From contig NZ_FOAP01000004.1 of NCBI RefSeq assembly GCF_900109545.1, positions 310,001 through 374,000 on the forward strand: DNA of 64,000 bases. Reading direction: 5' to 3'. Of the stretch, positions 1-64,000 are shown one piece after another; the first letter of the stretch is position 1, and each line of letters starts with the position of its first letter. The position numbers and the translations under genes are program-made. The notes under the pieces are model-generated. The model was not told the DNA's origin. It did no database searches and worked only from the letters and a program-made list of their open reading frames with translations. The DNA is from Stigmatella aurantiaca (GTDB taxonomy: Bacteria > Myxococcota > Myxococcia > Myxococcales > Myxococcaceae).

Positions 1-1036
1 GCATGCGCTCGGCCCCCTCGCGCGCGTCGGAGATGGCCTCCCGGAGCTCATCCATGTCGAGGGACGGCACCGCCACCCGGCGCAGCTCCGTGTCGATGAA
101 GTTGAGGTTGCTGGAGACGAACGCCAGCGGGTTGTTGATTTCATGGGCCACCCCCGCGGCCAGCATGCCGATGGCGGCCATCCGCTCGTTGAGCCGCAGC
201 CGCAGCTCGTTCTCTCGCAGCCGGGTGATGTCGCGCATCATGACGGCCATGCAGTTGCCCACCGCGTTCAGCTGCCTGCGGAACCAGCGGCGCCCCTGGG
301 GCAGCACCTGCTCCACCTCCTCGTCGTGAGGCTTGCCGGTTCTCCACACCTCCTGGCACAGGTGGGGCGGCGCGATGAAGTTCGCCTGGGGAAACTCCGT
401 GAACAGCCCCCCCTCGGCTTCCGTGGCCTGGCAGCCCAGCAGGGCTTCGCCGTGGGAGTTGAGGCGCAGCAGGCGCAAGCCGTCGGGGTCCTCCCGCAGA
501 AGGAAGAACGCGTCGAAGCTGCTGTTGGACGTGGCGCGGAAGAGCGCCTCGCTCTGAAGCTGGACCGCCTCGCTGCGCCGGTGATCCGACAGGTCCCTCG
601 ACATGCCGAACAGCCCCACCACCTGGCCGTCGGGGCGGCGAAGAAGCCCTTTGGTGGAGACCCACTCGCGCCGCACACCGCCCAGGAACTCGGTCATCTC
701 CGCGTGGAGTGTGCGCCCGGCCAGCAGCGTCTGCCGGTCGAACTCCAGCGTGTTCTGCGCCTCCTCGGGCGTCATCAGCTCGCTGTCCTTGCGGCCGAGG
801 ATCTCCGGGATGGACAGGCCCAGGTAGCGCGCCCCCGCGCTGTTGATGAAGGTGTAGCGGCCCTGGAGATCCTTCGTGTAGACCGCCTCGGGCAGCAGCT
901 CCGCCACCGCCAGGAACAGCTCGCGGTAGGGCAGCTCGGCGTGGGTGGGATGCGCTCCACCCGCTGTGCCCTGCCGGTCAGGGGGCGGGGTCAGGATGGA
1001 CCCCTGGGTCACGGCAGTCACATTGTTATCACTCAT
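1..1036 (-). CDS. PAS-domain sensor histidine kinase (3' end outside window)
   Basis: About 345 residues of the N-terminal part are visible; the ATP-binding domain lies beyond the window edge. After a roughly 35-residue polar leader, one PAS domain follows (motifs AVYTKDLQGRYTFINSAG and LFGMSRDLSD). A second PAS-like segment ends in AVMMRDITRLREN. Then comes the dimerisation/phosphoacceptor helix with the H-box GVAHEINNPLAFV near residue 300. No transmembrane segment is seen, so it is probably a cytoplasmic sensor. The start is the ATG at 1036 (MSDNNVTAV), the only good in-frame start before the first PAS. The signal sensed and the partner regulator cannot be told from this fragment. Confidence 0.9.
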   Translation of the reverse strand, partial: MSDNNVTAVTQGSILTPPPDRQGTAGGAHPTHAELPYRELFLAVAELLPEAVYTKDLQGRYTFINSAGARYLGLSIPEILGRKDSELMTPEEAQNTLEFDRQTLLAGRTLHAEMTEFLGGVRREWVSTKGLLRRPDGQVVGLFGMSRDLSDHRRSEAVQLQSEALFRATSNSSFDAFFLLREDPDGLRLLRLNSHGEALLGCQATEAEGGLFTEFPQANFIAPPHLCQEVWRTGKPHDEEVEQVLPQGRRWFRRQLNAVGNCMAVMMRDITRLRENELRLRLNERMAAIGMLAAGVAHEINNPLAFVSSNLNFIDTELRRVAVPSLDMDELREAISDAREGAERM

Positions 1037-1226
1037 GCAACAGCATGTATCCTCATCACGAGGAAACCGGCAGTTGGACCCGGGCGCAAGAACGGGCTTT
1101 CCGTCCACCAGCGCACCTTTTGAGCAGGGGAGAGTGTCAGCCCCTCTCAATTCAGCGGGATTCTTTGCTGGGTGCTCAACCGTGCGTCCAGGAAGAGGAA
1201 CGCCCGGGAGGAGGCTCACCCCGGCG

Positions 1227-1415
1227 TCAGGAAACGTGCGAGCCGGACGTGGGCAGCTCGGCGCCCTCGTAATAGATGCTGGCCGTCTCCTTGCCGTAGA
1301 CGACGAGAACCCGGTCGCTCTGGGTGAGGAGATCCGACGCCGTCTCGGTCACCTTCCGGGCCAGAGAGTCGAACTTCGCCGGACGCTTGGGGGTCCGGAC
1401 TGTCACGACGGGCAT
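1227..1415 (-). CDS. Small conserved-looking hypothetical protein (62 aa)
   Basis: A short reading frame starting MPVVTVRTPKR. A GGAGCAGGAAA-type ribosome binding site lies just upstream of the ATG. The protein is soluble and mixed in charge, with no signal peptide or cysteines. A helical central part (LARKVTETASDLL) is followed by a strand-like segment (DRVLVVYGKETASIYYEGAEL). I do not recognise a family. Support for it being real comes from the ribosome binding site, the candidate promoter about 80 bases upstream and codon use like its neighbours. The in-frame extension toward 1691 has no support. Confidence 0.55.
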   Translation of the reverse strand: MPVVTVRTPKRPAKFDSLARKVTETASDLLTQSDRVLVVYGKETASIYYEGAELPTSGSHVS

Positions 1416-1718
1416 GGGGTTTCCTGCTCCTTGGGGTGCTTCCGTGTTCCGCTCCGCCTCGGATGCTACGGGTGAGGGCAGGGCAGGGGGCCAGCTATAG
1501 CCAACCCGATACTTCGTTGACAAGTACCGTCTGGAAACGGGCCGGGAGACAAGGCCCTGGAAAAGCCCCGTTTTACGCCGTGTCCGGGGTCTCCCCGGTT
1601 GCTCCCTCCCTGTCAGGAGCCCCGTTCCAGCACCCCACCTCATGGGGAACCTTGCCAGGTCTTTGGTGGGCTGCGTAACGTGCGCAGCCACCCCTCGGAG
1701 TTACGGGAGAGCGCCGCT
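1416..1718. other. Divergent intergenic region
   Basis: About 300 bases between the minus-strand 62-aa gene and the plus-strand PP2C gene. It holds one sigma70-like element pair reading left (see 1494-1523). A TTGACA on the plus strand at 1517-1522 overlaps its -35 box but has no convincing -10. No RNA gene or coding frame was recognised. Confidence 0.5.
1494..1523 (-). promoter_or_regulatory. Candidate sigma70-like promoter for the 62-aa gene
   Basis: Read on the minus strand: TTGTCA (1518-1523), an 18-base spacer, then TATAGC (1494-1499). This is about 80 bases upstream of the ATG at 1415. The match is partial and the call is by eye only. Confidence 0.35.
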
Positions 1719-2993
1719 TTGGCCCTGACCACAGAAGCATTCGGTATGACCGACGTCGGCCGGAAGCGCCAGCACAACGAAGATGCGATGTTGGTGGATC
1801 CGGCGCTCGGTCTGTACATCGTCGCCGACGGCATGGGCGGCCATGCCGCGGGCGAGGTCGCCAGTGCTCGCGCCACCGAGGCGGTGAAGCAGCACATCGC
1901 CGCCAACAAGCACCTGCTCAAGGATCTGGCCAGCAACCCCTCCCAGGACAGCCGCGCCGCGGCGGCGGCCCTGATGGAAGTGGCCATCCAGCGCGCGTGC
2001 GCGGACATCTACCGCATGGCCATGGCCGACGCGACCAAGCGCGGCATGGGCACCACGTTCGTGTGTCTGGCGCTCAGCGGCAACAAGGGCGTCATCGGCC
2101 ACGTGGGCGATTCGCGCGTGTACCTGGTGCGCCACGGCCAGTGTCACCGGCTGACCGAGGACCACACGCTGGTGGCCGCGCAGCTCAAGGCGGGCACCAT
2201 CACCAAGGAGCAGGCGGCCAGCTCCCAGTACCGCAACGTCATCACCCGCGCGGTGGGCATCCAGGAGTCCGTGCAGGTCGACACGCTCATCGTCGAGCTG
2301 GCGCCCGGGGATGTGTTCATCCTGTGCTCGGACGGCCTGCACGGCTATCTGGAGGACGAGGAGATGTTGCCCCTGGTGGCCGGGGTGGCCACCGCGGAGC
2401 TGCCCAAGCGGCTCGTGGAAGTGGCCAACGAGCGGGGCGGCAAGGACAACATCACCGCGGTGGTGGTGAAGGTGGCCGGGGATGGCGCCGTCGCCAGCGA
2501 GGAGACGAGCGAGGCGCAGTCGCGCATGGAGGCGCTGCGCAAGATTCCGCTCTTCCGGCACCTCACCTACAAGGAGCAGACGGCGGTGCTGTCCATCGCC
2601 ACCACGCGCACGTTCCCCGCAGGAAGGGAGATCGTCGTGGAGGGCCAGCCTGGCGAGGAGCTGTTCGTCGTCATTCGTGGCCGGGTGGTCATCGAGAAGA
2701 ACGGCGTGGAGATCGCCGAGCTGCGCGCCGGTGGGCACTTCGGCGAGATGGGGCTCATCGACAATGCGCCCCGCTCGGCCACGGTGCGCGCCACCGAGCC
2801 CACGCGCACCATGGTGATTGCGCGTCCGGACCTGATGAGCCTGATGAAGCGCGAGTCCATTCTCGCGGTGAAGATGCTCTGGAGCTTCGTGCAGGTGCTG
2901 TCGGACCGGCTGCGCGCGACGAACTCGGAGCTGAGCGAGGCCCGCCAGGAGCTCGCCGTGGCGCAGGCCATTCAGCCCTTCGCCGAGGAGTAA
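1719..2993 (+). CDS. PP2C-family Ser/Thr phosphatase with C-terminal cyclic-nucleotide-binding domain
   Basis: A cytoplasmic protein of about 424 residues. The first 240 residues form a PP2C (Stp1-type) metal-dependent phosphatase: HNEDAM, VADGMGGHAAGE, GHVGDSRVYLV, LCSDGLHGYL and GKDNITAVVV, with all metal-ligand aspartates present. The last 150 residues are a CRP-type cyclic nucleotide domain. Its phosphate-binding cassette FGEMGLIDNAPRSATVRA keeps the Glu and Arg expected of a nucleotide binder. The likely role is dephosphorylating Ser/Thr-kinase targets under control of a cyclic nucleotide or related ligand. The start is uncertain: TTG at 1719 has a GGGAG site at good spacing and keeps the first beta strand (LALTTEAFGMTDVG); GTG at 1680 is the alternative. 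A hairpin terminator follows. Confidence 0.9.
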   Translation: MALTTEAFGMTDVGRKRQHNEDAMLVDPALGLYIVADGMGGHAAGEVASARATEAVKQHIAANKHLLKDLASNPSQDSRAAAAALMEVAIQRACADIYRMAMADATKRGMGTTFVCLALSGNKGVIGHVGDSRVYLVRHGQCHRLTEDHTLVAAQLKAGTITKEQAASSQYRNVITRAVGIQESVQVDTLIVELAPGDVFILCSDGLHGYLEDEEMLPLVAGVATAELPKRLVEVANERGGKDNITAVVVKVAGDGAVASEETSEAQSRMEALRKIPLFRHLTYKEQTAVLSIATTRTFPAGREIVVEGQPGEELFVVIRGRVVIEKNGVEIAELRAGGHFGEMGLIDNAPRSATVRATEPTRTMVIARPDLMSLMKRESILAVKMLWSFVQVLSDRLRATNSELSEARQELAVAQAIQPFAEE

Positions 2994-3059
2994 GTGGTCG
3001 CGTGACGGTGTGAGAACGCGCAGGTAGGCCCAACCGCCACCCTGGCCTCTCGCATCGCA

Positions 3060-3090
3060 CGGCGGCGCCCTCCCGGCGCCGTCGCTTTTT
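3060..3090 (+). terminator. Rho-independent terminator after the PP2C gene
   Basis: A 10-bp stem (3060-3069 with 3075-3084, one G-U pair), a 5-base loop and a run of five T at 3086-3090. It lies 67 bases after the PP2C stop codon. Confidence 0.8.
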
Positions 3091-3227
3091 GTGCACCGCC
3101 CGGGGCAGACCCCTCCCCCGGGTATCATCTGGAAGACGGGTGCGTCCTCACGGAGCGGGCGTCCAGTTCCGCGTCCGGCGTTCGTGACAATCCATTGCAG
3201 CCCCCACGCTGTCGGACGGGAGCTGTC

Positions 3228-5579
3228 ATGGTCGAATGTCGTCGAGACGCGGTGATGGTGCTCCTGGTGTGCGCGGGAGCGCTGACGGGGTTTCCGGCCG
3301 TGGCCCAGCCGCAGGCGGAGGAGCCCGCCGGCGAGGTGCTCTCGGAGGAGCAGCTGGAGCAGCTGCTCGGCTCGCCCGCAGAGCAGCCCTCGGATGGAGA
3401 CCTCTCCGGGGAGTCCTTTGGCCTGGAGCAGCTCGACTCGTACTTTGCCCAGGGCACACTGGCCCAGGCCCGGGCGGAGTTCCGTCAGGGGCGCTACCGC
3501 CGCGCGCGCAAGCTCCTGTCGCGGGAAGAGCCCACGTTGCCGGTCCGCTTCCTGAGCGCGCAGAGCGCCTTGCAGGCGGGGGAGTACGCCGCCGCGGCCG
3601 AGGAGTTCACCGCCCTGGCGGAGGTGTACGTGCCGCTGCGGGAGCACTGTCTGCTCCGGTCGGCCCAGGCCCACGAGCGGCTTCGCCACTGGGCGCTCGC
3701 CGCGGGCCAGTACCGCGCCGTGAGCGCGGGCTCGCCCCTGTACCCCGAGGCGCGCTTCAACCTGGCGCGCGTGCTGGAGCGCCAGCGCGACATTCCCGGC
3801 GCCCTGGGCGCGCTCGAGGAGCTCATCCAGAGCCGGCAGAGCCGGGGGCCGGACGCCATCCGCATGAAGGCGCTGATGAAGACCTGCGACCTGGCGCGCA
3901 AGCAGGGCCTGTACAACGTGGAGCACCGCGCGCTGCTGGAGGTGTGGGCCACCGCCCCCATGTCCCGTGAGGCGGAGAACGCCCGGCAGCGGCTGGCGGG
4001 TCTGCCGCTGCCCCTCAAGTGGCGCGTGCGCCGGGGCGAGGCCCTGGTGGAGTTGCACCACAACGTCTCCGCCATGGAGCTGCTCGACCGGGTGCTGCCG
4101 CATGTCGATTTGCCGGACCCGCTGGCCTGCAGTGCCCACCTGACGTATGGCCGCGCCCTGCGCAAGGAGCGCAAGCACCGCCAGGCCATCCAGGTGCTGA
4201 CGCCGGTGGTGCAGCACTGTGGCTCGCCCGAGATCCGGCCCCAGGCGCTCTACGTGCTGGGCTACTCGCAGTCCGTGGTGGATCCGGAGAACGCCATCAC
4301 CACCTACGCCACGCTGGCGCGCGACTACCCCGAGCACGGCTACGCCGACGATGCCCTGTTCTTCGAGGCCTGGCTCCAGCAGCGCACGTTCCAGGCCGGG
4401 CCGGCCCTGGCCCACTATGAAGAGGTGGCCCGGCGCTACCCGGCGGGGAACTTCGCCTCGGAGGCCCTCTTCCGGGCATTCTGGCTCCACCAGCGCGCGG
4501 GCAATCCCGCCGCGGCGCTGGCGTCGCTCCAGGCGGTGGAGAACCTGCCTCACGCCGCGCGGACGGATGAGGCCCTCTGGCGGGCCCGGTACTGGCAAGC
4601 CCGGCTGCAGGAGGCCCAGAAGGAGCAGGACGCGGCGCTCGGCGCTTACGAGCGCATCGCCACCGAGCGTCCCGCGAGCTGGTACGGGATGCTGGCCCGC
4701 TCCCGTCTGGTGACGCTCGCGCCGGACCGGCTGATGGCCTTCAAGCCCGCGCTGCGCAAGGCCAAGGAGGCCGCCAAGGCCCTGGAGGAGGCCCCCGCCG
4801 AGGTCTGGCCCCTGTCGCTGGGCTCGCTCAAGCGGGACGCGCGCTTCGCGGCCGGCGTGGAGCTGCTTCGCCTGGGGCTGCCCGGCGCGGTGGACGAGCT
4901 GCTCGCCGTGGACCACCGCTCGCTCACCGAGGAGCCCGCGCGGCTCGTCTTCCAGATCCTCCAGCGCTCCGGGCGGGGCCGGGCCGCGCGCCAGGTGGCC
5001 CGGACTTCGCTGCACCAGGAAGTGCGGGGCCCGTTGAGCCCCGCGTCCCGTCCCATCTGGGAGGCCACCTGGCCGCTCGCGTACCGCTCCATCATCGAGC
5101 GCCAGGCGAAGGCGGCCCGCGTGGACCCGGACCTGCTCCAGGGGCTCATCCGCGAGGAGAGCCGGTTCAACCCCCGGGCCCGCTCCTCCACGGGCGCGCT
5201 GGGGCTCGCGCAGCTCATGCCCGCCACGGCGCGCGAGGTGGCCGCCTCGCTCCAGGTTCCGTGGGTGTCCGAGCAGGTGCTGTTGCAGCCCGCCGACAAC
5301 GTCCGGTTGGGCTCCGCCTACCTGGGCCAGTTGCTCAAGCGCTTCGGCGGCAACCCGGCGTTCGCGGTGGCCGCCTACAACGCGGGCCCCATGGCGGTGG
5401 AGCGCTGGCAGCGGGCCCTGCCGCAGGCGGAGCTCGACGAGTGGGTGGAGCACATCGCCTTCGAGGAGACGCGCGAGTACGTGAAGCGCGTGCTGGGCAG
5501 CTACAGCGCTTACAAGCTGCTCTACACCTCCGAGCCCCCGCTGCTGCGCATCTCCTCTCCGCAGATGACCGGAATGTAG
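3228..5579 (+). CDS. Lytic murein transglycosylase with tetratricopeptide-like repeats (Slt70 type)
   Basis: 783 residues. The signal peptide runs from MVECRRDAV through VLLVCAGALTGFPAVAQP, so export is expected. The middle 500 residues are TPR-like helical repeats with many Ala/Arg/Leu pairs (for example EARFNLARVLERQ, QALYVLGYSQSVV), the superhelix typical of Slt70-like enzymes. The C-terminal 150 residues are the catalytic domain: IREESRFNP with the general-acid Glu, GALGLAQLMPATAREVA, and AVAAYNAGP. It should cleave the MurNAc-GlcNAc bond of peptidoglycan to give 1,6-anhydro products. The ATG at 3228 is chosen because a GGGAG site sits 6 bases upstream and the signal peptide follows directly. 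Confidence 0.92.
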   Translation: MVECRRDAVMVLLVCAGALTGFPAVAQPQAEEPAGEVLSEEQLEQLLGSPAEQPSDGDLSGESFGLEQLDSYFAQGTLAQARAEFRQGRYRRARKLLSREEPTLPVRFLSAQSALQAGEYAAAAEEFTALAEVYVPLREHCLLRSAQAHERLRHWALAAGQYRAVSAGSPLYPEARFNLARVLERQRDIPGALGALEELIQSRQSRGPDAIRMKALMKTCDLARKQGLYNVEHRALLEVWATAPMSREAENARQRLAGLPLPLKWRVRRGEALVELHHNVSAMELLDRVLPHVDLPDPLACSAHLTYGRALRKERKHRQAIQVLTPVVQHCGSPEIRPQALYVLGYSQSVVDPENAITTYATLARDYPEHGYADDALFFEAWLQQRTFQAGPALAHYEEVARRYPAGNFASEALFRAFWLHQRAGNPAAALASLQAVENLPHAARTDEALWRARYWQARLQEAQKEQDAALGAYERIATERPASWYGMLARSRLVTLAPDRLMAFKPALRKAKEAAKALEEAPAEVWPLSLGSLKRDARFAAGVELLRLGLPGAVDELLAVDHRSLTEEPARLVFQILQRSGRGRAARQVARTSLHQEVRGPLSPASRPIWEATWPLAYRSIIERQAKAARVDPDLLQGLIREESRFNPRARSSTGALGLAQLMPATAREVAASLQVPWVSEQVLLQPADNVRLGSAYLGQLLKRFGGNPAFAVAAYNAGPMAVERWQRALPQAELDEWVEHIAFEETREYVKRVLGSYSAYKLLYTSEPPLLRISSPQMTGM

Positions 5580-5676
5580 CGGCGGCGGAGGAACTGTTCA
5601 GTCGGTGAATCACTCCGCCGCACCGCGTGGCAATCCGCGCGAGAATCGGTCGAAGTGCTTCAGGGGGGAGAAGTCC

Positions 5677-7035
5677 ATGTTCGTACGCGTCCAGGCTCGT
5701 GCGGCAGCCTTGTCTGCCGTGCAGCGAATCGAACAGACGCGGGCCCGTGCTCAGCTCATGTCCGTGGTCGAGCGCCTCAGCCGGGGACCCGTGGATTGGA
5801 ATGACGTGGACGCCGCCTTCGAGCGCCTCTCCGAGAGCTACGGGCGCGGCAGCAGCCCCGCCTCGCTCCAGGACGCGATGCAGACGGTCGCCGCGCTCGC
5901 GGCCCTGCGCAATGGCCTGGGCGCGCCCCTGGACGCCTGGAGCGCGACGCGGCGGAAGTTCGAGACAGGGTTGCGGCAGGCGAGCGCCTTCTTCAATGAA
6001 CGCGAGAAGGAGCGCCTCGGCGCCGTGGCCGCGGGGCTGGCCCACGCGCGCACGGTGTGCAAGGAGCCTGTCCGGGCACGCACCAGCGGGGAGGTGCTTC
6101 CCGAGAGCCTCAAGGCCCTGGTGGCGCTGCTGAGCGGCGTGGCGAAGCCGCAAGAAGGAGATGCGCCCCGGGTGGTCGCCGCCCGGCAGTCCCTGGGGGC
6201 GCTCAAGACCGCCTTGGCCTACATGACGCAGGAGGGGACCGGGGGCTCCACGTGGGTGGCCTCCGAGTACCTCAGGGCGGCCACGGATCTCGTGAAGGCG
6301 GCCTCGGGTGATGGGGCCTCCGCCGAGTTCCACTTCGTGGTGGAGGGCATGGCGAGGCTGGAGCGCGTGGCGGCCCTCTTCGGGTTTCCGTCCCAGGAGA
6401 TCCGGTTGATGGACAGCCTCTGCCGGGTCATCACCGGGAAGGAGCTGCACGGCAAGAAGGTGAGCGTCCGGGACTGGGCCCTGGCGCTGGCGGGACTTCC
6501 GGAGCGGCTTCAAGACGTCACCGGGGGCGCGGTGCTCGTCGACCGGTTCTGGCCGGAGCTGTCCCAGGCCTTCGAGGCCTTTTCCCGCCGGGTGCCGTCC
6601 TCGCTGCAGCCCGTGGTACGGGAGGCCTTCACGCAGGTGAGGACCTTGGCGGAGAATGCCTATTGGCCCGCGCGGCGGAGCCCAGGGGGGACGCTCATCT
6701 CCCAGCACCTGGGGGGCAATCCGCAGGAGATGAAGGACTTGCTTCAACAGCTCCCGCTCAGCGAGGGCAATGCCCGCCAGGTGCTCGAAGGGTTGCTGTC
6801 CCGGTTCTTCGACAAGGGGGGCATCCCGTCCATGCCGGCGCTGGATGCGCAGAAGAACTGGGAGAAGTTCCTCTCGCGCAAGCTCGCGGACGGAGACTGG
6901 CAGATGCTGGATTCGCTCCACCGCTCTCCGGACAACCGGGACCTGAACTTCATGGCGCAGAGCCTGGCGCTCAAGGTGCGCTCGTTCGCCGTCCTGTTCA
7001 TCGACCTGGAGCGGCGTGCCGTGATGGACCGGTAA
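5677..7035 (+). CDS. Hypothetical protein, 452 aa, function unknown
   Basis: The frame starts MFVRVQARAAALSAVQ after a GGGGGGAG ribosome binding site, 97 bases beyond the transglycosylase stop. No signal peptide, membrane segment or catalytic motif is recognised. The sequence looks mostly alpha-helical, with amphipathic Ala/Leu/Arg-rich segments and a charged, soluble composition. Codon use matches its neighbours, so it is unlikely to be a recent arrival. It may be read with the upstream transglycosylase gene, but there is no overlap to prove it. It ends convergent to the sugar-binding protein gene, with a strong hairpin between the two. Confidence 0.7.
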   Translation: MFVRVQARAAALSAVQRIEQTRARAQLMSVVERLSRGPVDWNDVDAAFERLSESYGRGSSPASLQDAMQTVAALAALRNGLGAPLDAWSATRRKFETGLRQASAFFNEREKERLGAVAAGLAHARTVCKEPVRARTSGEVLPESLKALVALLSGVAKPQEGDAPRVVAARQSLGALKTALAYMTQEGTGGSTWVASEYLRAATDLVKAASGDGASAEFHFVVEGMARLERVAALFGFPSQEIRLMDSLCRVITGKELHGKKVSVRDWALALAGLPERLQDVTGGAVLVDRFWPELSQAFEAFSRRVPSSLQPVVREAFTQVRTLAENAYWPARRSPGGTLISQHLGGNPQEMKDLLQQLPLSEGNARQVLEGLLSRFFDKGGIPSMPALDAQKNWEKFLSRKLADGDWQMLDSLHRSPDNRDLNFMAQSLALKVRSFAVLFIDLERRAVMDR

Positions 7036-7037
7036 GA

Positions 7038-7063
7038 GGGCGCCGGTGGGTGCTCCGGCGCCC
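7038..7063. terminator. Hairpin between convergent genes
   Basis: A perfect 9-bp stem, GGGCGCCGG (7038-7046) with CCGGCGCCC (7055-7063), and an 8-base loop. It sits in the 38-base gap between two converging genes. No T-run follows on either side, so it is only a probable bidirectional terminator. Confidence 0.5.
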
Positions 7064-7073
7064 CCTGCCAGGG

Positions 7074-8201
7074 TTACTGAATCTGGGCCGACGCGCAGGC
7101 GTCCTTGTAGGCGCCCTCGCAGATCTGCTCGGCCTTCCAGAAGCCGTCGGCCACCACCGTGCTCTTCACGTTGTCCTTCGTGACGGTGCCCGCCGTCAGG
7201 AGAATGGAGGGCACGTCCTTCTGGCCGTTGTTGACCTTGCCGTTGATCTTGTCCGCGGCAGGCTGGCCTCCCTTGGCGAGCGCCACCGCCACCTCGGCGG
7301 CCGCCTCGGCCTCCAGCTTCATGGCCTTGTAGATGGTCATGTACTGCTCACCGGCGACCACGCGCTGGATGGCGGCCAGCTCCGAGTCCTGGCCCGTGAC
7401 GGGGGGCAGCGGGTTGAAGCCCGCGGCCTTCATCGCGGCGATGGCACCGCCCGCCATGCCATCGTTGGCCGCGTACACGCCGGCGATCTTGTCCTTGCCC
7501 AGCTTGGTGATGGCCTGCTCCATCTGCTGCTGGGCCTTGTCCGGGCTCCAGTCCGGCGTGTCGTACTCGGCGCCAATCACCAGGCCGCTGCCGTCGATGA
7601 CGCTGTGCGCGCCGTTCTTGTAGAGCTTGGCGTTGTTGTCCGTGGGCGAGCCGTTGATCACCACGATGGTGCCCTTGTCCTTGCCATCCGCCTTGAGCTT
7701 GTCCACCAGCGCCTGGCCCTGGATCTGGCCGATCTTCTCGTTGTCGAACGAGATGTAGTAGTCCACGTCCGCGTTGAGGATCAGCCGGTCATAGCTGATG
7801 ACCGGGATCTTCGACTGACGGGCGCGCGCCACCACGGAGCCCACCGAGAGCGAGTCCACGGGATCCAGCACCAGGACGTTGGCGCCGTTGGTCAGCGCCG
7901 CCTCGGCCTGGTTCTGCTGCTTGGCCGCGTCCTGGTCCGCGTTGCTGTAGATGATCCGGCATTCGGCGCAGAGCTCCTTCACCTTGCGCTCGAAGTACGG
8001 CCGGTCGAAGGACTCGTACCGCATCGTCTTCGACTCGGGCAGGAGCAGCGCGATGGTGGGGGCTTCCCCGGCCGGTTTGGCGGCGGTGTCCCCTCCGGCC
8101 GCCTCGGGCTTCTTTTCGCTCTTGCACCCCGTGCCCGCGAGCAACAGGGCGGCCAGCAGGGCCGAGGAGCGCATCTGGAAGACAGTGGATCGACGGTTCA
8201 T
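7074..8201 (-). CDS. Xylose-type periplasmic sugar-binding lipoprotein (XylF-like)
   Basis: 375 residues. A signal peptide ends in a lipobox-like LLLAGTGC, followed by a charged linker. The mature part is a type I periplasmic binding fold. Segments typical of D-xylose-binding XylF proteins are clear: SYDRLILNADVDYYISFDN, IVVINGSPTDNNAKLY, GVYAANDGMAGGAIAA and PVTGQDSELAAIQRV. It should bind a monosaccharide at the outer face of the inner membrane. The gene starts 7 bases after the stop of the upstream GH92 gene with a GAGG site, so the two are probably co-transcribed. No ABC ATPase or permease lies nearby, so it may serve a distant transporter or a sensor. The exact sugar is not predictable. 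Confidence 0.88.
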   Translation of the reverse strand: MNRRSTVFQMRSSALLAALLLAGTGCKSEKKPEAAGGDTAAKPAGEAPTIALLLPESKTMRYESFDRPYFERKVKELCAECRIIYSNADQDAAKQQNQAEAALTNGANVLVLDPVDSLSVGSVVARARQSKIPVISYDRLILNADVDYYISFDNEKIGQIQGQALVDKLKADGKDKGTIVVINGSPTDNNAKLYKNGAHSVIDGSGLVIGAEYDTPDWSPDKAQQQMEQAITKLGKDKIAGVYAANDGMAGGAIAAMKAAGFNPLPPVTGQDSELAAIQRVVAGEQYMTIYKAMKLEAEAAAEVAVALAKGGQPAADKINGKVNNGQKDVPSILLTAGTVTKDNVKSTVVADGFWKAEQICEGAYKDACASAQIQ

Positions 8202-8208
8202 GTGTGCC

Positions 8209-10896
8209 TCACTTCCCGAGCAGCTCGATCTCCGCCAACTGGGTGATCGAGTCACCGTGGGTCTCGTTGATCTGCAACCGGTAGTGACTGTAGGGCGTGT
8301 TGTTGGCCAGCGCGAATCCTCGTGTCTGGTACCGCCACGGGAAGTCCTGGCCTGTCCTCGTATCCAGGGTGACCCAGGTGGAGCCGTCGTTCGAGGCCTG
8401 GAGGGTCCAGGCCTTCGGATCCCGGCCGGGGAAGTCATTGGCGGACGTCAGGGTGTACATCTTCACCGTCTTCGCCCCGCCCGCGAGCTGGTAGCGGATC
8501 CACGGGGTGGACTGGAAGGCGAGCCACTTCGTCTGCGAGTTGTCGTCGAAGCCCTGCGCGGCGCCCTCGCTGCTCGCCGCGTTGTCCGCGCTGGCGCTCA
8601 CCGCGCCGCCCTTGGCGACATCGGTGAGCGGCTGCGGCACGGCGCTCCCCGTGGTGATGGACACGGGCAGATCGCTGCTGGCCGAGCCCCAGTTCGTCGC
8701 GGAGGCGCCCATGGTGAAGTTCAGCGTGGCGCCGGTGGCCAGCGCGCTGTGCGGCAGGTGGTTCCGCGTGTACGGCTGCCCGTTCAGGGTGACGTTCTGG
8801 ATGTAGCGGTTCGTGTCGCTGACGCCCGGGGCGTTGATGACGAGGTCCGCGCCGTTCTCCAGGTGCACGGTCATCTTGGTGAAGAAGGGGGCCCCCACCG
8901 CGTACTCGGGCCGGCCCATGCTGACCGGGTAGAAGCCCATGGCGCTGAAGAGGTACCACGCGGACATCTCGCCGTTGTCCTCGTCGCCCAGGTAGCCGTA
9001 CCCGTTGGTGAGGCCCGACTGGTACTGTGTGTTGAGGATGTGCCGGACGCGCTCCTGGGTCCGCCACGGCGTGCCCGCGTAGTTGTACATGTACGGCGTG
9101 TGGTGCACGGGCTGGTTGGAGTGGGCGTACTGCCCCATGTTCACGTCGTACCCCTCCTTCATCTCGTGGATGACGCCGCCGTAGCAGCCCACGTCGTAGT
9201 CGCGCGGGGCCTCGAACAGCGCATCGAGCTTGTTGGCCAGGCCGCTGCGGCCCGCGTAGAGGTTGGCGAGCCCCTGCCCATCCTGCGGGGCGAGCACGGC
9301 GTAGTGCCAGGCGTTGCCCTCGGTGTACTCGCAGCCCCAGCGGTTCGCCTTGAAGTCCGCGTCCGAGGTCCGCCACGAGCCGTTCGCGTTCTTGCCCCGG
9401 AAGAAGCCGACCGAGGGCGAGAAGAGGTGGACGTAGTTCAGCGAGCGGTTCAGGTAGTACTGGGCGTCCTCGGTCTTGCCCAGCGCCTGGGCGAGCTGCG
9501 CGATGCCGAAGTCATTGAGGTAGCCCTCCAGGGACCAGGAGGTGGACTCGCCCACGACGTCCTGCGGCGTGTAGCCCAGGAAGATGGAGCGGTGCATGCC
9601 CTTGCGGCCCCGGGCCGGATCGCTGCTGTAGGTCGCCGCGTTGCGCACCATCGAGTCGTAGGCGGCCGGGACGTCGAAGTTGCGCACGCCCTTGAGGTAG
9701 GAGTCCGCGAAGATGATGTCCGAGTTGGTGCCCACCATGATGTTGGCGTAGCCGGGCGCGGACCAGCGGGTGACCCAGCCGCCGTCCTTGTAGCCGTTGA
9801 CGAACCCATCGAGCATCTCGCCGGTCTTCGTGGGCACGAGCAGCGTGTACAGCGGCCAGGTGGTCCGGTACGTGTCCCAGAAGCCGTTGTTGACGTAGAT
9901 CTTGCCCGTCTTCACCGGGTGGCCGCTCGCGTAGGGGCTCGCGTAGCGGGGCGTGCCGCCGACGTTCTCCCAGGCCGAGTTCGGGTACAGGAAGGTCCGG
10001 TACAGGTTGGAGTAGAGGATGGTCTTCTGATCCTCCGAGGCGCCCTCCACCTCGATCTTGCCCAGCACCGCGTTCCAGGCGTCCTGCGCCTCCTGCTTCA
10101 CGGTGTCGAAGCCCTTCGTGCCGACTTCCTGCGCGAGGTTGGCCTGTGCCTGGGCCACGCTGAGGAAGGAGGTGGCCATCGACATCGTCACCTTCTCGCC
10201 CGCCACCGTGTTGAAGCGCACCCACGAGGTGACGGCGCGCTGGCCCGTGACGTTCGCCGAGTCGGCGATCGCCTTGCTGAACCTGGCGTAGAAGTACATG
10301 CGCGGCGCGGGGCCCCAGCCGGTCGCATGGTCCGTGTAGCCGGAGATGCTGCCATTGGTCCGGTCGATGGAGAGCGAGCCCCCCACGCCGTTCACGGTGT
10401 CGAACAACAGGTAGGAGGCCGAGCCCGGGAAGGTGAAGCGCCAGGAGGCCGCGTGGTCCGTGGGGGCGATCTCCGTCTGGATGCCGTTGTTGAACTTCAC
10501 GCTGTAGGTGTGGGCCCGGGCCACCTCATTCGCGTGGCTGTAGGCCGCGGCCCGCGCCGCGCGATCCACCGTCACCGCGCCCGTCTGGGGCATCACCTGG
10601 AAGGTCTGCCGGTCGCCCATCCACGGGCTCGGCATGTGGCTGATGGTGAAGGCCTGGATGGAGCCGCGGGTGTAGTCGTAGATCCAACTCGTCGAGTTGG
10701 CGTCCGTCATCGGCGTCCAGAAGTTGAAGCCGAAGGGCACCGCCGTGGCCGGGAACGTGTTGCCCCGGGAGTAACCGCCCCCCGAGTTGCTGCCGCGCAG
10801 CGCGTTCACGTAGTCCGACGGGAGCGCCAGGGCCTGCTGCGCCCAGAGGGGTCCGAGCAACGCCAGCCCGAGGACCTTCCAAGTGTGCCGTTTCAC
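8209..10896 (-). CDS. GH92 family alpha-mannosidase with C-terminal F5/8 type C (CBM32-like) domain
   Basis: 895 residues with a signal peptide (MKRHTWKVLGLALLGPLW, cut near QALA). The body matches GH92 exo-acting alpha-mannosidases. Visible landmarks are RGSNSGGGYSRGNTFPATAVP, VNNGFWDTYRTTWPLY and YLGDEDNGEMSAWYLFSAMG; the last contains acidic residues conserved in this calcium-dependent family. The final 140 residues form a discoidin-type beta-sandwich (QGFDDNSQTKWLAF to ITQLAEIELLG), likely a glycan-binding module. It probably trims mannose from extracellular glycans or prey glycoproteins. The start is a GTG at 10896 with AAGGCGG upstream, and that site lies in one arm of an inverted repeat (10905-10937). 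The downstream neighbour is a sugar-binding lipoprotein. Confidence 0.93.
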   Translation of the reverse strand: MKRHTWKVLGLALLGPLWAQQALALPSDYVNALRGSNSGGGYSRGNTFPATAVPFGFNFWTPMTDANSTSWIYDYTRGSIQAFTISHMPSPWMGDRQTFQVMPQTGAVTVDRAARAAAYSHANEVARAHTYSVKFNNGIQTEIAPTDHAASWRFTFPGSASYLLFDTVNGVGGSLSIDRTNGSISGYTDHATGWGPAPRMYFYARFSKAIADSANVTGQRAVTSWVRFNTVAGEKVTMSMATSFLSVAQAQANLAQEVGTKGFDTVKQEAQDAWNAVLGKIEVEGASEDQKTILYSNLYRTFLYPNSAWENVGGTPRYASPYASGHPVKTGKIYVNNGFWDTYRTTWPLYTLLVPTKTGEMLDGFVNGYKDGGWVTRWSAPGYANIMVGTNSDIIFADSYLKGVRNFDVPAAYDSMVRNAATYSSDPARGRKGMHRSIFLGYTPQDVVGESTSWSLEGYLNDFGIAQLAQALGKTEDAQYYLNRSLNYVHLFSPSVGFFRGKNANGSWRTSDADFKANRWGCEYTEGNAWHYAVLAPQDGQGLANLYAGRSGLANKLDALFEAPRDYDVGCYGGVIHEMKEGYDVNMGQYAHSNQPVHHTPYMYNYAGTPWRTQERVRHILNTQYQSGLTNGYGYLGDEDNGEMSAWYLFSAMGFYPVSMGRPEYAVGAPFFTKMTVHLENGADLVINAPGVSDTNRYIQNVTLNGQPYTRNHLPHSALATGATLNFTMGASATNWGSASSDLPVSITTGSAVPQPLTDVAKGGAVSASADNAASSEGAAQGFDDNSQTKWLAFQSTPWIRYQLAGGAKTVKMYTLTSANDFPGRDPKAWTLQASNDGSTWVTLDTRTGQDFPWRYQTRGFALANNTPYSHYRLQINETHGDSITQLAEIELLGK

Positions 10897-10904
10897 CAGT
10901 GCAC

Positions 10905-10937
10905 CGCCTTTCGTGGGGAGAATTCGACCGAAAGGCG
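10905..10937 (-). promoter_or_regulatory. Inverted repeat overlapping the GH92 ribosome binding site
   Basis: Perfect 9-base arms, CGCCTTTCG (10905-10913) and CGAAAGGCG (10929-10937), with a 15-base spacer containing GAATTC. In the minus-strand transcript the downstream arm includes the AAAGGCGG that serves as Shine-Dalgarno for the GTG at 10896. The hairpin would therefore hide it. No T-run follows, which argues against a simple terminator for the upstream gene. Confidence 0.5.
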
Positions 10938-10962
10938 CGGAATACCACGGATTGTATGAAAA

Positions 10963-11676
10963 TCAACCCAAGCCGGTTTTCCCGACCGACCAGTACGCCT
11001 TCACCTGGAGGGGTGGGGTGAGCCCATCGGCGCGGAGCTTCGCCCGGAGCGCCTGGATGGACTGGGCCTTGCCCGTCATGACGAGGCGGGCCTCCTTGCG
11101 CGCCTGGAGTGCCCCCTTGAGCCGCTCGTAAACCTCCGCGAGGTGCGCATCGCCCGCCGTGCGCTCCACGTCCGAGCCCTCGAAGCCGAGCTCGCGCAGG
11201 GCCTCGGCGGCCTCCGCGCGCCGGGTGACTTCGAAGACGCACGTCAGATCCTTCTGGGCCTGGGCCTGCTTGAGCGCATGGGCCACGCCGAACGACGTCT
11301 CGTCCCCGAAGAAGAGGATGGGCGTGGCGGGCTCCTTGAGCGAGAGGGAGCGCCGGGGGCCGAAGAACTGAACCCGGGCGCCTTCCCGCAGCGCCCGGCC
11401 CCATGCGGCGCCCGGGGCGTCTCCGTGCAGGTAGATGAGGAAGGCCGTGGTGCCCTTCTGCGCGTCCCACGCGAGCGGCGTGTAGGTCCGCAGGCCGGTC
11501 TCGGGCAGGAAGACCTGGACCTTGTCCCCGGCCTCCCAGGAGAGGCCCTGAAGCGCGGGGCCCTCGAACTCGACCCGGCGAAAGCGCGGGGACAGCTCGC
11601 GGATGCCCACCACCGAAGCGTCGTGGAACATGAACCGTCCCAGGGCGCTCCCAATCAATGCCTTCACGGATGCCAT
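10963..11676 (-). CDS. Siderophore-interacting protein family FAD/NAD(P)H reductase
   Basis: 237 residues and no signal peptide, so cytoplasmic. The N-terminal half is a flavin-binding barrel with the RTYTPLAWD motif, the RxYT signature that contacts FAD. The C-terminal half is a NAD(P)H-binding domain (PILFFGDETSFGVAHAL, with the conserved Gly-Asp region) ending in QVKAYWSVGKTGLG, typical of the SIP family. These enzymes reduce ferric siderophores or other ferric chelates to release iron. An AGGAG site precedes the ATG. It lies 66 bases upstream of the GH92 gene on the same strand. No obvious Fur box was seen, but a short dyad, ACTTCA-G-TGAAGT, lies at 11728-11740 upstream. Confidence 0.85.
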   Translation of the reverse strand: MASVKALIGSALGRFMFHDASVVGIRELSPRFRRVEFEGPALQGLSWEAGDKVQVFLPETGLRTYTPLAWDAQKGTTAFLIYLHGDAPGAAWGRALREGARVQFFGPRRSLSLKEPATPILFFGDETSFGVAHALKQAQAQKDLTCVFEVTRRAEAAEALRELGFEGSDVERTAGDAHLAEVYERLKGALQARKEARLVMTGKAQSIQALRAKLRADGLTPPLQVKAYWSVGKTGLG

Positions 11677-11824
11677 CGCGCGTCTCCTTCTGGATGAGGA
11701 GAGGAAGATGCCTCCGGCGCGCCAGGGACTTCAGTGAAGTATTCTTAAGTGCACGGTGGGGAATTTCGTGGAAAGAAGGAAGGTTCCCCGCCGCGCTGCG
11801 GGGTAAGTTCCCGCCCGGCATCCG

Positions 11825-14791
11825 ATGCGGAAATGGCTCTTCATAGGGGCGTCGTCCGTCCTGGTGGTCGTGTGTGTGGCCTTGCTCTGGCCCAATGCCG
11901 GCCCCCCGCCCACGCCGGGCGCCTCGGCCCCCTCCGCGACCCGGACGCTTCCCCAGTTCCAGTCCGTGGAGGTCTCCTCCGGTGAGTCCGAGGGGCTGAC
12001 GCTGACCGGCCGGGTGCTGGACCCCTCGGGCCGCCCCGTCGCCGATGCCGAGGTGTTCCTCGCGGCCAGCGCCCAGAAGACCCTGACCTCCGTGCGCTGC
12101 GACGCGTGTGGCCAGGCGCTCCTGGCCTGCCCGGCCCACGAGAGCAGCCTCCACGCCCTGGCCTTCTTTGAGCAGCAACAAGGTTTCCTCACCCCCCGGG
12201 CCAGCGTGCGCACGGATGCGGACGGGAAGTTCCGCTTCGAGCGGCTGGCGGGGGTGTCCTTCTCGGTGTGGGCGAAGGCGCCGGGGTTCGGCGCGGCCAT
12301 GCGCGAGCGGGCCGCCCCGGGCGAGGCCGTGGAGCTGTACCTGCCCACGCTGCGCACCATCCAGGGGCAGGTGGTGGACGACGCGGGCCGGCCGGTGCCG
12401 GGGGCGCGCGTCCACGCGGTGTCCCGCCGCACGGCGCTGCCATACGAGGCGAAGGCGGCGGGGCAGGGGATGTTCACGCTGGATGGGCTGGGCGAAGGGC
12501 CCTTCTATGTGCTGGCCAGTGCGCCGGGGTTCCTGCCCGCGGTGGCGCAGCAGGTCGAGGCCGGGCCGCAGACGGTGCGCCTGCGGCTGACGCCCGCCCG
12601 GACGCTGGAGGTCCGGGTGACGAAGGATGGGGCGCCCGCGCCGGCCAAGGTCCGGCTGAAGGGGGACCACCTCGTGCGGGAGGCGCGCACGGAAGGGGCG
12701 CCCGCACGGTTCACGGGCCTGTTTCCGGATGAAGTCGTGGTTACCGCGGAGGCCGGGAGCCTGGGCTCCGCGCCGCGCATCGTCACGCTGGACGAGACGG
12801 TGACGCAGGTGACGCTGGAGCTGGAGGAGGCGGGCCGGTTGCTCGTCACCGTGGTGGATGAGGCGGGCGAGCCCGTGCCTCAACCCGAGGTGACATTGCG
12901 CACCAACAAGGGCGAGGTGATCCGTCAGGAGAAGGCGCAGACGGGCGCGCTCGTGGAGCTGGGTCCGCTGGGCGTCGGGGACTACACGCTGGTGGGCCAT
13001 GCGGAGGGCTTCCGCGACGTGGAGCTGCCCGCGCGGGTGAAGGCCGGGGAGACGTCCCTGGAGCTGGAGATGGCGCGGGCGACGCTGATCTCCGGCCAGG
13101 TAATGGACGAGTACGGCCGGCCCGCGCCCGGGGTCTCGGTGCTGGTGCAGCCCACCGGGGACGCGGTGCTGGCGGATGCGGACGGCCACTTCTCCGCCCC
13201 GGTGCCGACGCCCGGGTTGTACGAGCTGCACGCGCACCACTCGGAGTGGGGCGGGGGGCGGCTGAAGGTGACGGCGCCCGCCTCCAACGTGCGGCTGGAG
13301 CTGGAGCCCGCCGCCGCCATGGAGATCACGGTGAGCGCCGAGGGCCGGCGCGTGGAGGGCGCGGACGTCGTCCTCTGGATCGAATCCCAGGGCATCTTCC
13401 GCAGCGACCGGCCCTCCGGCCCGGATGGCGTGGTGCCCATCCGGGGGCTCCCGGGGGGCTCCTACTGGATGGTGGCCTCGCATCCAGACTACCAGCCCTC
13501 GGAGCGGCAGCAGGTGTCGGTGGAGGACGGGCAGACGCTGAAGCTCACCGCGGAGCTGCGCCCGGGGGCCATGCTCTCGGGAGACGTAGTGGATGATCAG
13601 GGCGCGCCGGTGTCCGGCGCCACGCTCGTGGTGGTGCCGCGCGGCGCGGAGCCGGTGGCCAGTGACGCGCGGGGGCATTTCGAGATCCGCGCCCTGAAGC
13701 CGGACCGCACCTACCGGGTGGAGGCCCGCCACCCGGGGTATGACCAGGAGACGCCCGTCGATGGCCGCCCCGGTGGGGCCTCGGTGAAGGTGGTGCTCAA
13801 GCGCCGCCCGCTCTTCCGGGGCCGCGTGCTGAGCGAGGATGGCTCCCCGCTGAAGCGCTTCCGGCTGGACGAGCACGAGGTGTCCAGCCCCGATGGGCGC
13901 TTCGAGCTCGCGCTGCCCACGGCGGGAGATCGCCTCATCGTCTCGGTGGAGGCCGCGGGCCACGAGCCCCGGATGGTGGACCGGCCGGTGACGCCCGATC
14001 TGGGAGACCTGGTGCTCCAGAAGGCCCCGACCCTCTCGGGGCTGGTGCGTGACGAGGGCGGTGCGCCCACCCCGGATGCGGTGGTGACGTGTGACGTGTG
14101 CGACGAGTCCGTGCTCTCCGGCCCGGATGGACGCTTCACCCTGGCGAGCCCCCCGTACGTGGCGCAGTACTCGGTGTCCGCGCGCAAGGGCCGGTTGACC
14201 GCCACGCGCACCGTGCCCCGGCAGAGCCCGGAGCAGGTGGAGCTGACGCTGCGGCCCGCCACGCGCGTGTCGGGCACCGTCTTCCTGCCGAGCGGCCAGG
14301 TGGCGGCGGGCTTCCAGTTGGAGGGCGTCAACGCGGACCGCGGCGAGCCCGTCACCATCGTGACCGGGCCCGATGGGCGCTACAGCGTGGAGCTGTCCCC
14401 GGGAAGCTACCGGTTCATGCTGGGCTCCCAGCGGGAGTTCGCCGGCGAGCCCGCGCTGCTGGTGCGCATTGGCGGCGCGGAGCAGCGGCTGGACATCGGG
14501 CCCGCCCCGGGCTCGGCGCCGCTCACCGTGGTGCTCCAGCCGGACCGGGGCAAGGCGCTCTGGGTGGTGGCCGGGGAGGTGGGGTCCGTGGGCAGTCCTC
14601 CCACGGAGCTGCTGCGGGCCGCCTACGGGCAGATGATCTACCAGCCGAGGACGGAGCGGATCACCCTGTATGGGCTGCCTCCCGGCAGCTACACGCTGGT
14701 ATGGGCCAACTTCCACTCGGAGACGCCCGAGGGGCCCGTCATCCGCACGGTGCGTATTCCCAGCCCGGCGGAGGTGTCCCTGGTCCGCTGA
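11825..14791 (+). CDS. Large secreted protein built of carboxypeptidase-regulatory-like beta-sandwich repeats
   Basis: 988 residues. The N-terminus (MRKWLFIGASSVLVVVCVALLW) is a signal peptide or membrane anchor. The rest is an array of about nine or ten repeats of roughly 90 residues resembling the carboxypeptidase D regulatory domain. Each starts with a form of GxVxDxxGxPVxGAxV and ends in GxYxLxAxxxG, for example SGQVMDEYGRPAPGVSVLV and GDVVDDQGAPVSGATLVVV. An unusual Cys-rich insert (RCDACGQALLACPAH) sits in the first repeat, with a second pair, CDVCDE, later. There is no peptidase domain. The likely role is structural or adhesive at the cell surface; function is otherwise unknown. It is not clearly in an operon. 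Confidence 0.8.
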   Translation: MRKWLFIGASSVLVVVCVALLWPNAGPPPTPGASAPSATRTLPQFQSVEVSSGESEGLTLTGRVLDPSGRPVADAEVFLAASAQKTLTSVRCDACGQALLACPAHESSLHALAFFEQQQGFLTPRASVRTDADGKFRFERLAGVSFSVWAKAPGFGAAMRERAAPGEAVELYLPTLRTIQGQVVDDAGRPVPGARVHAVSRRTALPYEAKAAGQGMFTLDGLGEGPFYVLASAPGFLPAVAQQVEAGPQTVRLRLTPARTLEVRVTKDGAPAPAKVRLKGDHLVREARTEGAPARFTGLFPDEVVVTAEAGSLGSAPRIVTLDETVTQVTLELEEAGRLLVTVVDEAGEPVPQPEVTLRTNKGEVIRQEKAQTGALVELGPLGVGDYTLVGHAEGFRDVELPARVKAGETSLELEMARATLISGQVMDEYGRPAPGVSVLVQPTGDAVLADADGHFSAPVPTPGLYELHAHHSEWGGGRLKVTAPASNVRLELEPAAAMEITVSAEGRRVEGADVVLWIESQGIFRSDRPSGPDGVVPIRGLPGGSYWMVASHPDYQPSERQQVSVEDGQTLKLTAELRPGAMLSGDVVDDQGAPVSGATLVVVPRGAEPVASDARGHFEIRALKPDRTYRVEARHPGYDQETPVDGRPGGASVKVVLKRRPLFRGRVLSEDGSPLKRFRLDEHEVSSPDGRFELALPTAGDRLIVSVEAAGHEPRMVDRPVTPDLGDLVLQKAPTLSGLVRDEGGAPTPDAVVTCDVCDESVLSGPDGRFTLASPPYVAQYSVSARKGRLTATRTVPRQSPEQVELTLRPATRVSGTVFLPSGQVAAGFQLEGVNADRGEPVTIVTGPDGRYSVELSPGSYRFMLGSQREFAGEPALLVRIGGAEQRLDIGPAPGSAPLTVVLQPDRGKALWVVAGEVGSVGSPPTELLRAAYGQMIYQPRTERITLYGLPPGSYTLVWANFHSETPEGPVIRTVRIPSPAEVSLVR

Positions 14792-14840
14792 TCCGTGCGG
14801 CGCGGTTGCGAGCCTGCCCGTCGGCGCGTAAGGAAGTCCC

Positions 14841-16097
14841 ATGGACGTCTCGTCATTGCAGGGCCGCCGGGTAGTCGTGGGGGTAGGCGGTGGCATCGCG
14901 GCCTACAAGGCGTGCGAGCTGGTCCGGGAGCTGGGACGGGCGGGCGCGCAGGTGCGGGTGGCCATGACGGCCTCGGCGCAGCAGTTCGTCACGCCGCTGA
15001 CCTTCCAGGCGCTCAGCGGGCACCCGGTGCTCACCGACTATTTCGATCCTGCCCAGGAGGGGAACTTCGGGCACCTGGATCTGGCGCGCTGGGCGGAGCT
15101 GTTCCTGGTGGTGCCCGCGACGGCGGACCTGCTGGCGAAGATTCGCATGGGCATGGCCGGGGACGCGGTGACGACGTCCTTGCTGGCGTTCCGGGGGCCC
15201 GTGGTGGTGGCCCCCGCGATGAACGTGGCGATGTGGGACAACCGGCGGACGCAGGAGAACCTGGAGGAGCTGCTCTCGGATCCGCGCTTCACGCGCGTGG
15301 GGCCCGGGGCGGGGCTCCTGGCCTGTGGGGACGTGGGCGAGGGGCGGCTGGCGCCGGTGCCGGACATCGTCCTGGCGGCGGCGGCGCGGTTCGGCAAGGG
15401 GCCCCTGGCGGGCCAGAAGGTGCTGCTGACGGCGGGGCCCACGCGCGAGTTCCTGGATCCGGTGCGCTTCATCTCCAATCCCTCGACGGGGAAGATGGGG
15501 CTGGCGCTCGCGGAGGCCGCGCGGACGATGGGGGCGCAGGTGACGGTGGTGCTCGGCCCGGTGGGGGCGGTGGACCGGACCGGGCTGGAGGTGGTGGACG
15601 TGGTGACCGCCGAGGAGATGGCGCGCGAGGTGCTCGCCCGGGTGCAGGAGGCGGACTGGTTCATCGCCTCCGCGGCGGTGAGCGACTGGCGGCCGGAGAC
15701 GCGGGCGCCCCAGAAGGTGAAGAAAGGGGAGAAGCCCGAGGTGCTGACGCTGGTGCGCACGCCGGACGTGCTCGCGGAGGCCTCGCGGCGGGTGGCTGGC
15801 AGCCCCCGGAGGCCCGTGCTGGTGGGGTTCGCGGCGGAGACCGAGCGGGTGCTGGAACACGCCCGCGAAAAGTTGGAGCGGAAGGGGTTGGATGCCATCG
15901 TCGCCAACGACGTGACGGTGGCAGGGGCGGGCTTTGGAACGGAGACCAACCAGGTGTCGGTGTTGACGCGCTCGGGGACCCGGCAAGACCTGTCGGGCAC
16001 CAAGCGGGACGTCGCCCGGGGCATCCTGGAGTGGCTCCTGCCCCTTGCTCCCGCTCCAGCCGGGCATGTGCCTCCGGGGCACGGAAGAGATGCATGA
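14841..16097 (+). CDS. coaBC: Bifunctional phosphopantothenoylcysteine decarboxylase / phosphopantothenate-cysteine ligase
   Basis: 418 residues, the usual size. The N-terminal flavoprotein domain (CoaC) has [14 protein letters not shown], the catalytic His in [11 protein letters not shown], and [10 protein letters not shown]. The substrate-recognition Cys is in [13 protein letters not shown]. The C-terminal CoaB ligase domain follows with [25 protein letters not shown] and the Lys-containing loop [10 protein letters not shown]. The two activities make 4'-phosphopantetheine from phosphopantothenate, cysteine and CTP on the way to coenzyme A. Plus-strand genes for uracil-DNA glycosylase, an esterase and kdd follow at short spacing and may share its transcript. 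AGGAAG lies upstream of the ATG. Confidence 0.96.
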
Positions 16098-16134
16098 GGT
16101 TGGCAAGAAGGAAGCCTACCCATAGGATGGGATC

Positions 16135-17088
16135 GTGAACGAATCGCCTGAATCCCCGGAAGCACTGGGTGAAGTCGTGGAGGACCTGCGCCGCCACCTG
16201 CTCTGGCAGGAGGAGTCGGGCGGCCGTGCCCTGCTCGTGGACTCGGCGAAGCTGGCCGCCGAGCGCTCGGCCTCGCTGCGCTCCATGCTGCCGCCCCGGG
16301 GGGCCGCGCCCGCGAAGGCGCCTCCTGCCGAGCCGGCTCCGGCGCCCCCGCCCGTCCCCAGGGCCGAGGTGCCCCGCGCCGCCGCCCCGGAGCGTCCGGC
16401 CGCTCTCGCGCCGCGCCCGGCCAGTCCTCCCGTGGCCGCCTCCGGCAACGGCCTGCTCCTCGACGTGCCCCAGAAGGCCCCGCCCTATCCGGGGGCGCTG
16501 CCGGGGGTCGTGGACGGCGAGCGTCCGACCCTGGACGAGATCCGCCGCACGCTGGGCGACTGCCAGCGCTGCAAGCTGTGCACGGGGCGCAAGAACATCG
16601 TCTTCGGGGTGGGCAACCCGCGCGCGGACCTTGTCTTCGTGGGGGAAGGACCTGGGGAAAACGAGGATCTCAAGGGGATACCCTTCGTCGGCGCGGCGGG
16701 CGATCTGCTGACGAAGATGATCCAGGCCATGGGCTTCAGCCGGGACGATGTCTACATCTGCAACGTGGTGAAGTGCCGGCCCCCGGGCAACCGCAACCCC
16801 GAGCCGGACGAGATCGCCTCCTGCGAGCCGTTCCTGCGCTCGCAGCTCTTGGCCATCCAGCCCAAGGTCATCGTGGCGCTGGGGAAGTTCGCCGCGCAGA
16901 CGCTGCTCCGGGACTCCACGCCCATCACCCGCCTGCGGGGCCAGTGGCGCGAGTACCAGGGCGTGAAGCTGATGCCCACCTTCCACCCGGCCTACCTGCT
17001 GCGCAGCCCCGCCGAGAAGCGCAAGGCGTGGGAGGACTTGCAGCAGGTGATGAAGATATTTGGTAAGCAAGGGGGAGCCCGGACCTGA
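16135..17088 (+). CDS. Family 4 (iron-sulfur) uracil-DNA glycosylase
   Basis: 317 residues from a GTG start. The first 120 are low-complexity Pro/Ala-rich and probably disordered, longer than in most homologues. The catalytic domain starts with GDCQRCKLC (Cys 143 and 146). It continues through [21 protein letters not shown] (motif A) and [12 protein letters not shown] to Cys 214 and Cys 231 ([18 protein letters not shown]). The four cysteines fit the CX2C...CX16C pattern of the 4Fe-4S cluster. Motif B is HPAYLLRSP. It removes uracil from DNA, starting base-excision repair. The gene lies 37 bases after coaBC and 24 bases before the esterase gene. Confidence 0.93.
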
Positions 17089-17112
17089 GCGCGGGCCTGA
17101 GAGGAACACCGG

Positions 17113-18120
17113 ATGAAGGGAGTGCTTGAGACGCGCGAGGTGCAGTCGCCCGCACTGGAGTCGAACCCCCTGGGAGATCCCGCCCGCCGCCGGCTGACGG
17201 TGTACCTGCCCCCGGGCTATGGCGACGGAGCTCAGCGCTACCCCAGCGTCTACTTCCTGCACGCCTTCACCAACAGCGGAAGCTCGTGGACGAACACCTC
17301 TCCGTTCACCCCCAGCGTGCCGGAGCGGCTGGACGCGCTCATCGCCTCCGGGCAGGTGCCCCCCGTCATCGGCGTGTTCCCGGATGGGTGGACCTTGCTC
17401 GGTGGCAGCCAGTGGATCAACAGCGACGCCATCGGGCGCTACCGCGATTACCTGGTGAAGGACGTGCTGGGCTTCGTGGATCGCACCTACCGCACGCTGC
17501 CCAAGGCGGCCTCGCGGGCGGTGCTGGGGCACAGCTCGGGCGGCTACGGCGCGCTGGTGATGGGCCGCTACCACCCGGAGCTGTTCTCGCACCTGGGCAG
17601 CCACTCCGGCGACTGCTACTTCGAGTACTGCTACATGCCGGACCTGCCCAAGGCGGCCGGGGCGCTGCTCAAGATGGGCGGGCTGGAGGCCTGGCACCAG
17701 GACTTCAAGAAGCGCTCCCGGGAGACGAAGCCGCGCGGCGAGGACTTCGCGGTCATCAACGTGCTCGCCATGGCGGCGGCGTACTCGCCGAAGAAGGGCG
17801 AGCCGCTCAACATCGAGCTTCCGTTCGATCCGCAGACGGCCCGCCTGAAGCTGGAGGTGTGGAACCGCTGGCTGGTGCATGACCCGGTGCGCTTCGTGCC
17901 CAAGTTCCTGGACGCGTTCCGCAAGGTGAAGTCCGTGTTCCTCGACTGCGGCACGCGGGACGAGTTCAACCTGCGCTGGGGCACGCGCATCCTGGCCGAG
18001 GAGTTCAAGGCCAGCGGCGTGGAGCTGCGGCACGAGGAGTTCGAGGACTCCCACTCGGGCGTGTCCTACCGCTTCGAGAACTCGCTGGGCTTCCTCATTC
18101 CAAGAATGGCGCAGGAGTAA
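17113..18120 (+). CDS. Putative esterase, alpha/beta hydrolase of the esterase D / antigen 85-like group
   Basis: 335 residues, no signal peptide. A beta-rich start (RRLTVYLPPGYGDG) leads to YFLHAFTNSGSSW, then the nucleophile elbow VLGHSSGGYGALV with the catalytic Ser. Candidate Asp (DCGTRDEFNL) and His (EEFEDSHSGVSYR) residues follow near the C-terminus, giving a complete triad order. The substrate is unknown. The stop is only 6 bases before the kdd start, so the gene is probably co-transcribed with the beta-lysine degradation gene. A role in that pathway (for example hydrolysing a thioester or lactone) is speculation. Confidence 0.82.
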   Translation: MKGVLETREVQSPALESNPLGDPARRRLTVYLPPGYGDGAQRYPSVYFLHAFTNSGSSWTNTSPFTPSVPERLDALIASGQVPPVIGVFPDGWTLLGGSQWINSDAIGRYRDYLVKDVLGFVDRTYRTLPKAASRAVLGHSSGGYGALVMGRYHPELFSHLGSHSGDCYFEYCYMPDLPKAAGALLKMGGLEAWHQDFKKRSRETKPRGEDFAVINVLAMAAAYSPKKGEPLNIELPFDPQTARLKLEVWNRWLVHDPVRFVPKFLDAFRKVKSVFLDCGTRDEFNLRWGTRILAEEFKASGVELRHEEFEDSHSGVSYRFENSLGFLIPRMAQE

Positions 18121-18126
18121 CCCGGC

Positions 18127-19158
18127 ATGGGCATCGATCTCTATGGGCTGTCCCGCGTCGTGGGGGAGCAGGGCGTGCTGCCCCAGCGGGCGCGCCGGCT
18201 GGATCCGTCCCTGCCGTGCCGCGAGGCCGAGCTGCTCATCGATGTGGAGAGCCTCAACATCGACGCCGCCTCCTTCAAGCAGATCAAGGAAGACGTGGGG
18301 GGCAGCCCCGAGCGCATCGCCCAGCGCATCCAGGAGATCGTCCGGGAGCGCGGCAAGATGCAGAACCCCGTCACCGGCTCGGGCGGCATGCTCATTGGCC
18401 GGGTGAAGGAGCTGGGGGCCCAGCACCCGGCGCGCGGGACGCTGAAGGTGGGTGACCGCATCGCCACGCTGGTGAGCCTCACCCTCACGCCGCTCGTCAT
18501 CGAGGAGATCCTCGCCGTGCACCCGGAGATCGACCGGGTGGACATCCACGGCCATGCCCTGCTGTTCGCCTCGGGCATCTACGCGCGGCTGCCGGAGGAC
18601 ATGCCGGACACGCTGGCCCTGGCGGCGCTGGACGTGTGCGGCGCGCCCGCGCTGGTGGCCCGTCACGTCCGGCCGGGCATGACGGTGGCCGTGCTGGGCG
18701 CGGGCAAGAGCGGGGCGCTGTGTCTGGCCCAGGCCCGGCGGGGGCTCCAGGGGAAGGGCCAGTTGCTCGCGCTCGACATCTCCGAGAAGGCCCTGGCGGC
18801 GCTGTCCGGCATCGGCCTGTGCGACGAGGCGCTGAAGGTGGATGCCACCCAGGGCGTGGACGTGATGGCGGCGGTGCACCGGGCCACGGGCGGCACGCTG
18901 TGCGATCTCGTCGTCAACTGCGCCTCGGTGGGCAACACGGAGATGGCGTCCATCCTGTCCGTGAAGGACGGGGGCACCGTCATCTTCTTCTCCATGGCCA
19001 CCAGCTTCACCTCCGCCGCCCTGGGCGCCGAAGGGGTGGGCAAGGACGTCACCATGCTGGTGGGCAACGGCTATGTGCCCGGCCACGCGGACCTGACGCT
19101 GGAGCTGCTCCGCGCCGAGCCCGCGCTGCGCAAGCTGTTCGAGACGCGCTACGTCTGA
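18127..19158 (+). CDS. kdd: L-erythro-3,5-diaminohexanoate dehydrogenase
   Basis: 343 residues, the family length. It catalyses NAD-dependent oxidative deamination of 3,5-diaminohexanoate to 5-amino-3-oxohexanoate, the step after lysine 5,6-aminomutase acts on beta-lysine. The Rossmann motif is VAVLGAGKSGALC. The segment KMQNPVTGSGGMLIG and the pattern HGHALLFASGIYARLP are characteristic of Kdd. The next enzyme in the pathway (kce) and the mutase subunits lie about 2.5-6 kb downstream, separated by a divergent catalase-ankyrin pair. The last 10 bases overlap the convergent ankyrin gene. Assignment is strong because four other pathway genes are close by. Confidence 0.93.
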   Translation: MGIDLYGLSRVVGEQGVLPQRARRLDPSLPCREAELLIDVESLNIDAASFKQIKEDVGGSPERIAQRIQEIVRERGKMQNPVTGSGGMLIGRVKELGAQHPARGTLKVGDRIATLVSLTLTPLVIEEILAVHPEIDRVDIHGHALLFASGIYARLPEDMPDTLALAALDVCGAPALVARHVRPGMTVAVLGAGKSGALCLAQARRGLQGKGQLLALDISEKALAALSGIGLCDEALKVDATQGVDVMAAVHRATGGTLCDLVVNCASVGNTEMASILSVKDGGTVIFFSMATSFTSAALGAEGVGKDVTMLVGNGYVPGHADLTLELLRAEPALRKLFETRYV

Positions 19159-19769
19159 TGGCCGGGGGCCGCCGCCGCCGGCTCCGCCGAGGGGATGGGC
19201 GGCTCGACCGTCTGCGTGGCCGCCCAGTCCTGGGCGGAGCGCCCGCTGGCATCCTTCCGGTCACCCGAGGCGCCGTGCTGGCGGAGCGCGTCGGCCACCT
19301 CCTTGCGGCCGAAGAGGCTGGCGAACATCAGCGCCGTCTGGCCCAGGCCGTTGGACTGGTCCACCGCGCAGGGCTGCTGGAGGAGCAGGGTGACGATGTC
19401 CGCGTGGCCCTTGAAGGCCGCGCCCATCAGCGCCGTGTTCCCGCGCGAGTCCCCCGCGCAGGCGTTCGCCCCCGAGGCCAGCAGCACCTTCACCGTGTCC
19501 AGGTGGCCGTGGTACGCCGCGAGGATGAGCGGTGAGAAGCCCCGCTTGTCCTGCACCTCCACCGGCGTGCCGGCCTTCACGAGCCCCGCCACGAGCTCCG
19601 AGTCGCCCACCCGGGCAGCGGCGAGCAGGTAGCGCTCCGCATCGCTCATGGCGAGGACGCGGCTGGGCGAGGGACGCTCCCAGAGAAACAGGTAGCCCGT
19701 CATCAACGCCATGCCCAGGGCCATCACCAGCGCCATCGCGCCCAGGAGCATCATCATCTTGCGCATCAT
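19149..19769 (-). CDS. Membrane-anchored ankyrin-repeat protein, AnkB-like
   Basis: 206 residues. A hydrophobic N-terminal helix (MLLGAMALVMALGMALMTGYLFL) probably anchors it, with the repeats on the periplasmic side. Four ankyrin repeats follow, for example GFSPLILAAYHGHLDTVKVLL, GNTALMGAAFKGHADIVTLLL and GQTALMFASLFGRKEVADAL, then an Ala/Pro-rich tail. The gene starts 36 bases downstream of a periplasmic catalase gene on the same strand. This matches the katB-ankB arrangement of Pseudomonas aeruginosa, where AnkB is needed for full catalase activity in the periplasm. The same helper role is inferred here. GGAGTG precedes the ATG. Confidence 0.88.
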   Translation of the reverse strand: MMRKMMMLLGAMALVMALGMALMTGYLFLWERPSPSRVLAMSDAERYLLAAARVGDSELVAGLVKAGTPVEVQDKRGFSPLILAAYHGHLDTVKVLLASGANACAGDSRGNTALMGAAFKGHADIVTLLLQQPCAVDQSNGLGQTALMFASLFGRKEVADALRQHGASGDRKDASGRSAQDWAATQTVEPPIPSAEPAAAAPGHQT

Positions 19770-19805
19770 CGGTTCACTCCAAGCCAGGACATGGAAGGGG
19801 GAGGA

Positions 19806-21335
19806 CTACCGGGCCGCCAGCGGGGCGATGGTGGCCTTGGCGTCATCCAGGGGGACGCCCACGGCCTTGGCCAGGCGCGTGCCGTACTCGGGGTTGGCGC
19901 TGAAGAAGAAGCCCACCATGCGCGCCTTCACCACCGGGTTGCTGACCTGGTTGAGGTCCCCGGCGAGGTTCTTCACCAGGCGCTCCTTCTCGGCGGCGGA
20001 CAGCTTCGCGTAGAAGGCCCCCGCCTGGGAGAAGTTGTCCGTCTTGGTGATGGCCGCCTGCTGGGTGGTCCCGCTCAGCGGGAGCTGCGAGAACAGGTAC
20101 GCGGGCTTGTCCTCGGTCTCCTTCGTGATGCTCGGCTCATAGTTGACGTCCGACTTCGTGTTGCCGGAGTTCATGCTGCCCGCCTGGCTGTTGCTGTTCA
20201 CCGCCGCGCGCGCCTTGTTGACGGGCAGGGACTGGTAGTTGGCGCCCACCCGGTAGCGCTGGGTGTCCGCGTAGGAGAACAGGCGGCCCTGGAGCAGGCG
20301 GTCCTCGGACGGCTCGATGCCCGGCGGCATCACCCCGGGGGAGAACGCGGCCTGCTCGGTCTCCTCGAAGAAGTTGTCCGGCGTCCGGGTCAGCGTGAAC
20401 TTGCCGAGCACCACGGAGGGCATCGTGTCCTCCGGCCACACCTTCGTCGCATCCAGCGGATCGAACGGGAAGGCATCGATGTTCTTCGGATCCAGCACCT
20501 GCGCGCTCAGCTCCCAGGAGGGGTGCTGGCCCTTGCCGATGGAGGTGTAGAGGTCCTGCGTGGCGTGCTGGAAGTCCTGGGCCTGGGTGCGCGCGGCCTC
20601 CTCGGCCGTGAGCGACTTCACGCCCTGGAGCGACTTCCAGTTGAACTTGACGTAGCGCACCTCGCCCTTGGCGTTGACGAACTTGAAGGCGTGCACGCTG
20701 TGGCCGTTCATCTGGCGGTAGTTCGCCGGGATGCCCAGGTCCGAGTACACCTGGGTCAGCATGTGCGTGGACTCGGGCTGGTGCGAGAAGAAGTCGAAGA
20801 AGCGGCTGGGCTCCTGCCGGTGGGTGATGGGCGAGGGCTTCAGGGAGTGCACCATGTCCGGGAACTTGATGGCGTCCCGGATGAAGAAGACCGGCAGGTT
20901 GTTGCCCACCAGGTCCCAGTTGCCCTCGTCCGTGTAGAACTTGAGCGCGAAGCCGCGGGGGTCTCTCAGCGTCTCCGGCGAGCCCTGCGGGTGGATGACC
21001 GTGGAGAAGCGCACGAACATGGGCGTCTTCTTCCCCTTGGCGGAGAAGAGCGAGGCGCGCGTGAGCTGCGAGAAGTCCCCGGCGCTCTCGAAGGTGCCGT
21101 AGGCGCCCACCCCGCGGGCATGCACGACGCGCTCGGGGATGCGCTCGCGGTCAAAGCGCGCGAGCTTCTCGATGAGGTGGAAGTCCTCCAGGAGGATGCC
21201 GCCCCGGGGGCCCGCCGTCTTCGAGCTCTGGTTGGTGCCCACCGGCGCACCCGAGTCGGTGGTCAGCGGCGGCGGGTTCGCCAGGACCGCGCCGCCCAGA
21301 AGCAGCGCCGGGATGAACGAGAATGCGGACTTCAT
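19806..21335 (-). CDS. Periplasmic haem catalase, KatB-like
   Basis: 509 residues with a clear signal peptide (MKSAFSFIPALLLGGAVLA). Catalase landmarks are present in order: the distal His in RVVHARGVGAYGTFE, RFSTVIHPQGSPE, the distal Asn region VGNNLPVFFIRDA, and the haem-ligand Tyr in RLFSYADTQRYRVG. It decomposes hydrogen peroxide in the periplasm. The next gene encodes a membrane-anchored ankyrin protein, as in the Pseudomonas katB-ankB pair. The gene is divergent from the lysine aminomutase operon across a 262-base region with several dyads. It should be induced by peroxide, but no OxyR site could be defined by eye. Confidence 0.93.
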   Translation of the reverse strand: MKSAFSFIPALLLGGAVLANPPPLTTDSGAPVGTNQSSKTAGPRGGILLEDFHLIEKLARFDRERIPERVVHARGVGAYGTFESAGDFSQLTRASLFSAKGKKTPMFVRFSTVIHPQGSPETLRDPRGFALKFYTDEGNWDLVGNNLPVFFIRDAIKFPDMVHSLKPSPITHRQEPSRFFDFFSHQPESTHMLTQVYSDLGIPANYRQMNGHSVHAFKFVNAKGEVRYVKFNWKSLQGVKSLTAEEAARTQAQDFQHATQDLYTSIGKGQHPSWELSAQVLDPKNIDAFPFDPLDATKVWPEDTMPSVVLGKFTLTRTPDNFFEETEQAAFSPGVMPPGIEPSEDRLLQGRLFSYADTQRYRVGANYQSLPVNKARAAVNSNSQAGSMNSGNTKSDVNYEPSITKETEDKPAYLFSQLPLSGTTQQAAITKTDNFSQAGAFYAKLSAAEKERLVKNLAGDLNQVSNPVVKARMVGFFFSANPEYGTRLAKAVGVPLDDAKATIAPLAAR

Positions 21336-21469
21336 GGTGACTCCAGGGGAAAGGTTCGAAGGGGTGCTGTCCTGGCCCTAGAGCAGGAGGCATGCCGCGC
21401 TCCAAATCCTCTGAAATCAAGAGTTTACGAAGGGAGGTGGCGCCCGCCGCACTGACAGTTCGGTGTCCG

Positions 21470-21534
21470 CACCGTTATTTCGGTGAAGCGCGCCCCCAAA
21501 TATCGTGGTCGATAATGTCACCGCTATTTCGGTG
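21470..21534. promoter_or_regulatory. Three dyads between divergent katB-like and kamD genes, candidate operators
   Basis: CACCG-TTATTT-CGGTG (21470-21485) and CACCG-CTATTT-CGGTG (21519-21534) are near-identical 16-base inverted repeats, 49 bases apart start to start. A third, different dyad, TATCG-TGGT-CGATA, lies between them at 21501-21514. The pair repeats in the same orientation 60-130 bases before the kamD ATG, as expected for a regulator binding two sites. Which promoter they control is not known. Confidence 0.5.
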
Positions 21535-21597
21535 GTGCCGTGGGTTTTGACGCAAGAAGCCGAGCACTTTCGGCCATTTAGAGGCTAAGGTGCGTGC

Positions 21598-23154
21598 ATG
21601 CCGGGTCCGTTCATTCAAGACGAGCAGATCGCGCGAGCGCGCCAACTCGCGGAGGAGATCGTCCATCCGATCTTCGAGCTCATCCGCCGCAACACCACGG
21701 TGTCCAACGAGCGCACCGTGTTGCGCTTCTTCGGGATTTCGGGCGCTGGGGCGGGCGGCGTTCCGCTGGCCAACCTCATGGTGGACAAGCTCCAGGGCTC
21801 CGGGGTGCTCAACCGGGGTGCGGCCTATTGGTATGGCCGGGCGCTTCAGCTGGGCGCCAAGAGTCCGCTGGAGGCGGTCGAGCGGCTCACGGCGCTCCCC
21901 ACCGACAAGCTGGGGCCCCTGTCGCCGGAGATGGAGGGGAACCTGCGCGCCGAGGTCCGCGCCGAGGCCCGCGCCGCGATGGACGAGCTGAAGTCCCGCT
22001 TCGCCCAGCGCGACGCGCTCCGGAAGCAGTTCCCCATGTCGGCCCCGCCGCACAAGTACGTCATCGTCGCCACCGGCAACATCTATGACGACGTGGACCA
22101 GGCGCGCGCGGCGGCCCAGGCGGGCGCGGACGTCATCGCCGTCATCCGCTCCACGGCCCAGTCGCTCCTGGACTACGTGCCCCACGGTGCCACCACCGAG
22201 GGCTACGGCGGCACCTACGCCACGCAGGAGAACTTCCGCATCATGCGGGAGGCGCTGGACGAGGAGAGCAAGAAGCTCAAGCGCTACATCCAGCTCACCA
22301 ACTACTCCTCCGGCCTGTGCATGTCGGAGATCGCCTTCTGCGCGGCCACCGAGCGGCTCGACATGCTGCTCAACGACGCGATGTACGGCATCCTCTTCCG
22401 CGACATCAACATGCGGCGGACGTTCATCGATCAGTACTTCAGCCGCCGCATCTGCGCCGTGGCCGGCATCATCATCAACACGGGCGAGGACAACTACATC
22501 ACCACCGCGGACGCGTACGACGCGGCCCACACCGTCATCGCCAGCCAGTTCATCAACGAGTGCTTCGCCCGGCGCGCGGGGCTGAAGGACTGGCAGCTGG
22601 GCATTGGCCACTCGTACGAGATCGACCCGTACCGCGAGGACACGCTGCTCCTGGAGCTGTCCCAGGCCATGCTGGTGCGCCGCTGCTTCCCGGATGCGCC
22701 GCTGAAGTACATGCCGCCCACCAAGCACAAGGAGACGGACATCTTCTTCAGCCACGCGTACGACGTGATGGCGGACCTGGTGGCCATCTGGACGCGGCAG
22801 GGCATCCAGCTGCTCGGCATGATGACCGAGGCCATGCACACGCCGCTGCTGGCGGACCGGTACGTGGCGCTGAAGTCGGCCGCGTACATCCACCGCGCCG
22901 CGCGGGGCATCGACGAGGAGTTCACCGTGCGCGAGGACGGGAAGATCGCCAACCGCGCCCGGGAGGTGTTCGGCAAGGCGATGGAGCTGCTCGAGGAGTG
23001 CCGCAACGAGGGCATGGTGGCCGCCATCGGCAAGGGCCGCTTCGGAGACGTGAAGCGCGAGGAGACGGGCGGCAAGGGGTTGGACGGGGTGCTGGAGAAG
23101 TCACCGGACTATTTCAATCCATTCCTCGAGCTCCTGGAGGGGGCGACATCATGA
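21598..23154 (+). CDS. kamD: Lysine 5,6-aminomutase alpha subunit
   Basis: 518 residues, almost the same as the clostridial alpha subunit. It forms the TIM-barrel catalytic part of the adenosylcobalamin- and PLP-dependent mutase. This enzyme moves the terminal amino group of beta-lysine (to 3,5-diaminohexanoate) or D-lysine (to 2,5-diaminohexanoate). Recognisable segments are STAQSLLDYVPHGATTEGYGG, NINEC-like FINECFARRAGLKDWQLGIGH, and PPTKHKETDIFFSHAYDVMA. The gene starts the operon, and its stop overlaps the ATG of a small secreted protein gene (ATGA). The beta subunit kamE follows that gene. The lysine 2,3-aminomutase that would make beta-lysine is not in the window. Confidence 0.95.
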   Translation: MPGPFIQDEQIARARQLAEEIVHPIFELIRRNTTVSNERTVLRFFGISGAGAGGVPLANLMVDKLQGSGVLNRGAAYWYGRALQLGAKSPLEAVERLTALPTDKLGPLSPEMEGNLRAEVRAEARAAMDELKSRFAQRDALRKQFPMSAPPHKYVIVATGNIYDDVDQARAAAQAGADVIAVIRSTAQSLLDYVPHGATTEGYGGTYATQENFRIMREALDEESKKLKRYIQLTNYSSGLCMSEIAFCAATERLDMLLNDAMYGILFRDINMRRTFIDQYFSRRICAVAGIIINTGEDNYITTADAYDAAHTVIASQFINECFARRAGLKDWQLGIGHSYEIDPYREDTLLLELSQAMLVRRCFPDAPLKYMPPTKHKETDIFFSHAYDVMADLVAIWTRQGIQLLGMMTEAMHTPLLADRYVALKSAAYIHRAARGIDEEFTVREDGKIANRAREVFGKAMELLEECRNEGMVAAIGKGRFGDVKREETGGKGLDGVLEKSPDYFNPFLELLEGATS

Positions 23155-23630
23155 AGAACATGCTGCTGATGGTGGGGCTGCTGGCCGCGGGCGTGAGCGG
23201 CGCGGCGGAGAAGCAGGTGAAGCACCAGGTGAAGTCGCTGTCGATCCAGGCGCCCGCGTCCTGGGAGCGCACCCAGGAGGAGGGGACGGAGAAGTTCAAC
23301 GCCCCCACGGATGGCACGTTCTTCCTGCTGGACGTGGGGCAGGTGCAGACCGCGGGCATGAAGGCGGAGGTGTGCCTGGAGAAGATCCTCAAGGGCGTGG
23401 GCCCCGAGGGCTGGAAGAAGCTCCAGGTGGCCTCCCAGCCGGCCGCCCGGCGCGTCAGCGTGGATGCCACCGAGGACGGCAAGGACAAGGTGGAGAGCAT
23501 CCACTACGTCGGGTGCAACGGTAAGACGACCTGGTCCCTCATCTTCTCCATGAACCAGCTCAAGAAGGAGGAGCTGGAGCCCGTGGTGTCGAAGGTGGTC
23601 CAGAGCATCTCCTATACCCAGGGGAAGTAG
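23151..23630 (+). CDS. Small secreted protein of unknown function inside the kam operon
   Basis: 159 residues. The signal peptide MKNMLLMVGLLAAGVSGAAEK is clear. The mature part has two cysteines (EVCLEKIL and VGCNGKTTW) that could form a disulfide. Its alternating strand pattern (SLSIQAPASWERTQ ... FFLLDVGQVQTAGM ... SYTQGK) resembles small periplasmic or lipocalin-like domains such as PsbP/DUF1795 types, but I cannot assign a family. It overlaps kamD by 4 bases and ends 4 bases before kamE, so it is translationally embedded between the two subunits of a cytoplasmic mutase. A role in uptake or sensing of the substrate is possible but unproven. Confidence 0.85.
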   Translation: MKNMLLMVGLLAAGVSGAAEKQVKHQVKSLSIQAPASWERTQEEGTEKFNAPTDGTFFLLDVGQVQTAGMKAEVCLEKILKGVGPEGWKKLQVASQPAARRVSVDATEDGKDKVESIHYVGCNGKTTWSLIFSMNQLKKEELEPVVSKVVQSISYTQGK

Positions 23631-23634
23631 TCCC

Positions 23635-24420
23635 ATGGTGAAGCCGAGCAAGCAGATCATCCGCCCGTACGGGGACCGGCGCGACGACGGCGTGGTGCAG
23701 CTGTCGTTCACGCTGCCGGTGCCCCTGTCGGAGAAGGCCAAGGAAGCCGCGGCCCAGTTCGCCCGGAAGATGGGCTTTACCGACGTGAAGGTGGCCGCGG
23801 CCGAGCGTGCCGCCGACGCCTATACCTTCTTCATCGTCTACGCCCACACGGCCGTCTCCCTCGACTACGCCGAGGTCGACGTCCCCGAGGTCATCGTCAA
23901 GAAGATGGGCTTCGACGACCTCAACGCCTTCATCCACGAGCAGGTGGGGCGGCGCATCGTCGTGTTCGGCGCGTGCACGGGCACGGACACGCACACGGTG
24001 GGCATCGACGCCATCCTGAACATGAAGGGCTATGCGGGCGACTACGGCCTGGAGCGTTACCCCTGGTTCGAGGCCTTCAACCTGGGCAGCCAGGTGCCCA
24101 ACGAGGACCTCATCTCCAAGGCCATGGCGAAGAACGCGGACGCCATCCTGGTGAGCCAGGTGGTCACCCAGCGCGACGTGCACAAGGACAACTCGCGGCA
24201 GTTCATCGATGCGGCCAAGGCGCGGGGCATCCACGGCAAGACGATTTTGCTCCTGGGCGGGCCGCGCGTGGACCACAAGCTGGCGCTGGAGCTGGGCTTC
24301 GACGCGGGCTTCGGGCCGGGGACCAAGCCCTCGGACGTTGCCAACTATGTGGCCCATGCGGTGTTGAAGAAGATGGGCAAGGAAGACCCGAACGCCCACT
24401 ACCAGGGAGAGCCCACGTGA
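23635..24420 (+). CDS. kamE: Lysine 5,6-aminomutase beta subunit, cobalamin- and PLP-binding
   Basis: 261 residues. The N-terminal dimerisation domain is followed by the Rossmann-like B12 domain with the base-off signature [15 protein letters not shown], so His120 should coordinate cobalt. Lys131 lies exactly 11 residues later, the same spacing as His133 and the PLP-binding Lys144 of the clostridial enzyme. This indicates both cofactors are used. The C-terminal part has [22 protein letters not shown]. It pairs with KamD. The ATG is 4 bases after the secreted protein gene, and the stop overlaps the GTG of kal (GTGA). The start is supported by this operon spacing. Confidence 0.95.
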
Positions 24421-24809
24421 GCACCAAGGCCATCATCCGGCTGCGCATGAGCAGCCACGACGCGCACTACGGCGGCAACCTGGTGGACGGGGCCCGCATG
24501 CTCGGGCTGTTTGGCGACGTGGCCACCGAGCTGTGCATCCGCCACGACGGGGACGAGGGGCTGTTCCGCGCGTATGACGCGGTGGAGTTCCTGGCCCCGG
24601 TGTACGCTGGCGACTTCATCGAGGCGGAAGGGGAGATCCTCAGCGCGGGCAACACGTCCCGGAAGATGCGCTTCGAGGCGCGGAAGGTGATTCGCCCGCG
24701 CACGGACGTGAACGACTCGGCGGCCGACCTCCTGGCCGAGCCCGTGGTGGTGTGCCGGGCCACCGGCACCTGCGTGGTTCCCAAGGACAAGCAGCGCATT
24801 CCTCGCTAG
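24417..24809 (+). CDS. kal: 3-aminobutyryl-CoA ammonia-lyase
   Basis: 130 residues from a GTG that overlaps the kamE stop by 4 bases. It is a single hot-dog-fold domain. The conserved start [23 protein letters not shown] and the core [21 protein letters not shown] match Kal of the lysine fermentation pathway. It removes ammonia from L-3-aminobutyryl-CoA to give crotonyl-CoA, which then joins butanoate-type metabolism. It is probably an oligomer because each hot-dog domain needs a partner. The gene order kamE-kal-kce places it directly next to the enzyme that makes its substrate. Confidence 0.92.
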
Positions 24810-24829
24810 GCGAGAAGGGGAGAGCAGCG

Positions 24830-25657
24830 ATGAGCAAGCCCATGGTCATCACCGCGGCGATGGTAGGGGCGGAGACGACGCGCGACCAGACGCCGCATCT
24901 GCCCATCACCGCGGAGGAGATCGCCGAGGACGCGGCGCGGTGCCGCGAGGCCGGTGCGGCGATGGTGCACCTGCACGTGCGCACGCCGGACGGCAAGCCC
25001 TCGCAGGACGCGGAGCTGTTCCGGGCGGCCATTCGCGCCATCCGCAAGCGCACGGACATCCTCGTTCAGGTCTCCACGGGCGGCGCGGTGGGCATGGACG
25101 TGAACGAGCGCTGCGGAGGCCTGACGCTCACCGGCGCGGACCGGCCGGACATGGCGACGCTCACCACGGGCACCGTCAACTTCGGCGAGGAGGTGTTTTG
25201 GAACCCGCGCCCCCTGGTGCGCGACATCGCCAAGCGCATCAAGGACTCGGGCTTGAAGCCGGAGCTCGAGTGCTTCGACGTGGGGATGATCGACGAGGCG
25301 AACATGCTGGCCAAGGAGGGCCTGGTCCAGCAGCCGGCGCACTATGACTTCGTGCTGGGCGTGCCGGGCGCGCTGGCGGCCCGGGAGGCCGCGCTGGACT
25401 TCATGATCTCCTCGCTGCCCGAGGGGAGCACGTGGACGGTGGCCGCGGTGGGCCGCCACCAGCTGCCCTTCGTGGACCTGGCGGCGGTGAAGGGCGGCAA
25501 CGCCCGCGTGGGGCTCGAGGACAACATCTACGTGTCCAAGGGCGTGCTGGCCAAGGGCAACTGGGAGCTGGTGGCGGAGGCGGCGAAGCGGGCGAAGGCG
25601 AATGGCCGCACGCTGGCGACCCCCGAAGAGGCGCGCAAGCTGCTGCGCCTCGGCTGA
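24830..25657 (+). CDS. kce: 3-keto-5-aminohexanoate cleavage enzyme (BKACE family)
   Basis: 275 residues. It condenses 5-amino-3-oxohexanoate with acetyl-CoA to give 3-aminobutyryl-CoA and acetoacetate. The zinc-binding His pair is in MVHLHVR (His47, His49), followed by the substrate loop VSTGGAVGM and the later VGRHQLPF. BKACE enzymes accept several beta-keto acids, but the location beside kal, kamDE and kdd makes the lysine-pathway substrate by far the likeliest. The ATG at 24830 has AGAAGGGGAGAG upstream and lies 20 bases after kal. A GC-rich palindrome (25659-25677) follows the stop. Confidence 0.93.
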   Translation: MSKPMVITAAMVGAETTRDQTPHLPITAEEIAEDAARCREAGAAMVHLHVRTPDGKPSQDAELFRAAIRAIRKRTDILVQVSTGGAVGMDVNERCGGLTLTGADRPDMATLTTGTVNFGEEVFWNPRPLVRDIAKRIKDSGLKPELECFDVGMIDEANMLAKEGLVQQPAHYDFVLGVPGALAAREAALDFMISSLPEGSTWTVAAVGRHQLPFVDLAAVKGGNARVGLEDNIYVSKGVLAKGNWELVAEAAKRAKANGRTLATPEEARKLLRLG

Positions 25658-25658
25658 G

Positions 25659-25677
25659 CCCGGGAGGCCCTCCCGGG
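25659..25677 (+). terminator. GC-rich palindrome after kce
   Basis: CCCGGGA (25659-25665) pairs with TCCCGGG (25671-25677) around a 5-base loop, directly after the kce stop. There is no T-run, so it could attenuate rather than end transcription into the next gene. Confidence 0.35.
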
Positions 25678-25721
25678 GCCGCGGTGAGCGGGAACTTTCC
25701 CGGGCGTTCCAGGGGTCCATA

Positions 25722-26510
25722 ATGGTGGGACTTATGGACACGGAACTGCAGGGCAAGTGCGTGCTCGTGACGGGGGGCGCCGGGGGAATCGGCTCCGCCA
25801 CGGTGCGCGCGTTCGCGGAAGAGGGCGCCCGGGTGGCGGTGCACTACCGGTCGAGCGAGGCGCCGGCGCGGGCGCTGGCGGGGGAAGTGGGCGGCGTGGC
25901 CCTGCGGGCGGACCTGACGGTCGAGGCCGAGGTGGACGCGCTCATCCCCGAGGCCGTGAGGGCACTGGGGCGGTTGGATGTCCTGGTGGCCAACGCGGGC
26001 CACTGGGCGCCGCTGGACATGCCGGTGTGGAAGATGCCGCTGTCGCGCTGGCGCCAGACGATGGCGGAGAACCTGGACAGTGTCTTCCTGTGCTGCCGGG
26101 CGTTCCTGCGGCACGTGGAAGTCACGCGGGGCGGGAGCCTGGTGCTGATCAGCTCCACGGCGGGCCTCTTCGGCGAGGCGGGGCACTCGGACTACGCGGC
26201 GGCCAAGGGCGCGCTGGCGAGCGGCTTCGTGAAGAGCTTGAAGAACGAGCTGGGGCGCATCGCGCCGCTGGCCCGGGTGAACGTGGTGTGCCCGGGCTGG
26301 ACCGAGGTGGACCGGAACCGGGGGCGGCTCCAGGATCCTGCGTTTCTCTCCCGGGTGACGCGGACCATGGCCCTGCGCAAGGTCGCCAAACCCGACGACA
26401 TCGCCCGCGTCATCGTCACGCTGGCCTCGGACCGCATCTCCGGACACGTGACGGGGGAAATCATCACCGTGGCGGGGGGCATGGAGGGCCGGGTGCTCCA
26501 TGAAGGCTGA
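25722..26510 (+). CDS. Short-chain dehydrogenase/reductase
   Basis: 262 residues. The classical SDR pattern is complete: the cofactor motif [13 protein letters not shown] in VANAGHW, the catalytic Ser in LISSTAG, and YAAAK as YxxxK. The C-terminal IITVAGGME is typical of FabG-like reductases. It should be an NAD(P)H-dependent oxidoreductase; 3-oxoacyl or 3-hydroxyacyl substrates are possible given the neighbouring CoA pathway, but this is inference. The ATG at 25722 has AGGGG upstream; the ATG at 25734 is an alternative. It is 64 bases beyond kce and overlaps the following methyltransferase gene by 11 bases, so those two are translated together. Confidence 0.88.
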
Positions 26511-27291
26511 CGTGGATGTCCGCACCTACAACCGGGAGGCGTGGGACCGGCAGGTGGCCCTGGGGGACCGGTGGACGGTGCCCGTGGGGCCCGAGGTCAT
26601 CGCCGCCGCGCGCCGGGGCGAGTGGAGCGTGGTGCTGACGCCGCGCAAGCCGGTGCCCCGGGAGTGGTTCGGGGAGCTGAAGGGCCGGGACGTCCTGGGC
26701 CTGGCGAGCGCGGGGGGACAGCAAGGGCCCGTGCTCGCGGCGGCGGGCGCGCGCGTGACGATCTTCGACAACTCTCCGGCTCAGCTCGGACAGGACCGCC
26801 GGGTGGCGGAGCGGGAGGGGTTGCAGCTGCGGCTCGTCGAGGGGGACATGAGGGATCTGTCCGCCTTCGAGGACGGAAGCTTCGATCTCATCTTCCACCC
26901 GGCCTCGAACTGCTTCGTGGACAACGTGCGCCAGGTCTGGCGCGAGGCGTACCGGGTGCTGCGCCCGGGCGGCGTGCTGCTGTCCGGGTTCTGCAACCCC
27001 ATCGGCTTCCTGATGGACCCCGAGCTGGAGCAGCAGGGGACGCTGCAGCTCAAGTACCGGATGCCCTACTCGGACTTCACCAGCCTCACCGACGAGGAGC
27101 GGCGGCGGTACACGGACAAGGGCGAGCCCCTGTGCATCGCGCACTCGCTGGAGGACCAGATCGGCGGGCAACTGGCCGCGGGCTTCCTCCTCGCGGGCTT
27201 CTACGAGGATCTGCACGTCGAGGGAGACAGGCTGTCGGATTACCTGTCCCCGCTCTGTGCGACGCGCGCGGTGAAGCCCGCGTCCCGGTAG
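26500..27291 (+). CDS. Class I SAM-dependent methyltransferase
   Basis: 263 residues, cytoplasmic. The SAM-binding region reads [21 protein letters not shown], a variant of motif I found in one group of Methyltransf_11 proteins. It is followed by the acidic residue at [17 protein letters not shown], and the post-motif [14 protein letters not shown]. The start [19 protein letters not shown], with an N-terminal helix carrying a conserved-looking NREAWD, is typical of that group. The substrate is unknown. It overlaps the SDR gene by 11 bases and ends 1 base before the convergent carboxylase gene. A role in the lysine pathway is not evident. Confidence 0.85.
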
Positions 27292-27292
27292 G

Positions 27293-28876
27293 TCAGACGG
27301 GGGCGATCTCCCGGCGGCGGTAGGGGCGCTCCACCTTCTTGTTCGCCGTGCGCTTGAGCGCCCGGGCCAGCAGGCGCCGGGTGTCCCGGGGGTCCACCAC
27401 GTCGTCCACCATGGCCATGGCCGCCGTGCGCTCGATGCGGATGTGCTGACGGAGGTTGTCCGCGAGGCCCTTCTTCATCGCCTCGGCGGCCTCGGGGCTC
27501 TCCGCGCTCTGCAGCGCCTTGCGCGCCGCGATGGACACCAGGCCCTCGGGGCCCATGACGCCGATCTCCGCGCCCGGCCAGGCGATGAGCAGGTCTGGCT
27601 CGAACGCCCGGCCGTTCATCACGTAGTAGCCCGCGCCGTAGCCCTTGCGCACCACCACGGTGAGCTTGGGCACCGTGGCGCTGGCCACCGCGTACATCAT
27701 CTTGGCCCCGTGGCGGATGATGCCTGCCTGCTCCACCTTGGTGCCCACCATGAAGCCCGGCACGTCCTGGAGGAACACCAGCGGGATGTTGAAGGCGTCG
27801 CACAGGTTCACGAAGCGCGCCGCCTTGTCCGAGGCGTTCACGTCCAGGATGCCGCCCAGGTACATCGAGTTGTTGGCGACGATGCCCACGGGGTAGCCAT
27901 CGATGCGCGCCAGGCCCGTGATGAGGTTGCGCGCCCAGCGCGGCTTGAGCGGGAAGAACTTCCGGTCATCCACCAGCGACAGGATGACCTTGTGCATGTC
28001 GAAGGCCTGCCGCGGGCTGTCCGGCACCACCTTGAGCAGCTCCTCGTCCCGCCGGTCGAACGGGTCCGCCGAGGGCTTGCGTGGGGGCCGCTCCTCGCAG
28101 TGCGCGGGGAAGAAGGACAGGTACTCGCGCACGGCGGCGATGCAGGCCGTGTCATCCGGGTACTCCGCGTCCGCGACGCCGGAGATCTCCGTGTGGACCT
28201 TGGAGCCACCGAGTTCCTCTTCCGTCACCTTCTCGCCCACCACGGACTCGACCAGGTAAGGGCCGCCGATGGCGATGGAGCTGGTGCCCTTCACCATGGG
28301 CAGGAAGTCGGCCAGGGCGGGGATGTAGGCCGTGCCCGCGGCGCCGGGCCCCATCATGGCCGCCACCTGCGGAATCACCCCGCTCATCACCACCTGCTCG
28401 CGGAAGAGGTAGCCCGTGTCCGCGAAGCCCGCGAGGCGCCGGGGGTCGATGCCCGCGGACGCATCCAGCCGGGCCCCCGCCGAGTCCACCAGCCACACCA
28501 TGGGGATGCGGTTCTTGAGGGCGATGTCCCTCAGCCGCGACACTTTCCGCTCGCCAATGTCTCCGATGGAGCCGCCAAACACGGTGAAGTCGTAGATGGC
28601 CGCGGCCACGGGCCGGCCGTCGATCTCTCCCGTGCCCGTAATCACCCCGTCCGCCGAAGAGGGCTTGTCTGCCTCTTCTTCCTCTGGGAGGTTGCCGTGG
28701 TGCGCGGCCAAGAGCCCCAGTTCCTCGAAGGTGCCCGGATCGAACAGCAGCTTCAGGCGCGAGCGGGCATCCAGCTTGTTCTTGGCGCGCTGGCGCTCGA
28801 CACGCTCCGGGCCCCCCATGCCTTCGTTGCGGCGGCGGTGCTCGGCGAGCTTGTCCAATCGGTCTTTCATCTTCAT
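27293..28876 (-). CDS. Acyl-CoA carboxylase, carboxyltransferase (beta) subunit
   Basis: 527 residues, the usual length for propionyl-, methylcrotonyl- or acetyl-CoA carboxylase beta chains. The N-half has AIYDFTVFGGSIGD, LVDSAGARLD and MMGPGAAGTAYIP; the C-half has NNSMYLGGILDVNASDKAARF, FLQDVPGFMVGT and GAGYYVMNGRAFEPD. It carries out transfer of CO2 from carboxybiotin to an acyl-CoA. The biotin carboxylase/BCCP partner is not in the window, and the acyl chain specificity cannot be fixed from sequence. A near-perfect palindrome (28895-28912) overlaps its promoter region and is shared with a divergent gene. The ATG at 28876 has GGGAG upstream. Confidence 0.9.
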   Translation of the reverse strand: MKMKDRLDKLAEHRRRNEGMGGPERVERQRAKNKLDARSRLKLLFDPGTFEELGLLAAHHGNLPEEEEADKPSSADGVITGTGEIDGRPVAAAIYDFTVFGGSIGDIGERKVSRLRDIALKNRIPMVWLVDSAGARLDASAGIDPRRLAGFADTGYLFREQVVMSGVIPQVAAMMGPGAAGTAYIPALADFLPMVKGTSSIAIGGPYLVESVVGEKVTEEELGGSKVHTEISGVADAEYPDDTACIAAVREYLSFFPAHCEERPPRKPSADPFDRRDEELLKVVPDSPRQAFDMHKVILSLVDDRKFFPLKPRWARNLITGLARIDGYPVGIVANNSMYLGGILDVNASDKAARFVNLCDAFNIPLVFLQDVPGFMVGTKVEQAGIIRHGAKMMYAVASATVPKLTVVVRKGYGAGYYVMNGRAFEPDLLIAWPGAEIGVMGPEGLVSIAARKALQSAESPEAAEAMKKGLADNLRQHIRIERTAAMAMVDDVVDPRDTRRLLARALKRTANKKVERPYRRREIAPV

Positions 28877-28894
28877 GGCAGTGCGCTCCCGGGT

Positions 28895-28912
28895 ATTGAT
28901 TCGCGAGTCAAT
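28895..28912. promoter_or_regulatory. Candidate operator palindrome between carboxylase and YjbR-like genes
   Basis: The 18-base sequence ATTGATTCGCGAGTCAAT is a palindrome with one mismatched pair. It lies 18 bases upstream of the carboxylase start and 27 bases upstream of the divergent start. Its form fits a homodimeric repressor, for example TetR-type regulators of acyl-CoA genes, but the regulator is not identified. Confidence 0.5.
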
Positions 28913-28939
28913 CTTATTTGAGATGGGAAGGAAATCGTC

Positions 28940-29434
28940 ATGGCCGAAGGCAAAGGCGTGAACAACCCTCATCGGCGGGCCCTGCGCGACTTCGCGCTCG
29001 GCTATCCCGGAGCCCACGAGGATTTTCCCTGGGGGGAGCTCGTCCTCAAGGTCCAGGGCAAGGTCTTCCTCTTCCTGGGCACCGATGGCGATGAGGTCGG
29101 CCTGTCCATCAAGCTGCCGCAGTCCAACGCGGCGGCGCTGATGATGCCCTTCGCCACGCCCACCGGGTACGGGCTCGGCAAGAGCGGCTGGGTGTCGGTC
29201 CGGTTCGGCCCGAAGGAGAAGCCGCCCCTGGAGCTGCTGCGCCAGTGGATCGACGAGAGCTACCGCGCCGTCGCCCCGAAGAAGCTCGTGGCCGGGCTGG
29301 AAGGGAAGGGGCCTGAGAAGCCCGCCGCCGTGAAGAAGGCCTCGGCCGCGAAGAAGCCCGCTGCGGCGAAGAAGCCCGGGGCGCGCAAGACGGCGAAGAA
29401 GGCGGTGAAGAAGACGGCGAAGCGGGCGCGCTGA
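28940..29434 (+). CDS. YjbR/MmcQ-like protein with a histone H1-like Lys/Ala tail
   Basis: 164 residues. The first 115 form a YjbR/CyaY-like fold: [32 protein letters not shown], and [12 protein letters not shown]. The last 45 residues are a basic, low-complexity tail of KKA, KKP and KKTAK units like eukaryotic histone H1 or bacterial histone-like proteins. The core family is often described as DNA-binding, and the tail would strengthen nucleic-acid binding. It is divergent from the acyl-CoA carboxylase gene and ends 1 base before the convergent ChaN-like gene. The ATG at 28940 is preceded by GGGAAGGAAA. Confidence 0.85.
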
Positions 29435-29435
29435 C

Positions 29436-30989
29436 TCAGCCCAGACGGTGGACCCAGTGGAAGTAGGTGCTGCGCGGGTCCAGGAGCGGATCCCGGAAGA
29501 GGGCGCGGATCTCCGCCTTCTCCACCTGCCCCGAGTCGAAGGCCCGGTAGAGCGCCTCTCCCAGGAGGTAGCCCAGCGCGTGGCTGACGCCGTGGAAGAG
29601 CCGGTCCTTGCGCAGGGGGAGCAGCTTCACCGCCTCGTCGGGCCCTTCGGTCTCCGCGGCCTTGTGGGCCAGCACGAACGCGGCGATCTGCCGGTCCACG
29701 CCCCGGCTCTCGCCGAACCGGCGCGCCCACTCGGCCAGCCCCGCGCAACCCCGCCGGGGGTTCACCAGCTTCGAGCCGAAGAAGCCCAGCGCCTCTTCCA
29801 GGCACCGGGCGTAGAACGCATCCGAGGCGCGCCGGGCCGCCTCCATCGCGTCCCCCACGGCGCAGTGCCGCACGAAGTGCGCGGCTTCCTCCGCGGCGTG
29901 GTTCAGCGACAGGGAGGCGAGGTAGGCCGTCCGGGCCCGGGGGATGTAGCTGCTCTCGCGCGAGAGCATGTGCCGCCGCAGCTGGCCCAGCTCCGCCTGC
30001 GTGAAGCGGCCCCGCTGCTGGATGCGCGCCAGCACATCCCCGTCCGCCGCCGTGGCCACCTCCACCGCGTCCAGCGCCCGGCCCACCTGGACTCCCGCGA
30101 GCCGGGCAATCAGGCCCGCCATCTCCCGGAAGCGCTCCGCCGCGCTTCGCTCGCGCAGGGGCGCATCTCCCGCCTCGGCCTCCAGGTAGTCCAGGAAGCT
30201 CTGCTGGCACACCACGGGCGAGGCGTTCAGCAGGCACAGGGAGCCGTCCGGCAGCTCCACGGCCTCCACCGCGCCGGCGCGGCCCTCCCGGGCCAGCCGC
30301 CAGTAGACGCCTTCACAGTTCTGATACACCACGAGCCCGCGCCGCGCGTGGGCCTCGCCCAGCGCCCGTTCCACCTGGGCGGGCAGGTGGCACGGGGTGA
30401 TGTGGTACTGGCCCACGAGCACCAGGACGCGCGGCCGGTCCTCGGCGCGGGCGGCCCGGGCGATGCGCTCGGCGGCATACGCATCGCGCAGCGCGAGGGA
30501 GTGCTCACCCTGGACCCGGCGATCGATGCCCACCACCTCCAGCTTGTGGCGGCGGGCAAAGGCAAGCAGGGGACGGAAGCTGGACCAGCCGTCGGCCGCG
30601 GCCCCGGGCGCATGCCCCAGCCGCGCCAGCAGCGAGCGCTCCGGGAGCTTGCCGGCGAGGTACGCATCGAGCGCGGCCTGGTGGCGTCCCTCCACGCACT
30701 CCAGCGCGAGCACGGTGCGGCGGCCGGTGCCAAGGGTCCTCGCCACCAGCCCCAGGTAGGTCTCCTGGGCGAGCGGCAGGGTGTGGTAGTCGCCGACGTA
30801 CACCACGTCCGCGGCCAGCACTTGCTGGTGCACGGCGGTGAGCGGGAGAACCTGGTGGTAGCTGGCCGTCCGGCGCCGGTACCGGGCCTCGTAGGCACGG
30901 AAGGCGGTGGATTGCCCTTCGACCGCACGGGCGATCAGGGCCTTCTGACGGCGAAACAGGGCAAGGTGGAGGGCAAGCGACGCGCGCAT
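29436..30989 (-). CDS. ChaN-like (haem-binding uptake family) protein, cytoplasmic form
   Basis: 517 residues. The N-terminal 270 match the ChaN / PF04187-type domain: VYVGDYHTLPLAQETYL, LALECVEGRHQAALD, VGIDRRVQGEHSLALRD and LVLVGQYHITPCHLP. Unlike classical ChaN lipoproteins there is no signal peptide or lipobox. A C-terminal helical part of about 240 residues, with SYIPRARTAYLASL and GVSHALGYLLGEALY, is extra. ChaN proteins bind haem, but in this longer family the function is uncertain. The start MRASLALHLALFRR is chosen because nothing better lies upstream. It converges with the YjbR-like gene, 1 base apart. Confidence 0.75.
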   Translation of the reverse strand: MRASLALHLALFRRQKALIARAVEGQSTAFRAYEARYRRRTASYHQVLPLTAVHQQVLAADVVYVGDYHTLPLAQETYLGLVARTLGTGRRTVLALECVEGRHQAALDAYLAGKLPERSLLARLGHAPGAAADGWSSFRPLLAFARRHKLEVVGIDRRVQGEHSLALRDAYAAERIARAARAEDRPRVLVLVGQYHITPCHLPAQVERALGEAHARRGLVVYQNCEGVYWRLAREGRAGAVEAVELPDGSLCLLNASPVVCQQSFLDYLEAEAGDAPLRERSAAERFREMAGLIARLAGVQVGRALDAVEVATAADGDVLARIQQRGRFTQAELGQLRRHMLSRESSYIPRARTAYLASLSLNHAAEEAAHFVRHCAVGDAMEAARRASDAFYARCLEEALGFFGSKLVNPRRGCAGLAEWARRFGESRGVDRQIAAFVLAHKAAETEGPDEAVKLLPLRKDRLFHGVSHALGYLLGEALYRAFDSGQVEKAEIRALFRDPLLDPRSTYFHWVHRLG

Positions 30990-31065
30990 GGAGTGGGAGC
31001 GGCGTCACCGTCGCACGCACTCATGGGGGCAGCAAAAAAACGGCGCTGATCACCCTGGGAAACTG

Positions 31066-31095
31066 CCCCGGCCCACGCGAGGTGGAGGGCCGGGG
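31066..31095 (-). terminator. Hairpin terminator after the tandem RHH-like genes
   Basis: CCCCGGCCC (31066-31074) pairs perfectly with GGGCCGGGG (31087-31095). On the minus strand the hairpin starts 11 bases after the stop of the 88-aa gene and is followed by a weak CAGTTTCCC. A run of seven T lies 25 bases further on at 31034-31040. Confidence 0.55.
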
Positions 31096-31106
31096 AACCG
31101 CGCGGC

Positions 31107-31373
31107 TCAGGGCTTCGGCTCTCCGTCGACCGCGGGCGCCACCGGGGCGGCAGCGGCCACCGGCACCGGGGCGGGCGTCACCGGCTTCGGCGTCACCGGG
31201 CTGAGCACGTCGTTGACGGAAGGCATCTTCCGGATGTCACCGCGGGCCACCTTCCAGGCCTGCTGGACGATCCAGGAGAGGGAGCGATCCTGACGAGTCG
31301 CCTCGCGCTGGATCTCCTCGAGCATATCTTCCGGGAAATAAAGACTCTGCTTGCGATGGTCAGTGGACGACAT
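31107..31373 (-). CDS. Small ribbon-helix-helix-like protein, TIGR04563-like (copy 2)
   Basis: 88 residues. The first 50 residues (DHRKQSLYFPEDMLEEIQ, EATRQDRSLSWIVQQAWKVAR) resemble a ribbon-helix-helix fold: a short beta strand KQSLYF, then two helices with the SLSWIVQQAW turn. This pattern defines a small family seen in myxobacteria. The last 35 residues are Pro/Ala/Val-rich (TPKPVTPAPVPVAAAAP) and probably disordered. It is a tandem paralogue of the next upstream gene, which differs mainly in the tail. GGAG overlaps the upstream stop, so translation is coupled. A DNA-binding or regulatory role is inferred only from the fold. Confidence 0.82.
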   Translation of the reverse strand: MSSTDHRKQSLYFPEDMLEEIQREATRQDRSLSWIVQQAWKVARGDIRKMPSVNDVLSPVTPKPVTPAPVPVAAAAPVAPAVDGEPKP

Positions 31374-31381
31374 GCTCGGGG

Positions 31382-31585
31382 TTACTCCTCGCGGGGGTCT
31401 TGGCGTTCGTCGCCGGTAACATCGTTGACGGCAGGGAAGGCCTTGATGCGCTCACGAGCGATCTTCCACGCCTGCTGAACGACCCAAGACAGGGAGCGGT
31501 CCTGGCGGGTCGCCTCTTCCTGGATTTCCTTCAACATCTCTTCGGGGAAGTACAGCGATTGCTTGCGCTTATCGGTGCCTGCCAT
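31382..31585 (-). CDS. Small ribbon-helix-helix-like protein, TIGR04563-like (copy 1)
   Basis: 67 residues. The core RKQSLYFPEEMLKEIQEEA and RQDRSLSWVVQQAWKIARERI is about 85 percent identical to the downstream copy. It has a short acidic tail (TGDERQDPREE) in place of the Pro/Ala tail. It is the first gene of a two-gene unit and has a good sigma70-like promoter upstream (31636-31664). The start is the ATG at 31585 with a GGAG site. The function is unknown. The different tails suggest the two copies have split roles or form mixed dimers. Confidence 0.82.
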   Translation of the reverse strand: MAGTDKRKQSLYFPEEMLKEIQEEATRQDRSLSWVVQQAWKIARERIKAFPAVNDVTGDERQDPREE

Positions 31586-31635
31586 ACCGAGTCTCCGGAG
31601 CGGATGCGAGGGGACGACCTGTACACACCGGGGGG

Positions 31636-31664
31636 GTTATCCGACAGACGCACCAGCGGGTCAA
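31636..31664 (-). promoter_or_regulatory. Sigma70-like promoter for the tandem RHH-like genes
   Basis: On the minus strand, TTGACC (31659-31664), a 17-base spacer and GATAAC (31636-31641). Transcription would start about 45 bases before the ATG at 31585. Confidence 0.5.
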
Positions 31665-31735
31665 CGGTTTCGGAAGGCCCTCGCGCAACTCCGCGCAACT
31701 TCTCGGGCGAAAGTGCGAAAGAGGCCCAAAAGGGA

Positions 31736-31770
31736 AACGCCCCGGGCCTCGCGAGGAGGCCCGGGGCGTT
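31736..31770. repeat. Perfect 15-bp inverted repeat, hairpin
   Basis: AACGCCCCGGGCCTC (31736-31750), loop GCGAG, then the exact complement at 31756-31770. It is far too stable for chance. It lies between divergent genes and upstream of the leftward promoter, so it does not end either known transcript. See findings. Confidence 0.75.
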
Positions 31771-32027
31771 CCGGAAAGAGGGACCGCCGGAAACGTATCC
31801 CAGCGGCCCCGTGGGCCCAGAGGGGGAGGGGGGGGACCCCTAGGCCCAACGTCAAGAATTTTCGAGATCCACTCTCAGATAATGAACAGTGGCGGCCACA
31901 GCTTCTATTCCGCCCCACTTTCCAACCCACCAGCCGGGGAGGGACTCGTTTGCGCCGTCCCTGGCACCTTCACCCCGCCGCGTGCCATGTAACGGGGTCC
32001 GCGAAAAATCCATTCCCCGCCCTGCTG

Positions 32028-33386
32028 ATGCCCCGTCTCCCTCACGCGACCGCTCTGATCCTTGAGACGCTGGAGGAGGCATTTCGTTCCGCGGGGCTCG
32101 TGCGCGGCTCCGTGCTGCTCGCGGTCTCGGGAGGTGGGGACTCCACCGCGCTGCTTCTGGGCACGGCGCTCGTGCGCGAGCGCCTGGGGCTCACGGTGGA
32201 GGTGGCCACGTTGGATCACGGCCTGCGGCCCGAGGCGGTGGACGAGGTCCGAGCGGTCGAGCGTCTGGCCGCGGAGAAGGAGCTGGTGTGCCACGTGTGC
32301 CCGCTCCGGCTGAAGCCGGGGCCCGGCGTGGAGGCGCGTGCACGGGAGGCGCGGTACGCCACCCTTGAAGCACTTCGCGCCGAGCGGGCGCTGGCGGCGG
32401 TCGCCACCGCGCACACGGCGTCGGATCAGGCCGAGACGCTCCTCATGCGGCTCGCGAGGGGAACCTCGCTCCGGGGCGCCACCGGCATCATGCCCACGCG
32501 GGGAACGGTGGTGCGGCCCCTGCTGGGCCTCACCCGTGAGGCGGTGGAGGCTTTTCTCCAGGAGCAGGGAAGGTCCTTCGCGACGGATCCGATGAACGCG
32601 GATCCGCGCTACCTCCGAGCTCGGATCCGCCATGGGGTGTTGCCTGCACTCTCCGAAGCGGTGGGCTACCCGGTGACAGAGCACTTGGCATCCTTCGCGC
32701 GGTGGGCGGCGGAGGACGATGCCCTGCTTCAAGCGTGGGCGCAGACCGCCTGGGACCGCTTGTGGTGCGCGGGAGGGGGGCTCGACGCCGTCGGGCTTCG
32801 CGCGTTGGAGCTGCCGTTGCGACGCCGGGTGCTCGCCCGGCTGTTGGCCGAGGCAGGTGCCGGGGTGGATGCCGCGACCCTCGGCCGGGTGCTGAGCGCG
32901 GTGGCAAGGGGCAAGTCCACAACACTCACCCAGGGCCTCCAGCTGCGTGCGTCGGGAGGGCTGGTGCGGTGCGTCAGGGCTGTGGACCCGGTGCCCGCTT
33001 CCGAACCCTTGTGCCTCGCGGGGCCTGGCGCGTCCGGCACGCTGAAGGGCATCGGCTGGCACTTCGAGGCACTGGAAGAGGCGGGGGCCTCGGGCGTGTT
33101 CGTCCTCCGGCTGCCCGAGGAGACGTGCTGGCCCCTCACGGTTCGCCTTCGACGCCCGGGAGACCGGCTCTACGGAAAGGGCGGCTCGCGCAAGCTGCAG
33201 GATGTTTTCGTGGACCAGCGTGTCCCCGCCGAGCGTCGAAACCTCCAGCCCGTGGTCGTGGATGCACGAGGCGAGGTGCTCTGGGTGCCCGGCGTGTGGA
33301 CGGCCCCTTTAGAGAAGGTGGCTTCCAGACACTCGCTGCGGGCTGTGCCTCCAGGTTCAAGCGGAGGAGGAGGCGCTTCGTTATAG
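32028..33386 (+). CDS. tilS: tRNA(Ile)-lysidine synthetase
   Basis: 452 residues. The PP-loop ATP-pyrophosphatase motif SGGGDS is at residues 34-39, followed by ATLDHGLRPEA, HTASDQAETLLMRLARGTSLRG and a TilS-type C-terminal substrate-recognition domain (RLRRPGDRLYGKGGSRKLQD). It converts C34 of tRNA-Ile(CAU) to lysidine so that the tRNA reads AUA rather than AUG. It is cytoplasmic and essential in most bacteria. The ATG at 32028 gives the normal N-terminus; the open frame extends far upstream but without support. It is followed by ftsH, as in many bacteria (tilS-ftsH order), with a possible terminator between them. Confidence 0.95.
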   Translation: MPRLPHATALILETLEEAFRSAGLVRGSVLLAVSGGGDSTALLLGTALVRERLGLTVEVATLDHGLRPEAVDEVRAVERLAAEKELVCHVCPLRLKPGPGVEARAREARYATLEALRAERALAAVATAHTASDQAETLLMRLARGTSLRGATGIMPTRGTVVRPLLGLTREAVEAFLQEQGRSFATDPMNADPRYLRARIRHGVLPALSEAVGYPVTEHLASFARWAAEDDALLQAWAQTAWDRLWCAGGGLDAVGLRALELPLRRRVLARLLAEAGAGVDAATLGRVLSAVARGKSTTLTQGLQLRASGGLVRCVRAVDPVPASEPLCLAGPGASGTLKGIGWHFEALEEAGASGVFVLRLPEETCWPLTVRLRRPGDRLYGKGGSRKLQDVFVDQRVPAERRNLQPVVVDARGEVLWVPGVWTAPLEKVASRHSLRAVPPGSSGGGGASL

Positions 33387-33419
33387 AGTTCCTGGGCAGT
33401 GAAGTGGGGAAAGCGACAG

Positions 33420-33450
33420 AGCCTTAAATAGTTGAGGGCTTTTTGTTGTT
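33420..33450 (+). terminator. Possible terminator between tilS and ftsH
   Basis: AGCCTTAA pairs with TTGA(G)GGCT with one bulged G, loop ATAG, then TTTTTGTTGTT. The stem is short but the T-rich tail fits a rho-independent terminator, 33 bases after tilS. Confidence 0.45.
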
Positions 33451-33563
33451 GCTGATACGGTCCAACGTCGAGCGGCTCGCTGGCGTCGGGACAACATGCT
33501 GGAATAGTTGGAATTTTTGAAGCGTGGCCCCATCCCGCCGAGCATCGAAAGGGCAGCAGACAC

Positions 33564-35483
<1,920 letters not shown>

Positions 35484-35505
35484 TTTTCAGCCCCACGTGG
35501 TTTCT

Positions 35506-35542
35506 GGCCCTCCTCGCACCGCGGGGAGGGCCTTTTGTTTTT
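35506..35542 (+). terminator. Rho-independent terminator after ftsH
   Basis: GGCCCTCC (35506-35513) pairs with GGAGGGCC (35525-35532), followed by TTTTGTTTTT. It lies between the ftsH stop and the folP start. Confidence 0.8.
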
Positions 35543-35570
35543 CGCGCCCGCTGCCCCTCGGAGCCTCGTC

Positions 35571-36815
35571 ATGATCCGTGCCTACCCCTTGCTCGCCGAG
35601 CGTCCCTCCGAGGTGGCGCTCGGGTTCCAGCGCCTGGGGCTTCCCACCACGGCCCAGGAGTATCTGCTGGAGAAGCTGCCCCAGTACCGGCTGCTGCTCA
35701 CGGGGCTGACGCGGGTCGAGGGGCGGTTTCTCGTGGGGCTCTTCGAGGCCTCCACGGCGCCCGGGCGGGAGGAGTTCCCCGTCTACATCGAGGGCAACCC
35801 GAAGACCCGGCTGGGCACGGGCCTCCTGGTGGGGCGGCGCGAGCAGTTCGAGCGGCTGGTGGCCTTCACGAAGGAGGACGCCGCGCTCGCGGGGTTGGGG
35901 GCCGCGCTCGTTCAGGGGCTGGAGTCGGTGGCGGCCCCCGCGCCGCTGCGCCTGGGCGAGCGGGACTTCGCCTTCGGGGCGCGCACCTACGTCATGGGCG
36001 TGGTGAACGTGACGCCCGACAGCTTCTCCGATGGGGGGCGCCATGCCTCGGCGGACGCCGCGATCGCCCATGGGCTGAAGCTGGCGGAGGCGGGCGCGGA
36101 CCTCCTGGACGTGGGCGGCGAGTCCACCCGGCCGGGCTCCCGCCCGGTGTCCGCGGAGGAGGAGCTGGAGCGCGTGCTGCCCGTTGTCTCCGGGCTCCGG
36201 GCGCGCACCCCCGTGCCGCTCTCGGTGGACACCACCAAGGCGGCCGTGGCGCGCGAGGTGCTCCGGGCCGGGGCGGGGTTGATCAACGACATCAGCGGCT
36301 TCCACTTCGACGCGGAGCTGCCGCGCGTGGTGGCGGAGGCCGGGGCCGCCTGCTGCCTCATGCACATGCAGGGCACGCCGGCGACGATGCAGGCCGCGCC
36401 CCACTATGAGGATCTGCTGGGGGAGGTGCTCGCCTTCCTGGAGGAGGGCCTGGCCCGGGCCGTGGCGGCCGGGGTGCCCCGGGAGCGGATCCTCGTGGAC
36501 CCCGGCATCGGCTTCGGCAAGACGCTGGGGCACAACCTGTTCCTGCTGCGCCGGTTGGCGGACCTCCGGGTGCTGGGGCTGCCGGTGCTCGTGGGCACCA
36601 GCCGGAAGGGTTTCCTGGGGGCGCTCACCGGGGGCAAGCCGGCCTCCGAACGGCTGGCGGCGACGCTGGGCTCGGTCGCTGGCATGGCGGCCCTGGGTGG
36701 GGCGGATGTCGTCCGCGTGCACGACGTGGCCGAGGCGAAGGACGTGCTCGCCGTGGTGGACGCGGTGCGCGGCGCCATGGACGGGGGCTCGGCCTATGGG
36801 GGCCGAGGTAGGTGA
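35571..36815 (+). CDS. folP: Dihydropteroate synthase with N-terminal extension
   Basis: 414 residues, about 130 longer than the usual enzyme. The C-terminal 280 residues are the DHPS TIM barrel: MGVVNVTPDSFSDGG, GGESTRPGSRPVSAEEELERV, SVDTTKAAVAREVL, NDISGF, LMHMQGTPATMQ and VGTSRKGFLGAL. It joins p-aminobenzoate to dihydropterin pyrophosphate in folate synthesis. The first 135 residues (MIRAYPLLAERPSEVALGF...) are an extra domain of unknown role. The ATG at 35571 follows the ftsH terminator by 29 bases. glmM follows after a 154-base gap in which no clear terminator was seen. Confidence 0.95.
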   Translation: MIRAYPLLAERPSEVALGFQRLGLPTTAQEYLLEKLPQYRLLLTGLTRVEGRFLVGLFEASTAPGREEFPVYIEGNPKTRLGTGLLVGRREQFERLVAFTKEDAALAGLGAALVQGLESVAAPAPLRLGERDFAFGARTYVMGVVNVTPDSFSDGGRHASADAAIAHGLKLAEAGADLLDVGGESTRPGSRPVSAEEELERVLPVVSGLRARTPVPLSVDTTKAAVAREVLRAGAGLINDISGFHFDAELPRVVAEAGAACCLMHMQGTPATMQAAPHYEDLLGEVLAFLEEGLARAVAAGVPRERILVDPGIGFGKTLGHNLFLLRRLADLRVLGLPVLVGTSRKGFLGALTGGKPASERLAATLGSVAGMAALGGADVVRVHDVAEAKDVLAVVDAVRGAMDGGSAYGGRGR

Positions 36816-36969
36816 TTGAAGGTGCAGGTCGTCAAGGGCTCTATGCACGCCGGGGAGGTTGCTCGCCGGTCCCTGGCTTCATAGCTTCGAGCCCGCACGG
36901 AACAGTGTAGGGGCCCTCCGGGATGCCCCGCAGGTATTCCGGCACGGGACAAGGTGAGAGGCGGCATAC

Positions 36970-38361
36970 ATGGCTTATAAGGTGAATATGTCTCCCAAGG
37001 AGGAGCGGGCGTCACAGAGGTTGTTCGGCACGGACGGCGTGCGCGGGGTGGCCAACGTCTACCCGATGACCGCCGAGGTCGCGATGCAGCTGGGCCGGGC
37101 CCTGGCGTACCTCATCCGCAACGGGCCGCACCGTCACCGCGTCATCATCGGCAAGGACACCCGCCTGTCGGGCTACATGCTGGAGCAGGCGCTCTCCGCG
37201 GGCATCACCTCCATGGGGGTGGATGTGTGGCTCACGGGGCCGCTGCCCACCCCGGGCATCTCCAACCTCACCACGTCCATGCGCGCGGACGCGGGCGCGG
37301 TCATCTCCGCCTCCCACAACCCGTACCAGGACAACGGCATCAAGTTCTTCTGGCGCGATGGCTTCAAGCTGCCGGACGAGACGGAAGCCAAGATTGAAGA
37401 GCTGCTGTCCACCGGCGCCATGGATGCCATCCGTCCCACGGCGGACAACGTCGGCCGGGCGTTCCGCCTGGATGACGCGCGCGGCCGTTACATCGTCTTC
37501 CTCAAGGCCACCTTCCCGCGCGAGCTGACGCTGGAGGGGATGACCATCGTCGTGGATTGCGCCAACGGCGCCGCCTACAAGACGGCCCCCGCGGTGCTCG
37601 AGGAGCTGGGCGCCAAGGTCATCACCCTGGGCGTGTCCCCGGACGGCACGAACATCAACGAGAAGTGCGGCGCGCTCCACCCGGAGAACCTGGCCCAGGC
37701 GGTGGTGGCGCACGGCGCCCAGCTGGGGCTGGCGCTGGATGGCGACGCCGACCGCCTCATCGTCGTGGACGAGAAGGGCAAGGTGGTGGATGGCGACGCC
37801 ATCATGGCCATCTGCACCAGCGAGTTGGTGGCCCGCCAGGAGCTGAAGAAGAACACGCTGGTGGCCACGGTGATGAGCAACATCGGCCTGGAGCGCGCCG
37901 TGGCGCGCTTCGGCGTCAAGGTGGCGCGCACCCGCGTGGGCGACCGCTACGTCGTCGAGGAGATGCGCAAGCACGGCTACAACCTGGGTGGCGAGCAGAG
38001 CGGACACCTGCTCTTCCTGGACCACGCCACCACGGGCGACGGCACGCTGGCGGCGCTGCAGCTCCTGGCGGTGATGTGCCGCCAGGGCAAGCCGCTCAGC
38101 GAGCTGGCCTCCATCTTCGAGCCGGTGCCGCAGACGCTGGTCAACATCACCGTGCGCCACAAGCGCGAGCTGGGCGAGCTGCCCGAGGTGATGAAGGTCA
38201 TCCAGAGCGTGGAGCAGCGCCTGGGCAGCGACGGCCGTGTGCTGGTGCGCTTCTCGGGCACCGAGCCCAAGGTGCGCATCCTCATCGAGGGCGAGGACGC
38301 GGCGCGCAACGAGGCCCTGGCGCGGGAAATCGCCGAGGCGCTCTCGCGAGCGCTGAACTGA
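36970..38361 (+). CDS. glmM: Phosphoglucosamine mutase
   Basis: 463 residues. It interconverts glucosamine-6-phosphate and glucosamine-1-phosphate for UDP-GlcNAc and so for peptidoglycan and LPS. The active serine loop is [15 protein letters not shown] (Ser near 115), the metal loop is DGDADRLIV, the sugar-binding loop [10 protein letters not shown], and the phosphate-binding loop [11 protein letters not shown]. The start FGTDGVRG is the family hallmark. Two starts are possible; ATG at 36970 has GAGGCGG upstream, and ATG at 36988 has AAGGTG. The folP-glmM order is common in bacteria. Confidence 0.95.
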
Positions 38362-38371
38362 CCCGGCGTTG

Positions 38372-38412
38372 TTGACTTCCGCGCGCCGGCCACGAATAGA
38401 AGGGCCGGCGCG
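38372..38412 (+). promoter_or_regulatory. Possible promoter with overlapping 10-bp dyad before pdxJ
   Basis: TTGACT (38372-38377) with a poor -10 AATAGA after 17 bases. An inverted repeat, CGCGCCGGCC (38382-38391) with GGCCGGCGCG (38403-38412), covers the spacer and -10. The dyad could instead be a glmM terminator, though no T-run follows. Confidence 0.3.
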
Positions 38413-38460
38413 GACCGGGACGTGGGATGCCCGAAGCCCTCCGTGCGTGAGGAGTGGCCG

Positions 38461-39186
38461 ATGACTCAGCGATTGGGTGTGAACGTGGACCACGTGGCGA
38501 CGCTGCGGCAGGCGCGGCGCACCCCGTATCCGGATCCCGTGACGGCCGCGGCGCTGGCGGAGCTGGCCGGTGCGCGGCAGATCACCATTCACCTCCGCGA
38601 GGACCGGCGCCACATCCAGGACCGCGACCTGCGCATCCTCCGGGAGACGTGCCAGACGCTGCTCAACCTGGAGATGGCGGCCACCGCGGAGATGGTGAAG
38701 ATCGCCTACGAGTACAAGCCGGACGTGGTGACGCTGGTGCCCGAGCGGCGCGAGGAGCTCACCACCGAGGGCGGGCTCGACGTGACGGGCCAGCGCGAGG
38801 CGGTGGCGAAGATCATCAAGAACCTCAAGGACGGGGAGATCATCGTCTCGCTGTTCATCGATCCGGATTTGGACCAGGTGCGCGCGGCGCACAAGGTGGA
38901 TGCCAACCGCATCGAGCTGCACACGGGGCGCTACTGCGAGGCGCGCAACGAGCGCGAGCGGGCGCGGGAGCTCGGCCGCATCGTGGACGCGGCCAAGAGC
39001 GCGGCGAAGCTGGGCATGAGCGTGGCGGCGGGCCACGGGCTCAACTACGACAACGTGCAGCCCATCGCGCGCATCCAGGAGATCGACGAGCTGAACATCG
39101 GCCATGCCATCGTGGCGCGCGCGGTGCTGGTGGGCTTCGAGCGCGCGGTGCGTGAGATGCTGGAGCTGATGCGCGACCCGGGGTAG
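38461..39186 (+). CDS. pdxJ: Pyridoxine 5'-phosphate synthase
   Basis: 241 residues, normal length. The start [18 protein letters not shown], then [35 protein letters not shown] and [10 protein letters not shown] are the PdxJ signatures. It condenses 3-amino-2-oxopropyl phosphate with 1-deoxyxylulose 5-phosphate to make pyridoxine 5'-phosphate. It supplies PLP, which the local aminomutase and other enzymes use. It heads a tight set pdxJ-acpS-nnrDE-tsaE (gaps 3, 2 and a 4-base overlap). The ATG at 38461 follows GAGGAG. Confidence 0.96.
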
Positions 39187-39189
39187 GCG

Positions 39190-39567
39190 ATGGCGATTGT
39201 CGGGCTGGGCATGGACATCTGCTCGGTGGAGCGCATCCAGCGCATCCTCCAAGGGCCGCGCGGCGAGCGCTTCCTGGAGCGCGTGTACACGGCCGCCGAG
39301 CGGGCCCTGTGCAGCGGCCGGGCGGACGCGGCCAGCGCCTATGCGGCGCGCTTCGCCGCGAAGGAAGCCCTGGTGAAGGCGCTGGGCGCGCCCCCGGGGC
39401 TGAGCTGGCAGGACATGGAGGTGGTGCGGGGCGTGGGCATGCCGCGCTTCGTCCTCTCCGGCGTGGCCCACGAGGTGATGGAGCGGCGGCGGCTGGATGC
39501 GCTGCTGACGATGACCCATGACGCGGGGGTGGCCGCGGCCACCGTCATCCTGCAGGAGCGAGTCTGA
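39190..39567 (+). CDS. acpS: Holo-[acyl-carrier-protein] synthase
   Basis: 125 residues. The signature GLGMDICSVERI carries the metal-binding Asp, and RFAAKEALVKALG carries the Glu that also binds metal. It transfers the 4'-phosphopantetheine group of CoA to apo-ACP. The gene lies 3 bases after pdxJ and 2 bases before nnrDE, in one operon. Confidence 0.95.
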   Translation: MAIVGLGMDICSVERIQRILQGPRGERFLERVYTAAERALCSGRADAASAYAARFAAKEALVKALGAPPGLSWQDMEVVRGVGMPRFVLSGVAHEVMERRRLDALLTMTHDAGVAAATVILQERV

Positions 39568-39569
39568 CG

Positions 39570-41105
39570 ATGCAGTGGGTCCTGACCGCCGCACAGATGC
39601 GCGAGGCCGAGCAGGCCGCCGAGTCCCAGCACGGAATGCCCTCGGCGCTGCTCATGGAGAACGCGGGCCGGGCCCTGGCCGAGGTGGCCCGGAGCGTGGC
39701 GGGCCCCCAGGCGCGCTTCAACGTCGTCTGCGGCCCGGGCAACAACGGTGGGGACGGGCTGGTGGCCGCGCGCTTCCTGCTGGAGGGCGGGGCGCGCCTG
39801 TCCGTGGCCGTGGTGGGCGAGCGCGGCAAGCTGACCGCCGAGGCCCAGCGCAACCTGAAGGCGCTGGAGTCCGCCGCCTTCACGGCGCAGTCCCTGGAGG
39901 CCCTGCCGGAGCTGGGGCCAGGGGACGTGGTGGTGGATGCCCTCTTTGGCACCGGGCTCAGCCGGGCGCCCGCGGGGCCGTTCGCGGAGGCCATCCAGCG
40001 CATCGAGCGGTGGCGTGGGGCCGGGGCCCGGGTGGTGGCCGCCGACGTGCCCTCCGGCTTGCAGAGCGACACGGGCGAGCCCTTCAGCCCGTGCGTGGAG
40101 GCGGACGTCACCGTCGCCTTCGGGCTGTTCAAGCGGGGGCAGCTCCTGGAGCCGGGCGCCTCGCTGTGCGGCGAGGTGCGGCGCGTGGACATCGGGCTGT
40201 CCCTGGCGGCGGCCCGGAGCCTCACGGGGCCCGGGGTGCCGCGCCTCGTGGAGGAGGCCGATGCCCGGGGGGCCCTGCCGGCCCGGCGCGCGGACAGCCA
40301 CAAGGGGACGTATGGGCACGTGCTGGGCGTAGCCGGCAGCCGGGGCAAGTCGGGCGCGGCGGCGCTCCTGGCCCGGGCGGCGCTGCGCTCCGGGGCGGGG
40401 CTCGTCTCCGTGGCCACCCGCGCGGAGGTGCTGGAGGGCGTGATGGCCCACGCGCCCGAAATCATGGGCATTCCCCTGGAGGCCTCGGGGCCCTTGGGCC
40501 TCGCGGACCTGGAGCCGTTGCTCGCGGCCGCCGAGGGCAAGGATGCGCTCGTCATCGGTCCGGGCATTCCCCGGGGGCCGGAGACGGGCCAGCTCATCGG
40601 AGAATTGCTCGCGCGCGTGGACGCGGACGTGGTGCTGGACGCGGATGCGCTCAACGCCGTGGCCTCGGACCTGAGCGTTCTGCGCCGCGCGAAGCGCCAG
40701 GTGGTGCTCACGCCCCATCCGGGCGAGATGGCCCGCCTCACGGGGTTGTCCACGAAGGACGTCCAGGCCCGCCGTATGGAGGTGGCCCGGGACTTCGCGA
40801 TGGAGCACGGGGTGACGCTCGTGCTCAAGGGCACCCGGACGCTCACCGTGAGCGCCGATGGGGACCTCTTCATCAACCCCACGGGCAACCCGGGCATGGC
40901 CACGGGCGGCACGGGGGATGTGCTCTCCGGCATCTGTGGCGCGTTCCTCGCGCAGGGCTTCCCGGTCCCGGACGCCATCTGGGCCGCCGTCTACACCCAC
41001 GGCCTCGCGGGAGATCTCGCCGCGCGGCGCAGCGGCAAGGTGGGGCTCATCGCGGGGGACCTCCTCCAGGGGCTGTGCGACGTCTGGACGCGGTGGGAGC
41101 GGTGA
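39570..41105 (+). CDS. nnrDE: Bifunctional NAD(P)H-hydrate epimerase / ADP-dependent NAD(P)H-hydrate dehydratase
   Basis: 511 residues, the full fused form. The N-terminal YjeF epimerase half shows CGPGNNGGDGLVAARFL and VDALFGTGLSR. The C-terminal kinase-like dehydratase half has SHKGTYGHVLGVAGS, VLTPHPGEMARLTG and NPTGNPGMATGGTGDVLSG. It repairs damaged NADHX and NADPHX. Its stop overlaps the GTG of tsaE (GTGA). Gene symbol by function; some annotations use nnrD/nnrE or yjeF. Confidence 0.94.
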   Translation: MQWVLTAAQMREAEQAAESQHGMPSALLMENAGRALAEVARSVAGPQARFNVVCGPGNNGGDGLVAARFLLEGGARLSVAVVGERGKLTAEAQRNLKALESAAFTAQSLEALPELGPGDVVVDALFGTGLSRAPAGPFAEAIQRIERWRGAGARVVAADVPSGLQSDTGEPFSPCVEADVTVAFGLFKRGQLLEPGASLCGEVRRVDIGLSLAAARSLTGPGVPRLVEEADARGALPARRADSHKGTYGHVLGVAGSRGKSGAAALLARAALRSGAGLVSVATRAEVLEGVMAHAPEIMGIPLEASGPLGLADLEPLLAAAEGKDALVIGPGIPRGPETGQLIGELLARVDADVVLDADALNAVASDLSVLRRAKRQVVLTPHPGEMARLTGLSTKDVQARRMEVARDFAMEHGVTLVLKGTRTLTVSADGDLFINPTGNPGMATGGTGDVLSGICGAFLAQGFPVPDAIWAAVYTHGLAGDLAARRSGKVGLIAGDLLQGLCDVWTRWER

Positions 41106-41578
41106 GCCCTCCCACCCTGACGCGCACCGTGCGCTCCGAGTCTCCCGAGGAAACGCACCGGCTGGGCGTGCGCCTGGGCACGCTGCTTCAGCCCGGGGAC
41201 TTCATCGGCCTCGTGGGAGACCTGGGGGCTGGCAAGACGCACCTGGTGCGGGGGGTGGCGGAGGGGGCCGAGGTGCCTCGCTCGGAGGTCGCCAGCCCCA
41301 CGTTCGCCATCGTCTATCCCTACAGCGGGCGCATTCCGCTGTACCACGCGGACCTCTACCGCATCGCGGACGAGGACGAGCTCTACGCCACGGGGTTCTT
41401 CGATCTCGTGGGAGGCCCGGGTGCGGTGCTGGTGGAGTGGTTGGATCAGGTGCCGGGGGCGGCGCCGCGCGAGTTCCTGCGCCTCACCTTGCGCCCCTCC
41501 GGGGAGGACGCCCGGGAGCTTCAGGCCGAGGCCTTCGGGGCCCGGCCCGCGGCGCTGCTGACCGCCTGGCTGCCGTGA
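41102..41578 (+). CDS. tsaE: tRNA threonylcarbamoyladenosine synthesis ATPase TsaE
   Basis: 158 residues from a GTG start overlapping nnrDE by 4 bases. The P-loop is GDLGAGKTHLVRG, followed by ASPTFAIVYPYSG and the conserved LYHADLYRIADEDEL. It works with TsaB, TsaC and TsaD to make the t6A37 modification of ANN-decoding tRNAs, including the tRNA-Thr found in this window. The last gene of the pdxJ operon; the next gene converges 1 base away. Confidence 0.95.
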   Translation: MSPPTLTRTVRSESPEETHRLGVRLGTLLQPGDFIGLVGDLGAGKTHLVRGVAEGAEVPRSEVASPTFAIVYPYSGRIPLYHADLYRIADEDELYATGFFDLVGGPGAVLVEWLDQVPGAAPREFLRLTLRPSGEDARELQAEAFGARPAALLTAWLP

Positions 41579-41579
41579 A

Positions 41580-42401
41580 TCAGCGCGACAGGGCGAAGTC
41601 CTGCACGGACCAGCGGTGCAGGACGAGCTGGCCATCCACGCCGACGATCCCCTCCTCGGGGATCTCCTCCCAGCCAGTCTGATCGCCGCACAGCGCTTCG
41701 CTGGCGATGACGAGCTGATCGAGCCGCGTGCCCGTCGGCAAGAGGGTCTTCCCACAAGCCCCGCGGCGCCCATCGCTGATGAAGAGCGTGCGGTGCCGGC
41801 GCGTGGCCACCATCACCTCCCCATCCGTGGCGAGGAAGTTCATCGCCGAGCGGGGCTGGCCCGGCTTGTCGGTGAGCTCCGCCACCAACTGCATCGTCTC
41901 GGCGAGCGCGCGCGCCACGTCGTCCACCCGCGCCGGCGCATCCAGCGCGGTCCGCGCGGACAGCCGGGTGAGGAAGAGGTAGAGGCAGCGCTCCGAGTCC
42001 GTCGTGCCCTGGATGTTCACGCGGAACTCCGGGTGGATGAGCGCCTCCAGGGCCTTCTGGTGCTGGGGGAAGTCTCTCAGCGTGCCGTTGTGCACGAACG
42101 ACCAGCGGCCGTGCAGGAACGGGTGCGAGTTGCGCATCTCGACCGCCCCCACGGAGGCCAGGCGGACATGCGCCACCACGGTGTGCGAGGACACCAGGCT
42201 GCTCACCCGGTGGAAGTCCGGATCGCTGTGGGCCGCGCCCACACCGTGCGCCACGCGAGGCGTGGGATCCGCCCCGTAGGCGGCGATTCCCCAACCATCC
42301 TTGTGTTCACGTGACTGGATGACGAGCGAGTTCTTTTGCGTCACCAGCGAGGGATGAACGGCGGCGGGAACTGCGGAGCGGAATCCAAACAGGCGGCACA
42401 T
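41580..42401 (-). CDS. Class II glutamine amidotransferase, YafJ/EgtC-like
   Basis: 273 residues. The N-terminal nucleophile Cys2 is in MCRLFGFRS. Further Ntn-hydrolase landmarks are HKDGWGIAAYG, HVRLASVG, NSHPFLHGRWSFVHNG and GTTDSERCLYLFL. It should release ammonia from glutamine or cleave a related gamma-glutamyl bond. The physiological substrate is unknown; the ergothioneine hydrolase EgtC is a related but not proven option. It lies downstream of hutI on the same strand after an 85-base gap with two dyads. Confidence 0.88.
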   Translation of the reverse strand: MCRLFGFRSAVPAAVHPSLVTQKNSLVIQSREHKDGWGIAAYGADPTPRVAHGVGAAHSDPDFHRVSSLVSSHTVVAHVRLASVGAVEMRNSHPFLHGRWSFVHNGTLRDFPQHQKALEALIHPEFRVNIQGTTDSERCLYLFLTRLSARTALDAPARVDDVARALAETMQLVAELTDKPGQPRSAMNFLATDGEVMVATRRHRTLFISDGRRGACGKTLLPTGTRLDQLVIASEALCGDQTGWEEIPEEGIVGVDGQLVLHRWSVQDFALSR

Positions 42402-42420
42402 GGCTTTCGAGAATGATAAC

Positions 42421-42436
42421 TCCAGCCTTGGCTGGA
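42421..42436 (-). terminator. Short perfect dyad between hutI and the amidotransferase gene
   Basis: TCCAGCC-TT-GGCTGGA (42421-42436), functionally a 6-bp stem with a CTTG loop. It lies between hutI and the downstream gene on the minus strand. The next bases have no T-run, so a terminator role is uncertain. A second dyad, GTTAAA-N6-TTTAAC (42474-42491), overlaps the hutI stop. Confidence 0.35.
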
Positions 42437-42486
42437 TGGGCGTGTCCTCCGGGATGGCCAGAGTGTAGAGGACGTTAAATTCCTCT

Positions 42487-43755
42487 TTAACAACAGTTCG
42501 CCGCGTCCATCCGAGACACCACCACGCGACCTGACTTCAACACCGAGCGAGCGTGATTCACTCCGAGGTGGTAGGGCAGATGTTGATGGTTTGAGCACGA
42601 ATAAATAACGAGATCGGCTTTATCACCCACGGCCAGCCTGCCTTGAGAGGGCAAGTCCAGGGCGAGCGCCGCTCCCCGGGTGGCCGCCCAGTACGCCTCG
42701 GCCGCCGTCAGCCCGTTTTCCAGGCAGGCAAGTCCCAGGGCCAGGGGCAGATTCTCCGACATGGCCGAACCCGGATTCACGTTGGTGCCCAAAGCAACGT
42801 TGACGCCCGCGTCGCGCAGCTTGCGGCCGGGGGCATAGGGGCGCATGCGCAGGAAGAGGGTGGAGGTGGGCACGAGCACGGCGGTGACGTCCGCCTCGGC
42901 CAGCGCGCGGATGCCGGCCTCGCTCACGTGCTCCAGGTGGTCCACCGTGGCCGCGCCCAGCTCGGCGGCCAGCTCCGCGCCCCCGCCCGAGGTGAGCTGA
43001 TCGCCATGCAGCCGGGGCCGCAGCCCCAGGGCCTTGGCGGCCCCCAGGAGCCTGCGCGCCTCGTCCGGCGTGAAGGCGCTCTGCTCGACGAAGATGTCGC
43101 AGAAGCGGGCCAGGCCCTCCTGGGCCACGGCGGGGAGGATCTCCTGGACGCACAGCTCCACGTAGGCCTCCCGGCGGCCCTTGTACTCCTCGGGCACGGC
43201 GTGGGCGCACAGCAGCGTGGGCACCAGCTCCACCGGCGTGAGCGGCGCCAGCTGGCGCACCACGCGCAGCATCTTCAGCTCGCTCTCCAGGTCCAGCCCG
43301 TAGCCGCTCTTCACCTCGGCCGTGGTGACGCCGTACTCCAGCAGCCGCTGGAGGCGGGGCAGGGCGAGCCGGATGAGCTCCTCCTCGCTCGCGGCCCGCG
43401 TGGCGCGCACGGTGCTGACGATGCCGCCGCCGGCCTGGGCGATCTGCAGGTAGGTGGCGCCCTGGCAGCGCAGATCGAACTCGGAGGCGCGCTCGCCCGC
43501 GAACACCAGGTGCGTGTGGGGATCCACGAAGCCTGGACCCACGAACATGCCCCCGGCATCCAGCACCTGGGTGCCCGCCGTCACGGCGCCGGGCGGCAGC
43601 TGCGCCTCGGGGCCCACCCAGGCCACCCGGCCGCCGCGCACCCCCACGCAGGCCTGGGGCTTCGGGGTGAGGGCACGCTCGGCGGGCTCACGGTGGGAGC
43701 CCTCGACGGTGAGCACTTCGGAGGTGTTGCGAATCAACAGGTCCAGCGGTTCCAT
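42487..43755 (-). CDS. hutI: Imidazolonepropionase
   Basis: 422 residues. It hydrolyses 4-imidazolone-5-propionate to N-formimino-glutamate, the third step of histidine degradation. The amidohydrolase metal site starts with VDPHTHLVFAGER. Further landmarks are KSGYGLDLESELKMLRV, LHGDQLTSGGGAELAAELGA, and DHLEHVSEAGI. It follows the lipoprotein gene with no gap (stop then ATG). The pathway partner hutU is just upstream, but hutH is not in the window. Confidence 0.95.
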   Translation of the reverse strand: MEPLDLLIRNTSEVLTVEGSHREPAERALTPKPQACVGVRGGRVAWVGPEAQLPPGAVTAGTQVLDAGGMFVGPGFVDPHTHLVFAGERASEFDLRCQGATYLQIAQAGGGIVSTVRATRAASEEELIRLALPRLQRLLEYGVTTAEVKSGYGLDLESELKMLRVVRQLAPLTPVELVPTLLCAHAVPEEYKGRREAYVELCVQEILPAVAQEGLARFCDIFVEQSAFTPDEARRLLGAAKALGLRPRLHGDQLTSGGGAELAAELGAATVDHLEHVSEAGIRALAEADVTAVLVPTSTLFLRMRPYAPGRKLRDAGVNVALGTNVNPGSAMSENLPLALGLACLENGLTAAEAYWAATRGAALALDLPSQGRLAVGDKADLVIYSCSNHQHLPYHLGVNHARSVLKSGRVVVSRMDAANCC

Positions 43756-44475
43756 TCAGAGTCCCCACCTCGCCCCGGCGATGGGCGCGTTCCAGGTGCT
43801 GGAGCTTCCCGTCTTGGCCCGGCCAAAGCCTCCCGACAGCTCGAGCCGTCCCCGGGGGCCCAGGGGAAATTGCACCGCGAGGGCAGCGCCGTAATAGAGC
43901 GCGGTGGCCCGGGTGCCCTCGGAGAAGACCCGGTGGACGCCGAAGAAGGGCACCACCCCCAGGGCGACCCCCGGCTCCGGGGTGAGCGACAGGGCCATGG
44001 AGCTCTCCGCGCCGAGGAGGCTTCCCGGCCCCCCGCGCGAGCTGAGGCCGAAGTCCGTGGCACCGCGCAGCACGAGCGCCGGGGAGAGGCCCCAGCGGGG
44101 GTTGCCCACGTACGTCGAGAGGCCTGTGTAGAGGCCGTAGCCGGGCAGGGGCAGGGGGTAGAAGAACTCTCCCTGCACCCCCATGTGCAGGAACAGCCGC
44201 TCGTTGATCGGCTCGGTGAAGGCCACGTCGTAGGCCAGGGACCACTGCTGCGTGGAGAAGCTGGTCTCGTTGCCCGCGAAGTCTGCGGGGTCCACGTTGT
44301 TCTCGAAGGGGGCCGACAGGCGCGGGCCCCCGCGCAGGCCCGCCTGGAAGAAGGAGTGCTCCGGGTTGCCCGGCCCCAGCCGCATCACCATGGGGCTCAT
44401 GGTGGCGGGCGCGCAGCCCGCGAGCCACGCCAGCACCCCGAGCCCGAGGAGCGCCTTCACGTGTCCACCCCGCAT
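43756..44475 (-). CDS. Lipoprotein of unknown function within the hut operon
   Basis: 239 residues. The N-terminus MRGGHVKALLGLGVLAWLAGC ends in a lipobox (LAGC), so the mature protein is probably an outer-membrane lipoprotein. The rest is rich in alternating hydrophobic/Gly-Ser-Thr strands (for example LFLHMGVQGEFFYPLPLPG, ALYYGAALAVQFPLGPRG), suggesting a small beta-barrel. No family is recognised. It starts 8 bases after hutU and ends exactly where hutI begins, so it is co-translated with the histidine pathway. A substrate-uptake or surface role is a guess. Start ATG 44475 has GAGG upstream; GTG 44460 is an alternative. Confidence 0.82.
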   Translation of the reverse strand: MRGGHVKALLGLGVLAWLAGCAPATMSPMVMRLGPGNPEHSFFQAGLRGGPRLSAPFENNVDPADFAGNETSFSTQQWSLAYDVAFTEPINERLFLHMGVQGEFFYPLPLPGYGLYTGLSTYVGNPRWGLSPALVLRGATDFGLSSRGGPGSLLGAESSMALSLTPEPGVALGVVPFFGVHRVFSEGTRATALYYGAALAVQFPLGPRGRLELSGGFGRAKTGSSSTWNAPIAGARWGL

Positions 44476-44483
44476 GCCGGGCC

Positions 44484-46139
<1,656 letters not shown>

Positions 46140-46289
46140 TCAGGGACTCCGTCGATTCGTGAAACGGCAGATGGACCACTACCCAGATTATCCGAACCGG
46201 ACACTCGCCCAGCGCGTCATTTGCCGCAGATTGAACGCGGGGGGGCCGCGTGCGTTAATCCTGGATGCCTCAGCTGGGGGGGAAGGCAC

Positions 46290-46664
46290 ATGTTCACTCA
46301 AAAGAAGATTTTACTGGTTGATGATTCACCCACGGTGCTGCTGATGGAGCGGCTGCTCCTTCAGGACGAGCCCTATGCCTTGCTGAGCGCTAGCAACGGC
46401 ATGGAGGCGGTGGAGGCCGCGTTCGCGCAGCAGCCCGACCTCATCCTCATGGACGTGGTGATGCCGGGGATGGACGGCTTCGAGGTGTGCCGGATCCTCC
46501 GCTCCGACAGGAGCACGTGCACCACCCCCATCATCCTGGTCACGACGAAGGCGAGCCTGGAGCACGTGGAGCAGGGCTACGAGAGCGGCTGCAACGACTA
46601 CGTCACCAAGCCATTCAATGGGAATGAGCTGAGGGCGAAGATCGAAAACTTCCTGGGCCGCTAG
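46290..46664 (+). CDS. Stand-alone CheY-like response regulator receiver
   Basis: 124 residues, one receiver domain only. The acidic pair is in ILLVDDSPT, the phosphoacceptor Asp in LILMDVVMPGMDG, and the Thr and Lys in ILVTTKAS and DYVTKPF. All residues for phosphorylation are present. It starts an operon: the next gene's ATG directly follows its stop, and that gene encodes a GAF-CheD protein, then an Hpt protein. It likely receives phosphate from a histidine kinase through the Hpt and passes a signal to a chemotaxis-type system. GGGGGGAAGG precedes the ATG. Confidence 0.93.
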   Translation: MFTQKKILLVDDSPTVLLMERLLLQDEPYALLSASNGMEAVEAAFAQQPDLILMDVVMPGMDGFEVCRILRSDRSTCTTPIILVTTKASLEHVEQGYESGCNDYVTKPFNGNELRAKIENFLGR

Positions 46665-47666
46665 ATGACGTCCACCGCCACCCAGAAGCTTCCGGCCTTC
46701 CGTCCCCGGGCCGCCGCGGCGCTCCAGCGCCTGACGGCCAGCCCCCAGCCATCCCAAGTCTTGGAGGTGATGGGGGAGATCGTCTCCCAGCTCATCGGGT
46801 GTGAGGAGTATGTGCTGCTGGCATTGAACCCGGGGACGATGGCCTTCTCGCACGTCGTCTCCATGGGGCTGACGCGGGAGCACGTCCAGGGCCTGCTGCG
46901 GCTCCAGGGCATCCTCGGCCAGGTGGCGCGCGGGGGCGTGCCGCACTTCAGCGGCCGGACCAGCGCCGCCGGGGCGAGCGTGCACGAGGCGGGGCTCACC
47001 GCGTGTATCCCCATCCGCCAGGGCGAGCGCATCTACGGGGTGCTCGCGCTCTTCCGGCTGCTGCCCCAGAAGTGGGGCCTGGAGGCGGAGGACCTCGAAC
47101 TGCTGACGCTCTTCGCGGAGAACGGGGTGCGGGCCTTCGCGGGGGAGCCGGCCGCGCTTCCGCCCGAGCGGGCCCCAGTCCCGGCACCGGCGCTGGCTCC
47201 GGCGGGCCTCCGCTCGCTCTACCTCCATCCGGGGGAGATCTTCGCCTCGAACACGCCCTCCGAGGTGACCACCGTCCTGGGCTCGTGCGTGGCGGTGTCG
47301 CTGTGGGACTCGCACCTGCGCCGGGGAGGGTTGAGCCACTTCCTGCTGCCCCGGGCGCCCCCGCTGCAGGCGCCGTCCATCCGCTATGGAGACCTGGCCA
47401 TTCCCACGCTCGTGAACCAATTGTCGCGGCTGGGCAGCAAGCGGCAGCACCTGCAAGCGGGGCTGTTCGGCGGGGCGGTGCTGGCGGGCGCGGCGCCCGA
47501 GACGGGGGCGAGCCTGGGCCAGCGCAACGCCCAGCTGGCCCGGGTGCTTCTGAAGGAACTGAACATTCCCCTCGTCGCCGAGGACGTGGGAGGCGCCTTC
47601 GGCCGCAAGTTACGCTTTCGCTCCGACGATGGGACGGTGTTGCTCAAGACGCTGAGGGGGGGATGA
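46665..47666 (+). CDS. GAF-CheD fusion, chemoreceptor glutamine deamidase-like
   Basis: 333 residues. Residues about 20-165 form a GAF-like sensor domain (GEIVSQLIGCEEYVLLALNP ... ACIPIRQGERIYGVLALFR). A Pro/Ala linker follows, then a CheD domain: TVLGSCVAVSLWDSHLRRGG, LSHFLLP, and GGAFGRKLRFRSDDG. The catalytic Cys and His of CheD are both present. CheD deamidates glutamines of chemoreceptors and interacts with CheC. Most CheD proteins are single-domain, so a GAF sensor fused to it may make deamidation responsive to a ligand. It is next to CheY-like and Hpt genes with no gap. Confidence 0.88.
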   Translation: MTSTATQKLPAFRPRAAAALQRLTASPQPSQVLEVMGEIVSQLIGCEEYVLLALNPGTMAFSHVVSMGLTREHVQGLLRLQGILGQVARGGVPHFSGRTSAAGASVHEAGLTACIPIRQGERIYGVLALFRLLPQKWGLEAEDLELLTLFAENGVRAFAGEPAALPPERAPVPAPALAPAGLRSLYLHPGEIFASNTPSEVTTVLGSCVAVSLWDSHLRRGGLSHFLLPRAPPLQAPSIRYGDLAIPTLVNQLSRLGSKRQHLQAGLFGGAVLAGAAPETGASLGQRNAQLARVLLKELNIPLVAEDVGGAFGRKLRFRSDDGTVLLKTLRGG

Positions 47667-48121
47667 TGCAGCTCGACAACATGGAGGCGCTCCGGGGGAC
47701 CTTCCGGGCCGAGGTCCGGGGGCTGCTTCAGGACATGGAGCGCTCCTGCCGCACACTGGAATCCCCGAGGGATGCCGAGGGGTTCAAGGGGTTGTTCCGC
47801 GCCGTTCATACCCTCCAGGGGAACTGCCGGATGATGGGGTTCCCGGAGGCCTCCGAGCTGGTGCACGCCGTGGAGCGGGTGCTGCAACTGTTCGTGGCGC
47901 GCGACTTGCCACCGGGGACCGCTGTGGCTTCGTTGCTGCTCCAGTCGGTGGAGGCGCTCCGCCTGCTGCTCGGGGAGCCGGGGGAAGGGCGGGGGAGGAC
48001 CGAGGTGGATCCCACCGCGCTCCAGGAGCGGCTCCTGCAACTGGTCCGGACGGGGGTAGGGCTGGGCCGGCCGGACGAGGTGCTGGCGGCGCCTCCGAGG
48101 GGAAGAGGTCCGGTGAGATGA
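47663..48121 (+). CDS. Histidine phosphotransfer (Hpt) domain protein
   Basis: 152 residues. A four-helix bundle with the phosphoacceptor His in FRAVHTLQGNCRMMGF, the pattern of CheA-type P1 domains (normally HTIKG or HSLKG). It lacks kinase domains, so it must take phosphate from another kinase. The C-terminus is Arg/Gly-rich. It overlaps the CheD gene by 4 bases (ATGA). The likely partner is the receiver encoded at the start of the operon. GAGGGGGG serves as ribosome binding site. Confidence 0.83.
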   Translation: MMQLDNMEALRGTFRAEVRGLLQDMERSCRTLESPRDAEGFKGLFRAVHTLQGNCRMMGFPEASELVHAVERVLQLFVARDLPPGTAVASLLLQSVEALRLLLGEPGEGRGRTEVDPTALQERLLQLVRTGVGLGRPDEVLAAPPRGRGPVR

Positions 48122-48158
48122 CCCAGACCCGGTGCTAAACTTGCCCCGAGGAGGTTCC

Positions 48159-50519
48159 ATGGCGGACGAGCGGAGCAAAGGGCAGGGGACGGCAGCGGGT
48201 TCACCCGGAGGGCGGCCGGCCGCCCTTCCCAGCGCTCAGCCACCGTTGGAGACGCGGCCTCCGGACATCGAGTCCGTGAAGACGGTCGCCGGGGGCATGC
48301 CCGCGGTGGTGTCCGCGCTTCAGCATGTCTATGGGCAGGCGGGGCCGGTGCGGGGCACCCAGCTGCTGCTGAAGATCAACCAGCAGGATGGCTTCGACTG
48401 CCCCGGGTGCGCGTGGCCCGAGCCGGACGGCCACCGCACCGTGACGGAGTTCTGCGAGAACGGCGCCAAGGCGGTGGCGGAGGAGGGCACCTTGGCGCGG
48501 GTGACGCCCGAGTTCTTCCGCCAGTGGAGCGTGGAGGCGCTGTCGCGGCAATCCGACATGTGGCTCGGGAAGCAGGGCCGCCTGACGCACCCCATGGTGC
48601 TGCGGGAGGGGGCCACCCACTACGAGCCGCTCTCGTGGGAAGAGGCGTTCGCGCTGGTGGCCGAGGAGCTCAACGCCCTGGGCTCGCCGGACGAGGCGTG
48701 CTTCTACACCTCGGGACGCACGAGCAATGAGGCGGCGTTCCTCTACCAGCTCTTCGTCCGGCAGTTCGGGACCAACAACCTGCCGGACTGTGCCGACCTG
48801 TGCCACGAGTCCAGCGGCGCGGCGCTCACCGAGACGGTCGGGATCGGCAAGGGCACGGTGACGCTGGAGGACTTCGAGAAGGCCGAGGCCATCTTCGTCA
48901 TCGGGCAGAACCCGGGCACCAACCACCCACGCATGCTCGTCTCGCTCCAGGAGGCGGCGCGGCGGGGGGCCCAGATTGTCAGCATCAACCCATTGCCGGA
49001 GACGGGCCTCAACCGGTTCAAGCATCCACAGGAGCCGTTGCAGCTCTTGGGCGGGCCCGGCACCGCTATCAACCGGCTGTGGCTCCAGGTGCGCGTCAAC
49101 GGGGACGTGGCGCTGCTCCAGGGGCTGGGCAAGGCGCTCCTGGAAGAGGACGCCAAGTTTCCGGGCCGGGTGCTGGCGCGGGACTTCATCTCCCAGCGCA
49201 CGGTGGGGTTCGAGGCGTATGCGGCGGCCCTGCGAGCCCTCTCGTGGGACGCCGTGGTGGAGCAGAGCGGGGTGCCGCGCGAGCAGATCCTCGCCGCGGC
49301 GGAGATCCTGGCCCGCTCGGAGAAGACGATCTTCTGTTGGGCGATGGGGCTGACCCAGCACCGCAACGCGGTGGCCAACATCCAGGAGGTGGTCAACCTG
49401 GCACTGCTGCGCGGCAGCGTGGGGAAGCCGGGCGCGGGGCTCTGCCCGGTGCGTGGCCACAGCAACGTGCAGGGCGATCGCACCATGGGCATCCTGGAGA
49501 AGCCTTCGGCCGCGTTCCTGGAGGCGCTGGAGCGGGAGTTCGGCTTCACGGCACCCCGGACACCCGGGCTGGACACCGTGGCCACCATTCGCGCCATGCA
49601 CGAGGGGCGGGTGAAGGTGCTCTTCGCGCTGGGGGGCAACTTCCTCTCCGCGACGCCGGACACGGAGTTCACCGCCGAGGCCCTGCGCCGCACGCGCCTC
49701 ACCGCGCACGTGTCCACCAAGCTCAACCGGGGGCACCTGATTCACGGCCGGCGGGCGCTCATTCTTCCGTGCCTGGGACGGACCGAGCGCGACGTCCAGG
49801 CAAGTGGGGCGCAGTTCGTCACGGTGGAGAACTCGATGGGGGTGGTGCATGCCTCGCGGGGCGCGGTAGAGCCTGCGGCGCCCACCCTGCGCAGCGAGCC
49901 AGACATCGTCGCCTCCCTGGCCCAGGCCGTCCTGGGCGCGCGCAGCCAGATGGACTGGACCGGCAAGGTGAAGGACTACGATTCCATCCGCGAGCTCATC
50001 TCCCAGACCGTTCCTGGCTTCTCACGCTTCAACCAGCGGGTCCGGGAACCGGGGGGCTTCTACCTGCCCAACGGGCCGCGCGAGGGGCGCTTCACCACGC
50101 CGGACGGCAAGGCGCACTTCACCGTGCACCCCCTGCCGCGCATCGAGCTGGAGCCTGGACAGCTCTTGATGATGACCCTGCGGAGTCACGATCAGTACAA
50201 CACCACGGTGTACGGGATGGATGACCGGTACCGGGGCATCCTCAATGGGCGGCGGGTGGTGATGATGAACCCGGAGGACATCCGGGCGCTCGGATTGGCG
50301 GAAGGGCAGAGCGTGGACCTGACGAGCCACTTCCAGGGGGAGACGCGCGTGGCGCGCCGCTTCGTGGTGGTGCCCTACCGGATTCCGCGCCGGTGCGCGG
50401 CGACCTACTTCCCCGAGACCAACGTGCTGGTGCCCATCGACAGCATCGCGGAGAAGAGCCGCACGCCCACCTCCAAGTCGGTGGTCATCAGTGTGGCCCC
50501 GGCCCAGGAGCTTGCCTGA
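48159..50519 (+). CDS. YdeP/FdhF-type molybdopterin oxidoreductase
   Basis: 786 residues, no signal peptide. The start has the Fdh-alpha-like motif DCPGCAWPEPD and the conserved RQSDMWLGKQGRLTHPM. The molybdopterin-dinucleotide domains include YTSGRTSNEAAFLYQLF, VIGQNPGTNHPRML and MTLRSHDQYNTTVYG. A C-terminal dinucleotide-binding domain ends with ETNVLVPIDS. This group resembles formate dehydrogenase alpha chains but its substrate is unknown; homologues such as YdeP are linked to acid resistance. No electron-transfer partner or FdhD is adjacent. GAGGAGG precedes the ATG at 48159. It ends convergent to a minus-strand gene. Confidence 0.9.
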   Translation: MADERSKGQGTAAGSPGGRPAALPSAQPPLETRPPDIESVKTVAGGMPAVVSALQHVYGQAGPVRGTQLLLKINQQDGFDCPGCAWPEPDGHRTVTEFCENGAKAVAEEGTLARVTPEFFRQWSVEALSRQSDMWLGKQGRLTHPMVLREGATHYEPLSWEEAFALVAEELNALGSPDEACFYTSGRTSNEAAFLYQLFVRQFGTNNLPDCADLCHESSGAALTETVGIGKGTVTLEDFEKAEAIFVIGQNPGTNHPRMLVSLQEAARRGAQIVSINPLPETGLNRFKHPQEPLQLLGGPGTAINRLWLQVRVNGDVALLQGLGKALLEEDAKFPGRVLARDFISQRTVGFEAYAAALRALSWDAVVEQSGVPREQILAAAEILARSEKTIFCWAMGLTQHRNAVANIQEVVNLALLRGSVGKPGAGLCPVRGHSNVQGDRTMGILEKPSAAFLEALEREFGFTAPRTPGLDTVATIRAMHEGRVKVLFALGGNFLSATPDTEFTAEALRRTRLTAHVSTKLNRGHLIHGRRALILPCLGRTERDVQASGAQFVTVENSMGVVHASRGAVEPAAPTLRSEPDIVASLAQAVLGARSQMDWTGKVKDYDSIRELISQTVPGFSRFNQRVREPGGFYLPNGPREGRFTTPDGKAHFTVHPLPRIELEPGQLLMMTLRSHDQYNTTVYGMDDRYRGILNGRRVVMMNPEDIRALGLAEGQSVDLTSHFQGETRVARRFVVVPYRIPRRCAATYFPETNVLVPIDSIAEKSRTPTSKSVVISVAPAQELA

Positions 50520-50528
50520 GTGGTGGTT

Positions 50529-51395
50529 TCACACAGCGTGGGCCACCTCGAGCGCGAAGCCTTTGGCCTTCTCCTTCACCAGGACTTCGCGCAGCTTCTG
50601 AGAGATGAGAAGCCGGGGCTCGGGGCGTAGTTCGCCCCGCCTGACGCCAAACAGCTTGTCGGTGCGCCACCAGTCGCTGGTGTCCAAGCTATCCCGCTCG
50701 ACGGTCAGCTCCGAAATCTGGTTGAGCCCGGCAAGGTGTCCGTTGGGACAGCGGTGTTCGCCTTCGGCATCCAGTTCGAAAGGGTGAACACCGGCGACGG
50801 TTCGCGCATGGAGCCGTGCGGGCTTGGACGTGATGACGAGTTGCCTCCAATCCGAGGGCTCGGCCCCGTGGCGTCCGTGGTGCAGCACAGGCTGGTAGTC
50901 CGCTCCGCGGATGCCGCGTTCCACCAATGCATCCGCCAGCCGTAGCGAGACCACAAGCTCTCCCGCAATCGTCTGCGCAAAGTCCTTCCCCTTGGGAATG
51001 CGCCGCGTGTCGAGGGTGAGCGGGGTGACTTGCCGGGCGCCACTGCCGCAATGCGCGCAGGCCACGGATTCGTCGTACCCGGTACCGCACAGAGTGCCCG
51101 GAGGCTCGAAGTAGGAGCGGATGGCGAGGTTCAGGAGTTCTGCAGCCTGGAGTTCCTTTGCGGAATAGCTCCGGTGGATGCGCCAATAGGTGAAGAAGAC
51201 ACCGCCCCTCCGGCGGTGCTCCTGCTCAAGCTCCTGGATGTGCCGCACCTGCGGATCGGAAAGGGGCAGGACGACCTTGCGGAGGGCCTCTCCCAGGGGC
51301 ACGCCGAGGTCTGGCTCCAGGAACTGTCGCGCACGCTCCTCGGTGATCCGAAACTCGATGGTCTCGCGCATGGTGATGGCGGGCGGGACAAGCAT
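50529..51395 (-). CDS. Hypothetical protein with CxxCG zinc-ribbon-like motif
   Basis: 288 residues. The centre has CAHCGSG and, later, RCPNGH, which could together hold a zinc ion. It resembles in outline the myxobacterial double-CxxCG paralogous family, but I am not sure. The rest is mixed alpha/beta with no catalytic motif. It follows a small XRE regulator gene by 24 bases, without a clear ribosome binding site. Codon use is less GC3-biased than its neighbours. The pairing with an XRE gene and the codon use suggest a small accessory module, possibly toxin-antitoxin-like, but this is inference. Confidence 0.7.
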   Translation of the reverse strand: MLVPPAITMRETIEFRITEERARQFLEPDLGVPLGEALRKVVLPLSDPQVRHIQELEQEHRRRGGVFFTYWRIHRSYSAKELQAAELLNLAIRSYFEPPGTLCGTGYDESVACAHCGSGARQVTPLTLDTRRIPKGKDFAQTIAGELVVSLRLADALVERGIRGADYQPVLHHGRHGAEPSDWRQLVITSKPARLHARTVAGVHPFELDAEGEHRCPNGHLAGLNQISELTVERDSLDTSDWWRTDKLFGVRRGELRPEPRLLISQKLREVLVKEKAKGFALEVAHAV

Positions 51396-51419
51396 TTCTG
51401 AGGGGTGCTGTGGCTCTCT

Positions 51420-51650
51420 CTAATCCTGGAGATCCTGCAGGTCGGGCAGGTCGTCCGGATCAATCTTCAGCAGGACGCACAGCCGCGTCAGCGTGGAGAC
51501 GCTGGGCAGCAAGCGGCCCCGCTCGATGCCCCCATACGTCATCGGGTGCAACTCGACGCGGGCGGCGATCTCCTCTTGGCTGAGCCCTGTCTTTTCGCGC
51601 GCCTCCCGCAGGGCGGTACCGAGGGCCAGGGCCCGTTGTCTCTGACTCAT
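51420..51650 (-). CDS. XRE-family helix-turn-helix regulator
   Basis: 76 residues, just a DNA-binding domain. The HTH reads ALREAREKTGLSQEEIAARVELH, MTYGGIERGRLLPSVSTLTRLC. The C-terminal end repeats DLPDLQDLQD. It probably represses its own promoter and the downstream CxxCG gene. The start is the ATG at 51650 (MSQRQRAL). The unit is divergent from the pseudokinase gene. Confidence 0.85.
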   Translation of the reverse strand: MSQRQRALALGTALREAREKTGLSQEEIAARVELHPMTYGGIERGRLLPSVSTLTRLCVLLKIDPDDLPDLQDLQD

Positions 51651-51818
51651 GGGCGGCAGACTCCGTTGGAACCCACAGCGTACGCCATCGCGCGCGCGGC
51701 GTCTTTCCACTCGATCTTTCAATCCGAGGCAACTCTCGACGTAGAGTGGCCGTAAATTTACCTTCAGGGTTGTCCTGCGGGAGCCCGTGCCTCCCCAGAG
51801 GAAAGAGGAGCCTTGTCC

Positions 51819-52982
51819 ATGCCGAGCCCGCCCCCGGGCCACCCCCCGGCCTCCGGTCCGGTCCTGCTGCAGTCCGGGCACACGACCTACGAACTCATCC
51901 GTCCCCTGGAGAAGACCTGGCACGGAGAGCTGCTGCTGGCCCGGCGGCACTTCGACAAGACCTCCGGCGACTATGTCGTGCTCAAGCGCCTGAGCCGCGA
52001 CTGCCGCGAGGAGGACTACCGGCGCCTCATGGAGGAGGTGGCCGTCACCTCGCGCCTCCACCACCCCGGCATCGCCGGGCTGCACGACGTGCAGGGCACC
52101 ACGGGCGATCCCTACCTTGTCCTGGAGCACGTGGAGGGCCACCGGCTGGAGTCCCTCCTGGAGCTCTCCGCCCTGACGGGCAAGGTCCTCTCGGAGGCCT
52201 TTGCCTGCTACCTGGGCGTCGAGGTGGCCGACGCGCTTCACCATGCCCATGAGCTCACCAGCGAGGAGGGGCGCTGGCTGCGGCTGGTCCACCGCAACGT
52301 GTCGCCCCTCACCCTGGTGGTGGGCCGCCGCGGTGAGGTGAAGCTCACCGACTTCGGCACCGTCTGGTCCACGCTGCCCGGGCGCCAGCCCACCGAGGAC
52401 GACGTGCTGCCGGGCAACCTCGCCTATTCCTCGCCCGAGCTGACCCGCAAGGGGATGCTGGATGGGCGCACGGATCAGTTCTCGCTCGGGGCGGTGCTCT
52501 TCCACGTGCTCACCGGCAGGCCGCTGGTGGACGGCGCCGAGCGGCTCTCCCTGGAGATGCGCGATCTGCGGCGGCGCATGGACGAGGCGCAGGCCCTGGG
52601 GCCCCGGGACCGGGCCGGCGTGGTGCTCGCCGCGGATCTGAAGACGCAGCTGCGCACCCTCACCGAGGGCTTCGTCCAGCGCATCCGGGCGCTGAGCGCG
52701 CGGGACGTGGCGGAGGCCACGCGCATGTTGCCCACGGGCCTGCGCCCCCTGCTGCGCAAGTCCCTGGCGCCCCGGCGCAGCGACCGCTATGCCTCGTGCG
52801 CGGAGTTCGGCCACGAGCTGCGCATGCACCTGTTCCGCCTGGGGCCCATGTACGGGCGGCCCGAGGCCGAGCGCGAGGTGACGGCCCTGGTCCGCGCCGC
52901 CCCGCGCCTGCGCCCCCGGGGGCCTTTGCCCCGGCGCGTCGCCCCGCCAGAGAAGCGGCGCAAGCGGGATTCCTCCCCGTAG
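51819..52982 (+). CDS. Serine/threonine protein kinase-like protein, predicted pseudokinase
   Basis: 387 residues, cytoplasmic. The Hanks-type kinase fold is clear: the beta3 Lys in YVVLKRL, YLVLEHVEG at the hinge, LTDFGTVW (the DFG metal Asp present), YSSPELTRKG and DQFSLGAVLFHVLTG. The catalytic loop is changed: LVHRNVSPLTLVV has Asn where the catalytic Asp of HRD belongs, and Thr where the metal-binding Asn belongs. It is therefore predicted to be catalytically dead or strongly impaired. The C-terminus is basic (RRVAPPEKRRKRD). It may act as a scaffold or regulator of true kinases. The ATG at 51819 has GAGGAG upstream. Confidence 0.88.
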   Translation: MPSPPPGHPPASGPVLLQSGHTTYELIRPLEKTWHGELLLARRHFDKTSGDYVVLKRLSRDCREEDYRRLMEEVAVTSRLHHPGIAGLHDVQGTTGDPYLVLEHVEGHRLESLLELSALTGKVLSEAFACYLGVEVADALHHAHELTSEEGRWLRLVHRNVSPLTLVVGRRGEVKLTDFGTVWSTLPGRQPTEDDVLPGNLAYSSPELTRKGMLDGRTDQFSLGAVLFHVLTGRPLVDGAERLSLEMRDLRRRMDEAQALGPRDRAGVVLAADLKTQLRTLTEGFVQRIRALSARDVAEATRMLPTGLRPLLRKSLAPRRSDRYASCAEFGHELRMHLFRLGPMYGRPEAEREVTALVRAAPRLRPRGPLPRRVAPPEKRRKRDSSP

Positions 52983-53055
52983 GGGGGGAGGGTGGTTGGC
53001 GGGGAGGCATTCGCTGTGTTACGCCGACCCGTCTCTCGATTGACAGGAGCCGTGG

Positions 53056-53463
53056 ATGGATCGCCGTCAGATCCGCGTCGTCGGCGCGATGCTTCAGAAC
53101 GAAGAAGGGCGCTACCTCATCACCCAGCGTCCGCCCAAGGCCTCGCTGCCCCTGCTCTGGGAGTTTCCCGGAGGCCGCGTGGAGGAGGGCGAGACGGATC
53201 CCGAGGCCCTGGCACGGGAAATCCAGGAGGAGATGGGCGTCGCCGTCGTGGTGCTCGAGCAGGCGATGCACACCCGCCACGAGTACCCGTCCTATGACAT
53301 CGACTTCCGCGTCTTCCGCTGCAAGTTGAGCAACCCGGCAGCCCCCATCCGGCACCTGCGCGTGCATGACCACCGCTGGGTGTTGCTGGAGGAAATGTCC
53401 AACTACCGGTTCCCCGATGCGGATGCGCGGACCCTGGCGAAGCTGCTCGATCTGGACACCTGA
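53056..53463 (+). CDS. MutT-like Nudix hydrolase
   Basis: 135 residues. The Nudix box is GGRVEEGETDPEALAREIQE plus EMGV, matching GX5EX7REUXEEXGU fully. The start RRQIRVVGAMLQNEEGRYLITQRP is typical of 8-oxo-dGTP diphosphatase (MutT). It removes oxidised nucleotides before they enter DNA. GACAGGAGC precedes the ATG. The next gene starts one base after its stop, so they are co-transcribed. Confidence 0.9.
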   Translation: MDRRQIRVVGAMLQNEEGRYLITQRPPKASLPLLWEFPGGRVEEGETDPEALAREIQEEMGVAVVVLEQAMHTRHEYPSYDIDFRVFRCKLSNPAAPIRHLRVHDHRWVLLEEMSNYRFPDADARTLAKLLDLDT

Positions 53464-53464
53464 C

Positions 53465-54397
53465 GTGGGCCGCCTGGTGGGGGGGCTGCTCGTGGGCCTT
53501 CTCGCGGCCTGCTCGAGCTCGAAGCCGCCCCCACCGGCCGCCCCGGACGCGGGCGTGCCGCCCCAGGGGCCCCCCGCGGAAGGCCTGCCCGGCTGCCTCC
53601 TGTACGGAGTGCCCGAGCGCACGGGCGCGGTGCCCCCGGAGCTGCCCGAGCTGTCGGGGCTGGCCGCCAGCACGCGCCACCCGGGCGCCTTCTGGGCCCA
53701 CAACGACTCGGACAATGGCTTCCACCTCTATGCCATCGACGAGACGGGCAAGCGGCTGGCCACCCTCACGCTCACGGGGGCCACTCCGCGCGACATCGAG
53801 GACGTCGCCGTGGGGCCTTGTGAGCCCCGGCCGGGGGCCGCTTCTTGTATCTACCTGGCCGACATCGGCGACAACCTCCTGAGCCGGGAAGAGGTGCGCC
53901 TGCTCCGGCTGCCAGAGCCCGAGCAGCTGGCCGATGCCACCCTCGCCGTTGAGCCGCTGGCGTTCGTGTACCCGGATGGGCACCACAATGCCGAGGCGCT
54001 CATCATGAATCCGAGCACGGGCCAGCTGGCCGTCATCACCAAGACCCTGGAGTCGCTGGGCCACCTCTACCTCCTGGAGGGGCTGGCCCCTGGGCAGACA
54101 GGCCGGGCCACCCGGCTGGGCACGTTCCAGGCCCCCTCGGAGATGGACCGCATGACGACGGGGGCGTCGCTGCACCCCTCCGGAGAGCGTCTGCTGCTTC
54201 GCACTTACACGCGCGTGTGGGAGGTGCGGATGCCGCAGGCCCAGGGCCTCGGAGACTTCCTCGAGGGCCAGGTGGTGGAGGTGCCCGGCGCCAGTCAGGC
54301 CCAAGCCGAGGCCATCGCGTTCCTGGCGGATGGAAACGGCTATCTGCTGGGCTCGGAGTTCACGGGCCAACCGCTCTATCGCACTTTGTGCCGATGA
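53465..54397 (+). CDS. Lipoprotein of unknown function, beta-propeller-like
   Basis: 310 residues from GTG at 53465. The N-terminus VGRLVGGLLVGLLAACSSS ends in a lipobox (LAAC), so it is an exported lipoprotein with a Pro-rich linker. The mature part has repeated strand units and motifs such as LSGLAASTRHPGAFWAHNDSD, DIEDVAVGP, YLADIGDN and AEALIMNPSTGQLAVITK, resembling a phytase-like or esterase-like beta-propeller. The acidic clusters could bind calcium. The function is not known. It begins 1 base after mutT. Confidence 0.78.
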   Translation: MGRLVGGLLVGLLAACSSSKPPPPAAPDAGVPPQGPPAEGLPGCLLYGVPERTGAVPPELPELSGLAASTRHPGAFWAHNDSDNGFHLYAIDETGKRLATLTLTGATPRDIEDVAVGPCEPRPGAASCIYLADIGDNLLSREEVRLLRLPEPEQLADATLAVEPLAFVYPDGHHNAEALIMNPSTGQLAVITKTLESLGHLYLLEGLAPGQTGRATRLGTFQAPSEMDRMTTGASLHPSGERLLLRTYTRVWEVRMPQAQGLGDFLEGQVVEVPGASQAQAEAIAFLADGNGYLLGSEFTGQPLYRTLCR

Positions 54398-54402
54398 CAG
54401 CC

Positions 54403-54440
54403 CGTTGACACGTTGACAAGGGGGACACGGCGCTCGGGTT
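54403..54440 (+). promoter_or_regulatory. Candidate promoter with tandem CGTTGACA repeats before the second ftsH
   Basis: CGTTGACA occurs twice in a row (54403-54410 and 54411-54418). The second TTGACA (54413-54418) is followed after 16 bases by CGGGTT (54435-54440), similar in spacing to the grpE and pilZ promoters here. Confidence 0.35.
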
Positions 54441-54522
54441 GACGGACTGACGAAGGTGACCATCTTTGGCCCGCAGGTGTGATGCCTTGCCACATGGGCA
54501 AGGCCCCGGGGGAGGGGCGAGC

Positions 54523-56577
<2,055 letters not shown>

Positions 56578-56596
56578 TCGCTTGCTTGAGGAGCAC

Positions 56597-56634
56597 GCAG
56601 GGGGCCTGTTGTCCGGGCCCCCTGCGGCATTTTC
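56597..56634 (+). terminator. Terminator after the second ftsH
   Basis: A perfect 10-bp stem, GCAGGGGGCC (56597-56606) with GGCCCCCTGC (56616-56625), then GGCATTTTC. The T-run is short but the stem is strong. Confidence 0.6.
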
Positions 56635-56673
56635 GGGGACGGATTAGCTTGGAATGAAGAGGAGGTGGCTTCC

Positions 56674-56919
56674 GTGGAGAACAGGATTGGGAAGAGCTAC
56701 ATGGCCCGGAAAGCGCTGTTCGCCAAGGGGCTGAGGGATGGGCGGCTCACGGTGCAGGAAATCGAAGAAGCCCTGCCCTCGGGCACACTCACCGCGGCGG
56801 AGCGTTGGCTGCTGTACTACTCGCTGCGCGCCGCGCAGGTGGAAATCATCGACGAGGTGACCGGGCAGGTGGACCACGGGTTCCTTCAGGAGCACGAGTC
56901 CGCGCCCTCCGAGCATTAG
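56674..56919 (+). CDS. Small protein resembling sigma-70 region 1.1
   Basis: 81 residues from GTG at 56674 with GAGGAGG at good spacing. The pattern RKALFAKGLRDGRLTVQEIE, EALPSGTLTAAERWLLYYSLR, QVEIIDEVTG follows the sigma-70 region 1.1 pattern: a helix with Gly, LTxxEI, an LP turn, then a helix ending IEVVDE. No other sigma regions are present. Region 1.1 is a DNA-mimic that blocks free sigma from binding promoters, so a free-standing copy could modulate RNA polymerase. That is inference; similarity is by eye. It lies between ftsH and grpE. Confidence 0.7.
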   Translation: MENRIGKSYMARKALFAKGLRDGRLTVQEIEEALPSGTLTAAERWLLYYSLRAAQVEIIDEVTGQVDHGFLQEHESAPSEH

Positions 56920-56931
56920 TGGGGTCGCGCG

Positions 56932-56959
56932 TTGACAGGCCGGGGCTGCCGGTTAGGTT
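56932..56959 (+). promoter_or_regulatory. Promoter for grpE
   Basis: TTGACA (56932-56937), a 16-base spacer and TAGGTT (56954-56959). The same form, TTGACT-N16-TAGGTT, lies upstream of the pilZ-domain gene, which supports both. Confidence 0.5.
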
Positions 56960-57015
56960 CGGCCTGTTCAGCGATGTAGGAATTCGACGACACCCATACT
57001 CGGCGCAGGTTCGAC

Positions 57016-57642
57016 ATGAACGGCCACACCCAGAACGGAAAGCACGAGCAAGCCCCTGCCGGGGAGTCCACGCAACCGGCCACCCCGGAAGCCTCGGCCC
57101 CCCCGGAGGAGGCGGCCGCGCAGCAGGAGCCCGCGGCGGCGGCACCGGGCGACGCGGAGCGGCAGCGGCTGGAGACCGAGCTGGAGGCCACCCGGCGCCG
57201 CCTGGACGAGCTGGCGCGCGCGTACCAGACGCTCGACAAGGACCGCGAGGAGTTCAAGCAGCGGCTCACCCGCGAGCGCGAGCGGATGATCGACGTGGAG
57301 CGCGGCAACGTGGCCGTGACGGTGCTGGAGGCCATCGACGAGCTGGACCGGTGCCTGTCCATGAGCGGCGCGGAGGCGAACTCCTCGCTGGGGCAGGGCG
57401 TGCGGATGATCCGCGACGGGCTGCTCGCCAAGGTGCAGGCCACGGGCATCGAGCGCATCCAGGTGGTGGGGCAGACGTATGATCCCAACACCGCGGAGGC
57501 CGCGGACATGGAAATCACCCCCCAGGAGGACCACGATCAGCGCGTGGTGGCGGAGATTCGCGCCGGTTACCGGCTCAAGGACCGCATCATCCGGCCGGCC
57601 CGGGTGAAGGTGGCCAAGTACGTGCCGCCCGCACAGGCTTGA
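57016..57642 (+). CDS. grpE: Nucleotide exchange factor GrpE
   Basis: 208 residues. A disordered Ala/Pro/Glu/Gln-rich start leads into a long coiled coil (RLETELEATRRRLDELARAYQ) and the beta domain with QVVGQTYDPNTAEA and VVAEIRAGYRLKDRIIRPARV, the GrpE hallmark. It releases ADP from DnaK. dnaK and dnaJ are not adjacent. The neighbour downstream is an HtrA protease, another protein-quality gene. Confidence 0.95.
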   Translation: MNGHTQNGKHEQAPAGESTQPATPEASAPPEEAAAQQEPAAAAPGDAERQRLETELEATRRRLDELARAYQTLDKDREEFKQRLTRERERMIDVERGNVAVTVLEAIDELDRCLSMSGAEANSSLGQGVRMIRDGLLAKVQATGIERIQVVGQTYDPNTAEAADMEITPQEDHDQRVVAEIRAGYRLKDRIIRPARVKVAKYVPPAQA

Positions 57643-57694
57643 CCTGCTGCCCAGAGGGAAATAGGCGGGAGGGGTGGCTGTTTCCCCTGCCGTC

Positions 57695-59134
57695 ATGCGC
57701 CCTCTCATGCTCCCTTCCTCGCTCCCCGCCTGGTGCCTGCTGTTCTCCCTGGCATTCATGACCGCTGCCCAGGCGGAAGGGGGGCTGAACCCCTGGCTTC
57801 AGGCCCGGGCGCGCGAGCACGCCGTGTGGATGGCGAAGCAGGAGCACCGCTCGGAGGCGGGCGCGCTGGCGCTCTGGCGGGAGCGGCCCGCGTCCCAGAG
57901 CCCGGACATTCCAGACTTCGTTCCCCCCTCGTCCCTGGCGCCGTTGATTCGCGCGGTGGAGGCGAGCGTGGTGCGCATCAGCACCCTGAACGCCCCGTCG
58001 CGGACCGGGGTGGCGGGGCGCTCGACGGGCTCCGGCTTCGTGCTTACCCCGGATGGCCTGGTGGTGACCAACAACCACGTCGTCGCCCGGGCGCAGAGCA
58101 TCGACGTGGGGCTGGCGGATGGCCGTGAGTTTCCCGCCGAGGTGGTGGGCCGGGATGCCTCCACGGACGTGGCGCTCCTGAAGCTGCGGGGCGTCGGGTC
58201 CACGCCGCTGCCGGCGGTGTACCTGGGAGACTCCGACCGCCTGGAGGTGGGGGACTGGGTGGTGGCCATCGGCAACCCGTTCGGGCTGGACCACTCCGTG
58301 TCGCACGGGATGATCTCCGCGAAGGAGCGCGTGCTGGGCGTGGATGTGTTCGATGACTTCATCCAGACGGATGCGCTCATCAACCCCGGCAACTCCGGGG
58401 GGCCGCTGTTCAACATGCGCGGCGAGGTGGTGGGGGTGAACACCGCCATCATGAGCCAGGGGCAGGGCATTGGCTTCGCGGTGCCCATCAACCTGGTGAA
58501 GGACCTGCTGCCCAACCTGCGCGAGAACGGCCGGCTGGAGCGCGGGTGGCTGGGGCTGAACGTGGACGATGCGCACCCCGGGCAGCCCGAGCGCTACCTG
58601 GTGGTGAAGCACGTGTACCGCCGCAGCCCGGCGGCCGAGGCCGGCATCCGCGCGGGAGACCAGGTGCTGGCCGTCAACGGCAAGGCCATCGACTCCTACC
58701 TTCAGCTGATGCGCAAGGTGGCGCTGCTGGCGCCCGGCACGGAGACGAAGCTGACGCTGATGCGCGGCGGCGCCCGGCAGGAGGTGGCGGTGAAGCTGGC
58801 CGCGCGCCCGGCGCCGGAGACCCTGCAGGCCCTGGCGGGCCCCGGCAACGTGGACGAGCTGGGGCTGGTGCTGAAGGACCTGTCCCCGGAGGTGGCCTCC
58901 GCCCTGGGCCACACCGCGTACTCGGGGGCCCTCGTGACAGGGGTGGTGCCGCGCAGCCCCGCGGCCCAGGCGGGCGTCACCGCCGGGGATGTCATCACCG
59001 AGGTGAACCGGCGGCGTGTGAAGGACGTGGCCGGCGTGCGTGCCACCCTGGAGAGGGGCAACGGGGGCGGCACGAACGTGCTCCTCCGGGTGCAGCGCGG
59101 GGATGTGCAGCAGTACCTGGCGCTGGCCCCCTGA
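57695..59134 (+). CDS. HtrA/DegP-type periplasmic serine protease with two PDZ domains
   Basis: 479 residues. The signal peptide is MRPLMLPSSLPAWCLLF... cut near AQA. The trypsin-like domain has the catalytic triad: His in VVTNNHVVAR, Asp in STDVALLKL, and Ser in NPGNSGGPLFN. Two PDZ domains follow (near 275-365 and 385-475), with YRRSPAAEAGIRAGDQVLAV and VPRSPAAQAGVTAGDVITEV. It degrades or refolds damaged envelope proteins. The ATG at 57695 is chosen because the signal peptide follows directly; GTG at 57674 would extend it. Confidence 0.93.
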   Translation: MRPLMLPSSLPAWCLLFSLAFMTAAQAEGGLNPWLQARAREHAVWMAKQEHRSEAGALALWRERPASQSPDIPDFVPPSSLAPLIRAVEASVVRISTLNAPSRTGVAGRSTGSGFVLTPDGLVVTNNHVVARAQSIDVGLADGREFPAEVVGRDASTDVALLKLRGVGSTPLPAVYLGDSDRLEVGDWVVAIGNPFGLDHSVSHGMISAKERVLGVDVFDDFIQTDALINPGNSGGPLFNMRGEVVGVNTAIMSQGQGIGFAVPINLVKDLLPNLRENGRLERGWLGLNVDDAHPGQPERYLVVKHVYRRSPAAEAGIRAGDQVLAVNGKAIDSYLQLMRKVALLAPGTETKLTLMRGGARQEVAVKLAARPAPETLQALAGPGNVDELGLVLKDLSPEVASALGHTAYSGALVTGVVPRSPAAQAGVTAGDVITEVNRRRVKDVAGVRATLERGNGGGTNVLLRVQRGDVQQYLALAP

Positions 59135-59143
59135 GGGCCTGGC

Positions 59144-59779
59144 CTACTTCTTCTTGGGGGCGTCCTTGCCCTCGAGCCACAGGCCCAGCTCCTGCCCGGT
59201 GCGCCCCTCGGTGACGAGGATGGCCTCGATGCGCGCGGCCACCCCGAACGTCTTTCCCCCGCTCGGCTGGGTCAGGGTCCAGATGTCCATTGGCGTGAAG
59301 ATGACCTGGACCCGGACCCCCTGGGAGGAGAACAGCCGCGAGAACACGCCGCCGTTCCACCCCCGGGGCGACGTCCCCGTCACGGTGAGGGCCGGCACGA
59401 CCGGGGTGCCCTCGGCGTCCGTCTTCTTGGGCGTGCCGTCGGTGAGGGCGTAGCGGCCCCCCGGGAACACGGGGGTGATGTGGACGGAGAAGTGGCCGGT
59501 GTTCGGCTGGTAGGCACCGGGGGCCACCATGGTGGCCACCTCCTCGGTGACGATCATGTACATGCGCTTGCCGCGGTAGTGCTTGCGGAAGGCATCCGCC
59601 TTGGTGCGGCAGTCCGACGAGGCGAACAGGCTTCCGCACTCCCCGATGTAGCGATCGAGGAAGGCCCCCAGGCCCCCCAGCGGCTCGGCCGTGTCCCTCA
59701 GCCGGGCGAAGCGGGGATCCACATCCGCGTGGGCGAACGCGGGCAAGAGCAGCACGAGGCACAGGAGGCGGCGGATCAC
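59144..59779 (-). CDS. Secreted protein of unknown function (211 aa)
   Basis: From GTG at 59779 the signal peptide is VIRRLLCLVLLLPAFAHADVD. The mature part contains two cysteines (ECGSLFASSDC) and a C-terminal domain with mixed strands ending in GKDAPKKK. It also has GVRVQVIFTPMDIWTLTQPSGG, which reads like a beta-sheet region. No family is recognised. GGAAAG lies upstream of the GTG; an ATG at 59821 would only add a non-signal leader. It converges with the HtrA gene 9 bases away. Confidence 0.72.
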   Translation of the reverse strand: MIRRLLCLVLLLPAFAHADVDPRFARLRDTAEPLGGLGAFLDRYIGECGSLFASSDCRTKADAFRKHYRGKRMYMIVTEEVATMVAPGAYQPNTGHFSVHITPVFPGGRYALTDGTPKKTDAEGTPVVPALTVTGTSPRGWNGGVFSRLFSSQGVRVQVIFTPMDIWTLTQPSGGKTFGVAARIEAILVTEGRTGQELGLWLEGKDAPKKK

Positions 59780-59890
59780 GGCGCGGACTTTCCAGGAAAG
59801 GGGAGGGGGACTCCCTCCCATGATACCGGGCCCCGAGGGCCCCAGGGGCCCACGCGACAGGGTGCGTCAAGGTGTACCAGGGTGGAGATT

Positions 59891-59918
59891 TTGACTACAT
59901 GGAACCACCATGTAGGTT
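59891..59918 (+). promoter_or_regulatory. Promoter with overlapping inverted repeat before the PilZ gene
   Basis: TTGACT (59891-59896), a 16-base spacer, then TAGGTT (59913-59918). An inverted repeat, CTACATGG-N5-CCATGTAG (59895-59915), fills the spacer and enters the -10, so a bound regulator would block RNA polymerase. Confidence 0.5.
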
Positions 59919-59952
59919 GAGCGCATCCAACCCCCTCTGGGAGGCATCTCGC

Positions 59953-60300
59953 GTGGAAGAACGGCGCTCAAACCTTCGCTTCGACAAGGTCTTCACGGTG
60001 TACCTGAGCACGCGGGATGGGATGACGCGGGGCATTGGCCGCAACATCAGCGCCCGGGGCATGTTCGTGGAGACGCGGGAGCCGATGCCGCTGGGGGAGA
60101 AGTTGAAGGTCACCTTCGCGGGTGAGGACGGCACGGAGATGACGTGCCTGTGCGAGGTCCGCTACCAGGTGGCGCTGGCCTACGGGCGCAAGGATGGGCG
60201 CGAGGGCAACAGCCGGGGCGTGGGGCTGCGCGTGGTGGCCTACGAGACGCAGGATGACGCGCCCCTGCTGCTGGTGGACCGCGAGCGGGTGATGCACTGA
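59953..60300 (+). CDS. PilZ domain protein (TIGR02266-like)
   Basis: 115 residues from GTG at 59953 with GGGAGG at good spacing. The c-di-GMP-binding signature is present: RxxxR in ERRSNLRFD and the NxSxxG-type NISARGMF. The sheet continues to GVGLRVVAYE. It likely binds cyclic di-GMP and passes the signal to a motility or polysaccharide system. The partner is not next to it. Confidence 0.85.
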   Translation: MEERRSNLRFDKVFTVYLSTRDGMTRGIGRNISARGMFVETREPMPLGEKLKVTFAGEDGTEMTCLCEVRYQVALAYGRKDGREGNSRGVGLRVVAYETQDDAPLLLVDRERVMH

Positions 60301-60309
60301 AACGGAGAA

Positions 60310-60339
60310 GGGCACGGCCCCGCGTGGCGGACCGTGCCC
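60310..60339. terminator. Hairpin between the PilZ and glutamate dehydrogenase genes
   Basis: GGGCACGG (60310-60317) pairs with CCGTGCCC (60332-60339). It sits between converging genes. No T-run, so a terminator role is probable but unproven. Confidence 0.45.
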
Positions 60340-60379
60340 CCGAAGTAACCCCCGGGCCGCGCGAGGCGGCGGGGCGGGC

Positions 60380-61930
60380 CTACTGCGAGAAGCCCTCGAG
60401 GAGGTAGTGAGCCTCGATGCGCTTGAGCGCGAGAATCATGGCGGCGCAGCGCGGGTCCACCGTCTTGCCGATGCAGTACGCGCGGCTGTCATGCATCTCG
60501 GTCTTGCGCGGCTGGTTGCGGGAGATGTCCCGGATGATGCGGTAGTTGCGCTTCATGGCGCGCTCGAGGCGCTGATCCACCTCGGCCTCGCTCCAGCGCT
60601 CCATGCGCTTGTTCTGGATCCACTCGTAGTAGCTCACCGTCACGCCGCCGGCGTTGGCGATGATGTCCGGGATGAGATCGATGCCGCGCTTGAGCAGCAC
60701 GCGGTCGGCGTCGGGGGTGGTGGGGCCGTTGGCGCCCTCGGCGATGAGCTTGACCTTGAGCCGCTCGGCCACCTCCGCGGTGATCTCCCCGCCGAGCGCG
60801 GCCGGGAAGAGGATGTCCGCCGGGATGTCCCACAGGTCCTTCTTCTCGATGCGCTGGGCGCCGGGGAAGCCCAGGACGCTGCGCTTGAGGTTCTTCGGGT
60901 CCTGCACGTAGGCCGTGAGCGCGGTCACGTCAATGCCATCCCCGTTGAAGATGGTGCCGTCGGCGTCGTTCACCGCCAGGAGGCGGGCGCCCATGTTGGA
61001 GAGGATGGCGGCGCCGTGGCTGCCCACGTTGCCGAAGCCCTGGAGGAGGAAGGTCTTCCCCTTCACGGACTCGCCGCGGTCGGCGTAGTAGTCCTCGATG
61101 CAGAAGGCGACGCCCTGGCCGGTGGCCTTGGCGCGGCCCTCGGAGCCGCCGATGCGCACGTCCTTGCCGGTGACGATGCCGCGCAGGTGGTGGCGCTCGC
61201 GCTCACCGTCCGAGTACTGGCGGTACATGAGCGCCATGATCTCCCCGTTGGTGCCCACGTCCGGGGCGGGGATGTCGATGTTGGGCCCAATGAGGTTCTT
61301 GAGCTTGTACATGAAGCGCAGGGTGATGTTCTCCAGCTCCTCCTTGCCGTACTGGCGCGGATCGATCTGGATGCCGCCCTTGCCGCCGCCGAAGGGAACC
61401 TCGGAGATGGCCGTCTTCCACGTCATCTCCGCCGCCAGGGCCTTGAACAGGTCCAGCGACACCTCGCGGTGGTAGCGGATTCCTCCTTTATAGGGGCCAC
61501 GGGCCTGGTTGTGCTGAACGCGGTAGGCCTTGAAGCGCTGGGACTCGCCGGGCACCAGCTGGTACACGCCGCCATCGGGCAGCCGCAGGTGGCCCCGGCG
61601 GATGGCCACGTCCGAGCCCAGCAGGGCGCGGCCGTTGAGGATGATCTTCCCATCGGCCAGGCGCTCCAGGCCCTCGGGATTGCGCACCTGGGTGACGGAC
61701 AGGTCCGAGAAGTCCTTGCTCTCCTGGGCGGAAAGGGGGACGAGGCGGTCCTTCAGCTTGGTGGTGACGTAGAAGATGTGCTCGTAGTCGGGCTCTTCGA
61801 GCTCCAACCGGACGCGCTTGTCGAGGCCGATGAGATCGGCGGCGCGGTCGAAGATCTCCATCGCCTCCGTGTAGACGGTGCGCTTGGGGGAACGGGCCGG
61901 GGCGCGCATGAAGTTCTCTTCGCTGGCCAT
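60380..61930 (-). CDS. Glu/Leu/Phe/Val dehydrogenase family glutamate dehydrogenase
   Basis: 516 residues, longer than the usual 420-450. The catalytic loop is VPFGGGKGGIQIDP with its Lys, and the substrate region is QHNQARGPYKGGIRYH. The dinucleotide motif is LQGFGNVGSHGA. It interconverts glutamate and 2-oxoglutarate with ammonia. An N-terminal extension of about 90 residues and a C-terminal helical part with YYEWIQNKRMERWSEAEV follow the family form. Whether it uses NAD or NADP cannot be fixed. AAGGAG precedes the ATG at 61930. It would link the amino-acid degradation genes here (hut, kam) to 2-oxoglutarate. Confidence 0.92.
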   Translation of the reverse strand: MASEENFMRAPARSPKRTVYTEAMEIFDRAADLIGLDKRVRLELEEPDYEHIFYVTTKLKDRLVPLSAQESKDFSDLSVTQVRNPEGLERLADGKIILNGRALLGSDVAIRRGHLRLPDGGVYQLVPGESQRFKAYRVQHNQARGPYKGGIRYHREVSLDLFKALAAEMTWKTAISEVPFGGGKGGIQIDPRQYGKEELENITLRFMYKLKNLIGPNIDIPAPDVGTNGEIMALMYRQYSDGERERHHLRGIVTGKDVRIGGSEGRAKATGQGVAFCIEDYYADRGESVKGKTFLLQGFGNVGSHGAAILSNMGARLLAVNDADGTIFNGDGIDVTALTAYVQDPKNLKRSVLGFPGAQRIEKKDLWDIPADILFPAALGGEITAEVAERLKVKLIAEGANGPTTPDADRVLLKRGIDLIPDIIANAGGVTVSYYEWIQNKRMERWSEAEVDQRLERAMKRNYRIIRDISRNQPRKTEMHDSRAYCIGKTVDPRCAAMILALKRIEAHYLLEGFSQ

Positions 61931-62167
61931 GGGAATGTGCTCCTTGCGTGAGGGCGAAGCGTGCTGCTGGGGGGGGTTATGAGCACAGGCGCACGGGGGA
62001 ATCAATCGCCCCCGTAACGATTTCATACCAAAAACACGTGAGATGTCAGGCACTTAGGCAACGCGCCGTGTCACGAATGGGAAGAGATAAGGGGGCGGGC
62101 AGGCGCATGCGCTCAAAAGCGATTGCCCTGTGCGAAAGTGCATGGTATTCGCCCCGCCACGCCGCGC

Positions 62168-62243
<76 letters not shown>

Positions 62244-62261
62244 AAAAAATCAAAGGTTTGA

Positions 62262-62294
62262 GGGCCGGTTGCGAGAGCAGCCGGCCCTTTTTTT
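62262..62294 (+). terminator. Rho-independent terminator after tRNA-Thr
   Basis: GGGCCGG (62262-62268) with CCGGCCC (62281-62287), extended inward by TTGC/GCAG around a GAGA loop, then seven T (62288-62294). Confidence 0.85.
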
Positions 62295-62426
62295 GGGTGC
62301 TGAGTCCGCTCGAACAGGGGCCGGGCGTACCGCCTCTCGCCTCACGCCTTGTCCTACAGTCCAGTATCATGAGTTCCGGGACTCTCACTCTGGGCGAAAA
62401 AGTGCCGCTGGGGTATCCATGATCCG

Positions 62427-64000
62427 ATGGAACCCTCCAGCGTGTCGCCTGCTGAAGACACTCTGTGCGAGCCGCAAGCGATGCAGGCCCTCCTGCAGGC
62501 CCTCAGCGCCCGGCTGCGGAACCTGGAGGGGCCCGATGCGATCGCGGCGGCCGGCACGCAGCTGCTCGGGACGCACCTGCGGGCCAATCGCGTCACCTGC
62601 TGCACCGTGAACGAGCGGGGCGAAGGCGCAACGGTCTGGTGGAGCTGGACGGATGGCTCGGTTCCCGAGCTGAAGGGCTCCTGCAGGATCAGCGACAGCT
62701 GCGGCGGGGCCACTTACCGCGCTGGACAGATTCACCGGGTAGAGGACAGCGAGGTGTGGCCCGAGGGTACCGCTTTGCGCGAGGAGTTCCGGCAGTCCGG
62801 TATCCGCGCCTCCGTCAGAGTGCCCCTGTTCAAGCTCGGGCAGCTCGCGGCGATCCTCGGCGTGAGCTGCGCGATGCCCCGGCGCTGGACGGAGGCCGAG
62901 GTTCACCTCATCCGCGAGGCCAGCGAGCGGATCTGGCTGGAGGTGGAGCGCGCCCGTGCCGAGGCGGCACTGCGTGAGTCCGCGCTCAAGGATGCGTTCC
63001 TCTCCCGGCTGTCGCATGAGCTCGCCACGCCTCTGGCGGCGATGCGGCTGTGGATCGAGTTCCTCAGGAGCGATCCGGGCCGGTTGAACGGCGCGCTCGA
63101 GGCCCTGTCGCAGGCGGAACAGGCGCAGTCCCGGCTGGTGCGCGACCTGCTCGACATGTCCCGGGCGGTGAAGGGGACGTTCGGGCTGATGTTGGATGTC
63201 TGTGAGCTCATGGAGCCCGTGTCCGCGGCGGTGAAGCTCATGGGCCCCACCGCCCAGCAGAAGGGCCTCCACGTGGAGGTGATTCAGGAGGACCCGCCGC
63301 TGGTGAACGCGGATTCCAAGCGGCTCCAGCAAGCCATCTCCCACTTGCTGAGCAACGCGGTGAAGTTCACCGGGCCCGGGGGACACATCACCGTGCGCCT
63401 CGAAGGCGCGGCCCAGGGCGCGCTCCTGTCCATCCAGGACACGGGGCAGGGGTTCGCGCCGGACTTCCAGCCGCATCTCTTCGCTCCTTTCCGGCAAGCG
63501 GAAGAAGGCCCGAGCCGCACCCAGGGCGGCTTGGGCTTGGGCCTCTCGCTCGTGCGGCGGATCGTCGAGCTGCACGGAGGGTGGGTCTCGGGGGAGAGCC
63601 CGGGCGTGGGCCGTGGAGCGCTCTTCCGGGTGTGGATGCCCGCTTACGCGTTCGACGAGGACGCGCCCCCTGAGCCCCCGGCGCAGGCCGGGCAAGGGCC
63701 CGGGCTGGCCGACGTCGGCATTCTCGTCGTCGAGGACGAGCTGCTGACGCGGCAGGGGCTGAAGGCCGTGCTCGAGTCGCAGGGCGCGCGCGTGGAGGCC
63801 GTGTCGAGCGCGGCGGCGGCCCTGGAGGTGCTGAGCGGCCGTGTCTTCGATGTGCTGCTCTGCGACATCGCGATGCCCGGTGAGGACGGCTACAGCCTGA
63901 TCCACCGGATCCGTGCGATGCCAGGGCCCTCTGCGCGGATCCGCGCGGCGGCATACACCGCCCACATGCGCGAGGAAGACAAGCTGCGCGTGTTGGCGGC
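62427..64000 (+). CDS. Hybrid sensor histidine kinase, GAF-HisKA-HATPase-receiver (3' end outside window)
   Basis: About 524 residues are visible. A GAF domain (about 20-165; ANRVTCCTVNERGEG ... RVPLFKLGQLAAILGVS) is followed by HisKA with the phosphoacceptor His in LSRLSHELATPLAAM. The ATPase boxes are LLSNAVKFT, SIQDTGQGF and GGLGLGLSLVRRIVE. A receiver then starts with ILVVEDELLTR and carries the phosphoacceptor Asp in LLCDIAMPGEDGYS; the end is cut by the window. No membrane helix is seen. The start ATG at 62427 has only a weak upstream site, so it is uncertain. Confidence 0.9.
   Translation, partial: MEPSSVSPAEDTLCEPQAMQALLQALSARLRNLEGPDAIAAAGTQLLGTHLRANRVTCCTVNERGEGATVWWSWTDGSVPELKGSCRISDSCGGATYRAGQIHRVEDSEVWPEGTALREEFRQSGIRASVRVPLFKLGQLAAILGVSCAMPRRWTEAEVHLIREASERIWLEVERARAEAALRESALKDAFLSRLSHELATPLAAMRLWIEFLRSDPGRLNGALEALSQAEQAQSRLVRDLLDMSRAVKGTFGLMLDVCELMEPVSAAVKLMGPTAQQKGLHVEVIQEDPPLVNADSKRLQQAISHLLSNAVKFTGPGGHITVRLEGAAQGALLSIQDTGQGFAPDFQPHLFAPFRQAEEGPSRTQGGLGLGLSLVRRIVELHGGWVSGESPGVGRGALFRVWMPAYAFDEDAPPEPPAQAGQGPGLADVGILVVEDELLTRQGLKAVLESQGARVEAVSSAAAALEVLSGRVFDVLLCDIAMPGEDGYSLIHRIRAMPGPSARIRAAAYTAHMREEDKLRVLA

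Follow-up and report, generated by a model that had tools for sequence, protein, structure and literature searches.

A predicted HRN pseudokinase and its divergent XRE-type neighbour in Stigmatella aurantiaca

The window, by which we mean the whole 64,000-nucleotide stretch of Stigmatella aurantiaca DNA that was analysed, carries a kinase gene whose catalytic loop reads HRN in place of HRD. The locus raises the question of whether this gene encodes a maintained pseudokinase and, if so, on what such a kinase fold might act.

The kinase fold, its catalytic motifs and their fixation

The gene (51819–52982, forward strand) is an ATG-start open reading frame of 387 residues with a Hanks-type kinase domain, for which a TTG at 51813 is also possible as an upstream start. 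The protein matches the Pfam Pkinase profile PF00069 with an E-value of 3.4e-22 (79.5 bits, against a cut-off of 31.7), and its AlphaFold2 model adopts a kinase fold (mean pLDDT 82.8, pTM 0.82) whose best matches in the PDB are kinase structures, with CaMKII, SIK3, CDK2 and the pseudokinase CASK among the 50 matches listed. Profile and predicted fold thus both place the protein in the Hanks-type (eukaryotic-like) superfamily. A helical stretch at approximately residues 240–303 precedes the last helices of the model, and the C-terminal tail (365–387) is of low confidence.

The first-pass annotation, made from the letters alone, had described an intact fold with its β3 lysine and DFG motif, together with HRN for HRD and threonine for the asparagine of the loop, and this description is borne out. 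K56 (51984–51986, +) is invariant across a 32-row alignment and DFG 178–180 (52350–52358, +) is kept in all eight orthologues, while E73, D178, SPE 205–207, the αF aspartate D219 and Arg323 are also present. In the catalytic loop HRNVSPLTL (52290–52316, +), N160 (codon 52296–52298) replaces the aspartate and T165 (codon 52311–52313) the metal-binding asparagine. What the annotation overlooked is the degraded glycine-rich loop, LEKTWHGEL (51906–51932, +), in which two of three glycines are gone, Glu31 and Thr33 standing for Gly50 and Gly52 in PKA numbering.

Relatives were searched in 96 genomes of the family, 64 of which hold some match at an E-value of 1e-40 or better. An orthologue is present in eight genomes, the window genome included, comprising all seven of genus g1 and one of genus g8; identity to the window protein is 66–98%, and the next matches fall below 50%. 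The annotation had suggested checking whether HRN is fixed, and it is: all eight orthologues carry it, each with the asparagine codon AAC, and all eight likewise share the loop threonine, Glu31, Thr33 and an open frame. HRN together with the loop threonine in every orthologue is neither chance nor sequencing error, and fixation in 8/8 genomes equally rules out a recent mutation. The eight proteins form one clade (support 100/100) on a branch of 0.73 changes per column, within which no orthologue with HRD occurs; the same-locus relatives that have HRD lie outside it, in more distant genera.

For the kinase gene, dN/dS (NG86) is 0.080, 0.148, 0.139 and 0.147 in the four closest pairs (drawn from G000, the window's own genome, and G036, G037 and G038; dS 0.10–0.38), and 0.192, 0.268 and 0.380 in three more distant pairs (G039–G041, G042–G041 and G000–G039, respectively). 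Over the same seven pairs the ratio spans 0.08–0.41 (0.082–0.408) for the neighbouring XRE gene and 0.075–0.179 for the NUDIX and FtsH genes. By the sequence definition of a pseudokinase given in PMC12599244, loss of the HRD aspartate, the window gene qualifies through N160 in all eight orthologues. The annotation's pseudokinase reading is thereby upheld in this sequence sense, and the genomic comparison supports a maintained pseudokinase, with purifying selection acting on its gene and on the XRE gene alike.

The nearest clade with HRD (genera g3 and g7) has a divergent XRE gene at 216–297 bp in 10/10 members, and the seven of these ten that could be compared with long flanks all share the gene order of the window locus, which makes them same-locus relatives. 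Their kinases carry HRD with Gly, Ser or Ala at the position of the loop asparagine, and the glycine loop reads LGQGHHGEL in 10/10 members. Since HRD is found in same-locus relatives of two more distant genera, the Asp-to-Asn change is derived but old; the most fitting reading is that both this change and the decay of the glycine loop arose in the HRN lineage. Loss of the loop asparagine may have come earlier than that lineage or independently of it, as the tree gives no firm branching order for the three clades. The same genera hold another XRE-linked clade, made up of G000:C16 and seven relatives (hereafter the C16 clade), which keeps HRD and the loop asparagine; Glu replaces the DFG aspartate in five of its eight members.

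Retention of nucleotide binding, which the annotation had also favoured, is less well supported than claimed: Lys56, Glu73 and Asp178 are kept, yet the metal-binding asparagine has been lost, as have two glycines of the glycine-rich loop. Tight ATP binding is known from the HRN pseudokinase HER3, in which the loop asparagine and the DFG aspartate hold a single Mg (PMC4718504). The first of these residues is absent here, and nucleotide binding by the window protein is therefore uncertain; judged by sequence only, Thr165 in 8/8 orthologues sets the lineage apart from HER3-like binders of one cation.

The divergent XRE gene and the region between the genes

Upstream of the kinase and divergent from it lies a gene for an XRE-type HTH regulator of 76 residues (51420–51650, reverse strand; HTH_31 9.8e-16, HTH_3 2.1e-13). 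The two genes are 163–175 bp apart in 8/8 orthologous loci, and the gene order through NUDIX, FtsH, rpoZ, grpE and htrA is retained in all eight; the NUDIX hydrolase gene, the conserved downstream neighbour (53056–53463, +), served for synteny only. On the other side of the XRE gene, a 288-residue open reading frame (50529–51395, −) has no Pfam or NCBIfam match. Its homologue occurs in L041 and was not found in L039, L040 or L042–L045 at an E-value of 1e-8, so among the flanks compared it would appear to be an accessory neighbour. The adjoining XRE regulator is the best genomic candidate for a partner of the pseudokinase.

The XRE partners of other clades are approximately 112–155 residues long where the frame is complete (starts uncertain) and bear a C-terminal segment, modelled as a two-helix hairpin at residues 94–105 and 108–123 (pLDDT blocks 76–85). 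In the HRN lineage the protein stops at 76 residues, before this tail, in 8/8 loci, and in the window genome the match to the tailed-XRE family profile reaches no further than position 81 of 125. Outside the HRN clade the short partners comprise those at L302 and L308, which a contig end appears to have truncated, and the broken or partial ones at L329 and L333, which still carry tail sequence. Tail and catalytic aspartate are both absent in the HRN lineage, and both losses thus map to one branch; as each loss happened there once, the correlation joins a single event to another single event. At an E-value of 1e-10 the window's own genome yields 13 matches to the tailed family, five of which (C16, C4:91508, C4:361408, C9:132822 and C18:196766) adjoin a kinase of the XRE-linked clade described below, so that proteins of this family also occur apart from such kinases. 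A Ser/Thr position in the tail (RRMSR in some rows) was considered as a phosphosite and dropped, as it is Lys, Glu, Asp, Asn or Arg elsewhere; it looks more like a helix cap.

The 168-bp divergent promoter region contains an operator-like inverted repeat of 16 bp, ACTCTCGACGTAGAGT (51732–51747), which is identical across 8/8 HRN loci bar one spacer position, and a second short palindrome, GTAAATTTAC (51752–51761), which is exact in seven of the eight loci in the intergenic alignment. The form ACTCTN6AGAGT is single copy in the 9.37-Mb genome, and the reversed control pattern has 0 copies. Within the window there is one match to the ACTCTCGACGTAGAGT pattern at three or fewer mismatches, and 32 of 100 shuffles give as much. 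Since single-copy status is not evidence of function and matches in the window are at chance level, the case for an operator rests on conservation. A genome-wide regulon is unsupported for exact matches, of which there is one copy only. An inverted-repeat scan with a minimum of 8 returned a 10-nt pair 85 nt apart; the repeat with 5-bp arms is not listed by it.

Conserved inverted repeats occur at the same place in the two related clades, namely TGACTTCAANAGTCA in 9/9 aligned g3/g7 loci (of 10, L075 having been omitted from the intergenic alignment) and AACCTTTCAGGTT in 8/8 loci of the C16 clade. When conserved columns were shuffled, any comparable repeat arose in 0/500 shuffles for g3/g7, 1/500 for C16 and 1/500 for HRN. 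Clade-specific repeats of this kind would be expected if the XRE genes regulate themselves and their specificities have drifted apart, and we infer that they are candidate operators.

Catalytic loss and XRE linkage among related kinases

In its own genome the window gene stands among 154 kinase-profile matches, from which 151 kinases were read (150 of the matches plus the window gene), with the strand chosen by motif score and the paralogue G000:C9:133453-134607 left out of the table. HRN occurs in one of the 151, and the catalytic aspartate is absent in three (HRN, HHN and HGA). Eight lack at least one of Lys, HRD-Asp, loop Asn and DFG-Asp, and the other 143 show no loss at these positions, L229 being counted among them although it is unreadable at Lys. 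Six of the eight degenerate kinases fall in the seven-member clade of the window gene (SH-aLRT 99). Two kinases that have lost the catalytic aspartate (HHN, HGA) lie outside it, in the regions of G000:C9:48215 (L239) and G000:C2:520646 (L289).

An XRE-HTH match lies within 2 kb of four of the 151 read kinases, all four among the eight degenerate ones (hypergeometric 3.4e-6, kinship ignored); degenerate kinases make up 4/7 of those with a match within 3 kb (1.1e-4) and 4/9 within 5 kb (3.8e-4). All four nevertheless belong to the one seven-member clade, of which six members are degenerate whether XRE-linked or not, so that this association test is not independent, and the match beside C18 is a partial one in a broken gene. 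With 4/151 read kinases within 2 kb, all in a single clade, the XRE neighbourhood is unsupported as a kinome-wide feature. The genome also holds several copies of a pseudokinase, related to that of the window, with a β3 arginine (VIVRS) at G000:C18:197292-198449, C9:133453-134607 and C40:14947-15864. Identity to the C18 copy is 95% for C9 and 92% for C40, and copies in other species of the genus show 85–98%; the sequences suggest recent copying or gene conversion.

For the wider comparison we defined an XRE-linked Myxococcaceae kinase clade, that is, a clade kinase with an XRE-HTH gene within approximately 2 kb, the pairs being divergent, convergent or tandem. The window gene belongs to it by clade membership and by the distance of its XRE gene, and its locus departs from it in a second trait, having an XRE partner devoid of the C-terminal two-helix tail. 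Among the relatives of G000:C4:91874-92923, which has NFG (L299–L328), a convergent XRE gene is found in 26 of the 30 fetched loci; L314 and L315 have an upstream tandem one, and L325 and L328 none within the fetched flank. In these 30 relatives the DFG aspartate has become His or Asn in 15 and the β3 lysine Arg in seven. Nine XRE-linked loci (L316, L317, L320–L324, L326 and L327) have the DFG aspartate replaced by His or Asn, and seven of the nine also carry the β3 Lys-to-Arg change. Relatives of G000:C18:197292-198449 with β3 Arg (L329–L336) have a tandem XRE match in six of the eight fetched loci. No XRE gene was found within a flank of up to 1.5 kb in 22/22 members of the clade L337–L358, whose kinases show NRD (once DRD) for HRD and Arg, Cys or His at the loop asparagine, with Lys and DFG kept. 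In genus g19 (L046–L048, L051, L055, L056, L058 and L078) XRE gene and kinase are spaced 0.36–2.0 kb apart.

On a tree of 111 clade members, built with the five scored columns removed, parsimony assigns one change to the HRD aspartate, three to the lysine, nine to the DFG aspartate and 11 to the loop asparagine; scored as loss of any of Lys, HRD-Asp and DFG-Asp, the clade shows seven changes, losses and regains not separated. For the linkage count two rows were excluded, L288, which lies at the end of a contig, and L269, close to the start of one, and the linkage of L034, L036 and L038, whose loci were too short, was taken from gene positions. In the resulting 109 members, 33/73 XRE-linked kinases and 3/36 unlinked ones lack at least one of the residues Lys, HRD-Asp and DFG-Asp. 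The linkage limit was uneven, at up to 2.0 kb where long flanks or positions allowed it and up to 1.5 kb in 26 of the 36 kinases scored as unlinked. We draw no P value from this comparison, because the rows are related, were found using degenerate kinases as queries, and have unequal flanks. Loss of the loop asparagine runs in the opposite direction (27/73 linked, 28/36 unlinked). Lys, HRD-Asp and DFG-Asp are all retained in 40/73 XRE-linked members, so a kinase–XRE module does not need an inactive kinase.

A possible switch without phosphotransfer, its rivals and known systems

We propose, with a confidence that stands about midway between doubt and acceptance, that the pseudokinase and the divergent, repressor-like XRE gene form a two-gene regulatory module in which control would be exerted without phosphotransfer. 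The XRE protein would bind the inverted repeat and control both genes; binding of the XRE protein by the kinase fold, for which a ligand or partner may act as a gate, would change how that protein binds DNA. Modulation of the XRE protein by binding is the most likely role suggested by the genomic arrangement, and a scaffold function, which the annotation had named beside nucleotide binding, is plausible. Counting against the module is the XRE protein of the HRN lineage, which lacks the tail that would be a natural docking site; any contact that persists there would have to use the HTH core. More tentatively, and as a proposal that we would sooner doubt than accept, the Myxococcaceae may possess a set of related two-gene switches, each pairing an XRE repressor with a kinase fold that controls it chiefly through binding rather than phosphorylation. 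Kinases freed from catalysis would have lost Lys, HRD-Asp or DFG-Asp repeatedly (the seven parsimony changes above) with the XRE gene mostly kept, the HRN lineage would have lost the aspartate and the XRE tail on one branch, and each clade would have evolved its own operator.

It is also possible, if rather unlikely, that the pseudokinase allosterically controls one of the apparently active kinases of the genome and that the XRE gene only controls its expression. The retained fold, with SPE, Asp219 of αF and Arg323, is consistent with such a role, as are the 143 read kinases without a catalytic-residue loss (the partly unreadable L229 included) and the known heterodimers of kinases and pseudokinases, such as those of HER3 (PMC4718504). 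The conserved neighbours tested are, however, not kinases, and the recurrent XRE pairing in the clade would be left unexplained. We consider it improbable that the protein is an atypical but still active kinase. Asp-to-Asn replacement does not always abolish activity (PMC7586955; PMC4718504), weak activity being on record for HER3 and the JH2 domain of JAK2, and Lys56, Glu73 and Asp178 are retained in the window protein; yet HER3 and JAK2 JH2 keep the loop asparagine (PMC4718504), whereas three further ATP-site positions (Glu31, Thr33 and Thr165) are altered in 8/8 orthologues here.

The remodelled pocket, lineage-specific and conserved as it is, would also fit a kinase fold repurposed for another reaction, for which glutamylation by SidJ is a precedent (PMC12599244), or turned into a sensor of some non-ATP ligand. 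This reading has neither positive evidence nor a substrate candidate, and we regard it as highly doubtful. That the gene is decaying and heading for loss is extremely improbable: several catalytic positions were indeed lost on the one long branch, but the frame is open in all eight genomes, dN/dS is 0.08–0.15 in the four closest pairs, and synteny is kept. The module of pseudokinase and XRE regulator remains our preferred reading, and with a conserved genomic partner and a candidate operator at hand, direct regulation of a DNA-binding protein by a dead kinase fold becomes testable in a myxobacterium amenable to laboratory work. The recurrent loss of different catalytic residues in one clade would, moreover, be a natural experiment on the passage from kinase to pseudokinase.

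An XRE-type DNA-binding protein beside a kinase-fold gene is familiar from the HipBA toxin–antitoxin modules. HipA does not belong to the Hanks kinases, and HipBA forms a single operon, whereas divergent, convergent and tandem pairs all occur in the window's clade.

Animals have HRN pseudokinases too (PMC7586955; PMC2754085). Human HER3/ERBB3 and PSKH2 resemble the window protein in having Asn for the HRD aspartate with the β3 lysine and DFG kept, but these animal proteins retain the loop asparagine (PMC4718504 for HER3, PMC7586955 for PSKH2), where the window protein has Thr and has also lost two loop glycines. Bacterial pseudokinases are described in a 2025 review as largely unexplored experimentally (PMC12599244), and an HRN-type bacterial family, ActPs2, is known (PMC12599244). 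ActPs2 and the window protein share a bacterial origin and the Asp-to-Asn replacement. ActPs2 proteins, however, almost always have a β3 arginine; DFG is deleted in most of them, they contain long insertions, transmembrane regions are common, and the family is predominantly actinobacterial (PMC12599244), whereas the window protein keeps Lys and DFG and has a myxobacterial host; K56 and DFG 178–180 rule out its membership, despite the shared loss of the aspartate.

Closer in phylogeny are the eukaryotic-like kinases of Myxococcus xanthus, a related bacterium in which 11 pseudokinases have been reported among 99 kinases, seven of them developmentally regulated (PMC6791715). Some M. xanthus kinase genes adjoin HTH-Xre genes, and both kinds of gene shift expression strongly in phase variation (PMC3986340). 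Clusters such as MXAN_4371-4373 and 4479-4481 hold co-regulated kinase and HTH-Xre genes, a pairing like that of the window; the likeness is one of gene adjacency, the part of that account available to us making no mention of pseudokinase status or operators (PMC3986340). Neighbouring kinase and HTH-Xre genes had therefore already been noted in M. xanthus before the present analysis. EcpK of M. xanthus, also a myxobacterial pseudokinase, has been proposed as a scaffold that works without phosphorylation, but it is of the BY-kinase type, acts in polysaccharide export and has lost its Walker motifs, and is not a Hanks kinase (PMC12004946). In the open-licence literature, judged by title and the start of the abstract among the matches listed, we found no description of XRE-linked pseudokinases. 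As a single protein the window gene product joins the HRN pseudokinases already known, and the new aspect is the XRE-linked clade with its recurrent catalytic loss.
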